DNA of 46,675 bases, from contig JALSHI010000059.1 in assembly GCA_026982315.1 (NCBI GenBank), positions 1-46,675 on the forward strand, in the 5' to 3' direction. Under the pieces are notes generated by a model. That model saw only the letters and a list, made by a program, of their open reading frames with translations. It searched no databases and was not told the origin of the DNA. The DNA is from Lysobacterales bacterium (GTDB taxonomy: Bacteria > Pseudomonadota > Gammaproteobacteria > Xanthomonadales > Marinicellaceae). Below are positions 1 to 46,675 of this stretch, piece after piece. Position 1 is the first letter of the stretch. Every line of letters begins with the position of its first letter. A program made the position numbers and the translations under genes.

Positions 1-577
1 GTTGCCGCAGCCAGGCGGGGTCGTAGCTGATATACTCCACTTTGGGGTTGAGGCGATGGTTGGCGATGAGCTGTTCAATCTGGCTGCTTGTGGCGTTTTT
101 GGCGGGTTTCAGCAACAACTGGGTGGGCAGGTCGCCAGTGGTGATAAGTTGTAATGCCTGATGCAACTGTGGATCCTGCTGCAGTTGCTGCCGGATTTCT
201 TCCGGGGTGATAAACAAGGTCGATTCAATAACCGGTTCTTCTTTGAGCTGTTGCATGAGCAATCCGGCTTGCTGGGCGCTGACCCCCGGTTTGAGGAAAA
301 CCGCAATGCTGCCTTGATGCTGCCAGGCTTTTTTGATGCTTTCCACATTGATCCACAAGCTCCAGAGCATCAGCGGCAGAAAAAAACTGATGGCCAATGT
401 GACCACAGTCATACTGGTGCTAAATGGCGATGATTTGGGTGCGGCCAGGCTTTCCTGCAGCGCTCGCAGGTGACCGCGTAGCCAGCGGCGAATGGCGCCA
501 GGGGGACTTTCGGTAATGGGCGCAGGCTGAATGGTCGGGTTTTCAGAATCTGTGTGGTATGAAGGTGGCCGGCTCAT
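1..577 (-). CDS. ftsX: Cell division protein FtsX, N-terminal part (cut by window edge)
   Basis: The reading frame starts with ATG at 577 and runs off the left edge, giving about 192 residues of the N-terminal part. The ATG overlaps the ftsE stop codon (ATGA), as is usual for ftsE-ftsX. A hydrophilic, proline-rich cytoplasmic tail of about 50 residues is followed by one membrane segment (roughly 55-75: TVVTLAISFFLPLMLWSL) and then a periplasmic domain. That matches the FtsX plan of a long N-terminal tail, TM1 and a large extracytoplasmic domain. FtsX is the membrane half of the FtsEX transporter-like complex, which in gammaproteobacteria controls peptidoglycan amidases through EnvC at the septum. 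The assignment rests on this topology and on the coupling to ftsE. Confidence 0.88.
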   Translation of the reverse strand, partial: MSRPPSYHTDSENPTIQPAPITESPPGAIRRWLRGHLRALQESLAAPKSSPFSTSMTVVTLAISFFLPLMLWSLWINVESIKKAWQHQGSIAVFLKPGVSAQQAGLLMQQLKEEPVIESTLFITPEEIRQQLQQDPQLHQALQLITTGDLPTQLLLKPAKNATSSQIEQLIANHRLNPKVEYISYDPAWLRQ

Positions 578-1281
578 GCTAAAGACTCCGGTCGAAAGTC
601 GTCGATCAGCGCCCCGTCCTGCAAGACCAATACCCGTTTTTGCAGACGTTTAATCAGAAACAGGTCGTGGCTGGCAATGACAATGGTTGTGCCTTGTTTG
701 TTCAAATCCAGAAACAGCTCCATAAGCTCCAGGGACAAATCCGGATCGAGATTACCAGTGGGCTCGTCAGCCAGAATCAGGGGCGGGCGGGCCACCATGG
801 CTCGTGCAATGCCAACCCGTTGCTGTTGGCCGCTGGATAATTCCTGCGGGTAAAAGTTTTCCTTGCCATTGAGTCCCACCTGGGTCAGGGCCGCCCTGGC
901 ACGCCGCTGGCTCAAGGCGGTATCGTAACCGCGGATGAGCAAGGGCAGGGCGATATTGGCCAGTACGTTGCGGTCGTCAAGTAAGCGGTGATCCTGAAAT
1001 ATCATGCCGATACCCTGGCGGTAACGGGGGCGTTTGCGAGGCGTTAATGCGCGCAAATCATAGCCATTGACCATCGCCTGGCCATAAGAGATCTCTTCCA
1101 TGCCCATAATGAGTTTGAGAATGGTGGTTTTGCCCGCGCCGGAGTGACCGGTGAGAAACAGCATTTCTCCAGGCTGAACGGAAAAACTGACATCATGGAG
1201 CGCGCGGTTATGCTTCCCGTAGCGCTTGCTGACGCGGGTAAAGGCAATCATGGGCGGAGCGGCTGTCTGATCCGTGTTCAT
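574..1281 (-). CDS. ftsE: Cell division ATP-binding protein FtsE
   Basis: ABC-type ATPase of 235 residues. The Walker A motif is GHSGAGKTT (near residue 45), the Walker B is LILADEPTGNLDP, and the H-loop is IVIASHDL. The signature reads LSSGQQQRV where FtsE usually has LSGGEQQRV. FtsE pairs with FtsX to regulate septal cell-wall hydrolysis. The usual family start (MI.F..VSK.Y) corresponds to an internal ATG at residue 11, so the first ten residues may not be translated; neither start has a strong ribosome site. The gene begins only 8 bases after the gspF stop and overlaps ftsX. No ftsY precedes it, unlike the common ftsY-ftsE-ftsX order. Confidence 0.93.
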   Translation of the reverse strand: MNTDQTAAPPMIAFTRVSKRYGKHNRALHDVSFSVQPGEMLFLTGHSGAGKTTILKLIMGMEEISYGQAMVNGYDLRALTPRKRPRYRQGIGMIFQDHRLLDDRNVLANIALPLLIRGYDTALSQRRARAALTQVGLNGKENFYPQELSSGQQQRVGIARAMVARPPLILADEPTGNLDPDLSLELMELFLDLNKQGTTIVIASHDLFLIKRLQKRVLVLQDGALIDDFRPESLA

Positions 1282-1289
1282 GGTCTGTG

Positions 1290-2504
1290 TTAGGTCAGCA
1301 AGGTATTAATCTGGAAAATGGGTAACAGCATGGCCAGCACAATGAGCAAAATCAACACGCCGACGATCAGAATGGCCACCGGTTGCATGACGCCAATCAG
1401 TGTGCCCAGACGGTGGTTGACATCGCGTTCCTGGGCTGAGGCGGCCCGCTCCAGCATATCACTAAGGGTGCCGCTTTGTTCGCCGGAATGAATCAGGCGG
1501 ACTGTCAATGGTGGAAACTGGCCGCTTTCGCGCACGGCCCGATTCAGACTGCTGCCTTCGCGCACACGCGCCGCGGCTTGTTCCACGGCCTGGCGAATGA
1601 CCAGGTTGCTAACCACTTGGGCCGACAGTGACAAGGCAGGCACTATGGGAACGGAGCTTTTGGTCAAAATGCCCAGCGTACGGGTGAATCGGGCGGCCTG
1701 AGCCGTGCGAATCAGTGGCCCAATCAGTGGAACACGCAACAGAATGGTGTGCCATTTGAGGCGGAAATCGGGATGACGAAGCGCAAGCGCGAAGACAATG
1801 CCGGCAATAAAAAAGAAGGACAACAGCCACCAGCCATAACGGGAGAACCAGTCCGTTACGGCCAGTAATCCCCGGGTGACGGCAGGTAGCTGGGCATGGC
1901 TGCGTTCGAAAATCTGAATCACTTGCGGCACGATATACACCATCAGACCGGAAACCACGGCGATGGCGGTGATGACCAGAATCAGTGGATATAACAGGGC
2001 CATCAGGGATTGTTTGCCCCGGTCTTCGCGTTCTTCCAGGTAAGCGGCCAAACGGTCGAGAACTTCCGGCAAGTGACCAGACTCCTCGCCGGCTTCAATG
2101 GTGGTGACAGCCAATTCATCAAAAGCGCGGGGAAACTGGCGCATGGCCCGGGCCAGGCTATGGCCCTCCAGAAGTCTGGCCCGCAGCTTCATCAGCACTT
2201 TTTTGGTATTTTTTTGCTCACTTTGCTCGATGGTGGTGCCAATGGCCTGTTCCAGTGGCAGCCCCGCGGCTACCAGGGTAGCCAGTTGCCGGATCAGCAA
2301 TGGCAGTTCACCACGTTTGAGGGTGGTTTTACGGCTGTGCAAGGTGTCATTGTCAGCGTGCTGGCCGGTAATCCGGCGAATTTCCAGGGGAACCAGGTTC
2401 TGTTCCCGCAGCAATTGCCGCAATTGGCGCTCATTGTCGGCTTGCAGGGTGCCGCGCCGCTGCTTGCCCTGCTTGTCCAAAGAAACATATTCAAAAGCAT
2501 CCAT
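1290..2504 (-). CDS. gspF: Type II secretion inner-membrane platform protein GspF
   Basis: 404 residues, the normal GspF/PilC length. It opens with the typical sequence MDAFEYVSLDKQGKQRRG and has two repeated cytoplasmic T2SSF domains (about 70-195 and 270-390). These are separated by membrane segments near 165-195 and 220-240, with a last segment near 375-400. The E-GE-SG motif appears in both halves (EAGEESGHLPEVLDRLA and HSGEQSGTLSDMLERAA), which is the hallmark of the family. GspF sits in the inner membrane and binds the ATPase GspE and GspL. The gene lies 64 bases after gspE, and an AGGTG precedes its ATG. Confidence 0.96.
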   Translation of the reverse strand: MDAFEYVSLDKQGKQRRGTLQADNERQLRQLLREQNLVPLEIRRITGQHADNDTLHSRKTTLKRGELPLLIRQLATLVAAGLPLEQAIGTTIEQSEQKNTKKVLMKLRARLLEGHSLARAMRQFPRAFDELAVTTIEAGEESGHLPEVLDRLAAYLEEREDRGKQSLMALLYPLILVITAIAVVSGLMVYIVPQVIQIFERSHAQLPAVTRGLLAVTDWFSRYGWWLLSFFFIAGIVFALALRHPDFRLKWHTILLRVPLIGPLIRTAQAARFTRTLGILTKSSVPIVPALSLSAQVVSNLVIRQAVEQAAARVREGSSLNRAVRESGQFPPLTVRLIHSGEQSGTLSDMLERAASAQERDVNHRLGTLIGVMQPVAILIVGVLILLIVLAMLLPIFQINTLLT

Positions 2505-2568
2505 CAGTCACAACACCTGCTGCTATTGGCGTTTTCGATAGGCTCGGGTGCGACCACAATAGCCATGC

Positions 2569-4068
2569 TCAGTGACCGTGCTGCCGGGTAACGCGCAGGA
2601 CTTCTTCCACACTGGTGATGCCGGCACGGATTTTTGCCACGCCATCGGCCAGAATGGAAGGTGTGGATTGACGGGCAATGGTTTCCAGAGCGTGCTCACT
2701 GGTGCGGTCGTGAATGGCTTTTTGCATTTCAGGGCCAATGTCAACCAGTTCGTAAATGCCGGTGCGGCCGCGATAGGCTTCATGCACGGGTAAGTCCGGG
2801 TTGGCTTTATACAGGGTGATATTTTCATCGCCCAATCCCAGCAAGGCGCGTTCCCTGGCATCGGGCGTATAGGCGATGCGGGTTTCGGGGTTCAATACCC
2901 GAACCAGCCGCTGGGCCAGGACACCCTTGAGGCTGGAGGCCAGCAGAAAAGGGGCGATGCCCATATCCACCAGTCGGGTAATGGCGCCCACGGCGGTATT
3001 GGTATGCAGGGTGGAAAGCACCAGATGCCCTGTCAGACTGGCCTGAGTGGCGATTTCCGCGGTTTCCAGGTCGCGGATTTCCCCCACCATGATGACATCC
3101 GGGTCTTGCCGTAAAAGCGCGCGCAGCCCTTTGGCAAAGCTCATGCCGACTTTGTCGTTGACCTGGGTTTGGCTGACTCCAGGCAGATTGTACTCAATCG
3201 GGTCTTCAATGGTCATGATGTTGCGACTGCGGTCATTAATGGTGGCCAAGGCGGCATACAAGGTGGTGGTTTTCCCTGAACCGGTGGGCCCTGTAACCAG
3301 CACAATGCCATGGGGTTGGTGGATGAGCGCTTGTATCCGCGACAGAGTGGCTGCATCCATTCCCAGGGCGCTTAGGTCCAACGCGCCGGTTTGTTTGTCC
3401 AGCAATCGCATGACAATGCGTTCGCCGAAGGCGCCGGGAATGGTGGAGACCCGCACATCTACTGGTCGCCCGGCAATACGCAGGGAGATGCGGCCGTCTT
3501 GTGGCAGGCGTTTTTCGGCAATATCCAGTTGCGCCATGATCTTGACCCGGGAGGCAATCAGCGGGGCGATGGATTTGGCCGGACTGATGACTTCCTGCAG
3601 TACACCGTCGATGCGATAGCGTACGCAGAGGCGGTCTTCAAACGGCTCAATATGAATGTCGGAGGCTTTCAGCTTAACCGCTTCGGCCAGCAAGGCATTT
3701 AACAGCCGGATAATGGGAGCATCGTCGTGACTTTCGAGCAAATCATCCGGCTCGGCCAGGTCTTCAGCGATTTGATCCAGGCTGGATTCGTCCTGGAGAT
3801 CCGCCACCACATCCCCGGCCACATGCTGTTGGTTGTGGTACAGGGTTTGGATCAGTTGCTGGTATGCTTCGGGTGGATAATAATGCACCGCCGCGGTGTG
3901 TTTGACAAAGCGGTGCAATTCGCTCAAGGTGGCCAGCGGAGCAGCCTCCGAGAGCGCCAGAACCGCCCCGTTGTCATTCCAGCTCTCTACCGTGCCACCG
4001 CGTTTGCGGGCAAAGGAAAACGGGGGCAGGGGATGGTTTTTTTCAGTGTCCGCAGGCGTGTCGCTCAT
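2569..4068 (-). CDS. gspE: Type II secretion ATPase GspE (tetracysteine motif absent)
   Basis: 499-residue secretion ATPase that powers pseudopilus assembly from the cytoplasm. Visible motifs are Walker [10 protein letters not shown] (260-268), an Asp box around MTIEDPIEY (285-293), Walker B QDPDVIMVGEIRD (321-333), and the His box TGHLVLSTLHTN (346-357). The N-terminal N1E region (about 1-100) is short. GspE proteins such as PulE and EpsE usually have CxxC...CxxC here to hold zinc, with the first pair after the conserved QRLVR. In this protein the stretch reads QRLVRVLNPETR and then NPDLPVHEAYRGRTG, with no cysteine at all; the only cysteine in the protein is residue 148. The rest is intact, so I expect an active enzyme with a zinc-free C-terminal module. 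It lies 2 bases after gspD. Confidence 0.96.
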   Translation of the reverse strand: MSDTPADTEKNHPLPPFSFARKRGGTVESWNDNGAVLALSEAAPLATLSELHRFVKHTAAVHYYPPEAYQQLIQTLYHNQQHVAGDVVADLQDESSLDQIAEDLAEPDDLLESHDDAPIIRLLNALLAEAVKLKASDIHIEPFEDRLCVRYRIDGVLQEVISPAKSIAPLIASRVKIMAQLDIAEKRLPQDGRISLRIAGRPVDVRVSTIPGAFGERIVMRLLDKQTGALDLSALGMDAATLSRIQALIHQPHGIVLVTGPTGSGKTTTLYAALATINDRSRNIMTIEDPIEYNLPGVSQTQVNDKVGMSFAKGLRALLRQDPDVIMVGEIRDLETAEIATQASLTGHLVLSTLHTNTAVGAITRLVDMGIAPFLLASSLKGVLAQRLVRVLNPETRIAYTPDARERALLGLGDENITLYKANPDLPVHEAYRGRTGIYELVDIGPEMQKAIHDRTSEHALETIARQSTPSILADGVAKIRAGITSVEEVLRVTRQHGH

Positions 4069-4070
4069 GG

Positions 4071-5963
4071 TTAGTTGGGGTTCTCACTTTGAGAATTGCC
4101 TGTTTCAGGCAGAGACTTGAGTTCAGGCTGTACCTGCTTGTCCCGGTCGCGGGCATTGGCTTTTTGTTGCAGTTGGCGAATGCGGTTATAGGCTGAATGG
4201 GTGAGGTCACGGCTGGTTTCATTATCGCGTAAGATAACCGGCCGTAAAAAGACCATCAAGTTGCGTTTTATTTTGGTTTTTTTCTTGTGCCGGAACAGGT
4301 TGCGCACCACCGGTATGTCGCCCAGTACCGGCACCTTGCTGATGGTTTCCTGGACATTTTCATCAATTAGCCCGCCCAAGACCAGAATCTGGTTGTTGGG
4401 AACCATCACCGATGTGTTCAGGGTGCGTTTGTTGGTAATGAGATCCACGGCGTTTTGGGAAGTCTGGGCGATGCTGGAAACTTCCTGGGAGATGTCCATT
4501 ACGATTTGGTCACCGTCGTTCACATGCGGGGTTACCGTGAGCGTAATGCCGACATCCTCCCGCTGGATGGTCTGAAAGGGGCTGGCGGCGCCATTGTTAT
4601 TGCCGGTATTGGTGTACTGACCGGTCACAAACGGCACTTCCTGGCCAACCGTTAGTTTGGCTTCCTTGTGGTTCAGCGTCACCACCGAAGGTGTTGAAAG
4701 GATGTTGTTATTGGTGTTGGAGGCTAAAGCGGAAAGCAATACGCCCAGCTGGATATTGCCATTGCTGTCGGTATCGATAAACCCCAGATTGAGGCCTTGG
4801 TTCAAAGTGGCCAGAGATTCCACGCTGTTCAGGTTCAGAATGTTGCCACGGGTGCCAAAATTGGTGCCGCCACCGGCCCCTGCACCCAGGCCTTGCCACT
4901 GCACCCCCAGTTCTTTGACAAAATCCAGGGAAACCTCGGCAATAATCGCTTCGACCCGCACCTGTGGGCGGCGAATGTCCAGATGGCGGATGGTATTGCT
5001 GATTTCCCGCAATATGGGTGGTGGTGCATTGACCACCAGGGAATTGGTTTCCTTGTGTGCCTGAATACTGACCTTGCCTGAATCGTTTTGATCGGCGCCA
5101 GTGTTGGCGAGCTTTTCCAGAATCGGCACCAGGGTTTCGGCATCCGCATAGCGCAGGTAGATAACTCGGGACTGCGAATCGCTGGCCAGGGGCTGGTCAA
5201 GCTGCGCCACCAGTGCCCGCACCTTGGCCTTTTGGGAAGCGTCGGCATTTATCAGGATCGAGTTGCTGCGTTCATCAGCCACCACTTTAACCGCGGGACC
5301 GGCATTGCCGGTGTCGGTGAGGGCTTCGATGGTTTGCGCCAGGTCACTGGCGTTGGCATAACGAACAGGAATCATCTCCAGTGAGGCGTCGGATTTCTTG
5401 TCTATGGCGCGGGCGATAGCGCTTAACCGCTCGACTTCATTCTTGCGTTCGGAAATGACCAGCGTGTTACTGCCTTTATGCGTGACAATCTTGGCCTTGT
5501 TGTTCATGCCTTTGAGGATGCTGGCCACCTGGGTGACAGGCACATGCTGCACCTTGATAATGCGGGTAATAAATTGCTCATCATGCCCGTGCGTATCGAG
5601 TACCGGGACAGCGTCGGTATCAGGCACGATTTTAATGGCTTGACCAGTATCGACAGCGCTTAATCCGTTGACACTCAAAATGGCCAGAAAGGTGTCGTAA
5701 ATTTCACTGCTGGGCACGGGATGGCCGGAAATAACAGTCACCTTGCCGGACACCGACGGGTCCACAATAAAATTCTTGCCGGTGATATCCGCAACAGTTT
5801 CAATCAGCAGGCGGATATCGGCGTCCTGCAGGTTCAGGGTGTGGGTGTCATTTTCTGGTTTCGGGGTGGCAGCATGGGCCATTGCCACCAGCAGGTAAAA
5901 GAGCGCAACAGACAGGCTTGGGGCGATTCGCAATAAAAAATGGCGCGGTTGGCTCGGGTTCAT
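4071..5963 (-). CDS. gspD: Type II secretion outer-membrane secretin GspD
   Basis: I place the start at the ATG at 5963 because it has AGGA seven bases upstream and is followed by a signal peptide ending AMAHA; a longer frame from 6056 lacks both. That gives 630 residues. The order is an N0 domain (NLQDADIRLLIETVADITG), three N1-N3 KH-like repeats (about 120-330), and the secretin core with the gate region and the sequence VPVLGDIPVVRNLF, ending in LMVFLRPVILRD. GspD forms the outer-membrane channel of type II secretion. After the secretin core only about 50 hydrophilic residues remain, with no obvious hydrophobic pilotin-binding helix. The gene follows gspC in the same direction with a 122-base gap. 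Confidence 0.96.
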   Translation of the reverse strand: MNPSQPRHFLLRIAPSLSVALFYLLVAMAHAATPKPENDTHTLNLQDADIRLLIETVADITGKNFIVDPSVSGKVTVISGHPVPSSEIYDTFLAILSVNGLSAVDTGQAIKIVPDTDAVPVLDTHGHDEQFITRIIKVQHVPVTQVASILKGMNNKAKIVTHKGSNTLVISERKNEVERLSAIARAIDKKSDASLEMIPVRYANASDLAQTIEALTDTGNAGPAVKVVADERSNSILINADASQKAKVRALVAQLDQPLASDSQSRVIYLRYADAETLVPILEKLANTGADQNDSGKVSIQAHKETNSLVVNAPPPILREISNTIRHLDIRRPQVRVEAIIAEVSLDFVKELGVQWQGLGAGAGGGTNFGTRGNILNLNSVESLATLNQGLNLGFIDTDSNGNIQLGVLLSALASNTNNNILSTPSVVTLNHKEAKLTVGQEVPFVTGQYTNTGNNNGAASPFQTIQREDVGITLTVTPHVNDGDQIVMDISQEVSSIAQTSQNAVDLITNKRTLNTSVMVPNNQILVLGGLIDENVQETISKVPVLGDIPVVRNLFRHKKKTKIKRNLMVFLRPVILRDNETSRDLTHSAYNRIRQLQQKANARDRDKQVQPELKSLPETGNSQSENPN

Positions 5964-6085
5964 GCGGTGTTCCTGCAACAGAATGGTTGAATTCGTATAG
6001 CACCGGTCTGGCCGGTCAAGCTGTCCGCATTGTAGCATCGAAGCCCGGCGCTTCAAGTCACAGCAGACTTTTTGCCCGTGGAGTT

Positions 6086-7006
6086 TCAGTGTGGCTGTTT
6101 GAGTGCGTCCAGATTCAGCTGCAAGTTTTGGGTACGACCATTGCGCCGGACAGTGAGATTGATCTGGCTGGCGTTTTCCAGTTCGCTGGCCAGATTCATG
6201 ATATTGGCCGGTGAAATGGCTTTGCCATTGATGGCGGTAATCAGGTCGTTGGAACGCAAGCCGGCGCGTTGAAGCAGCGCCCCCTGGCGCAAGGTGGACA
6301 CCCGTAGCCCGGATCCGGAAAATGAGCCATCGGTAATGGGGACTACCTGAATGCTTTTGGCGATTTCTTGCGGGTCCAGCAGGTATTTGTCACGAATGGC
6401 GTCGATCTGGTTTTGTTGTGCGCGGTCGGGCCGGCTGGAAGTTGACGACCCCCGGATACCGGGTATGGCCGAGCGGTTGCCACTGCTATGTTTTCGCTGA
6501 GCAGATGGGTGAGAGAACTGACCAGCTGTGGCCAGAGGGAGTTTTTCTTCTCGACCGTTACGGCGCAAAATCACATAGTCAGGGTGGATTTCCACCAGCT
6601 CGGCCAGTCCAAAAACCGTGTCGCCGACGGCAAAGCTTTTTTGCTGGCCTTTTTTGTTGTCAAGAAAGGCCAGGCCAGTGGACGGATTGCTGCCCGCCAT
6701 GGTGCCGGTGAGCCGCAGTTCCAGTTGCGACACTGGCGCATTATCTGGCGCGGTTTTGCCAGGCTGACCGAAAAGGGAGAAACTTTTAGCCTGGCCGGGT
6801 ACTACCGGTTGTGAAGGCGCGGCGGTTTTAACCGTGGCCTGTGGCTGTAAATCCGGTGGTTGCCAAAGAAAAAAGCGTAACCACACCCAGGCGGTTAACA
6901 GTATTAACAGCCAGGTTCCCCCAGAAAGCCAGCGTGGGTGCAATGATCCCAGGCCGGACAGCGCATACCCAAGGCGAAAGGCATGGTGTGGCGCCTGTGA
7001 GTTCAC
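6086..7006 (-). CDS. gspC: Type II secretion inner-membrane protein GspC
   Basis: 306 residues. Layout: a short cytoplasmic tail, one membrane helix (about 31-48, WLLILLTAWVWLRFFLW), a proline-rich linker, the HR domain (about 90-160, with LTGTMAGSNPSTGLAFLD and VHPDY-like IHPDYVILRRNG), a low-complexity linker, and a C-terminal PDZ domain (LRQGALLQRAGLRSNDLITAING). GspC links the inner-membrane platform to the secretin GspD and helps choose substrates. The start is GTG at 7006, whose last bases form the stop of the upstream lipoprotein gene (GTGA), so the two are probably translationally coupled. Confidence 0.93.
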   Translation of the reverse strand: MNSQAPHHAFRLGYALSGLGSLHPRWLSGGTWLLILLTAWVWLRFFLWQPPDLQPQATVKTAAPSQPVVPGQAKSFSLFGQPGKTAPDNAPVSQLELRLTGTMAGSNPSTGLAFLDNKKGQQKSFAVGDTVFGLAELVEIHPDYVILRRNGREEKLPLATAGQFSHPSAQRKHSSGNRSAIPGIRGSSTSSRPDRAQQNQIDAIRDKYLLDPQEIAKSIQVVPITDGSFSGSGLRVSTLRQGALLQRAGLRSNDLITAINGKAISPANIMNLASELENASQINLTVRRNGRTQNLQLNLDALKQPH

Positions 7007-7269
7007 TGATTATCCGTTGCGTGATTGCTGTCGCTGGCTTCTGCGGCTTGCAGGGCCTGACGGCGTTGTTTGTCATGTTGCATCAGTTGGCCTTTGATGG
7101 CTTTGGCTTTGTCAAGTTGTTGTTTATAGCCGGACAGGGCGTGTTTGCTGTGGTTCTCGGCAATGCTGTTGTTCTTGTCATGGTTGCTGGTCTGGGTGTC
7201 ACTGCAACCGGTGGTGCAGGTCAGCAGCACCAATAACCCGCAAAGCAGAGTCAATTGCCGTGGTTTCAT
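7003..7269 (-). CDS. Small putative lipoprotein, unknown function, coupled to gspC
   Basis: 88 residues that I do not recognise. The first 22 residues look like a lipoprotein signal: MKPRQ, a hydrophobic run LTLLCGLLVLL, then TTGC with Cys22 as the probable lipidated residue. The -3 position is Thr rather than the usual Leu, so the lipobox is imperfect. The rest is hydrophilic and charged, with a predicted helical stretch rich in Lys and Gln (about 47-75). The gene starts just after the acyl-CoA dehydrogenase stop and its own stop overlaps the gspC start. Small lipoproteins near type II genes can be pilotins, but no pilotin family signature is visible, so this is only a candidate. Confidence 0.72.
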   Translation of the reverse strand: MKPRQLTLLCGLLVLLTCTTGCSDTQTSNHDKNNSIAENHSKHALSGYKQQLDKAKAIKGQLMQHDKQRRQALQAAEASDSNHATDNQ

Positions 7270-7271
7270 GT

Positions 7272-9056
7272 TTAAAATTCCTCCTCCGCCATGGCCATCA
7301 GGTTGTCTGCGCCGCTACGCAGAGTGGCAGCATGGATGGCGGCGCGTGGCAGAATTCGATTGAAATAGAATTCCGCCGTTTTTTGCTTGGCGCGATAAAA
7401 GTTTTTGCCTCTGGGGCCGTCTGCATCCAGCTGCTGTGTGGCAACCTCAGCCATGCGGGCCCAGAGCCATGCCAGAAGAACATAACCGGAAAACATCAGA
7501 AAGTCCACGCTGGCCGCCCCGATTTCTTCGGGGTTTTGTTGTGCCTTGGCCGCCAGTTCCTGACTCAATTGCTGCCACTGGTGCAGGTGTTGACGGAGTG
7601 TGTCAACATAGGGGCTATTTGGATGTTGATCGATAAATGCCTGAATTTCCTCAGCAATGGGGCCAAGTTGTCCGCCTTGCATTTTCAACAGTTTGCGGCC
7701 CAGTAAATCCAGCGCTTGAATACCGGTGGTGCCTTCATACAACGTAAAAATGCGTCCATCACGAATCAACTGCTCCATGCCGTGTTCGCGAATATAGCCA
7801 TGGCCGCCATAGACCTGTACCCCCAGATTGGTGGCTTCAATACCGCTTTCAGTAATAAATGCCTTGACGATTGGTGTTAAAAAGGCTTGCAGTGCCGCGG
7901 CCCGGCGACGCACATTTTCATCATCGGAATAGCGGGTCTTTTCGATTTGCTGGGCGGTAAAATAAGCCAGCGCCCGGTTACCTTCAGCCAGGGCTTTCAT
8001 GGTCAGTAGCATACGGCGAACATCCGGGTGAACAATAATTGGGTCTGCTGGCTTGTCGGGATATTTGGGGCCGGCCAGGGAGCGGCTCTGCAGGCGTTCC
8101 CGGGCATATTGCACAGCGCCTTGATAGGCGGCCTGACTGACTGCCAATCCCTGGACGCCCGTGCTGATACGGGCGCCATTCATCATGGTGAACATGTGAT
8201 TCAGGCCACGGTTTTCTTCGCCAACCAGCCAGCCGGTGGCGCCATCGAAATTCATCACACAGGTGGATGAGCCCTTCAGTCCCATTTTGTGCTCCAGCGA
8301 ACCGCAACTGACCGCGTTACGGATACCCGGCTGGTTATTTTCATCGGGAATGAATTTTGGCACCACAAACATGGAAATGCCTTTGGTGCCAGGGGGGGCG
8401 TCCGGCAGGCGCGCCAGAACCAGGTGGATAATGTTTTCCGCCAGGTCATGCTCGCCGGAGGTAATAAAGATTTTGGTGCCGGTGATGGCATAGGTGCCGT
8501 CTTCCTGGGGGACGGCCTGGGTTTTCAGCAAGCCCAGATCTGTGCCACAGTGGGGTTCGGTCAGGCACATGGTGCCTGTCCATTGTCCAGTGGTGAGCTT
8601 GGGCATGTAGGCCTGCTTGAGAAAATCGCTGCCATGGGCGGTCAACGCCTCGCGGGCGCCATGCCCCAGCATGGGATAGTCGGCCCAAGCTGGGCAATAA
8701 TAGGTGTTGAGCTCGCCAAGAATCACAGCCAGCAGATAGGGTAATCCCTGGCCGCCATATTCTGTTGGCGCATCCAGACCATTCCAGCCGTCATCACAGT
8801 ATTGCTTGTACAAGGCTTTGAAACCATCTGGGGTGGTGACCTTATCCCCTTGCAAGGTACAGCCTTGTTCATCGGCATTGCGGTTTAATGGACCGGCGGT
8901 TTCCAGCAAAAAGCGATTGGCCTCTTCCACCACGGCTGCAAAAGTTTCGGCATCCATGTCCTGGCAGGGTGGTAGTTGCTGATAGTGCTTTTCCAACTGG
9001 AGTAATTCATCGGCGACAAACTGAATATCCTGGGTATTGGCGGAAATAACGGGCAT
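7272..9056 (-). CDS. Acyl-CoA dehydrogenase, large (DmdC-like) family
   Basis: 594 residues from the ATG at 9056, chosen because AAGGAT lies about 8 bases upstream; an upstream in-frame start at 9095 has no such site. It is an FAD-dependent acyl-CoA dehydrogenase: substrate/FAD motif MCLTEPHCGTDLG, the loop ITGTKIFITSGEHD, and the C-terminal LYEGTTGIQALDLLGRK, whose Glu is the likely catalytic base. The length and an extra C-terminal helical domain (about 470-590) match the group that includes DmdC (3-methylmercaptopropionyl-CoA dehydrogenase) and many fatty acyl-CoA dehydrogenases. The exact substrate cannot be told. It is the first gene of the run leading into gspC-F, which is not an expected neighbour. 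Confidence 0.92.
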   Translation of the reverse strand: MPVISANTQDIQFVADELLQLEKHYQQLPPCQDMDAETFAAVVEEANRFLLETAGPLNRNADEQGCTLQGDKVTTPDGFKALYKQYCDDGWNGLDAPTEYGGQGLPYLLAVILGELNTYYCPAWADYPMLGHGAREALTAHGSDFLKQAYMPKLTTGQWTGTMCLTEPHCGTDLGLLKTQAVPQEDGTYAITGTKIFITSGEHDLAENIIHLVLARLPDAPPGTKGISMFVVPKFIPDENNQPGIRNAVSCGSLEHKMGLKGSSTCVMNFDGATGWLVGEENRGLNHMFTMMNGARISTGVQGLAVSQAAYQGAVQYARERLQSRSLAGPKYPDKPADPIIVHPDVRRMLLTMKALAEGNRALAYFTAQQIEKTRYSDDENVRRRAAALQAFLTPIVKAFITESGIEATNLGVQVYGGHGYIREHGMEQLIRDGRIFTLYEGTTGIQALDLLGRKLLKMQGGQLGPIAEEIQAFIDQHPNSPYVDTLRQHLHQWQQLSQELAAKAQQNPEEIGAASVDFLMFSGYVLLAWLWARMAEVATQQLDADGPRGKNFYRAKQKTAEFYFNRILPRAAIHAATLRSGADNLMAMAEEEF

Positions 9057-9313
9057 GGGGTAATCCTTTGTTAACAGTGAGACAAACGCCAGCAATGTGC
9101 TGTGGCCTGAGATGGCCGTATTCTAGCAGGAACTGCCAAAATTGGAACAAGCGTTTTAATTCTGTCGGCATGACAACCTGCATACTGCCGAAAGCGTGTT
9201 ATTTGGTGAAAATGTGTTTTCGGGCTTGAATCACGTGTGGTCACCCCCAGATAGGGAATCAGTTAAACCAACCATTATTACTTCACATATCTGTTAACAA
9301 ACTCGGAGTCTGC
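9057..9313. promoter_or_regulatory. Divergent intergenic region between acyl-CoA dehydrogenase and the plus-strand pair
   Basis: 257 bases between two divergent genes, so both should start here. On the minus strand a good -10 (TAGAAT, plus-strand positions 9120-9125) lies about 64 bases before the dehydrogenase ATG, but no matching -35 is clear. An inverted repeat TCGGCA...TGCCGA (9165-9170 and 9186-9191) sits mid-region and could bind a regulator. On the plus strand GGAG stands six bases before the ATG at 9314; no convincing -10/-35 pair was found. Confidence 0.35.
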
Positions 9314-11206
9314 ATGCTAATCAAGAAACAACACGCGCAAGCCTTATTGAATTTACTTAAACACGGTGCCCAGGGCGATGCCGTGGAAAACTATCCCTCC
9401 CACATTCTGGGAGACCTGGAAATTGCTGGTTTGGTCTCCTTTCCGGTGCCAGCTAACGCGGCTTTGACTTACAACGGTCAGTTGCTGGCGAATTTGCTGG
9501 AAGAAAGTCTTGATTCCGGCCTGGTGGCGCCTGTGGATGAGTGGAAAGAGGGGCATCGCTGGATTGCCTCGGAAATTATTTCCATGCTGGACAGTGCCCA
9601 CCGGGCCCAAAACGTGCCGGAAAGCACATGGGCAGCGCTCAAGGAGCGAGGTTTTGCCCATGAGGTCAAGGACAAGGAACGCAAGATTACACGCCGTGAA
9701 CTGAATGAAGCCGGCGAAGCCGTATTGGAGCTGTACTTTGTGCTGGAGCCCAATTTACACGTTGACGGCGAATTGGCCGAAGCCATCAAACGTTCCCCCA
9801 TGGGGCCGACCCGTGCTGTCAACTTGACAGCCAGTGGAGACATCAAAGATCGTCTGGAAAACATGCGCCTGATTGCTTACAGCGTTCCCGACGGGGATGT
9901 GGTGACTTTTACGGGTCTGGGGCAGGCGGTCAAAAACACCCTGCAAGCAGGTGTTACGCCTATTGAAGGCGAAATGATTTCTCCTTCCATACTCAAAATG
10001 GTCGCTGCCGTGGCCGATGGCGATGAAGTCACCGCAGAAGGCCTGGTGACCCTGGAGGAATTGGGTTATTTGCTGGATGAGGAAACCCTCTCTCCGGCCG
10101 GTGAGCAAGCGCTGGAAGTTTATCGCTTGTTCCATGACAAGCCGGAACAGCCCTTGTATTCCTTTGCGATTAGCGAAGACGAGGTGGATGTGTTGGCCAC
10201 CATTGATGCCTTGTGGAAGAAAAACCAGGAAAACCCGAAAATTGAAGCCAGCTTTGACGAAATCAAGCGTGAACTGGTGGACAGAAAAATCCGTGAATAT
10301 AAGAAACTGCTGGAAGAATATGGGCGAGAACTCAAGGAAATGCCCAAGAAAAAACAGGAAATTGCGCGCAAATTTGCTGATGCCAAAGACAAGGCCCAGT
10401 GGTTTGAGGATAACTTTTCCCTGCGGGAGTTGCTGTATGCCCTGGAAGCATTCAGCCTGATTCACACCACTGAGGGTAAGGAAAATCCGGAAGTTTTTAC
10501 GATAACAGACTATGGCCACGGTGTATTGGCCGATCAGAAAAATGATCGGCGGGAAATCTCTTCTGTGGCGCTAAAAAGTCTGATGCATGCCAATGAGTTA
10601 TTTCTTTCCCCTAACCGCGAATGGGTGGAAAAAGCCCGTGCCGAACGGCTGCTGGGTGAATTTGAGGCCAGCAAGTCGGGGCGTTTTTACGAAGACCTGG
10701 CTCAACATCCCATCCGTCAGCCTTTAATGACAAAGTATGGCATGGAGATTTTCAAAAAAATTCCCTCTCAGGGCATGACAGTGGACGAATTGTTATCCCA
10801 GGCGCGTGATGAAGACGAAAAGCACGCCATGGAAATGGCTCTGAACCTGCTTGAAGCCCGTGGCTTTATTGAAGTTCTTCCCGATGGCAATATTGTCGAA
10901 ACAGAAGCCGGTGAACTGATGGATAAAGCCATGAGTGGTGTGCCTGCAGGTTTTGGCGCACCCATTAACCCCGTTATGTATCGGGTTATCAAAGCCATTG
11001 CCCAAGCAGGCTCTCTGTACGATAAAGAGCGAAAAATTCGCATATTGCCCAAACACCTGAAGCAAGCTATCAAGGCTTCCGGCTTGCCACCGGCGGTATT
11101 TGAAAAGGCCTACACGGCCGCCAGAAACGCGCGTTATCTGGGTAAAAACTCCGTTAACGAAGCAGGCATTAATGTCTTGCAGGCTGTGGCGGCCATGAAC
11201 CCCTGA
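9314..11206 (+). CDS. Repeated winged-helix-like protein, DUF505-like, unknown function
   Basis: 630 residues, no signal peptide or membrane segment, so probably cytosolic. It resembles what I recall of the DUF505 family (uncharacterised, mostly archaeal and bacterial), but I cannot confirm that by search. The protein is built from repeated units that end in a wing-like motif, roughly T/N-x-x-G-x-x-hydrophobic: near 51-62 (LTYNGQLLANLL), 129-141 (ELNEAGEAVLELY), 197-210, 258-271 (TLSPAGEQALEVYR), 395-408, 528-540 (VETEAGELMDKAM) and 614-625 (VNEAGINVLQAV). A lysine-rich, probably coiled-coil stretch spans about 305-365. This pattern suggests nucleic-acid or protein binding. The ribosome site GGAG fits the chosen start. 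The following gene at 11309 is in the same direction and may be a partner. Confidence 0.85.
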   Translation: MLIKKQHAQALLNLLKHGAQGDAVENYPSHILGDLEIAGLVSFPVPANAALTYNGQLLANLLEESLDSGLVAPVDEWKEGHRWIASEIISMLDSAHRAQNVPESTWAALKERGFAHEVKDKERKITRRELNEAGEAVLELYFVLEPNLHVDGELAEAIKRSPMGPTRAVNLTASGDIKDRLENMRLIAYSVPDGDVVTFTGLGQAVKNTLQAGVTPIEGEMISPSILKMVAAVADGDEVTAEGLVTLEELGYLLDEETLSPAGEQALEVYRLFHDKPEQPLYSFAISEDEVDVLATIDALWKKNQENPKIEASFDEIKRELVDRKIREYKKLLEEYGRELKEMPKKKQEIARKFADAKDKAQWFEDNFSLRELLYALEAFSLIHTTEGKENPEVFTITDYGHGVLADQKNDRREISSVALKSLMHANELFLSPNREWVEKARAERLLGEFEASKSGRFYEDLAQHPIRQPLMTKYGMEIFKKIPSQGMTVDELLSQARDEDEKHAMEMALNLLEARGFIEVLPDGNIVETEAGELMDKAMSGVPAGFGAPINPVMYRVIKAIAQAGSLYDKERKIRILPKHLKQAIKASGLPPAVFEKAYTAARNARYLGKNSVNEAGINVLQAVAAMNP

Positions 11207-11218
11207 TTGACTGGACAG

Positions 11219-11253
11219 CCAGAAAGCGCCAGGGTATCCCGAGCGCTTTCTGG
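11219..11253 (+). other. Perfect intergenic hairpin between the two unknown genes
   Basis: An 11-base arm CCAGAAAGCGC (11219-11229) pairs exactly with GCGCTTTCTGG (11243-11253). The 13-base loop itself holds GGG/CCC around TAT. There is no T-run after it, so it is not a standard terminator. It could cause partial termination or protect or process the message between the two genes. Confidence 0.6.
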
Positions 11254-11308
11254 TGACTCAGGTCATACAGACCGAATTCTTATCTAACCCAACTTAAAGA
11301 GAAAACAC

Positions 11309-11992
11309 ATGATAAATCCTGTTGCATTGGGCACACTGGTTTTCGAATACCTGGAAGTGCCAGCCAATAGCCGTCGTATTAAAGTCAAAACCCTGAAATC
11401 CTGGGGATTTGACTTGCTCAAGGGACGCATTGATGGCCAGGCTGGGTGGTTTGTGGCCGAAGTGGGCGCGCGCCATGGCGGCGACAGCTATACCGAGAAT
11501 GAAAAAACCTATGATGTGGACGAAGTCATCAAGGAACTGAGTTCCAACGAAAACATCGAAGTGGCGATTGAATTAATTGAAGGCACTGCCTGGCTGGCGG
11601 GTGTTTTGTGTGACGAAGACGATGTGGCTCACGAAATTTTCATGTTGCCAGCGGCGGCAACCTTGTCCGCTTTCCTGAAAAAACAACGCCTGGATAAGCT
11701 GGCCGGCTGTATTCGCAGTGTGGGCACCATGACCGGTATTGTCACCCATCGTGGTGAGCACGGAAAGCCGTTGCCTTATGAGGAACTGCCCAACGAGATC
11801 CGGCGCTTTTTGAAAGATGCGCGCAAGCAAGTGGCCAAGAAAACCGGTTCCAGCCGCATCGCGCTGGCCTGCTTTGGAGAAAACAAAGACCGATTGCCGC
11901 GTTACTGGTTGAGCTGGATGTTACCAACCATTGATTTGCTAGATGCTTCCATTGCCAAGAAAACTGACCAGCTATTGAAGGAATTGCCTTAA
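11309..11992 (+). CDS. Conserved-looking cytosolic protein of unknown function
   Basis: 227 residues that I do not recognise. There is no signal peptide and no membrane helix. The N-terminal half is beta-rich and acidic (about 1-110); the C-terminal part has a basic stretch (about 160-180, RFLKDARKQVAKKTGSSR) and ends in helices (DLLDASIAKKTDQLLKEL). The start ATG at 11309 has AAAGAGA about 7 bases upstream. It lies 102 bases after the repeated winged-helix gene with only a hairpin between them, and a strong terminator follows at 12031, so the two probably form one transcription unit. No function is proposed. Confidence 0.8.
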   Translation: MINPVALGTLVFEYLEVPANSRRIKVKTLKSWGFDLLKGRIDGQAGWFVAEVGARHGGDSYTENEKTYDVDEVIKELSSNENIEVAIELIEGTAWLAGVLCDEDDVAHEIFMLPAAATLSAFLKKQRLDKLAGCIRSVGTMTGIVTHRGEHGKPLPYEELPNEIRRFLKDARKQVAKKTGSSRIALACFGENKDRLPRYWLSWMLPTIDLLDASIAKKTDQLLKELP

Positions 11993-12030
11993 AGCCGGTT
12001 TGGCTTAATGCTGGCGGGCATATCTGCGGG

Positions 12031-12067
12031 CACAAAAAAGCGCATCATTTTGATGCGCTTTTTTGTG
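12031..12067. terminator. Bidirectional rho-independent terminator
   Basis: A perfect 17-base stem: the left arm CACAAAAAAGCGCATCA (12031-12047), loop TTT, and right arm 12051-12067. It has A6 on one side and T6 on the other, so it can stop transcripts from both directions: the plus-strand gene ending at 11992 and the minus-strand cold-shock gene ending at 12124. Confidence 0.9.
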
Positions 12068-12123
12068 TCAGGCCAGAACCTGAGAGACGGGATAATGCCG
12101 CCTGTGATGGGTGTTAAGCCCAG

Positions 12124-12327
12124 TTACAGGACGTTGACATTAACGGCCTGTGGGCCTTTTTGACCGTCTTCTACGTCGAATTCGACTTCCTGGCCTTCGG
12201 CCAGTGTCTTGAATCCATCGCCTTGAATGGCGCGGAAGTGAACGAATACGTCGTTGCCGCCTTCGCGCTCAATAAAACCAAAACCCTTTTTCTCGTCAAA
12301 CCATTTTACGCGGCCAGTAGTAGCCAT
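12124..12327 (-). CDS. Cold-shock protein, CspA family
   Basis: 67 residues, a single OB-fold cold-shock domain. The two RNA-binding motifs are present: RNP1 KGFGFIER and RNP2 DVFVHF, and the start [19 protein letters not shown] is typical. Proteins of this family bind single-stranded RNA and DNA and act as RNA chaperones; which paralogue this is (cold-induced or constitutive) cannot be told. The ATG has GGAG eight bases upstream. The gene stands alone, with a terminator on each side, and has about 200 bases of upstream non-coding sequence, as is common for genes of this family with long leaders. Confidence 0.95.
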
Positions 12328-12534
12328 AGTGTATCTCCAAAATAAATGTTGTTGCTTTTGGCGCCCTGTAAGGCACCAAATCTCAATAGCGTGGGAAGAA
12401 AAGCAGAAAGAACTTAAGAACTCACAAGATGTGGCAACCAGGTTGCAGTGTTGCAGAAGGTAAACTTTGCCGCTGTATTCCTTACCAGCGGGCTCATTCT
12501 AACCCACTCTTTACAAATATGGTGGATTTATACG
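12328..12534 (-). promoter_or_regulatory. Long upstream region of the cold-shock gene
   Basis: About 200 non-coding bases lie between the cold-shock ATG and the tyrA terminator. They contain the palindrome GCAACC-A-GGTTGC (12434-12446) and AT-rich stretches with -10-like hexamers on the minus strand (for example TAGAAT at about 12496-12501), but no clear -35 pair. Long structured leaders are known for cspA-type genes; whether this one is transcribed cannot be shown here. Confidence 0.4.
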
Positions 12535-12559
12535 CAAAAAAGCCCATTTATTTTGGGCT
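12535..12559 (-). terminator. Rho-independent terminator after tyrA
   Basis: Read on the minus strand, AGCCCA, a 7-base AT-only loop and TGGGCT form a hairpin (12541-12559) that is followed by a T-run. It lies 6 bases after the tyrA stop codon. Confidence 0.82.
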
Positions 12560-12565
12560 GTGGCA

Positions 12566-13678
12566 TCATGCTGAGTGGTTTTTTTGCTGGGCTTCCGCCC
12601 ATGCGCGTGCGTGAGTCATCAGTTCCGTAAAGGCATCAGCCTGATTGTTGCGAATCATGTCAATCAGACGCGCGATGGTGTCCTCCAGCGCGTGCAGTGT
12701 GCCGAGGTTGTAGTGATTCAGGTGCTGGATTTCAAAATACAAATAGGGGTTTTCATGCACAACCCTGCTGGCAATATTAAGCTGGGCGTCGAAGGTTGTG
12801 CTGGATAGTTGAGCCAGTGTATCAGCCGCCTCGCCAGATTCGGCCAGCACCGTTAAGAAGGCAAGGTTAATGGCGTGAGACAGCCCCAGCACATAGGCAA
12901 TCAGGCGATCATGGTCTTCCAGCTTCATGGTGATGGCCCGGGCCATGGTAGGCTCAAACAATGCCTGGGCCTGTGTGAGTGATCCGCGGCCATCGATATC
13001 AATGAAGATAATGTGCTTGCCAGACAGCAGGCGGGTATCCGGTCCAAACATGGGGTGAATGGACACCACCTGGCAGCCAGCGTCAGTCAATTGCCGCAAA
13101 GGGCGTTTCAAGGGGCTTTTAATGGAGCCTACATCCATAATGATGCCCTCGGGCTTCATCTGGGCCAGTTCTTCAAGAATTTTGGCGCTGGCGGCCAACG
13201 GTGCGGCGACAATAATGAAATCATAATCCAGGGCTTGTTGACGAAAGTCGCCGATATTTTTTGCAGCATTGTCCTGGGTGTTTGGGTCGGAAATATGCAC
13301 CATGAACCCCTGGGACTGCAGAAATTGCACAAACCAGCGGCCCATGGCGCCATTACCGCCGATAACCAGCGCTGTCTTGTTGCTGCCCAGCGTTGAGCTG
13401 GCCACTTTCTGGTTTTCCTGCTTTTCCAGGGAGGCGCGAATAATGACGCTAAACAGTTCATTGATGAGGTCAGGCTCCAGCCCATGCTTTTGGGCCAGAT
13501 TGCGGGCGTGGGTCAGCAGCTGCTTTTCGCGGGCATAGTCGCGGGTGGCTTTTTTTGTGATGAGTTTCTCGCGGCCAATGGCATCGACATTCATTTGACG
13601 TTCAGCGAGCAGTTGGATAATCTGTTCATCGATTTCATCCAGCTTGTCACGCAATTGTTCGATTCGGGATTTGTTCAC
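12566..13678 (-). CDS. tyrA: Chorismate mutase / prephenate dehydrogenase (T-protein)
   Basis: Bifunctional enzyme of tyrosine synthesis: it converts chorismate to prephenate and then, with NAD, to 4-hydroxyphenylpyruvate. I choose the GTG at 13678 (370 residues; AGGT eight bases upstream) because it places the family start just before SRIEQLRDKLDEIDEQII; a TTG at 13738 would add 20 residues with no homologous look. An AroQ-type chorismate mutase domain fills about 1-90. An NAD-binding domain follows, with the motif VIGGNGAMGRWF, and the prephenate dehydrogenase C-terminal helical domain reaches the end. E. coli TyrA is 373 residues, so the length fits. The gene is alone in its unit and ends at a terminator. 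Confidence 0.93.
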   Translation of the reverse strand: MNKSRIEQLRDKLDEIDEQIIQLLAERQMNVDAIGREKLITKKATRDYAREKQLLTHARNLAQKHGLEPDLINELFSVIIRASLEKQENQKVASSTLGSNKTALVIGGNGAMGRWFVQFLQSQGFMVHISDPNTQDNAAKNIGDFRQQALDYDFIIVAAPLAASAKILEELAQMKPEGIIMDVGSIKSPLKRPLRQLTDAGCQVVSIHPMFGPDTRLLSGKHIIFIDIDGRGSLTQAQALFEPTMARAITMKLEDHDRLIAYVLGLSHAINLAFLTVLAESGEAADTLAQLSSTTFDAQLNIASRVVHENPYLYFEIQHLNHYNLGTLHALEDTIARLIDMIRNNQADAFTELMTHARAWAEAQQKNHSA

Positions 13679-13793
13679 GGCTATTGACCTGTAGACAGTG
13701 CTTGATGCGTCTGGGGTATCATAGGGGATGGGTTGCAAAGGTCAACCCGGTTTTGCGAACTGGTTTCGCGTTAATTTTAATGAGGGGAATAAT

Positions 13794-14519
13794 ATGAAAA
13801 GATTTTTCACACTGGCCATTGCCTTGCTGGTTTCGTCTGTCGCTATGGCAGGAGGGCGGCCTGTGGTCGCGGTATTGGATTTTGTAAATGATACCGGCCA
13901 TGGTGGCGGCAGCGGTAATCCGGCTTACTGGTTTACTGGTCGAGCTGGTGCTGATATGGCGGACATGCTCGCCAATGAGCTAGCGAATACGGATGCTTTC
14001 CGGGTTGTGGAACGCAACAAGCTGGATGCCGTCTTGCAGGAGCAGGATTTGGGCGCTTCCGGGCGGGTGTCTTCCCGCAGCGCAGCCAAAATCGGCAAGC
14101 TTACCGGTGCCCAGTATCTGATTACCGGCAAGGTCTCTGATTATTCTGAAAACAGCAGTGGCTCCGGTGGTGGTATCAGCTTTAAGGGGATATCTCTGGG
14201 CGGCAAGCGGAAGAAATCCTATATTGCCATTGACCTGCGGGTGATTGATGCCAATACCGGCGAGATTGTGCACTCCCGCACGGTGGAAGGCACGAGTAAA
14301 AGTGGTGGCATGCGTGTGGGGATACATCGCGGCGGTGTCGGCGCCAGTGTGGGCGGTGGCAAGAACACTCCGGCAGGCAAGGCCATTCGTGCGGCGCTGA
14401 TTGAGGCCAGTGACTATCTGGCATGCGTCATGGTGGATCAGGATGGCTGTGAACGGGAATACCGGAAAAAGGAACGCCGTCGCCGGGCCAAAACCAAAAG
14501 CGCTCTGTCACTGGATTAG
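13794..14519 (+). CDS. CsgG-family exported protein, orphan
   Basis: 241 residues from the ATG at 13794, chosen for AGGGG about 7 bases upstream and for the signal peptide right after it (MKRFFTLAIALLVSSVAMA, cut before GGRPV). The mature part has the CsgG/FlgO-like core: VVAVLDFVNDTG, LANELANTDAFRVVERNKLDAVLQEQ, KLTGAQYLITGKVSDYSE, and VIDANTGEIVHSRTVEG. CsgG itself is a lipoprotein that forms the curli export pore; here there is no lipobox cysteine, so the protein is more likely soluble in the periplasm or attached otherwise. A glycine-rich stretch (about 185-205) and a very basic C-terminus (KKERRRRAKTK) are unusual. No other curli genes are near. Confidence 0.82.
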   Translation: MKRFFTLAIALLVSSVAMAGGRPVVAVLDFVNDTGHGGGSGNPAYWFTGRAGADMADMLANELANTDAFRVVERNKLDAVLQEQDLGASGRVSSRSAAKIGKLTGAQYLITGKVSDYSENSSGSGGGISFKGISLGGKRKKSYIAIDLRVIDANTGEIVHSRTVEGTSKSGGMRVGIHRGGVGASVGGGKNTPAGKAIRAALIEASDYLACVMVDQDGCEREYRKKERRRRAKTKSALSLD

Positions 14520-14526
14520 TGGCGAT

Positions 14527-15249
14527 TTAGCGACTGGTTTTTTCTGGCAAGCCGTACAAGGCATTGTCGGCTACATAAGCGAAGACCGTTTCTGGCAGAA
14601 ACGACTTCGCTTTTTTTATGGCCAGCGCATCTTGACTGTTTAGCCATTGCCGGATTTGGCGGGAGGCAATGGCGCAGGTGCTGGTTTGTAGATATTGCCA
14701 CTGGCGACCAGCGTCACCAGCCTGTTTTTGCACAATGGCCCAGGTGGTTTCAGAGACATGATAGCCAGGCCGGGAGGCAATCAAGCCATCGGCCCGGGCC
14801 ATCAGCTCTTGCCAGCGGTGCCAGCGAAAGAAAGCCGGATTATCACTGGCGAAGTGGTCCGCGCTGAGTAGCAGGGTCACAGATTCATGCCACAAATGCG
14901 TGTGCGCCAGCGTGTTTAGCGTGTCCCAGGTGGTGTTGTGAGCACATCCGGCCTGAATGCGCTGCCATTCGATATCCATGATCTGAACCGCGTATGGGGA
15001 AGACCCGACCAGGGGCTCAAAAGCGCGTTGGCACATGTGAAAGCGATGCCAGAAGCTGGCCGAAGCTTTGTATTTTCCGTTGATCGGGTTGATTTTGCCG
15101 ACAGGCACAATCAGGATGCGCGTCGGTGTGCGATCCTGTTGTTTCAACCAGCGGCAGGCGGCCTGCACCACCTGGACATGGCCGTTATGGGGCGGGTCTG
15201 CGCTCAGGCCGAAAACCAGTGCGTGGGGGCGGGTGGCTGCGTTCACCAC
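14527..15249 (-). CDS. nadD: Nicotinate-nucleotide adenylyltransferase-like protein (divergent NadD)
   Basis: 240 residues. A nucleotidyltransferase of the HxGH group: DPPHNGHVQVV near the N-terminus and the second motif TCAIASRQIRQWL near the C-terminus (compare the S-x-x-x-I-R of the family). It should join ATP with nicotinate (or nicotinamide) mononucleotide. The usual NadD start GGTFDPxHxGH is here FGLSADPPHNGH, and much of the middle differs from E. coli NadD, so it is a divergent member and the substrate is not certain. The frame opens with two GTG codons (15249, 15246) that overlap the nadE stop, a sign of coupling. Its position at the end of nadC-A-B-E supports the role. Confidence 0.8.
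   Translation of the reverse strand: MVNAATRPHALVFGLSADPPHNGHVQVVQAACRWLKQQDRTPTRILIVPVGKINPINGKYKASASFWHRFHMCQRAFEPLVGSSPYAVQIMDIEWQRIQAGCAHNTTWDTLNTLAHTHLWHESVTLLLSADHFASDNPAFFRWHRWQELMARADGLIASRPGYHVSETTWAIVQKQAGDAGRQWQYLQTSTCAIASRQIRQWLNSQDALAIKKAKSFLPETVFAYVADNALYGLPEKTSR
14577..14617 (+). terminator. Terminator of the CsgG-like gene, lying inside nadD
   Basis: On the plus strand AAGCGAAG (14577-14584) pairs with CTTCGCTT (14605-14612), with a second inner stem GTTTC/GAAAC (14588-14592, 14598-14602), followed by more T to 14617. It is a good rho-independent terminator about 60 bases after the CsgG-like stop, yet it lies in the 3' coding part of the convergent nadD gene. Confidence 0.7.
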
Positions 15250-16979
15250 AGGCGCCAGTCAAAGGCGTGGGACAAAGGTATGCGTCGGTCACGGCCAAAG
15301 GCTTGGGTACTCAGGCGCGGCCCTGGTGGGGCCTGAAACCGTTTGTACTCGCTGGTTTTGACCATGTGCGCCACTTGCTGAACCGTTTCAGAGGGAAAAC
15401 CGTCAGCAATAATGGCCTGAACGCCCCGGCGGTGGTCAATCAGTTGCTCCAGAATGGCATCCAGCATCGGGTAGTCAGGCAGGCTGTCACTGTCTTTTTG
15501 TTCCGGGCGCAACTCAGCCGATGGCGGTTTGTTAAGGGTGTTCTCGGGAGTGAGCGGTTTGTCAGCGGTGTCATTCAACCAGTGTGCGAGCGCATAAACC
15601 TGGGTTTTATACAGGTCTTTCAATGGCGCGAAAGCCCCAGCCAAATCGCCATAAAGTGTGGAGTAACCGACGGCCAACTCGCTTTTGTTGCCGGTGGCCA
15701 ATACCAGGCCGCCGTGCTTGTTGGCCAATGCCATCAGGATATTGCCGCGAATCCGGGCTTGCAGGTTTTCTTCCGTCAGATCCGCCGGTTTGTTTTCGAA
15801 CAGCGGCTGCAAACTGTCGAGGCTGGCCTGAAAAACGGGCTCGATGGAAACGGTTTTGGTGGCAATGCCCAGATGGCGTGCCAATGCCTCGGCATCGCTT
15901 ATGGAATGCGATGAAGAATACCGCGACGGCATAAGCACGCCAGTGACATTCTCCGGCCCCAGCGCTTGTGCGGCTATGGCAGCGGTCAAGGCGCTGTCGA
16001 TGCCGCCTGACAGCCCCACCCAGGCTCGCTTGAAACCATTTTTGGTGAAATAGTCAGCCACACCCATGGCGATGGCGGCATATTGTTGGGCGGGCACTGA
16101 ACTGTCAACCCAATGCGCTTTTTGTAAAAATAATGGACGCTTGAGCGTAATGACATCTGATTCTGTCCATTGCCACTCTTGTTCATCCTCATCTTGTTGG
16201 CCGCGAACGGTGAGCAGGCTTTCGCTGAAAGCCGGGCAGTTGACAGACTCGCCTGTGGCCTGCACAAAAGGACTGGAGCCATCAAACACCAGTTCGTCCT
16301 GGGCGCCGACAAGATTGCAGTAGGCAATGGGCCGCTGCCAGTTTCTGGCGTGGGTTTTCAGCATCTCCAGCCGCTGCCCCGGCTTGTCCGTGGCAAAGGG
16401 CGAGGCTGAAAGGTTAATGAGCAGATCAGCGCCCATGTCAACCTGCTGCTGAACGGGTTTGGCCGATCCCCAGATGTCCTCGCAAATACTGATGCCCAGA
16501 TTTATGCATTGGCCATTATTCAACTGATGGCGGTACAGACAGGTGATTTCCCCGGGGGTAAACCAGCGTTTCTCGTCGAAAACCGCATAGTTGGGCAGTT
16601 TCTGTTTACGGTGTTTATGCAGGATTTGGCCGTTGCGAATCACCAATGCGCTGTTGTACAGACAAGATTCAGTGTTTTCGGGAACGCCAAAAACAATGGC
16701 TGTTTTTTTACCGAGACTGAAGGTTTGAATTTCCTCAACGGCGCGCTGGCAGGCATGCAGAAAGTCATCGCGTAACAATAAATCATCCGGTGGGTAGCCG
16801 CATACCGACAGTTCGGGGAAAACCAGCACGTCCACACCACGGTGGTCGGCTTGCCGGAACAAGTCGCACAGCCGTTGTGTATTGCCGACGATATCGCCCA
16901 CATGCAGATTAATTTGCGCCAGAGCCAGATGAAACCGGGCCGGTGTGATGGGTGGATGATGGGAAAACGGCGTATTCAT
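15243..16979 (-). CDS. nadE: Glutamine-dependent NAD synthetase
   Basis: 578 residues with two domains. The N-terminal nitrilase-type glutaminase (about 15-280) shows the Glu-Lys-Cys triad in FPELSVCGYPPDD, HRKQKLPNYAVFDE and NLGISICEDIW. The C-terminal synthetase (about 300-578) has the PP-loop GLSGGIDSALTAAIAA and the motif LVLATGNKSELAVGYSTLYGD. The enzyme takes ammonia from glutamine and amidates nicotinic acid adenine dinucleotide to NAD in the cytosol. The ATG at 16979 is 26 bases after nadB, and the stop overlaps the nadD start. It is the fourth gene of the nadC-A-B-E-D run. Confidence 0.95.
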   Translation of the reverse strand: MNTPFSHHPPITPARFHLALAQINLHVGDIVGNTQRLCDLFRQADHRGVDVLVFPELSVCGYPPDDLLLRDDFLHACQRAVEEIQTFSLGKKTAIVFGVPENTESCLYNSALVIRNGQILHKHRKQKLPNYAVFDEKRWFTPGEITCLYRHQLNNGQCINLGISICEDIWGSAKPVQQQVDMGADLLINLSASPFATDKPGQRLEMLKTHARNWQRPIAYCNLVGAQDELVFDGSSPFVQATGESVNCPAFSESLLTVRGQQDEDEQEWQWTESDVITLKRPLFLQKAHWVDSSVPAQQYAAIAMGVADYFTKNGFKRAWVGLSGGIDSALTAAIAAQALGPENVTGVLMPSRYSSSHSISDAEALARHLGIATKTVSIEPVFQASLDSLQPLFENKPADLTEENLQARIRGNILMALANKHGGLVLATGNKSELAVGYSTLYGDLAGAFAPLKDLYKTQVYALAHWLNDTADKPLTPENTLNKPPSAELRPEQKDSDSLPDYPMLDAILEQLIDHRRGVQAIIADGFPSETVQQVAHMVKTSEYKRFQAPPGPRLSTQAFGRDRRIPLSHAFDWRLW

Positions 16980-17005
16980 GGCAGGTCAAATCCGGGCAGT
17001 TGGTA

Positions 17006-18622
17006 TCAAGAATGGTTATCGTCGGCGGCATCTTCCCGATAGTGGCAGCCAATACTGTGTTTGTTGGACCAGGCCGCTTGAGTGACGATAACGGCGCTGC
17101 GTACGGCATTGCGCAGGCCGATCAGATCATCGGTGAGGCGGGAGTTTCGATAAAATTGCTCAATTTCTGTTTCCAGCGCCCGCAGTTCGCGCAGGGCTCG
17201 GGCCAGGCGGGGGGCGTTACGGCGCAAGCCCACATAGTGCCACATAATGCTTTGTATCCGGCGCAAGTCCTGGGCAATGAGCTCAGGGTCAGCGACTTCG
17301 CCGGCCGTGTTGCGCCAGGGTGGAATATGCTTGGCCTGCTCCTGGCGCAGGTGCGGAAGATCCTTGTCGATGGCCGCAGCGGTGAGGGCGCCAAAGGTCA
17401 AGCCTTCCAACAAGGATGTGCTGGCCAGCCGGTTGGCGCCATGGACTCCGGTGCAGGCCGTTTCCCCCACCGCGTAAAGATTTTCAATGCTGCTGCGGCC
17501 GTGGATATCGACCCAGACGCCGCCGCAACTGTAATGAGCCGCCGGGGTGACCGGAATATTATCGCGGGTGATATCGATGCCATATTGGCGGCAGTAGCGG
17601 TCAATGGTGGGGAAACGCTGGCGAATTTTTTCTGCCGGTAAATACGAGGCCAAATCCAGATACACGTTGGGCACGTCTTTTTCGGTCATTTCCTGGTGAA
17701 TGGCGCGGGCCACCACATCCCGTGGTGCTAAATCGCCCCATTCCGGCGCATAGCGATGCATAAAAGGCTCGCCATCAGCATGAACCAAGCGGGCACCGGC
17801 GCCGCGGACGGCTTCAGAAATGAGAAAAGCCGGTGCGCCGGCTTTGTGAAACGCGGTGGGGTGGAACTGGATAAATTCGCTGTTGATAATGCGTGCGCCT
17901 GCGCGATTGGCCATGGCCAGACCATCGCCCCGCGCTCCGCGGGCGTTGGTGCTATGCAGGAAAATCTGCCCCAGACCGCCGGTGGCCAGCACGGTGGCTT
18001 TGGCCATGACGCGTTTGACCTGGCCGCTGCGGGTGTCAAGCACGTAAGCGCCCACACAATGTTTGGGTTGATAGCGGCGCACAAGGTCGCTGGAATGATG
18101 ATCCGGGGTTAACAAATCAATGGCGCAATGCTTATGCAGCGGGGTGATGTTTGGGTGCGTCTGTAACCGTTCCAGCAAGGCCGATTGAATGGCTTTGCCG
18201 GTGGCATCGGCCACATGAATGATGCGCGGTTGCCGGTGGGCGGCTTCCTGGCATAAGGCCAGGTGTTTCCCGGAATCACGGTCAAACTGTACATGGAGTG
18301 CGTCCAGTAACAGGCGTTTGAGTGTTGCTGGGCCTTGTTCGGCCAGGACCCGGACGGCTTCGGGGTTGTTCAGATGGGCGCCGGCGCGGAAAATGTCTTC
18401 GGCCAGCAATTGTGGGGAGTCGTGCTCGCCACGATAAATGATGCCGCCTTGAGCCAGGTTGGTATTGTTGTCACTGGCATTGGCGGCCTTGGTGATGACT
18501 AGCACGCGATGCCCGGCATCGCCCAGTTGCCAGGCAGTGGTGGCGCCGGCGATGCCGGTGCCGATGACCAGCACATCGCATGAGAGTAATTCGCGGTTAT
18601 CCTGTGCGCCGGAGGTGTCCAT
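17006..18622 (-). CDS. nadB: L-aspartate oxidase
   Basis: 538 residues, close to the 540 of E. coli NadB. It begins with the FAD-binding motif DVLVIGTGIAGATTAWQL. Other family features are NLAQGGI, ATGGLGQIFLHSTNARGARG, the substrate region EFIQFHPTAFH, and SCGGVWVDIHGRSSIENLYA with GETACTGVHGANRLASTSLLEG. NadB is a cytosolic flavoenzyme that oxidises aspartate to iminoaspartate, which NadA uses next. It starts 5 bases after the nadA stop, so the two are very likely co-translated; nadE follows after a 26-base gap. Confidence 0.97.
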   Translation of the reverse strand: MDTSGAQDNRELLSCDVLVIGTGIAGATTAWQLGDAGHRVLVITKAANASDNNTNLAQGGIIYRGEHDSPQLLAEDIFRAGAHLNNPEAVRVLAEQGPATLKRLLLDALHVQFDRDSGKHLALCQEAAHRQPRIIHVADATGKAIQSALLERLQTHPNITPLHKHCAIDLLTPDHHSSDLVRRYQPKHCVGAYVLDTRSGQVKRVMAKATVLATGGLGQIFLHSTNARGARGDGLAMANRAGARIINSEFIQFHPTAFHKAGAPAFLISEAVRGAGARLVHADGEPFMHRYAPEWGDLAPRDVVARAIHQEMTEKDVPNVYLDLASYLPAEKIRQRFPTIDRYCRQYGIDITRDNIPVTPAAHYSCGGVWVDIHGRSSIENLYAVGETACTGVHGANRLASTSLLEGLTFGALTAAAIDKDLPHLRQEQAKHIPPWRNTAGEVADPELIAQDLRRIQSIMWHYVGLRRNAPRLARALRELRALETEIEQFYRNSRLTDDLIGLRNAVRSAVIVTQAAWSNKHSIGCHYREDAADDNHS

Positions 18623-18627
18623 GGCGT

Positions 18628-19698
18628 TCAGGCGCCAATTTGCAGCATGCGGTTCACGGACTGCCAGGCGCGTTGGCGAATGTCTTCGGGCACGGTCACT
18701 TCATACTGATTTTTTTCCAGGGCATGCAATGTGTCGATTAGATGGATTTCGTTCATGTGAGGGCAGCGCACGGCGCACAGGCGCAACATTTCCTTGCCTG
18801 GGTTTTCCGCGGCAATGTTGTCGCCCATGGCGCATTCGGTCAATAGCAGATAGCGTGATATCTGCTGGTTTTTGACAAAATTGATCATGGCCGTGGTGCT
18901 GCCGGAAAAGTCCGCCGCGGCCACCACTTCCGGTGAACATTCCGGATGGGCCAATACCACCACGTCGGGAAACTGGGCGCGGACATTTTCAATATCTTCT
19001 ACAGTAAATTGCTCGTGTACTTCGCACCGGCCGTGCCAGCCGATCATTTGGTAGTCCAGCTCCGCCTGTGTTTGTGCGGCTTTCAGCGGATCTTTGGTGG
19101 GGAAGATAATATGTTTGCCGGTTTCCCGGGCCACATTGCCAGCCAGGTATTCATCAGGGAGAAAAATCACCGAATCGCTGTTGAGAGACTCAACCACCGC
19201 ATGGGCGTTGCCTGAGGTGCAGCAGATATCGCATTCGGCTTTGACGTCGGCATAGGTGTTGATATAGGTCACCACCGGCACGCCGGGAAAACGCGCTTTT
19301 AACTGGCGGACGTCTTCGGCGGTGATGGATTCCGCCAGCGAGCAGCCGGCTTTGGCTGAGGGGATTAGGACGGTTTTTTCAGGGTTGAGAATCTTGGCGG
19401 TTTCAGCCATGAATTCCACCCCGCAAAAGACAATAATGTCCTTATCCGTTTGGGCGGCCTGGCGGCTGAGTTCCAGCGAGTCGCCGGTGATATCCGGGAC
19501 ACTGTGGAACAGGGCCGGCTCCATGTAGTTGTGTCCGAGGATTAAGGCATTTTTTGCTTTTTTGAGCTGATTGATGCGGTGCGCCAGCCGGGCCTTTTCC
19601 TCAATTTCAAAATCCGGCATGACATCGCCCAGGCGTTCGCGCAAATGGGTGGTCAAGGCTTCAATACTGTTTAGATCAGTTGGCTGTTTGTGAGTCAT
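18628..19698 (-). CDS. nadA: Quinolinate synthase NadA
   Basis: 356 residues. NadA condenses iminoaspartate with dihydroxyacetone phosphate to quinolinate, using an oxygen-sensitive [4Fe-4S] cluster. Family landmarks are ILGHNYMEPALFHSVPDITGDS, FCGVEFMAETAKILNPEK, AGCSLAE (Cys119), the ECDICCTSGN region, VLAHPECSPEV, and the C-terminal LCAVRCPHMNEI. Cysteines in AGCSLAE, CCTSGN and the CPHM region are the likely cluster ligands, known from the E. coli enzyme. The gene lies 32 bases after nadC and 5 bases before nadB. Confidence 0.97.
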   Translation of the reverse strand: MTHKQPTDLNSIEALTTHLRERLGDVMPDFEIEEKARLAHRINQLKKAKNALILGHNYMEPALFHSVPDITGDSLELSRQAAQTDKDIIVFCGVEFMAETAKILNPEKTVLIPSAKAGCSLAESITAEDVRQLKARFPGVPVVTYINTYADVKAECDICCTSGNAHAVVESLNSDSVIFLPDEYLAGNVARETGKHIIFPTKDPLKAAQTQAELDYQMIGWHGRCEVHEQFTVEDIENVRAQFPDVVVLAHPECSPEVVAAADFSGSTTAMINFVKNQQISRYLLLTECAMGDNIAAENPGKEMLRLCAVRCPHMNEIHLIDTLHALEKNQYEVTVPEDIRQRAWQSVNRMLQIGA

Positions 19699-19730
19699 GA
19701 TGGCTCTCTAGTGAATGTGACAGAAGGGTT

Positions 19731-20696
19731 TCAGGCTGATTCCGGTGTGATGAGTAGGCTCATATCCAGCGCTTTGGGCGAATGGGTCAGGGCGCCAACA
19801 GACACACAGTCCACCCCGATTCGGGCCAGTTCGGGGATGAGCTCTTCGGTGACGTTGCCCGAGGCCTCCAACGGGATGGTGCCGGCTGTGATGCGGACTG
19901 CCTCAGCCAAGGTGGCATTATCCATGTTATCCAGCAGAATGCGATCTGGCCGCAGGGGCAGCGTTTCCTGCAATTCATCCAGGGTAGAGACCTCGATTTC
20001 GATAGCGGTATTCAGTCCTTGCGACTGTTGGTAAGCCCGAACCCGGTTGATTGCGGCGGTAATGCCACCGGCGGCTTGTATGTGGTTCTCTTTGATCAGC
20101 GCCATGTCATACAGGCCAAAGCGGTGATTATCCCCACCGCCGGCCAGCACCGCGTATTTGTCCAGCCAGCGCAGGCCGGGTACGGTTTTGCGGGTGTCGA
20201 GGATGCGAAAATTGTGGTTGCCGGCTTTGCGGGCAGCGGTGACGAACCGGTGTGTCATCGAGGCAATACCCGAAGCGCGTTGCAGCAAATTGAGCGCCAC
20301 CCGTTCCGCGGTAAGAATATCTTTGACCGGCCCTGTAATCCGCGCCAGGACCTGTCCTGCCCGCACTGGCTGGCCGTCTTCACGCAAAGCATGAAGATCC
20401 ATCGGCTGGTCTGCAATCAGGGAAAACACGCGCAAGAACACAGGCAAACCAGCCACAATGCCGTCATCTTTGGCGATCAGTTGGGCGCAAGCGATATGAG
20501 TGGGGTTGAATATGGCATCCGTGGTGATGTCGCCGGAGCCGACGTCTTCGGCCAGGGCCTGCCGGATGCTTTGATCGCAGTGTTTCTGAAAACTGCGGCA
20601 GTCACGGGCTTTTTGTAAACGTTTGCCCGGGTTTTCTGTATGAAAGCCCGGGGTGTTTTCCTGACTGGCAGGCAGGTGCGTGTTTGGGTATGTCAT
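19731..20696 (-). CDS. nadC: Nicotinate-nucleotide pyrophosphorylase (quinolinate phosphoribosyltransferase)
   Basis: 321 residues from the ATG at 20696; a TTG four codons earlier is less likely. The enzyme makes nicotinate mononucleotide from quinolinate and phosphoribosyl pyrophosphate. Typical pieces are AEDVGSGDITTDA, ERVALNLLQRASGIAS, ILDTRKTVPGLRWLDKYAVLAGGG, HRFGLYDMALIKENHI and the end region LEASGNVTEE with GVDCVSVGALTHSPKALDMSL. About 35 extra residues precede the usual family start and have no clear fold. It is the first gene of the nadC-A-B-E-D run; a -10-like TAAAAT lies about 30 bases upstream, but no firm -35 is seen. Confidence 0.96.
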   Translation of the reverse strand: MTYPNTHLPASQENTPGFHTENPGKRLQKARDCRSFQKHCDQSIRQALAEDVGSGDITTDAIFNPTHIACAQLIAKDDGIVAGLPVFLRVFSLIADQPMDLHALREDGQPVRAGQVLARITGPVKDILTAERVALNLLQRASGIASMTHRFVTAARKAGNHNFRILDTRKTVPGLRWLDKYAVLAGGGDNHRFGLYDMALIKENHIQAAGGITAAINRVRAYQQSQGLNTAIEIEVSTLDELQETLPLRPDRILLDNMDNATLAEAVRITAGTIPLEASGNVTEELIPELARIGVDCVSVGALTHSPKALDMSLLITPESA

Positions 20697-20794
20697 GGTT
20701 ATGAGCAAATCGGGAGCGCGGGTATTTTATCGCGTTTGCGCCATGGAAGACAGGTTCATGAAGCCACGTGCCTGTCGGTTTTTCAAGTGATCTG

Positions 20795-21532
20795 TCAGAT
20801 ATCCTTGGAGGAAATGCGCGGCTTGATTTCCAGCTGCATCAACGGACGAAAATACTCAACCGGAATGCCTTTGGTGTATTTCATTTCGTATCGTTTGGTG
20901 ACACCGTTGTCGCTCACAATTTCTCGGGCTGAATGACTTTTGGCCCAGTCTTCGCGCCGCAGACTGCTCCATTCGGTGGCATCAATGCGTGCATGTGGGT
21001 CCTGAAAATTGATTTGACGCACATATTCAGCCGGAACCGGGGCAGGGGTATCCAGTGGAAAACGCAAGGCATAATGGCCCTGGTCATCAAGCAAAACCTG
21101 CAATTGGCACCAGGGTTTGAAACCGGTGTACTGGCCATTCTTGTCTTTTTTTAGGAACACCAAATAACGCTCGCCTTCGTTGATTCGATCCGGGTAATAA
21201 CACACCCAGTCTTCGAGCCCTTCCGCCTTGACTTCGATGTAGTCGTCTTTGTTTATGTCACCTTTATAAGGCACCAGTATCTTTAGCCAGGCTGTGCCGC
21301 TGGCATTCAGATTGCGTTTTTTTTTGTAGTCAATGTCCTCAACCTGGGCGATGGCGATGGTGTCCGCCCAGTTGGCGGCTTGGGCAAAGGATGTGAGTTC
21401 AGGGGGTGCCGGTACGGTTTTTTTGGGAGGTGTGGAAAAAGTCGGGTCGGCCGCGATGGCCACACTGGCCGACAAGAGCGACAGCGTCATGGCAATGGGC
21501 GAAAAAGCCGTAAAATAGCGGAATCCGGTCAT
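20795..21532 (-). CDS. Exported protein of unknown function
   Basis: 245 residues that I do not recognise. The N-terminus is a clear signal peptide (positive MTGFR, hydrophobic run, cut after SVAIA). The mature part starts with a proline-rich segment, followed by one compact domain with several aromatic residues and two cysteines (in EDWVCYYPDRI and KPWCQLQVLL) that could form a disulfide. The sequence AQVEDIDYKK...YKGD...GERYLVFLKKDKNGQY resembles small beta-barrel (OB-like) secreted domains, but this is only an impression. It has its own likely promoter and lies between psd and nadC, not clearly linked to either. Confidence 0.78.
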   Translation of the reverse strand: MTGFRYFTAFSPIAMTLSLLSASVAIAADPTFSTPPKKTVPAPPELTSFAQAANWADTIAIAQVEDIDYKKKRNLNASGTAWLKILVPYKGDINKDDYIEVKAEGLEDWVCYYPDRINEGERYLVFLKKDKNGQYTGFKPWCQLQVLLDDQGHYALRFPLDTPAPVPAEYVRQINFQDPHARIDATEWSSLRREDWAKSHSAREIVSDNGVTKRYEMKYTKGIPVEYFRPLMQLEIKPRISSKDI

Positions 21533-21553
21533 GGTGTTCCCTTAAGTATGCAG

Positions 21554-21582
21554 AATATATGGTTTATTGATTTGACCACCAA
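21554..21582 (-). promoter_or_regulatory. Likely sigma-70 promoter for the exported protein gene
   Basis: Read on the minus strand: TTGGTG, 17 bases, TATATT, ending 22 bases before the ATG at 21532. Spacing is ideal and both boxes match the consensus at 4-5 of 6 positions. Confidence 0.55.
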
Positions 21583-21645
21583 AAGCAGTGATGGTTTCCT
21601 GGAAGTTACCATCGTAAATTATGATTGGGCCAGTGGTTGGGTTCC

Positions 21646-22521
21646 TCACTCACCTGTGGCTTCCGGAGTGCTCCAATGGCCAATTTTTTCGCCCATTTTA
21701 ACCGGAGTGCCCGGCGCCAGTTCCGGCAGAAAGGTGATGCTGCCAGGGGGAAAAAGCAAAATCACGGTAGAGCCATAATTAAACCGGCCCATTTCCTGAC
21801 CACGGGACAATGGCTGGGATGGACGGGGTTCAATCTGCGTTACCTGGCGGGCATAGGGCGGGGTCACCTGCCCATGAAACACGGTTTCCATACTGGATAC
21901 CAGCATGGCCCCCACCATCACCAGTGGCATTTGACCCAAAGGGGTGTCGAAATAACACACCAGCCGCTCGTTGCGGGCAAACAGCCGCGGAATGCTTTGG
22001 GCCGTCCAGTCGGCGACGCTGAACAGCCGCCCGGGCACATGTGTGGAATAACGCGGTTTGCCATCCACAGGCATGTGGATGCGGTGATAATCCCGGGGCG
22101 AAAGGTAAATGGTGATAAACTGGCCGCCAGCATACTGCGCGGCGGTATGCGTATCACTGGCCAGTAATTCGGCCACGCTAAAATCAAAACCTTTGGCCTG
22201 AATAATGCGTCCTTCCCGGATTGGCCCTAACTGGCTGATGCGGCCATCCACTGGCGAAACCACGTCATGCGGGTCTGAGCTGATGGGGCGTACGCTAGGT
22301 TTCAGCGCCCGGGTAAAGAAGGCGTTGAAGTGCTCATAGTCATCCGGATTGTCGCTAATGGCCTCGTTCAGGTTGACATTGAAGGCCTGGACAAAGCGGT
22401 TAATCATCCAGTTTTTGATCGGCCGGTAACGAATGCGGGCCACCTTGTAGGCAATGTGGCTAAGGGTTTTATGGGGCAGGATGTACTGCAGCCCGGTGGC
22501 CAGCGCGCGTGCCAGTGTCAT
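21646..22521 (-). CDS. psd: Phosphatidylserine decarboxylase
   Basis: 291 residues. The proenzyme cuts itself at Gly-Ser to make the pyruvoyl group and then turns phosphatidylserine into phosphatidylethanolamine at the inner membrane. Visible: DYEHFNAFFTRALKPSVRPI, the catalytic Asp region VVSPVDGRI, the His region IYLSPRDYHRIHMP, and the cleavage site GRFNYGSTVILLFPPG (Gly250-Ser251). The family motif is LGST; here it is YGST, with the leucine replaced by tyrosine. The ATG overlaps the stop of the upstream SCO gene (ATGA), so the two are probably coupled. Confidence 0.96.
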   Translation of the reverse strand: MTLARALATGLQYILPHKTLSHIAYKVARIRYRPIKNWMINRFVQAFNVNLNEAISDNPDDYEHFNAFFTRALKPSVRPISSDPHDVVSPVDGRISQLGPIREGRIIQAKGFDFSVAELLASDTHTAAQYAGGQFITIYLSPRDYHRIHMPVDGKPRYSTHVPGRLFSVADWTAQSIPRLFARNERLVCYFDTPLGQMPLVMVGAMLVSSMETVFHGQVTPPYARQVTQIEPRPSQPLSRGQEMGRFNYGSTVILLFPPGSITFLPELAPGTPVKMGEKIGHWSTPEATGE

Positions 22522-23201
22522 GCGCCGCTCCCGGAGGGTTTTTTTTTCGCCAGCTTTGTCAGGTCGGCTGCCATATCCGGCAATTGGTGCGGGCTGGTGA
22601 AAAGGCCATAAAGACGGCCTGCCGGATCCAGCAGGAAAATGGCGGCGGTGTGGTCAACCGGGTAGTTGCTGTCTCCGGGTTCGTGTTCGCCAATAAAATA
22701 AGCCGCGCCCACTTGGCGGGTGAATGCTTCAATGGCTTCGGGGGAACCCGTGGCGGCCTGAAAATCCGGGTTAAAAAATTCAATCCATTGCTTGAGTTGT
22801 TGCGGTTGATCGCGCTCAGGGTCAACAGAAACAAACAACACGTGAGGCGGAGTAAAGCCGGTTTGACGGATTTTTTTCTCCAGCGCCTGCATGTCAGCCA
22901 GGGTCGTTGGGCAAACGTCGGGGCAATGGGTGTAGCCAAAAAACACCAGCGTCCAGTGTCCCTTGAGCTGTTCTTCGCTCAATGGCTGGCCGTTTTTATC
23001 GACCAGATGAATACCCTTCAGAGGTTTTGGTTGGGGGTACACCTTCAAGGCTGCAAACTCAGGCTGGCTGTCTTGCTCGCTAAAAACCACTTTGGCAGCG
23101 TAAAAACCGCTGACAGCCGCAATAAGCAATAGCACAACAAGCCAGGGAGATATTTTTCCGGTGATTTTACGGCGCATGGTCAATGATTGTTTTGATAACA
23201 T
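22518..23201 (-). CDS. SCO1/SenC-type copper chaperone for cytochrome oxidase
   Basis: 227 residues: an N-terminal membrane anchor (about 19-37), then a thioredoxin-like domain in the periplasm. The copper site is complete: THCPDVCPTT (Cys93, Cys97) and a distant histidine in YPVDHTAAIFLLDPAGRL (His184). SCO proteins deliver copper to the CuA centre of cytochrome c oxidase or keep its cysteines reduced. No oxidase gene lies in the window; the partner is psd, which overlaps by four bases. Start choice is open: ATG 23201 or the internal ATG at 23177. Confidence 0.93.
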   Translation of the reverse strand: MLSKQSLTMRRKITGKISPWLVVLLLIAAVSGFYAAKVVFSEQDSQPEFAALKVYPQPKPLKGIHLVDKNGQPLSEEQLKGHWTLVFFGYTHCPDVCPTTLADMQALEKKIRQTGFTPPHVLFVSVDPERDQPQQLKQWIEFFNPDFQAATGSPEAIEAFTRQVGAAYFIGEHEPGDSNYPVDHTAAIFLLDPAGRLYGLFTSPHQLPDMAADLTKLAKKKPSGSGA

Positions 23202-23386
23202 AAAGACAAAAGAGGTTAAACGCGGGCATTGTACCGCTTTTTCACATGGTTTTTGGCGGACATATGCTCCTGTGCGAGCTTGACTGGTATTCAGGCCGCG
23301 TTGTCTTGGACCGAGTGGACGTGAAAGGGTTTCATTAGTATTTAGTATTAGTAAACGTGTGATGACTTTGACGACAGGGAATCATT
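23202..23386. promoter_or_regulatory. Divergent region between the SCO and DUF938 genes
   Basis: 185 bases. On the minus strand a -10-like TACAAT lies at 23228-23233, about 27 bases before the SCO start, without a clear -35. On the plus side three consecutive copies of a TTAGTAT-like heptamer (23335-23354) precede the DUF938 start. No coding sequence is seen. Confidence 0.35.
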
Positions 23387-24016
23387 GTGGATAGTTTGCC
23401 AGACAAGCCATTTTCTCCAGCCTGTGAGCGCAATCAGAAGCCAATTCTGGCAAAATTGAAACAGGTGATAATGCCCAGTGACAGACACGTGCTGGAAGTG
23501 GGTTCGGGAACCGGCCAGCATGCTGTGTATCTGGCGCCGCATTTCCCATGGCTCACCTGGCATCCATCCGACAAACGCGAACAACACGCTGGGATACGGG
23601 GCTGGCTGGAGAGCCATTCTCCGGGCAATGTGCGCCCGCCACTGGCTTACGAGGTCGGCCGCGATCCGTTTCCGGTTGTGGAGGGCAAAACAGATAGGGG
23701 CGGCTTTGATGTGGTCTTTACGGCCAACACCTTGCATATCATGCCGTGGGTTCGGGTTAAGGCGTGGATTGCGGACTTGGGCCAGAACTTGCGCGATGGT
23801 GCGCGGGTGGTGATTTATGGCCCCTTTAACTACGGTGGTCGCTATACAGCGCCGTCCAATGCGGCTTTTGACCGGTGGCTGCAACAACAGCACCCGGACA
23901 GCGCCATTCGTGACTGTGAAGCGGTGGCCGCGGCCATGGATAAAGCCGGCCTGATATTGCAGGCTGACTGGTCCATGCCAGCCAACAACCGCGTGCTGGT
24001 ATTTCGGCGGAAATAA
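23387..24016 (+). CDS. SAM-dependent methyltransferase-like protein, DUF938 family
   Basis: 209 residues, GTG start with AGGGA upstream. The family opening FSPACERNQKPIL and the SAM-binding motif VLEVGSGTGQHAVYLA are clear, then WHPSDKRE (family: W.PSD), DVVFTANTLHIMPW, VIYGPFNYGGRYT and the end NNRVLVFRRK. The DUF938 fold is a class I methyltransferase, but the substrate is not known to me. It stands upstream of prmB with an 86-base gap and might be transcribed with prmB-aroC. Confidence 0.92.
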   Translation: MDSLPDKPFSPACERNQKPILAKLKQVIMPSDRHVLEVGSGTGQHAVYLAPHFPWLTWHPSDKREQHAGIRGWLESHSPGNVRPPLAYEVGRDPFPVVEGKTDRGGFDVVFTANTLHIMPWVRVKAWIADLGQNLRDGARVVIYGPFNYGGRYTAPSNAAFDRWLQQQHPDSAIRDCEAVAAAMDKAGLILQADWSMPANNRVLVFRRK

Positions 24017-24102
24017 TGGCACAATTTTCCACCCTGACGGTAAATGGGTGCTACCCGGAATATTTCGGCAGATGTGCTTTGCCGGATCCCCATGGAATTT
24101 GA

Positions 24103-25047
24103 ATGACTGCTCGTCAAAATGCCACCTCATCCAGTCATGACCTGTTTGAGGAAATTGTGCATGAACTGCAAGCCGCAGAGGTGTTTTTTGGTCATGGCGC
24201 AGCCAGTGCCGAAGAGGAAACCTTGTGGTTGCTGGCGCATGTGCTAAAAAAAGATCCCCAGTGGGTCAATGCCCATCCGCAAGTCATGCTGACCACTGCC
24301 CAGGAAGCCCGGTTGAAGACGCTGCTGCATCAGCGTATTACTCGGCGTCTCCCCATGGGTTACATTACCGGAACGGCGTACTTTGCCGGTCATGAACTGA
24401 TCGCGGACCGGCGGGCTCTGATTCCACGTTCTCCCTTTGCGGAATTGATTGAAAAGCGTTTTCAGCCATGGCTGGGAAAAGAGCAACCGCAACGCATGCT
24501 GGATATGTGCACTGGTGGTGGCTGTATTGCCATTGCCATGGCCTCGGTTTTTCCACAGGCGCAGGTGGATGCTGTCGATGTGTCTGCAGATGCCTTGTCT
24601 CTGGCGGCGGAAAACCGCCATAAGCATAAACTGGACAGCCGATTACATCTGATTCAATCTGACCTGTTTCAGGCGGTGAACGGCCGCTATGATGTTATTG
24701 CCAGCAACCCGCCGTACGTGAGTGTTGCAGAGTATCGCCAATTGCCGGATGAATACAGACATGAGCCACCCTTAGGGTTGGTCAGCGAGGGTGATGGTTT
24801 GTGTCTGCCGCTTGAAATTCTGGTTCAGGCGGCGGGCTATATGACGGACGATGGCCTGTTATTCCTGGAGGTGGGCCATAGTGACGAGGCCTTGCAGGCG
24901 GCTTTGCCGAATGTGCCCATAACCTGGTTGCTGTTTGAACAGAGTGGCTCAGGCATTTGTGTGTTTTCTCGGGAGGAGCTGTTAAACTATCAGGCAGAAT
25001 TTAGCCGGGCGCTGAAGGCCCTGACGGACACCCCTCATGAGTCATAA
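24103..25047 (+). CDS. prmB: Ribosomal protein L3 glutamine methyltransferase
   Basis: 314 residues. An N-terminal helical domain (about 1-95) is followed by a SAM-dependent methyltransferase domain with the motif [16 protein letters not shown] and the glutamine-recognition motif ASNPPYV. PrmB methylates a glutamine in ribosomal protein L3; the related PrmC acts on release factors. I choose PrmB because of the alpha-helical N-terminus, [12 protein letters not shown] before the core, and the direct neighbour aroC, the same pairing as in E. coli. The last 11 bases overlap aroC. Confidence 0.93.
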
Positions 25048-26125
25048 CCGTTTTGGAAAGCTGCTGACTGTGACGACATTTGGAGAAAGTCATGGGCCGG
25101 AGATTGGCTGCGTGATTGATGGTTTTCCGCCCGGTTTTCCGGTGAATCTGGATATGATTCAGAATGAATTAAAGCGCCGGGCCACAGGGCGCTCGCGGCA
25201 CACCTCGCAGCGCAAGGAAGCCGATTGCGTGCGCCTGATATCCGGGGTGTTTGAAGGCAAGACCACCGGCACCCCAATCGCCATGCTGATAGTAAACACC
25301 GATGCCCGCTCCAGGGATTATGCCAATATCAAGGATCAGGTGCGCCCGGGGCATGCGGATTATACTTACTGGAAAAAATACGGCCTGCGGGACTACCGGG
25401 GGGGCGGGCGTTCCTCGGCTCGGGAAACCACCATGCGAGTTGCCGCAGGCGCATTGGCCAAAGACTGGCTACAAGCCAATTTCGGAATCACCATTGCCGG
25501 TTGGCTGGGGCAGGTGGGCGAGTGTGTTTTTCATACTGAATTTAACGGTACGGTCAACAACCACCCCTTGTTTCTGGCAGATGAGGCTGATATGCCGCGA
25601 CTGGAAAGCTATCTGGATGCCTTGCGCAAAAGTGGCGATTCCGTCGGCGCTCGGGTTCATGTGCGCGCCCGTGGTGTGCCAGCCGGTTGGGGTGAGCCGG
25701 TTTACGGCAAACTGGATGCCGATATTGCCGCGGCAATGATGAGTATTAACGCCACTAAGGGTGTGGAAATAGGCGCGGGTTTTGCCAGTGTGGCGCACAA
25801 AGGCAGCGAACACCGGGATGTTATTGAGAATGGCGCTTTTCAAAGCAATCATGCAGGCGGTATTCTGGGCGGAATTTCCAGTGGACAAGACATTACCGCC
25901 AGTGTCGCGTTCAAACCCACCTCCAGTCTGCGTTTACCCGCTCCCAGCGTTGATCAGTGTGGTCAGCCGGTGCAAGTGGTTACCAAGGGACGGCATGATC
26001 CCTGTGTGGGTATCCGGGCAGTACCGATTGTTGAGGCCATGATGGCCTTGACGTTAATGGATCACGCCTTGCGTCACCGCGGCCAATGCGGGGAAAAACC
26101 TTTGCATCCGCTGGTGATTGAATGA
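25037..26125 (+). CDS. aroC: Chorismate synthase
   Basis: 362 residues, the usual bacterial length (E. coli 361). It makes chorismate, the last step of the shikimate pathway, needing reduced FMN. Hallmarks are [55 protein letters not shown] and [19 protein letters not shown], and the end motif [18 protein letters not shown]. The ATG lies inside the end of prmB (11-base overlap). Chorismate feeds TyrA (12566) and the tryptophan genes nearby, although they are in other units. Confidence 0.98.
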
Positions 26126-26192
26126 CTTTGGGCAACCAGAATCCAGCCAACAACACAATAACGAACAACATCACAACAAAACAGTAGAAAAT

Positions 26193-27221
26193 ATGACGCA
26201 GCAACGCAAATACAATGTGGCCGTGGTCGGCGCCACCGGAGTGGTCGGTGAAACCATTCTGGAAATCCTCAAGGAGCGCGCGTTTCCCGTGGAGAACCTG
26301 TATCCATTGGCCAGTGAGAACAGCGCTGGGCAGGAGATTTACTTTGGCCGCCAAACAGTCACCGTAGGCGATGTGGCCACATTTGATTTTTCCCGGGCGG
26401 ACTTGGCTTTTTTTACAGCCGGGGCGGCGGTTTCCGCCGAGTTTGCGCCCAAAGCGGCCGCCAGTGGTTGTGTGGTGATTGACAATACCTCGCACTTTCG
26501 CAATGACCCGGAAATTCCCCTGATCGTGCCGGAGGTTAACCCGCATGCGTTGGCAGGCTATGAAAAACACAATATTATCGCCAACCCCAATTGTTCCACC
26601 ATTCAGATGCTGGTGGCATTGAACCCGATTGAGCAGGCCGTCGGTATCAAGCGCATTGATGTATCCACTTATCAGTCGGTTTCCGGTGCCGGCAAAAAGG
26701 GCGTAGAAGAGCTGGCTCAGCAAACAGCCGCTTTGCTGAACTTCAAGGACGTCAAATCGGAAGCATTCAGTCACCAGATTGCTTTTAACGTGATTCCCCG
26801 TATTGATGATTTTGAGGACAATGGTTTTACCCGCGAAGAAATGAAAATGGTTCGGGAAACCCGCAAAATTTTCGAACGGGATGACATTCTGGTGAATCCA
26901 ACCTGCGTGCGCGTGCCAGTTTTTTACGGGCACGCCGAAGCTGTTCATATTGAGACACGCAAAAAAATCAGCGTATCACGCGCCCGGCAATTGCTCAAAA
27001 AAGCACCTGGTGTTGGAGTACTCGACAGCCCGCGTCGAAACCAGTATCCAACCCCGGTAGCGGCCACCGGTAAAGACCAGGTTTATGTGGGCCGCATCCG
27101 TGAAAACCTCAATGTGGAAAACGGGCTCGATTTATGGGTGGTGGCGGATAATATCCGCAAGGGAGCAGCATTAAACAGCGTACAAATTGCTGAGCTGTTG
27201 ATCCGCCATGGGGAAAACTAA
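26193..27221 (+). CDS. asd: Aspartate-semialdehyde dehydrogenase
   Basis: 342 residues from the ATG at 26193; an in-frame TTG at 26118 would overlap aroC and adds a low-complexity Gln/Asn/His tail, so I reject it. NADP-binding motif VVGATGVVGE, the catalytic cysteine in IANPNCSTIQMLVAL (Cys134), the STYQSVSGAGKKG loop and the substrate-binding NPTCVRVPVFYGHAE. The enzyme reduces aspartyl phosphate to the semialdehyde that leads to lysine, threonine and methionine. The sequence resembles the USG-1/Pseudomonas type rather than E. coli Asd. It precedes fimV, as in Pseudomonas; a clear ribosome site is not seen. Confidence 0.97.
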   Translation: MTQQRKYNVAVVGATGVVGETILEILKERAFPVENLYPLASENSAGQEIYFGRQTVTVGDVATFDFSRADLAFFTAGAAVSAEFAPKAAASGCVVIDNTSHFRNDPEIPLIVPEVNPHALAGYEKHNIIANPNCSTIQMLVALNPIEQAVGIKRIDVSTYQSVSGAGKKGVEELAQQTAALLNFKDVKSEAFSHQIAFNVIPRIDDFEDNGFTREEMKMVRETRKIFERDDILVNPTCVRVPVFYGHAEAVHIETRKKISVSRARQLLKKAPGVGVLDSPRRNQYPTPVAATGKDQVYVGRIRENLNVENGLDLWVVADNIRKGAALNSVQIAELLIRHGEN

Positions 27222-27350
27222 AGGTCGGAATCCGGCGTCGAGGCAAGCAAATAGACGTGCAGAAGGGTGAATGAAAAACAAAAAAGATAGGTCGTTGGCG
27301 AAAATTATTAGTCTTTTTAAGGGTTTATGCACTGTTTTTGAGACTTATTC

Positions 27351-27380
27351 TTGGAAATTTTGTTGGTTTTTAGTTAATAT
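27351..27380 (+). promoter_or_regulatory. Possible promoter of fimV
   Basis: TTGGAA at 27351-27356, an 18-base spacer and TAATAT at 27375-27380, in an AT-rich 243-base gap after asd. It would leave a leader of about 75 bases before the fimV ATG at 27465. No other pair in the gap scores better by eye. Confidence 0.38.
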
Positions 27381-27464
27381 CAGCGACAACCCTCCAGTGC
27401 GAAAAGCTCGGATCGGAAGGGAACTGGCAAGAGACTGCCAACCAAAATAAAAGTGGAGCGTGGT

Positions 27465-30347
27465 ATGAAGAAACGAATTCGCGGGCTAATACTGCCCATT
27501 CCCCTGTTGCTGGCCGGTCAGACCGTACAGGCGCTGGGTTTGGGAGAGCTCAAGGTTGAGTCAGCTTTGAAGCAACCGCTTAAAGGGCAAATCCGGTTGA
27601 TTCTGAATCCGGGCGAATCCCTTGAGAACCTGCAAGTGAAGCTGGCCGGCGTAGAAGACTACGAGCGCGTGGGATTGGACCCCACACTGGTGCCGCCCAG
27701 CATCCAGCTGGCCGTTCGCCAGGGTGCAAACGGCGCCTATATTGAGATAACTTCCAGCCAGCCCGTGAATGAGCCGATTGTCAGTCTGTTGCTGGAGGCC
27801 GACTGGCCCAAAGGGCGGCTGTTACGCGAATATACCTTGTTGCTGGACCCACCCAGTTATGCGCCGGTGGCTACCGTGGCGCCCGCCCGCTTGAACCAAC
27901 CGGAAAGTTTTGATGATACGGCTCAGGAGCAGGTGACAACCGAGCCAGAGCCGACTGAGCCAGAAGCCCCAGTCGCACCACCTCCAGCCCTTGCCGCAGA
28001 AGAAGCCAATGCCGCCACGGCAGAAGAAAAACCAGCGTTGACGCGCGAATTTCCTGTTGAAGCAGCCACCCCGGCACAGAAAACAGTCACAGTCACCGCT
28101 GGCAGCACCCTATGGTCGATTGCATCACAACAACGGTCGCGGGATGTGAGCGTACACCAAATGATGGTGGCGATCCTGCGCGCCAATCCAGAGGCTTTCC
28201 TTGACGGCAACATGAATCGCCTGAAAAAAGGCAGTGTGCTTCATATTCCCGCTGCGGCACAGGTGCGTGATATTTCCCGTGAAGAGGCGCTGGCGGAAGT
28301 GGCGTCCCAGTCCCAGCAGTGGGTCAGCTACCAGGATAAAGCCCGGGGTCTGGTGCCATCGGCTTATCAAACCGAAAGCACAGCGGAAAAAGCACCCTCA
28401 GTGGCCAGCACGAATCAGGACTACAAACTGGATCTGGTTCCGCCGGCAGCCGACAAGGACAGTGAAACCCGGTCCACAGGCAGCGTCGGGGAGACGGACA
28501 ACCGTCGCGGCGATGAGGCAGCGCTGGCATTGGCGCGAGAAGATCTGGCAACCCTGGAGCAGGAAAAACAGGAGCTGGCCAGTCGTATTGAAGAGCTGGA
28601 AAGCATTGTCAATGACCAGCAAGCCGTCTTGCAAATGAAAGACGCTGACCTGGCCAAATTGCAACAACAATTGGCGGCATTAAATAAAAAACGTCAGGCG
28701 CTGGAAGATGGTGCGCGCATCGCGCAGGAAAACCTGCAAACCTTGAATGGCTCAACACCTGAAAGCGATAAAAACCCGGGCGAAGAACCGACTTCGAAGG
28801 AAGAAAATACACCCCAGCAGGCAGAGGCGGGCGAGTCCGTGGCTGATACCGATGATGTGTGGGGTCAAGAGCCTGCTTTGGCCGCCACTGAAGCGGATTC
28901 CAGCGAATCAGCTTCAGCCAAGCAGCTTGCCGAAACCTCAGGGACAAAAAGTGTTGATACAGCACCTGAGGCCGCTGAGCAGCCGGATGACTCGGTTGTC
29001 GAAGAACCCGTTCTGGTGAGTGAGAACAGCCAGCCGCACGCAGAAACCACCCCGGTTGGCTCAGAGGAGCGCAGCTTTTGGCAAAAAATGCTGGACTGGA
29101 TTAGTGCTAACCCATTATATGCGGCAGGCGCTGCGTTGTTATTGCTGTTGTTGGGACTGCTACCCAAAGTGTTGCGCAGGAAAGATGATGAGCCAGAAGA
29201 CAGTGACGAAGGCAGTTTTCTGGACAGCATCGCAGTCAGGGCGGAGAAGCGTGATGACCAGCCGGAAGTCAGCATCGAAGAGTTGCTGGAGCGCATAGAA
29301 CAGGAACCGGACAATGTGGATTTGCTCTATGAGGCCGCCTTGTACTACTACGGTGAGAATGACCAGCAGAAATTTGAAAATATGGCTGAGGAACTCTACG
29401 GACGCCTGGCGGATCCGGGGGATTCAAAATGGCAGGAAATTGCCGAGCTTGGCCGGAAAATCGCGCCGGAAAATGCCTTGTTTGGTGTGGGCGCATTAAC
29501 AGAAGACCAGGAGGTCTTTGAAGAAGATTTGAGTGATGACAATGTGACAGGGGACACCCTGGATGACCAGCCGACATTCGATGATGCTTCGTCCTCCGAA
29601 GAATCACAACCGAATGAAGCTGTCAGCGATGACATTACAGAAGAAATCCCACAGATTGAAGCTGAGACGACTGCGGCTGCTGAGGGTGACTTTGAGTTTG
29701 ACCTGGATGAATACCTGGAGGAAGAACAAGCTCCTGAGCCATCTTCCGAACACACTGAATCCACCGATAACAGCCGTGAAGATATGGCGGATAATGCCCG
29801 CTCTCTGGCCGATGAACTGGATACGTTAGACGATGTAACGTCACCAGAAGCGTTTTCTGAAACGTTGCAGGCAGATGAGCCTTTGCCAGAGGCGACGGAA
29901 CTTGACTTGTCTTTGGAAGACTTGGAGAGTGAACTGGAGTCCATTTCCCTTGATGAAGAAAGTGGAGACAATGGTGCCAGTGTGGACGAAGCAGAAACGC
30001 CTGTGGTCGACTTGACTGGAGAGTTGGATATTGACGAGAGCGAGGACTTGATGGACTTTGACTTTGGAGAGGATCAGGCGCCGGAAAAATCCCAGCCAGG
30101 GCAAGAAGAAAACTTTGAGCCCGGCCCTGAAGAAAGCCCCGAAGAAGACGTTGACCTCGGTTTTAACCTGGATGATATCGTACCCGAAGGCGATGCCGTG
30201 GCGACCAAACTGGATTTGGCCCGCGCCTATTATGAAATGGGAGACATAGACGGCGCCCGCATCATGCTGGATGAGGTGATTGAAGAGGGCAATGCCGAAC
30301 AACAGGCTGAAGCGCGCAAATTGCGTGAAGAGATGGATGGCAGTTAA
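27465..30347 (+). CDS. fimV: FimV-family peptidoglycan-binding polar protein
   Basis: 960 residues from the ATG at 27465 (GGAG 8 bases upstream; a GTG 12 bases earlier is also in frame). Order: signal peptide (to about VQALG), the FimV N-terminal domain (LGELKVESALKQPLKGQI), a proline-rich linker, a LysM domain (about 200-255, VTVTAGSTLWSIASQQ ... VLHIP), a coiled coil (about 345-430), a Ser/Glu-rich region, one membrane helix (about 555-570), a cytoplasmic part that is extremely acidic, and the C-terminal FimV motif LDLARAYYEMGDIDGARIML. In Pseudomonas FimV organises the cell pole and type IV pili, and has been linked to type II secretion. A terminator follows. Confidence 0.96.
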   Translation: MKKRIRGLILPIPLLLAGQTVQALGLGELKVESALKQPLKGQIRLILNPGESLENLQVKLAGVEDYERVGLDPTLVPPSIQLAVRQGANGAYIEITSSQPVNEPIVSLLLEADWPKGRLLREYTLLLDPPSYAPVATVAPARLNQPESFDDTAQEQVTTEPEPTEPEAPVAPPPALAAEEANAATAEEKPALTREFPVEAATPAQKTVTVTAGSTLWSIASQQRSRDVSVHQMMVAILRANPEAFLDGNMNRLKKGSVLHIPAAAQVRDISREEALAEVASQSQQWVSYQDKARGLVPSAYQTESTAEKAPSVASTNQDYKLDLVPPAADKDSETRSTGSVGETDNRRGDEAALALAREDLATLEQEKQELASRIEELESIVNDQQAVLQMKDADLAKLQQQLAALNKKRQALEDGARIAQENLQTLNGSTPESDKNPGEEPTSKEENTPQQAEAGESVADTDDVWGQEPALAATEADSSESASAKQLAETSGTKSVDTAPEAAEQPDDSVVEEPVLVSENSQPHAETTPVGSEERSFWQKMLDWISANPLYAAGAALLLLLLGLLPKVLRRKDDEPEDSDEGSFLDSIAVRAEKRDDQPEVSIEELLERIEQEPDNVDLLYEAALYYYGENDQQKFENMAEELYGRLADPGDSKWQEIAELGRKIAPENALFGVGALTEDQEVFEEDLSDDNVTGDTLDDQPTFDDASSSEESQPNEAVSDDITEEIPQIEAETTAAAEGDFEFDLDEYLEEEQAPEPSSEHTESTDNSREDMADNARSLADELDTLDDVTSPEAFSETLQADEPLPEATELDLSLEDLESELESISLDEESGDNGASVDEAETPVVDLTGELDIDESEDLMDFDFGEDQAPEKSQPGQEENFEPGPEESPEEDVDLGFNLDDIVPEGDAVATKLDLARAYYEMGDIDGARIMLDEVIEEGNAEQQAEARKLREEMDGS

Positions 30348-30370
30348 AGGCTGTTGTGTCCGGTATCCAC

Positions 30371-30397
30371 ATGGCTGCCTTTGGCAGCCATTTTTAT
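30371..30397 (+). terminator. Rho-independent terminator after fimV
   Basis: ATGGCTGCC, loop TTT, GGCAGCCAT (30371-30391) followed by TTTTATT. It stands 24 bases after the fimV stop and 33 bases before truA, so some transcription must start again at truA or read through. Confidence 0.88.
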
Positions 30398-30430
30398 TCC
30401 CGCCTGTTCTTTGTGTCGGGTGATAATCGA

Positions 30431-31321
30431 ATGACGGAAAAAATCAAGATCGCCTGCGGCGTTGAGTATGACGGGCAGGGCTTTTATGGTTTTCAGACAC
30501 AGCGCCAGGAGCCGACGGTTCAGGCGTGTCTGGAAAAAGCCTTGTCACAGGTTGCTGATGAACCTGTGACGGTGGTTTGTGCGGGCCGGACAGATACGGG
30601 CGTGAGCGCGCGCGGACAAGTCATTCATTTTGAAACCACAGCCCTGCGCTCGGCCCGCTCCTGGGTATTGGGTGGCAATAGCGCTCTGCCGGGGGGCATC
30701 GCCTTATTGTGGGCCAAGGCTGTTCCGGCTGATTTTCATGCCCGTTTTTCCGCGACGGCGCGTCGCTACCGGTACCATATCCTTAATCGCTGGGTGCGGC
30801 CGGCCATGGATCGGGGCCATTTGACCTGGGTCATGAAACCACTGGATGAACAGCGTATGCACGAAGCGGCTCAAATCCTGGTTGGCGAGCATGATTTCAG
30901 CGCTTTCCGGGCCGCTGGGTGCCAGTCCCGCACGCCCATGCGGGAAGTTTTTCATATTGGTGTGAGCCGTAAGGGCAACCAGGTGTTGATTGATATTCAG
31001 GCTAATGCCTTTTTGCATCATATGGTGCGCAATATTGCCGGTGCGTTGATTCCCATCGGGACGGGAGAGCGACCGGTTAGCTGGCTGGCTGAAGTGTTAA
31101 CAGGTCGGGACCGAAAAAAGGCTGGCATAACCGCTCCGGCAGAAGGTCTGGTGTTTGAGGGCGTGTCCTACCCTGCGGTGTACGGAATCCCGCAGGCACC
31201 GGTCGATTTTCAGCATGATGCCGGTGAACCGCTGGGGAGCGATGTGGCTTCAGCCCGGTCCAGCCGCGACTCTGCGGAATCCTTTATCGTCAAACCGACA
31301 GCCTCTGGCGATCATGGATAA
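30431..31321 (+). CDS. truA: tRNA pseudouridine(38-40) synthase TruA
   Basis: 296 residues from the ATG at 30431; a longer frame from 30356 would run through the fimV terminator, so I reject it. TruA changes uridines 38-40 in the tRNA anticodon arm. The start KIACGVEYDGQGFYGFQTQ and the catalytic Asp in CAGRTDTGVSARGQVIHF (Asp55) are typical, as is FSATARRYRYHILNR and NAFLHHMVRNIAGALI. The last about 35 residues are extra and rich in Ser and Ala. Its end overlaps trpF by 8 bases. Confidence 0.96.
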   Translation: MTEKIKIACGVEYDGQGFYGFQTQRQEPTVQACLEKALSQVADEPVTVVCAGRTDTGVSARGQVIHFETTALRSARSWVLGGNSALPGGIALLWAKAVPADFHARFSATARRYRYHILNRWVRPAMDRGHLTWVMKPLDEQRMHEAAQILVGEHDFSAFRAAGCQSRTPMREVFHIGVSRKGNQVLIDIQANAFLHHMVRNIAGALIPIGTGERPVSWLAEVLTGRDRKKAGITAPAEGLVFEGVSYPAVYGIPQAPVDFQHDAGEPLGSDVASARSSRDSAESFIVKPTASGDHG

Positions 31322-31958
31322 GGCCAACCTGTCCGGCGGAGGGGCTGTCCGGGTCAAGTTCTGTGGCATTACCTCGGTGGCTGACGCCCAGGCTGCCGAA
31401 CAAGCCGGCTGTGACGCCATCGGTTTGGTATTCGCTGAGCATTCGCCCCGTTATGTGAGTGTGCAGCGCGCACAAGAAATTTGTCAAAAAATTTCCCCGT
31501 GGATAACAGTGGTTGGCCTGTTTGTTGATGCGGAACATCAGCAGGTTCAACAGGTCGTTCAAGCAGTTCCGTTACATGTCTTGCAGTTTCATGGCAGTGA
31601 AACACCGGATTTTTGTGCGCAGTGGCAACGTCCGTGGATAAAGGCCGTGCCCATGCTGGACAATGGTCAACCACAGGATTATGTCAGACCCTATTCCCGG
31701 GCCAGTGGCTGGTTGCTGGATTGTTATGGAAAAAAACACTCCGGTGGCAGTGGCAAAGTGTTTGACTGGTCTCTTTTTCCGACTGATAATGACCCTCGCT
31801 GGATTCTGGCAGGTGGGCTGAATCCGGACAATATCCGTGACGCACTGCAGGCCACTGGCGCACGTTCTGTGGATGTCAGCAGCGGCATCGAATCTTCCCC
31901 GGGTGTTAAATCCCGAAGACTGATGCGTCAGTTTATCAAGAATATCAGGTGTGTATGA
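31314..31958 (+). CDS. trpF: Phosphoribosylanthranilate isomerase
   Basis: 214 residues from the ATG at 31314. It turns phosphoribosylanthranilate into CdRP in tryptophan synthesis. The (beta/alpha)8-barrel landmarks are [27 protein letters not shown], with the catalytic Cys in [21 protein letters not shown], the second catalytic Asp in [31 protein letters not shown] and [15 protein letters not shown]. The start overlaps truA and its stop overlaps the trpB ATG (ATGA), so truA-trpF-trpB are coupled. The longer frame from 31155 is a shadow inside truA. Confidence 0.96.
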
Positions 31959-33172
31959 ACGCAAACGAACCATTGGACTACTACCAATTCCCGGACGAAA
32001 AAGGCCATTTTGGCGAATTTGGCGGGGTTTTCGCCTCCGAAACCCTTATGCACTGTCTGGATGAATTGCAACAGGCCTATGCCTGGCTGAAAAGAGACGC
32101 GGGTTTTCAACATGAGCTGGATCACGACTTGGCGCACTATGTGGGCCGACCTTCTCCCTTGTATCATGCTCAGCGGCTAAGTGAGGAAAATCAGGGCGCT
32201 CAAATCTGGCTCAAGCGTGAAGATCTGAACCACACAGGCGCGCATAAAATCAACAACACCGTCGGCCAGATTTTACTGGCCAAAGCCATGGGCAAAAACC
32301 GGGTGATTGCTGAAACCGGCGCCGGTCAGCACGGTGTGGCCACTGCCACGGTCGCCGCCCGACTGGGGCTGGAGTGTGTGGTCTATATGGGTGAGGTCGA
32401 TATTGAGCGTCAGGCCATTAATGTTTACCGGATGAAATTGCTGGGCGCGGAAGTGCGCGCAGTCAGCTCCGGCTCACGGACACTGAAGGACGCTTTGAAC
32501 GAGGCCATGCGCGATTGGGTCACCCATGTGGATGACACGTTTTACATTATCGGCACAGTCGCCGGTCCGGCGCCTTACCCGGAAATGGTCAGAGACTTTA
32601 ACGCGGTGATCGGGCGTGAGGCCCGCAGGCAATTCGCTGCCACAGTTGGCGGCTTGCCCGATGCACTGGTGGCATGCGTAGGAGGCGGCTCTAACGCCAT
32701 GGGCTTGTTTCATGCTTTCTTGAATGACGACAATGTTCGTATTTTTGGTGTTGAGGCCGCAGGCAAGGGTTTGCACACAGGTCAGCATGCGGCTTCCATC
32801 CAGGCTGGCCGGGTGGGTGTTTTGCACGGCAACCGCACATTTGTGATGGATGATGACTGTGGCCAAATCACCGAAACCCACTCTATCTCGGCGGGGCTGG
32901 ATTACCCGGGTGTGGGGCCGGAACATGCCTGGCTGCACAAAACAAGCCGGGCCACGTATGTGGGCATTACCGATGAGGAAGCCTTGCAGGCTTTCCATAC
33001 ACTCACGCGCAGTGAGGGAATTTTACCGGCGCTGGAAAGCTCCCATGCGGTGGCTTTTGGCTTGAAGCTGGCCCGAAGCATGTCGCCGGATCAGCATGTC
33101 ATTGTGAACCTCTCCGGCCGGGGTGACAAGGATGTGCATACCATTGCCGCCCTGGAGGGCATCGACTTATGA
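31955..33172 (+). CDS. trpB: Tryptophan synthase beta chain
   Basis: 405 residues from the ATG at 31955 (AGGTG just upstream). The pyridoxal phosphate lysine is in [10 protein letters not shown] (Lys98), and the phosphate-binding loop is [12 protein letters not shown]. Also seen are [26 protein letters not shown], and the end motif [12 protein letters not shown]. With TrpA it makes tryptophan from indole glycerol phosphate and serine. Both ends overlap neighbours by four bases, trpF before and trpA after. Confidence 0.99.
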
Positions 33173-33975
33173 GCCGTTTGCAAAAACGCATGGAATCGCT
33201 TCGTCATACCCGGCGCAAGGGCCTGATCCCTTTTATAACCGCCGGATTCCCGCAGCCGGATTGGACGGTGGCAGCCATGCACCAGTTGGTGGCCAGTGGC
33301 GCGGATGTGATTGAACTGGGTGTGCCATTTTCGGATCCCATGGCGGATGGCCCGGTGATTCAGCAGGCATCTGAACAGGCTATCAGCCAAGGCGTATGCC
33401 TGCAAGATGTGCTCTCCATGGTGGCGACTTTTCGTCAACAGGATAATGACACTCCCGTGATTCTCATGGGGTACCTGAATCCCGTGGAGCGATTTGGCCA
33501 TGCGGAATTTGTTGCCGCTGCCGCCATCGCTGGCGTAGATGGTGTTTTGCTGGTGGATTCCCCTGTGGAAGAATCCGCCGAATTGCTGAAAATGCTGCGT
33601 GAACAGGACATGAGCCAAATCTTTCTGGTAGCTCCAACCACGGATGAGCAGCGCCTGGCACGCATACTGGAGGCGGCCTCAGGCTTTGTTTATTATGTTT
33701 CCCTGAAAGGCGTGACCGGAGCCGCCAATCTGGATACCGGTGAGTTGGCTGAAAAAATGGCTGTTATTCGCGCCCATAGTTCTCTGCCGGTGGCCGTGGG
33801 CTTTGGCGTGGCCGACGCCGACAGCGCGCAGGCAGTGGCGCAACAGGCGGATGCGGTGGTGATTGGCAGCGCCCTGGTCAAGGCCATGGCGGCCAGCCAG
33901 ACCAGGGACGAGCTATTATCAGCCATTGACGCATTTTTGAGCCCTGTGAGAGCAGCGCTGGATACACTGACTTGA
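33169..33975 (+). CDS. trpA: Tryptophan synthase alpha chain
   Basis: 268 residues, the same as E. coli. The catalytic pair is Glu49 in [15 protein letters not shown] and Asp60 in the same stretch. [26 protein letters not shown] and [13 protein letters not shown] are typical, and the phosphate loop is [15 protein letters not shown]. It cleaves indole glycerol phosphate to indole, which passes to TrpB. The ATG overlaps the trpB stop. accD follows after 63 bases, as in many gammaproteobacteria. Confidence 0.98.
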
Positions 33976-34038
33976 CAAAAACCGGGCAAGGCGGGTTCGT
34001 CAACGTCTTGTGCCGATGCACAGTAGAGGTAATAACCC

Positions 34039-34941
34039 ATGAGTTGGTTTCAGAAAATCATGTCTTCCCGCATTCGTACCGAGGGGGGGCACAAAAAACG
34101 CAATGTTCCGGAAGGGTTGTGGAGTAAATGCCCCAGTTGTGAGGCCATTTTGTATCAGCCGGAGCTGGAAAAATCCCTGCGGGTGTGCCCCAAGTGCGGC
34201 CACCATGATCGCCTGACCGGGCGCGCGCGCTTGTTGAACTTTCTGGATGAAGGCACGGCTGTGGAGCTGGACGCCGGGCTGGAGCCGGAAGACCCTTTGA
34301 AGTTCAGGGATACGAAAAAATACCGTGATCGTGTTCATCAGGCACAAAAGAAAACCGGCGAGAAAGAGGCGCTTATCAGCATGCAGGGGCAATTAAAGGG
34401 CCGGGATGTGGTGGCGTGCGCCTTCCTGTTCGATTTCATGGGCGGTTCCATGGGCTCTGTGGTGGGGGAAAAATTTGTCCGTGCCGCGCACCATGCCTTG
34501 GAAACCCGGTCACCATTGATTAACTTCGCCAGCTCCGGTGGAGCGCGTATGCAGGAGTCCCTGTTTTCCCTGATGCAAATGGCCAAAACCGCCGCTGCTT
34601 TGAAAAAGCTGAAAAAAGCGGGCATTCCCTACATTTCTGTTTTGACCAACCCAACCACTGGTGGTGTTTCGGCCTCTTTGGCGCTGTTGGGAGACATCAA
34701 TGTGGCGGAACCTGATGCCCTGATTTGTTTTGCCGGGCCGCGTGTGATTGAGCAGACTGTGCGCGAAAAACTGCCGGAAGGCTTTCAGCGCAGTGAATTC
34801 CTGCTGGAGCATGGCGCGATCGATATGATCGTGGATCGGCGAGAACTGCGGGATCGGCTGGCGAATATCCTTCGTTTATTGTGCGACGCCAAAAATCCGC
34901 CACGGGAACCCGACGCGATTATCACCCCTGAAACCGGCTAG
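34039..34941 (+). CDS. accD: Acetyl-CoA carboxylase carboxyltransferase subunit beta
   Basis: 300 residues. The N-terminal zinc ribbon has four cysteines, CPSCEAI and [12 protein letters not shown], and the carboxyltransferase core has [53 protein letters not shown] and [10 protein letters not shown]. It joins AccA to move the carboxyl group from biotin to acetyl-CoA, the first step of fatty acid synthesis. AGAGGT is upstream of the ATG. It follows trpA and precedes folC by 11 bases. Confidence 0.98.
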
Positions 34942-34952
34942 GCCAACGCAGC

Positions 34953-36254
34953 ATGCCTCCTTTGACCACGCTGGCGCAATGGCTGCACTGGCTGGAAACT
35001 GCCCACGGTGGAAAAATTGACTTGGGCTTGGAGAGAGTGGGCGAGGTCTATAAGCGCCTGCAACTGGCGCCGGTGGCGCCGATGGTCATCAGCGTGGCCG
35101 GCACCAATGGAAAAGGCTCCACGGTGGCCATGCTCGATGCCATTTGCCGCCAGGCGGGTTATCGCACTGGCTGCTTTACTTCTCCACATCTGTTGCGTTA
35201 CAACGAACGTTTTTCCTTGCAGGGCCAGCCGGCATCGGATGAGGCCGTTGTGGCGGCATTGAATGCCGTACAAAAGGCGCGTGGGGATGTCAGTCTGTCG
35301 TACTTTGAGTTTACGACGCTGGCGGCCTTGTGGCTGTTCAAGAAAACGCAGGTGGAAGTGGCCATTCTTGAGGTGGGTTTAGGTGGCAGGCTGGACTCTG
35401 TCAACGTGGTGGATGCCGATTGCGCCGTGGTCACCACTGTGGATATTGACCACACCCAGTGGCTGGGGCATGACAGGGAAGCGGTGGGGCGTGAGAAAGC
35501 CGGCATTTTTCGCCCCTTCACACCAGCCATTTGCGGGGATTTGAACAGCCCCTTAAGTGTGCGGCGCGTAGCTTGTCAGAAACGCGCCCGTTTGTTCAAG
35601 CGAAATGTGGATTTTACCGTGCAACGACACGAGGCCGGTGAGCGCCATGTTTTTGATTGGTTAGGCTGGTCGCGGAATTTGCGCGCTTTACCCATGCCGG
35701 CGTTGGCGGGTGATTGGCAGGTGGATAATGCCGCCACAGCCATTGCCGCCCTGGAAAGCGTGGCTGATAAACTAACAATTTCACCAGAAGACTACGCGGC
35801 TGGTTTGCGCGCGGTCAAGCTGGCCGGCCGGCTGCAACTACTGCAATCTGCCCCGGAAGTGCTGGTGGATGTGGCCCATAACGCCCAATCCGCCAATGCG
35901 CTGGCGCAATGGTTGCAGCAAAACCCGGTGGCTGGGCGCACAGTGGCCTTATTTGGTGTGTTGGCGGATAAACAGGCGGCTGAATGGTTGCCGCAATTTC
36001 GTTTTTTGGTGGACTCATGGGTGGCCACGGAGCCGGTATCCGGGCGTGCTGTGTCAGTGAACGAATGCCAGGCGCTCATTGAATCAGCAACAGGGACCAC
36101 TGTAAAACTGGCCCAGGCTGACCCATGGCAGGCTTATCAGCAAGCGATCGGCGAGTTGCAGGAAAATGACCGCTTGCTGATCTTTGGTTCTTTTTTTGTT
36201 CTCGACCCCATTCTGAGGGGCTATCTTCGTACGAAATCGCTTGATTCCGATTGA
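34953..36254 (+). CDS. folC: Dihydrofolate synthase / folylpolyglutamate synthase
   Basis: 433 residues, Mur-ligase type. The ATP-binding P-loop is SVAGTNGKGSTVAMLDAI. TGCFTSPHLLRYNERFSLQG, ILEVGLGGRLDSVNVVDAD, TTVDIDHTQWLGHDREAVGREKAGIF and VLVDVAHNAQSANALA follow in the family order. It adds glutamate to dihydropteroate and then to folates in the cytosol. It lies 11 bases after accD. The usual partners further on (a SPOR-domain gene, cvpA, purF) are missing; a new unit with fumC follows instead. Confidence 0.96.
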   Translation: MPPLTTLAQWLHWLETAHGGKIDLGLERVGEVYKRLQLAPVAPMVISVAGTNGKGSTVAMLDAICRQAGYRTGCFTSPHLLRYNERFSLQGQPASDEAVVAALNAVQKARGDVSLSYFEFTTLAALWLFKKTQVEVAILEVGLGGRLDSVNVVDADCAVVTTVDIDHTQWLGHDREAVGREKAGIFRPFTPAICGDLNSPLSVRRVACQKRARLFKRNVDFTVQRHEAGERHVFDWLGWSRNLRALPMPALAGDWQVDNAATAIAALESVADKLTISPEDYAAGLRAVKLAGRLQLLQSAPEVLVDVAHNAQSANALAQWLQQNPVAGRTVALFGVLADKQAAEWLPQFRFLVDSWVATEPVSGRAVSVNECQALIESATGTTVKLAQADPWQAYQQAIGELQENDRLLIFGSFFVLDPILRGYLRTKSLDSD

Positions 36255-36365
36255 CTGGCTAAAGACCTTAGGGCAGCGTGGAAGAGGAATGGCTGCCAGG
36301 GCAGAAAAAGTTTCTTGTTCTGGGTCAATTATGCCAGTTTCATGGTGCCCGCGGGCACTCTCGCC

Positions 36366-36371
36366 TATAAT
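36366..36371 (+). promoter_or_regulatory. Likely -10 box of the fumC promoter
   Basis: A perfect TATAAT at 36366-36371, 31 bases before the fumC ATG, in the 148-base gap after folC. The -35 region (TGGTGC at 36343-36348, 17-base spacing) is weak. AGGTG at about 36391-36395 is the fumC ribosome site. Confidence 0.5.
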
Positions 36372-36402
36372 ACGCCCTTTCTAAAAATAACGAGGTGTCG
36401 GC

Positions 36403-37791
36403 ATGACAGAGCAAAGGTCATATCGCATTGAACATGACAGCATGGGTGAGTTGAAAGTCCCCGCCGATGCTTTATACGGTGCCCAGACTCAACGGGCCGT
36501 TAATAATTTCCCGATTTCCGGTATTACCATGCCCCGGGAGTTTATTCGTGCTTTGGGTTTGATTAAACAAGCCGCAGCACGCAGTAACGAAAAACTGGGT
36601 TTGCTGGACAAACAGCGCAGCGAAGCGATTCAGGCCGCGGCGAAAAAAGTTCAGGCAGGAGAGTTGGACGCGCATTTTCCCATTGACGTGTTTCAGACAG
36701 GTTCGGGCACGTCCTCAAACATGAATGCCAATGAAGTGATCGCGCATGTGGCCTCTACAGAAGCCGTGCCGGTTCACCCCAACGACCACGTTAACATGGG
36801 GCAAAGCAGTAATGATGTGGTGCCTACAGCCATCGCCATTGCGTCGGTTTTGATGGCCAAGGAAAAACTGTTGCCGGCCCTGGCACATCTGGAAGAAACC
36901 ATTCGCGCCAAGGCAGACAGTGTGCGTGACGTGGTTAAAACCGGCCGAACCCATCTGATGGATGCCATGCCAGTGACTTTTGGCCAGGAACTGGATGCCT
37001 GGGCGGAACTGATTCGACGCGATCGTGAACGCATTATGGATGCGCTCAAGCGCTCGGCGCATCTGCCCCAGGGAGGCACAGCGGTAGGTACGGGTATTAA
37101 TGCGCACCCGCAATTTGCCGCTGAATTTGTTCATGCCCTGAAAGACATTACCGGTGTCGAGTTCACCCCCATGGAAAACAAGTTTGAGGGCATTTCCGCT
37201 CAGGACAACGCTGTGGAATTATCGGGGCAGTTGAAGACCCTGGCGGTGAGCCTGATGAAAATCGCCAATGACTTGCGCTGGATGAATTCTGGTCCGTTGG
37301 CTGGTTTGGGCGAGATCGCATTGCCCGCACTGCAGCCGGGTTCCAGTATTATGCCAGGCAAGGTCAATCCGGTGATTCCTGAAGCGACCGCCATGGTCTG
37401 TGCCCAGGTAATGGGCAATGACACCACCATCACCGTTGCGGGTCAATCCGGAAACTTCCAGTTGAATGTCATGCTGCCGGTGATCGCTTTGAACTTGTTA
37501 CAGAGTCTGGAAATTCTGGCCAATGCGTCGCGTGTGCTGGCTGACTCGGCCATTGCCGGTTTCCGCATTAACGAGAGTCGCGTGGCGCAAAGCGTGGATA
37601 AAAACCCCATTCTGGTAACGGCGCTTAATCCGGTGATTGGTTATGAGCTCGGGGCTAAAATCGCCAAGCTGGCCTATCAGCAGGGGCGGCCAATTCTGGA
37701 AGTGGCCAGGGAGCATACCGATTTGAGCGAGGAGCAGCTCAAGACACTGTTATCCCCTTTGAAACTCACTCGTGGAGGCATTAACCAATGA
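36403..37791 (+). CDS. fumC: Fumarate hydratase class II
   Basis: 462 residues. The iron-free class II fumarase interconverts fumarate and malate in the citric acid cycle. Landmarks: ALYGAQTQRAVNNFPISG, TGSGTSSNMNANEVIAH, the TGRTHLMDAMPVTFGQE histidine region, and the signature GSSIMPGKVNPVIPEA. The C-terminal end KLTRGGI is typical. The last four bases overlap the next gene, so the two are likely expressed together. Related argininosuccinate lyase or aspartase are excluded by the GSSIMPGKVNP context and the overall length. Confidence 0.97.
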   Translation: MTEQRSYRIEHDSMGELKVPADALYGAQTQRAVNNFPISGITMPREFIRALGLIKQAAARSNEKLGLLDKQRSEAIQAAAKKVQAGELDAHFPIDVFQTGSGTSSNMNANEVIAHVASTEAVPVHPNDHVNMGQSSNDVVPTAIAIASVLMAKEKLLPALAHLEETIRAKADSVRDVVKTGRTHLMDAMPVTFGQELDAWAELIRRDRERIMDALKRSAHLPQGGTAVGTGINAHPQFAAEFVHALKDITGVEFTPMENKFEGISAQDNAVELSGQLKTLAVSLMKIANDLRWMNSGPLAGLGEIALPALQPGSSIMPGKVNPVIPEATAMVCAQVMGNDTTITVAGQSGNFQLNVMLPVIALNLLQSLEILANASRVLADSAIAGFRINESRVAQSVDKNPILVTALNPVIGYELGAKIAKLAYQQGRPILEVAREHTDLSEEQLKTLLSPLKLTRGGINQ

Positions 37792-39080
37792 GTATTCTTT
37801 TACGGCATTTCGCGCCATGGCTGTTGGCTGTCGGTTTCGGCTTAAGTGGGGTTGCGGTTGCCATTCCCAAAAGCGAGCTTCCCACTTTTGAATATGATGC
37901 CACAGCCTATTATGCGGACAAGGACCTGAAGAAAGTCCAGGAAGCCACCCGCTTGGCCATAAAGAACAACTGGCAGATACGCATTACAGCGCCTTCTGAC
38001 TGGCACGATAAACTGATGGCGGCCGTCAAGCAAGCGGCTGGTGATAAACCGGTCAAGGTGGAGTTGACTAACACAATCATTGAAAGCGTGGTCATTAACT
38101 TGTCCAAGCCGGCAAAAAAACGGGCCAAAACACGTCGTCAGAAAGCCCGACAATCCCAGGCCGCTCCCGCACGACCAAGAGCGATGGCGAGTCAGCCTGG
38201 AAAGACTGCAGTTAAACAACTGACAGCCAGTAAACCAACCCGGGAAGGTGTTTTCGCAGAAAATGTGTCCTCAGTGAGCATGGATGATGTCAAAGCGACA
38301 ATCCCCAAAATTACACTGGCAAACAACAGCCAGCCGGAGAGCGCCCGAACTGGAGACAAAGGCAAGGTTGCAAAGAAGGTACAACCGGTTCAAAGCCATG
38401 CCATGACTGAAGGAGCGACTGGTGAGGGTATGGCAAAAACTCAAAAAGACACGCCGACAGCTAATGCAACGGCGGCAGAACCGGTTTCCGCGCGTGAGTG
38501 GCTGCGGCAACAGTTTATGCAAGGCCAGCCATTATCGCGAGAGCTGAGTATTGAGAAAATCCGCAATGACGACCAGATTATGGTGCGAGATGACGCTTAT
38601 TTATTGGTGCGTTTCAGTCATGGTCGGCGGGATGCCTGGTGGCTGAAATCGCCCATCGACACCACCTCCGTGGCGCTGGAAAAACTGGACACAGGCCGTT
38701 ACCGCGTCAAAAATAAAATACGTCTGATTAAAGACAGTCGGCAAAAAAATGCCCAGCGGCCACAGATCCAGACAGAAACAGCAATAGCCAATGGGGACAT
38801 AGATAACAAAGACATAGATAATGAACGCCGGCGGCTGGAAAAACTGTATAACAAGGGCCGCAAGATCAAGAAAACCTTGCTGCCTAAAAACATTCACAAG
38901 GATGATATTATTATTGTGGGCAACGGGCTTAAGCTTCTTGTTCGATCCGAGCGGGATGGCAGTTTGCGACGCTATTGGCTAGAAGGCGATGTCAACTTGC
39001 AGAATACGGATGTATTTCGCCAGGACTCTGCCCACAAATTTACCGCTTTGCGTAAGTACACCCCCAAAGATGCCCGATAA
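37788..39080 (+). CDS. Exported protein with a duplicated C-terminal module, unknown function
   Basis: 430 residues that I do not recognise. It has a signal peptide (about 1-26, cut near GVAVA). Residues 29-105 form one small domain (FEYDATAYYADKDLKK ... VVINL). Residues 106-232 are a Lys/Arg/Ala/Gln-rich linker, probably disordered. Two related modules follow: 235-290 (WLRQQFMQGQPLSREL ... DDQIMVRDDAYLLVRF) and 346-400 (RRLEKLYNKGRKIKKTLL ... DDIIIVGNGLKLLVRS), each ending in W-L. They share G, the DD.I.V pair and LLVR. Its ATG overlaps the fumC stop, and its end overlaps gph by 11 bases. Confidence 0.8.
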   Translation: MSILLRHFAPWLLAVGFGLSGVAVAIPKSELPTFEYDATAYYADKDLKKVQEATRLAIKNNWQIRITAPSDWHDKLMAAVKQAAGDKPVKVELTNTIIESVVINLSKPAKKRAKTRRQKARQSQAAPARPRAMASQPGKTAVKQLTASKPTREGVFAENVSSVSMDDVKATIPKITLANNSQPESARTGDKGKVAKKVQPVQSHAMTEGATGEGMAKTQKDTPTANATAAEPVSAREWLRQQFMQGQPLSRELSIEKIRNDDQIMVRDDAYLLVRFSHGRRDAWWLKSPIDTTSVALEKLDTGRYRVKNKIRLIKDSRQKNAQRPQIQTETAIANGDIDNKDIDNERRRLEKLYNKGRKIKKTLLPKNIHKDDIIIVGNGLKLLVRSERDGSLRRYWLEGDVNLQNTDVFRQDSAHKFTALRKYTPKDAR

Positions 39081-39765
39081 GACATCAAAGAGCGCCCCTG
39101 CAGGGCCATGGTTGCAACAGGCAGAGGCGGTGTTCTTTGACCTGGATGGCACTTTGGTGGATTCAGCCAGGGATCTGGCGGTAGCCTGCAACAGAATGTG
39201 CCAGGGGCTTGGCTTACCGCCGCCAGATGAAAAGCATGTGCGCCACTGGATTGGCAATGGAGTGCCCAAGCTGATCCAGCGCACACTGGCCTACTGTGCA
39301 AGCCAGGCGGGTGTGCCTGAACCGGATTTTCAGCAGGCAAAGGCGCTTTTTGATGCGGCATATCGTGATACAGTCGGCCAGTATTCCCGATTGTTTCCTG
39401 GCGTCAGGGCCGGGTTGGAGAAAGTCCGGGCCGCAGGCAAGCCCATGGTTTGCATTACCAACAAGCCGCTGGAATTTACAGAAACCTTGCTGAAACAGTT
39501 TGGCGTGTATGGGTGGTTTTCCCTGATTCTGGCCGGTGATAATGTGGAACGTAAAAAACCAGACCCATGGCCTTTGCGGCATGCCGCGGCTTTTTTGCGG
39601 CAGCCGGTTGAGCAGTGCTTGATGGTGGGAGACTCTCGACATGATATCCAGGCGGGGAAGCAGGCCCCATGTCCGGTGGTGTGTGTCTCTTACGGGTATA
39701 ATCACGGGCAGCCAATCAGCGATTTTGGCGCCGACGCGGTTATCAACAGCCTGGCGGAGCTGTAG
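39070..39765 (+). CDS. gph: Phosphoglycolate phosphatase-like HAD hydrolase
   Basis: 231 residues from the ATG at 39070. HAD motif I AVFFDLDGTLVDSARDLA, motif II ITNKPLEFT, the conserved Lys in NVERKKPDPWPL and the acidic motif GDSRHDIQAGKQA are all present, with the small helical cap of the Gph group (about 35-100). Gph removes phosphate from 2-phosphoglycolate made during DNA repair, but related HAD enzymes look alike, so the substrate is inferred. The start overlaps the previous gene; a longer frame from 38989 lies in that gene and is rejected. Confidence 0.9.
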   Translation: MPDKTSKSAPAGPWLQQAEAVFFDLDGTLVDSARDLAVACNRMCQGLGLPPPDEKHVRHWIGNGVPKLIQRTLAYCASQAGVPEPDFQQAKALFDAAYRDTVGQYSRLFPGVRAGLEKVRAAGKPMVCITNKPLEFTETLLKQFGVYGWFSLILAGDNVERKKPDPWPLRHAAAFLRQPVEQCLMVGDSRHDIQAGKQAPCPVVCVSYGYNHGQPISDFGADAVINSLAEL

Positions 39766-39831
39766 CTCGGGAGCCAACCGCAAGCCGCTGCGTCTTTGAC
39801 CAAAGAAGGGCAGGCCGACTTGCAGGTAGCC

Positions 39832-40983
39832 ATGATTTATCGTTTCTCACATATTAACCTTATTCGACTGGCTGGTCTGGTTATCTGGCTTAGTGTCTCT
39901 GTGCCGCTGATTTTCGTGTTGGTGCGCTCCGGTTTTGCAAGCGGTCTGAAAACCCTGATTTGGTTGGGTTGCCACTTGGCCTTTGGGGTCATTTTCTGGG
40001 TTTTGACCCAAAAACTGGGTTCTTATCGCCTCAGTGGCCGTTCCTGGTTGTTGCTGATTGCGCTGTTGTTGATGGTCTTTACCATTAACTGGGCAACTGG
40101 CAGCGCCATGGGCGTGCTGTACGCGCTAATTGTCTCTGTCCTGTTGCCATGGATTCTTGAGAATCGCTTAAGTTTGTTGATTTTGCTGATCCAAAACTCA
40201 GTGATTGGCTGGCAACTGTTTACCTATTCTATTGGTGATGAAACATCTTTGCTGGACAAAACCCTGTTCATCTTTTTGTTTGTGGGGTTTTCACTGTTTT
40301 CCTATATCATCTCTCTGGTGGCGCGCCGCCAACAACACGCCAAGGAAGAATTACGCAAGCTGAATTCCGAGCTGCGCGCTACACAGGTGTTGCTTTCTGA
40401 CAGTTCCCGCATTAATGAAAGGTTGCGTATTTCACGCGAACTGCATGATTTGCTGGGCCATCACCTGACAGCCTTGAGCATGAATCTGGAAGTGGCCAGC
40501 CACCTGGCGGATGGGCAAATCAAGGAACATATTGATCGATCCCAAACCCTGGCGCGTCTGTTGCTGAGTGATGTGCGCGAAGTGGTTAGCGCCTTTCGTA
40601 ACCGAGGGACACTGGATTTGGGCCGTGCCGTGCGGCAGCTTATTGAAGAAATCCCCACTCACCGCGTTCATCTGGATATGCCGGAAAAATTGCTGGTGGA
40701 AGACCCGGCACTGGCCCAAAGTGTTTTGCGCTGCACCCAGGAGCTGATTACCAATTGTCTCAAACATGCCCAGGCCAGCGCCTTTTGGTTGCGCCTGCAG
40801 AAAAAGACGGGGTATCTGGAACTGGAATTTTCTGACAACGGCCGGGGACTTAATGGTGCGTCTGAAGGTAATGGCATGACTGGCATTCGGGAGCGCGTGA
40901 AACAACTGAATGGTGAATTTGTTATTATCGACCCGGATTTGCCCGGTTTTCGGGCGCGGCTGACTTTCCCTACAGGTGGCTAA
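39832..40983 (+). CDS. Membrane sensor histidine kinase, NarL/DesK type
   Basis: 383 residues from the ATG at 39832 (AGGT just upstream); a TTG at 39796 is rejected. Six hydrophobic segments lie in about 10-165 with almost no periplasmic domain, so it may sense changes within the membrane. A coiled coil follows, then the HisKA_3 motif RISRELHDLLGHHLTAL (His205 is phosphorylated) and an ATPase domain with DNGRGLNG and GNGMTGIRERV. The regulator follows one base after the stop. Its genes and signal are unknown; DesK-LiaS-like kinases share this form. Confidence 0.93.
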   Translation: MIYRFSHINLIRLAGLVIWLSVSVPLIFVLVRSGFASGLKTLIWLGCHLAFGVIFWVLTQKLGSYRLSGRSWLLLIALLLMVFTINWATGSAMGVLYALIVSVLLPWILENRLSLLILLIQNSVIGWQLFTYSIGDETSLLDKTLFIFLFVGFSLFSYIISLVARRQQHAKEELRKLNSELRATQVLLSDSSRINERLRISRELHDLLGHHLTALSMNLEVASHLADGQIKEHIDRSQTLARLLLSDVREVVSAFRNRGTLDLGRAVRQLIEEIPTHRVHLDMPEKLLVEDPALAQSVLRCTQELITNCLKHAQASAFWLRLQKKTGYLELEFSDNGRGLNGASEGNGMTGIRERVKQLNGEFVIIDPDLPGFRARLTFPTGG

Positions 40984-40984
40984 A

Positions 40985-41626
40985 ATGATAAAAGTTTTTC
41001 TTGTTGACGATCAAAACCTGGTGCGGCAAGGTGTTCAGGCCTTACTGGATCTGGCCGAAGACATTGAAGTTGTGGGAGAAGCGGCCGATGGCGCTGAAGC
41101 CGTGCAAAAAATCCCCCAATCCGGCGCGGATGTGGTGTTGTTGGATATGCGCATGCCAGGTTTGTCGGGTCTGGATGTATTGCAGGCACTTGAGGGGCAG
41201 CAGCAATTGCCACCAACCATTATTTTGACCACTTTTGATGATGATGAAATGGTGCTGGCTGGCGTGCGCGCCGGTGCCAAAGGCTACCTGCTCAAAGACG
41301 TGCCGCTGGAGGAACTGGTGGATGGCATCAAACAGGTGGCTGCGGGAAAAACCATTGTCCGCCCTCAAGCCACAGAAAAAATCCGGGAAAACATCAGCCA
41401 CCTGAAAAATGAATTTAGCAGCATTGAACAGCCAGAGAACCTGACAGCCCGGGAAACCGAAATCCTGCGGCTGATGGCCGGTGGACACAGTAACAAGGAA
41501 ATTGCCAACTCCCTGTTTGTGGCTGAGGGGACGGTGAAAAATCATGTGTCCAACATTCTTTCCAAACTGGGTGTCCGCGATCGCACCCGTGCGGTGTTAA
41601 AAGCCCTGGAACTGGGGTTGATTTAG
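40985..41626 (+). CDS. Response regulator, NarL/LuxR family
   Basis: 213 residues from the ATG at 40985 (AGGTGG 7 bases upstream; an upstream GTG would overlap the kinase). The receiver has acidic DD (8-9), the phosphorylated Asp54 in VVLLDMRMPG, and the conserved Thr and Lys in ILTTFDDDE and GYLLKD. The C-terminal LuxR helix-turn-helix reads LTARETEILRLMAGGHSNKEIA. It is the partner of the kinase at 39832. The target genes are not known; the repeat region starts about 80 bases downstream. Confidence 0.95.
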   Translation: MIKVFLVDDQNLVRQGVQALLDLAEDIEVVGEAADGAEAVQKIPQSGADVVLLDMRMPGLSGLDVLQALEGQQQLPPTIILTTFDDDEMVLAGVRAGAKGYLLKDVPLEELVDGIKQVAAGKTIVRPQATEKIRENISHLKNEFSSIEQPENLTARETEILRLMAGGHSNKEIANSLFVAEGTVKNHVSNILSKLGVRDRTRAVLKALELGLI

Positions 41627-41742
41627 GACCTGGTTTCACAAAACGTGACGCAGATAATGCGATGAGACGCTTTTAATCGCAGGCATGCGTCAGCCGAAAT
41701 GTGTCACTTCTTCCCGGCAGCGGCTTTCCTTCTCTATCCATC

Positions 41743-41880
41743 ATTCTGGGCGGCTTTCCTTTCTCCTCCGTCATTCCGGGCGAGCGTAGCGAGACCCGGA
41801 ATCCATGGTCTCAGGTGGCTCGGTGTGGGTTGTTGTCAGGGGGAAGGGGATGGATTCCCGCTTTCGCGGGAATGACGGGG
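41743..41880 (+). repeat. Palindrome-rich intergenic repeat, copy 1
   Basis: First of two near-identical copies of about 138 bases, spaced 203-204 bases apart. It contains an imperfect palindrome with ATTCCGGG and CCCGGAAT ends around GAGCGTAGCGAG, and a second hairpin ATTCCCGC-TTTC-GCGGGAAT followed by GACGGGG. A short unit of about 30 bases (ATTCTGGGCGGCTTTCC...) at the left end occurs again just upstream in a decayed form (from about 41711). Repeats with the core GGATTCCCGC...GCGGGAATGAC are common between genes of many proteobacteria. Confidence 0.85.
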
Positions 41881-41945
41881 CATTTTTATTCCGGGTGGTG
41901 AGCCTTCTCTTCTGTGATTCCGGCAGCTTTCCTGTTTCCTCCGTG

Positions 41946-42084
41946 ATTCTGGGCGGCTTTCCTTTCTCCTCCGTCATTCCGGGCGAGCGTAGCGAGACCC
42001 GGAATCCATGGTCTCAGGTGGCTCGGTGTGGGTTGTTGTCAGAGGGGAATGAGATGGATTCCCGCTTTCGCGGGAATGACGGGG
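41946..42084 (+). repeat. Palindrome-rich intergenic repeat, copy 2
   Basis: Second copy. The first 97 bases match copy 1 exactly by eye; the spacer before the last hairpin has a small insertion and a few changes. A decayed copy of the 30-base left unit precedes it (41916-41945), and a partial copy of the right end (GGGAATGACGGGGAGG) follows at about 42092-42107. The nested arrangement suggests tandem duplication of a whole repeat block. Confidence 0.85.
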
Positions 42085-42404
42085 AGGAACCGGGAATGAC
42101 GGGGAGGCGTGGCGTCCTCAATAATACGTTTGGCTTATTCATCCCCGCGGTTTTTCTGGCAACGATCTGAATGCTGTTGAGGTGGACAGTATCTTCATTG
42201 CTGGTTTTGCCAAATTTTCGGACCAACGTCAAAAAAACCGTAGCCGCCCGCCTGAGCTGTATCCTGATGTGGCGTGAGCACGCAGGCAGTTGATAACGTG
42301 CGAATTTATTGAAGCCACAAGGAGATCGCACTAGAGGGCATACCAGTTCCGCACAAAAGGCAGTGATGTTTTTTGGAAATTAGGCGGAAAATCCATCAAT
42401 GAGG
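42085..42404. other. Gene-free region between the repeats and the tRNA genes
   Basis: 320 bases in which I see no supported gene. Open frames here are short, lack ribosome sites and resemble no family. It may contain remains of older inserted sequence, but nothing can be named. It ends at the tRNA promoter. Confidence 0.6.
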
Positions 42405-42433
42405 TTGACAATTTCTTCTGGAATCCGCATAAT
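42405..42433 (+). promoter_or_regulatory. Promoter of the first tRNA gene
   Basis: Perfect -35 TTGACA (42405-42410), a 17-base spacer and CATAAT (42428-42433), placed 14 bases before the mature tRNA-Arg. The GC-rich stretch after the -10 could mark stringent control. Confidence 0.75.
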
Positions 42434-42447
42434 TCGCCATCCTGAAC

Positions 42448-42524
42448 GCGCCCGTAGCTCAGCTGGATAGAGTACCTGGCTACGAACCAGGTGGTCGGAG
42501 GTTCGAATCCTTCCGGGCGCGCCA
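42448..42524 (+). tRNA. tRNA-Arg (ACG)
   Basis: 77 bases. Acceptor arms GCGCCCG and CGGGCGC pair fully, D arm GCTC...GAGT, anticodon arm CCTGG-CTACGAA-CCAGG with anticodon ACG, T arm GGAGG-TTCGAAT-CCTTC, and an encoded CCA end. ACG is normally changed to ICG and reads CGT, CGC and CGA. Confidence 0.97.
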
Positions 42525-42544
42525 GTTCAGGGTTATCAATAGAG

Positions 42545-42566
42545 AAAACGGTGACTTACCGTTTTT
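42545..42566 (+). terminator. Probable terminator after tRNA-Arg (ACG)
   Basis: AAAACGGT (42545-42552), a 5-base loop and ACCGTTTT (42558-42565) with one more T. It is short but well formed and separates the first tRNA from the other four. Confidence 0.55.
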
Positions 42567-42641
42567 GCCCGCAGGAAAAATCCCTGGTTTAGCAGGGATG
42601 TTATTCTGGCAACACTTGGCTTTAATTATTGGATATAATCA

Positions 42642-42670
42642 TTGACCTGCAAGGCCGATTTCTTTAAGAT
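42642..42670 (+). promoter_or_regulatory. Promoter of the tRNA-Pro-Arg-His-Leu run
   Basis: TTGACC (42642-42647), a 17-base spacer and TAAGAT (42665-42670), 34 bases before the mature tRNA-Pro. It is a second likely promoter inside the tRNA block. Confidence 0.6.
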
Positions 42671-42704
42671 TCAGCGCCTTTACAGGTAAGTGGTTAACCA
42701 CAGT

Positions 42705-42781
42705 CGGGGTATAGCGCAGTCTGGTAGCGCAACTGCTTTGGGAGCAGTGGGTCGGCGGTTCGAATCCGTCTACCCCGACCA
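42705..42781 (+). tRNA. tRNA-Pro (TGG)
   Basis: 77 bases. Acceptor arms CGGGGTA and TACCCCG, anticodon arm ACTGC-TTTGGGA-GCAGT with anticodon TGG, T arm GGCGG-TTCGAAT-CCGTC and an encoded CCA. Its first base C is typical of bacterial tRNA-Pro. Confidence 0.97.
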
Positions 42782-42791
42782 TTTTATAGAG

Positions 42792-42868
42792 GCGCCCGTA
42801 GCTCAACCGGATAGAGCATCGGCCTTCTAAGCCGAGGGTTGCAGGTTCGAGTCCTGCCGGGCGCGCCA
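42792..42868 (+). tRNA. tRNA-Arg (TCT)
   Basis: 77 bases. Acceptor arms GCGCCCG and CGGGCGC, anticodon arm TCGGC-CTTCTAA-GCCGA with anticodon TCT, T arm GCAGG-TTCGAGT-CCTGC, CCA encoded. It reads AGA (and AGG). Its acceptor arms and first nine bases are the same as in tRNA-Arg (ACG). Confidence 0.97.
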
Positions 42869-42883
42869 TAAAGAAAAGATTGT

Positions 42884-42960
42884 GGTGGGCGTAGTTCAGT
42901 CGGTAGAACACAGGATTGTGACTCCTGATGTCGTGGGTTCGATCCCCATCGTCCACCCCA
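42884..42960 (+). tRNA. tRNA-His (GTG)
   Basis: 77 bases counting the extra G(-1) at 42884, which pairs with the discriminator C, as needed for histidine. Acceptor arms GTGGGCG and CGTCCAC (one G-T pair), anticodon arm CAGGA-TTGTGAC-TCCTG with anticodon GTG, CCA encoded. Confidence 0.96.
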
Positions 42961-43080
42961 TTTTCCCTCCGCTTATCCTGTAAATCATGCACCACTACTA
43001 GCCAGTGACTGGTTTTGTGTGTGCCAGACAAAATAACTGTTTTATGCCAGATGATTGTTCTCTGGCGCTTGAGTAAAACA

Positions 43081-43167
<87 letters not shown>

Positions 43168-43192
43168 TATTTCCTGATATTACGGAGCCAGC

Positions 43193-44497
43193 ATGCAAAT
43201 CTCGATTGAGCCTAAAGACGGCGTTGAAAAAATTCTCAATGTCACTATTCCTTCTGAAGAAATCCAGTCTCAGGTGGAATCCAAAATCACTGAATACGGC
43301 AAGGAAATTCAGCTCAAGGGTTTTCGCCGTGGACGGGTTCCTAAAAAACTGTTGATTCAGCGTTTCGGTTCCCAGGCGCGGCAGGAGGTTCTGGGTGATT
43401 TGATGAACGAGGCCATCAGGAAGGCAGTCGAAGAAAACGAACTGGCCCTGGCTGGCAATCCGGAAGTACAGGAAGTGAAAGATCTGGACGATGGTGGCTT
43501 CAGCTTCGTCGCCAAACTGGAGACATTCCCGGAAATTCCTGATATCGACTTCTCCGCCATCACCATTGAGCGGGATGTGGCCGAGGTCACCGACAAGGAC
43601 GTGGATGACATGCTGAAAAAATTGCGCAAGCAGCGTCAGGAATGGAAAGACAGTGCCGGTAAAATCGCCAATGGCGACTTGGTGACGCTACAATATAGCG
43701 CCCGCTCCGCCGAGGAAACCTTTCCGGCCGAAGGCTCCGAAAAAATGATTGCCCTGTTAGGGGAAAGCCCCATTCCCGATACCCTGAAAACGGCGCTGAT
43801 TGGCATGAAAAAGGGTGAAAAGGGCGAGTTGAATGTGACTTTTGATGAGGATTTTGCGGTCAAGGAACTGGCTGGCAAAGAAGTGGCATTCAACTTTGAA
43901 GTTGAAAACGTCAAGAAAGCCAAATTACCCAAGGTCGATGAAGAGTTTGTGAAGTCCTTCGGGGTCGAATCCGGCACAGAAGAAGATTTGCGCAAGGACA
44001 TTCGTGCCAACCTGGAGCGAGAGTTGAAAAACGCGCTGGAATTGCAAGTCCGCAATGCCATTTTGGCTGAACTGCGCAAGCAATGCCAGGATGTCAAACT
44101 GCCTGAAAGTATGGTGCAAAAAGAGGCGGGTGTTTTGGCGCAGCAGGCCACTGAACGGGCCCGCCAGATGGGACTTTCCAATATAGAGCCGATCCCCCCC
44201 GAGGAATTCCGTGAGCAGGCTGCCGAACGTCTTTTGAATGCCCTGATTATTGGCGATATCGCCCGCAAGGAAAATGTTCAGGTTGACTATACGCGGGTGC
44301 GTGAAAAGGTGAATGAAATTGCAGAAACCTTTGAAAATCCAGCGCAGATCGTGGAACTTTACTACAGCAACCCTGATCTGATGAGTGGAGTGGAAAACAC
44401 CATTCTGGAGTCCCAAGTGATCGAGTTGATTGCCGACAAGGTCAACAGCACGGAAAACAAGAAAACATTTGCCGAAATTCTGGAGCCGGCGCAGTAG
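43193..44497 (+). CDS. tig: Trigger factor
   Basis: 434 residues (E. coli 432). Ribosome-bound chaperone and peptidyl-prolyl isomerase. The N-terminal ribosome-binding domain has the loop LKGFRRGRVPKKL (the family G-F-R-x-G-K/R-x-P). The FKBP-like domain is about 150-245 (DLVTLQYSA ... GELNVTFDEDFAVKELAGK) and the long helical substrate domain fills the rest. GGAG lies 7 bases before the ATG. It follows tRNA-Leu closely and precedes clpP and clpX, the classical gammaproteobacterial order. Confidence 0.98.
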   Translation: MQISIEPKDGVEKILNVTIPSEEIQSQVESKITEYGKEIQLKGFRRGRVPKKLLIQRFGSQARQEVLGDLMNEAIRKAVEENELALAGNPEVQEVKDLDDGGFSFVAKLETFPEIPDIDFSAITIERDVAEVTDKDVDDMLKKLRKQRQEWKDSAGKIANGDLVTLQYSARSAEETFPAEGSEKMIALLGESPIPDTLKTALIGMKKGEKGELNVTFDEDFAVKELAGKEVAFNFEVENVKKAKLPKVDEEFVKSFGVESGTEEDLRKDIRANLERELKNALELQVRNAILAELRKQCQDVKLPESMVQKEAGVLAQQATERARQMGLSNIEPIPPEEFREQAAERLLNALIIGDIARKENVQVDYTRVREKVNEIAETFENPAQIVELYYSNPDLMSGVENTILESQVIELIADKVNSTENKKTFAEILEPAQ

Positions 44498-44518
44498 CGT
44501 AAGGATATACACACCCTG

Positions 44519-44562
44519 TCATGGCCGATTCGGCACGCAGCAGTGTTTCGGGCAGGCCATGA
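44519..44562 (+). other. Hairpin in the clpP leader
   Basis: TCATGGCC (44519-44526) and GGCCATGA (44555-44562) pair perfectly with a 28-base loop between tig and clpP. No T-run follows. It could be a weak terminator or a leader structure for clpP. Confidence 0.4.
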
Positions 44563-44602
44563 TCTTCTGGGCTCCTTCACAAAACATATCGAGGTTAATG
44601 GC

Positions 44603-45205
44603 ATGAATAAAGGCGAATTGATGGCACTGGTTCCCATGGTGGTTGAACAAACCGCCCGGGGTGAACGCTCATACGACATTTATTCACGCCTGCTAAAAGA
44701 GCGCATTATCTTTCTGGTCGGCCCTGTGGAAGAGCACATGGCCAATCTGGTTGTGGCACAGTTGTTGTTTCTGGAGGCGGAAAATCCGGACAAGGATATT
44801 TCCCTGTATATCAACAGTCCTGGCGGGGTGATTACCGCTGGCATGGCCATTTATGACACCATGCAGTTTATCAAGCCTGATGTCAGCACCATCTGCATGG
44901 GGCAGGCGGCCAGCATGGGGGCGTTCTTGCTCACCGCCGGCGCGAAAGGCAAGCGCTTCTGTTTGCCCAACAGCCGTGTCATGATTCATCAGCCGCTGGG
45001 CGGCTTTCAAGGACAGGCCACGGATATTGATATTCATGCGCGAGAAGTCCTCAAACTGCGGGATCAGCTCAACACCTTGATGGCCAAGCACACTGGCCAG
45101 CCCAAGGAACGCATTGAACAAGACACTGACCGCGACAACTTCTTTAGTGCCGAGGAAGCCAGGGATTACGGTTTGATCGATGAAGTGATCAGCCAGCGCG
45201 CTTGA
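44603..45205 (+). CDS. clpP: ATP-dependent Clp protease proteolytic subunit
   Basis: 200 residues from the ATG at 44603 (GAGG upstream); a frame from 44543 would add 20 residues over the leader and is rejected. The serine protease triad is Ser104 in [12 protein letters not shown], His129 in [10 protein letters not shown] and Asp178 in [27 protein letters not shown] is typical. ClpP forms the double-ring chamber that degrades proteins unfolded by ClpX or ClpA. The start of the mature protein ([20 protein letters not shown]) matches the family after the short propeptide. Confidence 0.98.
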
Positions 45206-45318
45206 TTTTTTCGACGCAGGCCTTATCTCAAGAAGTGACAATTTAAGGCGGATTGCCCAACGCCATGCCGGAAATGTTGTGTTAATGGCACAACAGGCGG
45301 TGATTTTGCTGGCATTTT

Positions 45319-45347
45319 TTGGGTTTTCTTCCGGCTTGCTTTATACT
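45319..45347 (+). promoter_or_regulatory. Likely promoter of clpX
   Basis: TTGGGT (45319-45324), a 17-base spacer and TATACT (45342-45347), 53 bases before the clpX ATG in a 195-base gap. It suggests that clpX has its own start besides read-through from clpP. Confidence 0.45.
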
Positions 45348-45400
45348 TTGGGCAGACGCAGACATCTGTCAGTACACACAAAGAACGGCACACAAACTCC

Positions 45401-46645
45401 ATGACAACTGAAAAAGACAAAAACCTGTATTGTAATTTTTGCGGAAAAGGCCAACAGGAAGTGCGTAAGCTCATCGCCGGGCCCAGTGTCTTTATTTGCG
45501 ATGAATGCGTGGATCTGTGCAATGAAATTATTCGCGATGAGCTGGAGGAAACCAAGCCGGAAGGCCTGAAAGAGCTGCCTTCGCCCAAGCAGATTCACCA
45601 GCACCTGGATGACTATGTGATTGGCCAGGAAAAGGCCAAAAAGATTTTGTCCGTGGCGGTTTACAACCACTACAAACGCATTCAGTCCAATCAGTCCAAG
45701 GATGATATTGAACTGTCCAAAAGCAATATTTTGCTGGTTGGGCCGACCGGCTCAGGCAAAACCCTGCTGGCTGAAACCTTGGCGCGGATTCTGGATGTGC
45801 CTTTTACGATTGCGGATGCCACGACACTCACTGAAGCCGGTTATGTGGGCGAGGATGTGGAGAATATCATCCAGAAACTGCTCCAAAAATGTGATTATGA
45901 CGTGGAAAAGGCCCAGACCGGGATTGTCTATATTGATGAAATCGACAAAATTTCCCGTAAATCGGATAACCCCTCCATTACTCGGGATGTTTCGGGCGAA
46001 GGTGTCCAGCAAGCCTTGCTCAAGCTGATCGAGGGCACTGTGGCGTCGGTGCCGCCACAAGGTGGGCGCAAACATCCCCAGCAGGAGTTCCTGCAAGTGG
46101 ATACCAAAAATATTCTTTTCATCTGTGGCGGTGCGTTTTCAGGTCTGGAAAAAATCATTCAGCAACGGTCGGAAAAATCCGGCATCGGGTTTTCGGCTGA
46201 AGTTACCTCGCCGCAGGAAAAAAGCGACAACCTGGCTGTGTTCGAAGAGCTGGAGCCGGATGATCTGGTCAAGTTTGGCCTGATTCCAGAATTTGTCGGC
46301 CGGTTGCCCGTGGTGGCCACGCTGGAGCGTTTGGATGAAGACGCCCTGATACGCATTCTGCAGGAGCCTAAAAACGCCATTACCAAACAGTTTGCCCACA
46401 TGTTTGACATGGAAAATGTAGAGCTGGAGATTCGCCCTGATGCCCTGTTGGCCATTGCCCGTAAGGCATTGGAACGAAAAACCGGCGCACGTGGCTTGCG
46501 TACCATTATGGAAAAGGCGTTGCTGGACATTATGTATGAACTTCCTGACATGAAAAATGTCAAAAAAGTTGTCATTGATCGGGCGGTGATAGAGGAAGAC
46601 GCCAAGCCCTATGTCATTTATGAAAATCTCAGCTCCTCGGCCTGA
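45401..46645 (+). CDS. clpX: ATP-dependent Clp protease ATP-binding subunit
   Basis: 414 residues. The N-terminal zinc-binding domain has four cysteines (CNFCGKGQ and CDECVDLC) and binds adaptors and substrates. The AAA+ module has Walker [17 protein letters not shown], Walker [12 protein letters not shown] and the [22 protein letters not shown] region. The ClpP-contacting loop is present as SGIGFSAE (family IGF). It unfolds tagged proteins and feeds ClpP. The C-terminal end is complete 30 bases before the window end. E. coli ClpX is 424 residues. Confidence 0.98.
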
Positions 46646-46675
46646 TGCCAGCGCAGGGACAGCCTGAGAAATACA

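Follow-up and report, generated by a model that had tools for sequence, protein, structure and literature searches.

Several winged helices in a row are found in RPC62 and in p52 of TFIIH, and both proteins serve as scaffolds. In this serial build they resemble DUF505 (Pfam PF04458), an orphan protein family, and they head the list of folds compared with it, but not significantly, and there is no evidence of common descent. UPF0128 (Pfam PF03673, TIGR00703) is a second orphan family, whose genes are often found with those of DUF505. The open-licence literature searched holds no description of a function for either family, although such an absence is weak evidence. Text matches to DUF505 in the available parts of papers concern DUF5050 or DUF5059 instead, and the part of PMC1274311 that was available holds nothing on DUF505 or its linked families.

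The neighbours of these two families include or resemble better-described proteins. Csm5 is a RAMP subunit of type III-A CRISPR systems, and a family, here called c1, that stands beside UPF0128 or DUF505 shows a tentative profile similarity to it in both directions. Prefoldin alpha (PF02996, TIGR00293) occurs in the same gene clusters. A YfdX protein has chaperone-like activity, according to the title of PMC4941729, and DUF1931 proteins are described in the accessible parts of PMC11390915 and PMC13140390 as histone folds without the usual DNA-binding residues.

The DUF505 gene and its family

The window analysed here is a stretch of 46,675 nucleotides from a Lysobacterales bacterium (assembly GCA_026982315.1, contig JALSHI010000059.1, forward strand). 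At 9314–11206 (+) it carries an open reading frame with an ATG start that encodes 630 amino acids. A sequence-only reading of the window had called this protein DUF505-like, a family for which it knew of no function, and had proposed a profile search as a check. The Pfam search places the protein firmly in PF04458 (E 3.2e-219; 729.9 bits against a cut-off of 28.7), with residues 1–625 aligned to positions 1–622 of the 622-position profile, that is, over its full length. The literature searched likewise offers no function.

Comparison within the family was based on an alignment of 24 sequences (A2), comprising the window protein and the proteins of 23 of the 25 loci found by scanning genome contigs. 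The other two loci, L025 and L028, were left out, and their DUF505 matches are also absent from the neighbour labels based on open reading frames. In A2 and its motif columns, the window protein has the family start, M[LI]IKK, and the closing glycines. Start and length are those of the family, and nothing sets the protein apart from other members except the phylum of its host. It is a further member of a known orphan family, present in a single copy in the window genome, and no NCBIfam model matches it.

A search for solved homologues by sequence gave none that was convincing for DUF505 or UPF0128. PrgI entries obtained with the DUF505 profile (E 0.019–0.5, over a single 62-residue stretch) were discounted as chance, while PadR and PhiH1 repressor entries (E 0.2 and 1.6) are weak and consistent with winged helices. 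A role in defence was also considered and set aside: DUF505, UPF0128, c1 and an HTH-like protein of Thermaceae gave no PADLOC match of weight, the sole match (E 0.032) falling in the coiled-coil region of DUF505. A phage, plasmid or viral origin was rejected as well, as DUF505 was not found in the phages or plasmids searched, and the viral contigs searched yielded neither DUF505 nor UPF0128.

A predicted chain of eight winged helices

The sequence-only reading had described seven spaced wing-end motifs over 630 residues, about seven winged-helix repeats and a basic coiled coil in the middle. The motif count is accurate: the strict form, [TN]xxGxx-hydrophobic, occurs seven times (residues 52, 131, 200, 398, 473, 530 and 615), against a mean of 1.2 in shuffled sequences, and seven copies were reached in 1 of 20,000 shuffles. 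With S also allowed there are nine copies, against a shuffle mean of 2.0, and nine were reached in 3 of 20,000 shuffles.

Not every copy is a feature of the family, and not every family feature has the strict form. In 20 of 23 homologues the glycine column at residue 473 holds E. The strict form misses residues 260 and 453, where the glycine is invariant. Across A2 the motif glycine is invariant at 52, 200, 260, 398, 453 and 530, is kept in 20 of 21 sequences at 615, and is not conserved at 131. The lack of conservation at 473, set against the conserved motifs at 260 and 453, makes eight units a better reading than seven.

Structure prediction, which had been proposed for counting the winged helices, points the same way. 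An AlphaFold2 model built with 24 sequences is confident (mean pLDDT 88.8, pTM 0.87) and is read as a chain of eight winged helices, with unit borders taken from its secondary structure. In the model, each of the eight motifs (residues 52, 131, 200, 260, 398, 453, 530 and 615) is followed by the helix that closes one of the winged helices. The chain of winged helices thus stands, and the number seven gives way to eight. The basic coiled coil corresponds to a helical hairpin at residues 312–360, which has a net charge of +2.8 and is modestly confident in parts, with 10-residue blocks down to pLDDT 61. The features of the gene, as read from the model, are as follows.

9314–11206, + strand: DUF505 gene, 630 aa (PF04458; model pLDDT 88.8)
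9314–9523, + strand: predicted winged helix 1, residues 1–70 (MarR-type 4lll, Z 8.7, rmsd 1.8, 70 aligned)
9545–9754, + strand: predicted winged helix 2, residues 78–147 (hhalign to unit 4, probability 92)
9755–9961, + strand: predicted winged helix 3, residues 148–216 (hhalign to unit 5, probability 71)
9962–10162, + strand: predicted winged helix 4, residues 217–283 (hhalign to unit 2, probability 92)
10163–10549, + strand: predicted winged helix 5, residues 284–412, with the hairpin inserted (C-terminal half, hhalign to units 2 and 3)
10247–10393, + strand: basic helical hairpin within winged helix 5, residues 312–360 (alignment, model and charge)
10550–10717, + strand: predicted winged helix 6, residues 413–468 (hhalign to unit 8, score 20.5 against a null maximum of 17.4)
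10718–10954, + strand: predicted winged helix 7, residues 469–547 (MarR 3vb2, Z 9.9, rmsd 2.5, 75 aligned)
10955–11203, + strand: predicted winged helix 8, residues 548–630, net basic in the family (model and charge)

The repeats are also detectable by comparison of the eight segments with one another. In hhalign, 16 of 28 pairs passed the 95th percentile set by a null of 168 column-shuffled comparisons. The highest score in that null was 17.4, and no segment lacks a pair that surpasses it. Two short homologues, at L024 (7001–8770) and L027 (5528–7387), are without the middle hairpin.

Charge and fold comparisons

A chain of winged helices, the sequence-only reading had suggested, could wrap nucleic acid or form a scaffold. 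On the first view, DUF505 would be an architectural protein whose units, arranged in a row, wrap or bridge DNA or RNA. This view draws on the resemblance of single units to MarR-type folds (3vb2, 4lll), on the basic hairpin and last unit, on the DUF1931 histone-fold gene near DUF505 in Campylobacterota loci, and on matches of L024 and L027 to an Sso10a chromatin protein model, which are weak and far below the cut-off (E 2e-4 and 9e-4). However, the homologues are acidic in 24 of 24 cases (pI 4.75–6.05), and the H3 positions, as we assigned them, are neutral or acidic, with charge sums over the eight units of -3.4 to +0.3. Clearly net basic values are confined to the hairpin (+2.8, averaged over the 24 homologues) and the last winged helix (+3.1). 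The basic recognition helices along the chain that would mark a winged-helix protein wrapping nucleic acid are not present, and the DUF1931 histones themselves are without the usual DNA-binding residues, as the part of PMC11390915 available describes them. Wrapping therefore fits the charges poorly and is unlikely. Of the two suggestions, the scaffold fits better: the acidic homologues and H3 positions, together with the recurrence of the same linked genes, on which the sequence-only reading was silent, argue for a chain that mainly binds protein.

Comparison of the whole fold leads to a different possibility, namely a factor associated with transcription or translation and docked on RNA polymerase or the ribosome, as other serial winged-helix proteins are. 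Its attraction is that the best whole-chain matches, none of them significant, are to TFIIH, RPC62, TFIIIC and SelB. Yet in Foldseek none of 266 PDB entries reached E 1e-3, and the best, a chain of a nucleotide-excision-repair complex, had E 6.3e-3 and a TM of about 0.1; moreover, the neighbouring genes examined include no recurrent gene of transcription or of the ribosome. Docking of this kind is accordingly quite improbable. Closer comparison of the PDB entries covered mainly residues 469–610 and barely sampled the other units. Against viral models, none of 219 matches to the whole-chain fold reached E 1e-3.

UPF0128, the downstream neighbour

Directly after DUF505 the window carries a member of UPF0128, with two inverted repeats nearby.

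11219–11253, + strand: hairpin between DUF505 and UPF0128, with no T run (minimum free energy of 11200–11310, -38.1; z -5.45)
11309–11992, + strand: UPF0128/TIGR00703 gene, 227 aa (PF03673 E 6.6e-65; TIGR00703 over its cut-off)
about 12032–12066, + strand: terminator-like inverted repeat 3' of UPF0128 (found by eye; absent from the computed site list)

The family assignment of the neighbour is secure (PF03673, 219.2 bits against 21; TIGR00703, 212.6 against 155.4). A model of it built from four sequences reached a pLDDT of 34.9, too low to assign a fold. The hairpin between the genes is not aligned in the sister species (G553), and the window holds no second exact pair.

The sister species retains the order DUF505–UPF0128. 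Between it and the window, dN/dS is 0.039/2.26 for DUF505 (229 codons) and 0.122/1.29 for UPF0128 (225 codons), values for which dS is near saturation. Both proteins are therefore under purifying selection.

Genes linked to DUF505 in other genomes

The association of DUF505 with UPF0128 and further genes recurs in several phyla, in varying arrangements. In Thermaceae (L009, L010 and L022), the gene immediately upstream of DUF505 is UPF0128, the reverse of the order in the window. In Thermodesulfobacteria (L006–L008), c1 lies directly downstream of DUF505; in L009 and L022 it is somewhat further downstream. Campylobacterota loci L021 and L026 have the order YfdX, DUF1931, DUF308, DUF505, and L028 has the same first three genes with a DUF505 match some 5 kb further along. 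In a WOR-3 locus (L011), DUF505 is followed by YfdX.

The fullest arrangements are found in the phylum of a Persephonella metagenome-assembled genome (G407), here termed Aquificota-type. UPF0128, c1, prefoldin, YfdX, c4, c5 and DUF1931 occur in one run at L084–L086. In G423 and G429, genes whose ends overlap or nearly touch follow the order prefoldin, c4, c5, UPF0128, c1, a 99-aa gene and DUF505, and G428 has the same cluster order, with a prefoldin identified through a family search. In G423 (L092) the 99-aa protein matches Prefoldin_2 (E 5.6e-7). The c4 and c5 proteins match no Pfam family and, judged from their sequences, are membrane proteins. Archaeal-type prefoldin alpha genes stand beside UPF0128, c1, c4 and c5 in bacterial loci L092, L093, L084, L085 and L086.

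Co-occurrence was counted over 136 genomes of this phylum. DUF505 is present in 65 and UPF0128 in 47; c1 is present in 50 by the search tally and in 48 once the weak matches of G424 and G517 are dropped, along with secondary weak matches elsewhere. DUF505 and UPF0128 occur together in 45 genomes, UPF0128 alone in 2, DUF505 alone in 20 and neither in 69. For c1 and UPF0128, 44 genomes have both, 4 have c1 only, 3 have UPF0128 only and 85 have neither. DUF505 is carried by 45 of the 47 UPF0128 genomes and 46 of the 48 c1 genomes (Fisher p values of co-occurrence <1e-16, with ancestry ignored). Of the 44 genomes with both c1 and UPF0128, 39 have them no more than 100 bp apart. A search of 41 chosen genomes found prefoldin in 21, and in 19 of these 21 it shares a contig with UPF0128 and c1 and lies no more than about 2 kb away. 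DUF505 itself is far from the UPF0128–c1 cluster, or on another contig, in many Aquificota-type genomes.

Two genes, the c1 gene of L100 and the prefoldin gene of L094, escaped the calling of open reading frames because longer frames occupy the opposite strand; family searches find both. In the genomes of L103 and L102, from the same phylum, there is a second, more divergent UPF0128 copy without an adjacent c1.

A Csm5-like protein

The c1 protein has no Pfam or NCBIfam match of its own. A profile of 10 c1 sequences nevertheless finds a Csm5 chain as its best PDB match (E 0.0074), with Csm5 in five of seven entries, and in the reverse direction a search with the Csm5 model picks up the c1 protein of G423, at E 1.2e-6 and short of the model's cut-off. 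On genomes, the c1 profile also finds longer proteins, and of five that were fetched, TIGR01899 identifies four as Csm5, the fifth being without a match. The two families differ in size, c1 having about 240 aa and Csm5 about 360–400, and in the position of c1 beside UPF0128 or DUF505.

Among the 41 genomes searched, 25 carry c1, and 14 of these are without Csm5 over the cut-off, some of the assemblies being incomplete. On this basis c1 looks like a RAMP protein independent of type III-A CRISPR. No RAMP protein outside CRISPR came up in a phrase search of the open-licence literature. A 297-aa protein at L111:2416–3309 (-) matches the c1 profile (E 2e-6) and no NCBIfam family, and is possibly RAMP-like outside Csm5.

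A possible scaffold

The recurrence of the same partner genes beside DUF505 in heat-loving bacteria, among them genes for a chaperone and for a protein related to a CRISPR component, suggests a cellular machine that has not been described. DUF505 would form an elongated chain of eight winged helices, acidic for the most part, and act mainly as a protein scaffold. It would most likely hold UPF0128 and, where present, c1, and would touch nucleic acid, if at all, through the basic hairpin and the last winged helix. Where the system is more complete, prefoldin, c4 and c5 would belong to the same module, and the resulting assembly may handle RNA, ribonucleoprotein or nascent protein under stress. 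We put this explanation as a whole, an acidic eight-unit scaffold with UPF0128, c1 and a quality-control module, somewhat short of an even chance. Family membership, the predicted fold, the internal repeats, the linkage and co-occurrence of the genes and purifying selection are established by the analysis. The module is well supported as gene linkage and unproven as a machine, and a physical complex, a scaffold role and quality control of RNA or protein are what we infer from it.

A more specific version is doubtful though conceivable. Here, DUF505 would serve as the scaffold of a bacterial machine not described before, which combines a CRISPR-independent, Csm5-like RAMP protein with UPF0128 and prefoldin. 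Anchored to the membrane through c4 and c5, this machine would act on RNA or nascent protein at high temperature, and the window genus would keep a two-gene core of it. Linked to one another, to a RAMP protein found in genomes without Csm5, and to prefoldin, two orphan families become a testable complex. If the proposal is true, a RAMP protein would be working outside CRISPR, and prefoldin would gain a partner set in bacteria.

Host range and temperature

DUF505 is rare in the phylum of the window, where it exceeds the cut-off in 2 of 398 genomes. It is present in two of three genomes of the window genus, the window's own included, but in none of 30 genomes of other genera of the family and none of 28 others of the order. 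This patchy presence indicates that DUF505 was probably gained horizontally.

The 25 loci found by scanning genome contigs include many with vent or thermophile lineage names. The window, by comparison, has a mesophilic look, with a tRNA G+C of 60.7% and an IVYWREL fraction of 0.390, which the growth-temperature formula for this index converts to about 30 C. The estimate is a poor one, as shown by a Thermopetrobacter locus whose name marks it as thermophilic and which scored about 25 C. The search for 16S in the window genome found none. A strict link between DUF505 and heat is not claimed, as the window looks mesophilic and 71 of the 136 Aquificota-type genomes are without DUF505.

These distributions bear on whether the linked genes merely travel together in heat or stress gene islands, with DUF505 performing an unrelated task. 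Patchy occurrence would fit such islands, as would the variation of gene order between phyla and the vent or thermophile names of many hosts. The gene order is nevertheless tight in three genomes, and c1 and UPF0128 are nearly inseparable. In the window genus, which by its composition does not look like a thermophile, purifying selection maintains the DUF505–UPF0128 pair. Mere co-travel is therefore improbable, and the scaffold module remains our preferred reading.

The partners of that scaffold would not be the same everywhere. UPF0128 is present in 12 of the 26 DUF505 genomes searched, including that of the window, with no match in the other 14, and in the search controls Thermotoga maritima has DUF505 without UPF0128. 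DUF505 can therefore act without its UPF0128, c1 and prefoldin partners, or with others. In the window genome (99.02% complete), no c1, prefoldin or c5 was found, and there was no match to TIGR01899 (Csm5), so that a type III-A system is not indicated. The organism would thus have the DUF505–UPF0128 core, the only part found, and its genus would represent a two-gene version of the module. Type II secretion genes (gspE, gspD and gspC) adjoin this locus at 2569–7006 (-) of the window.
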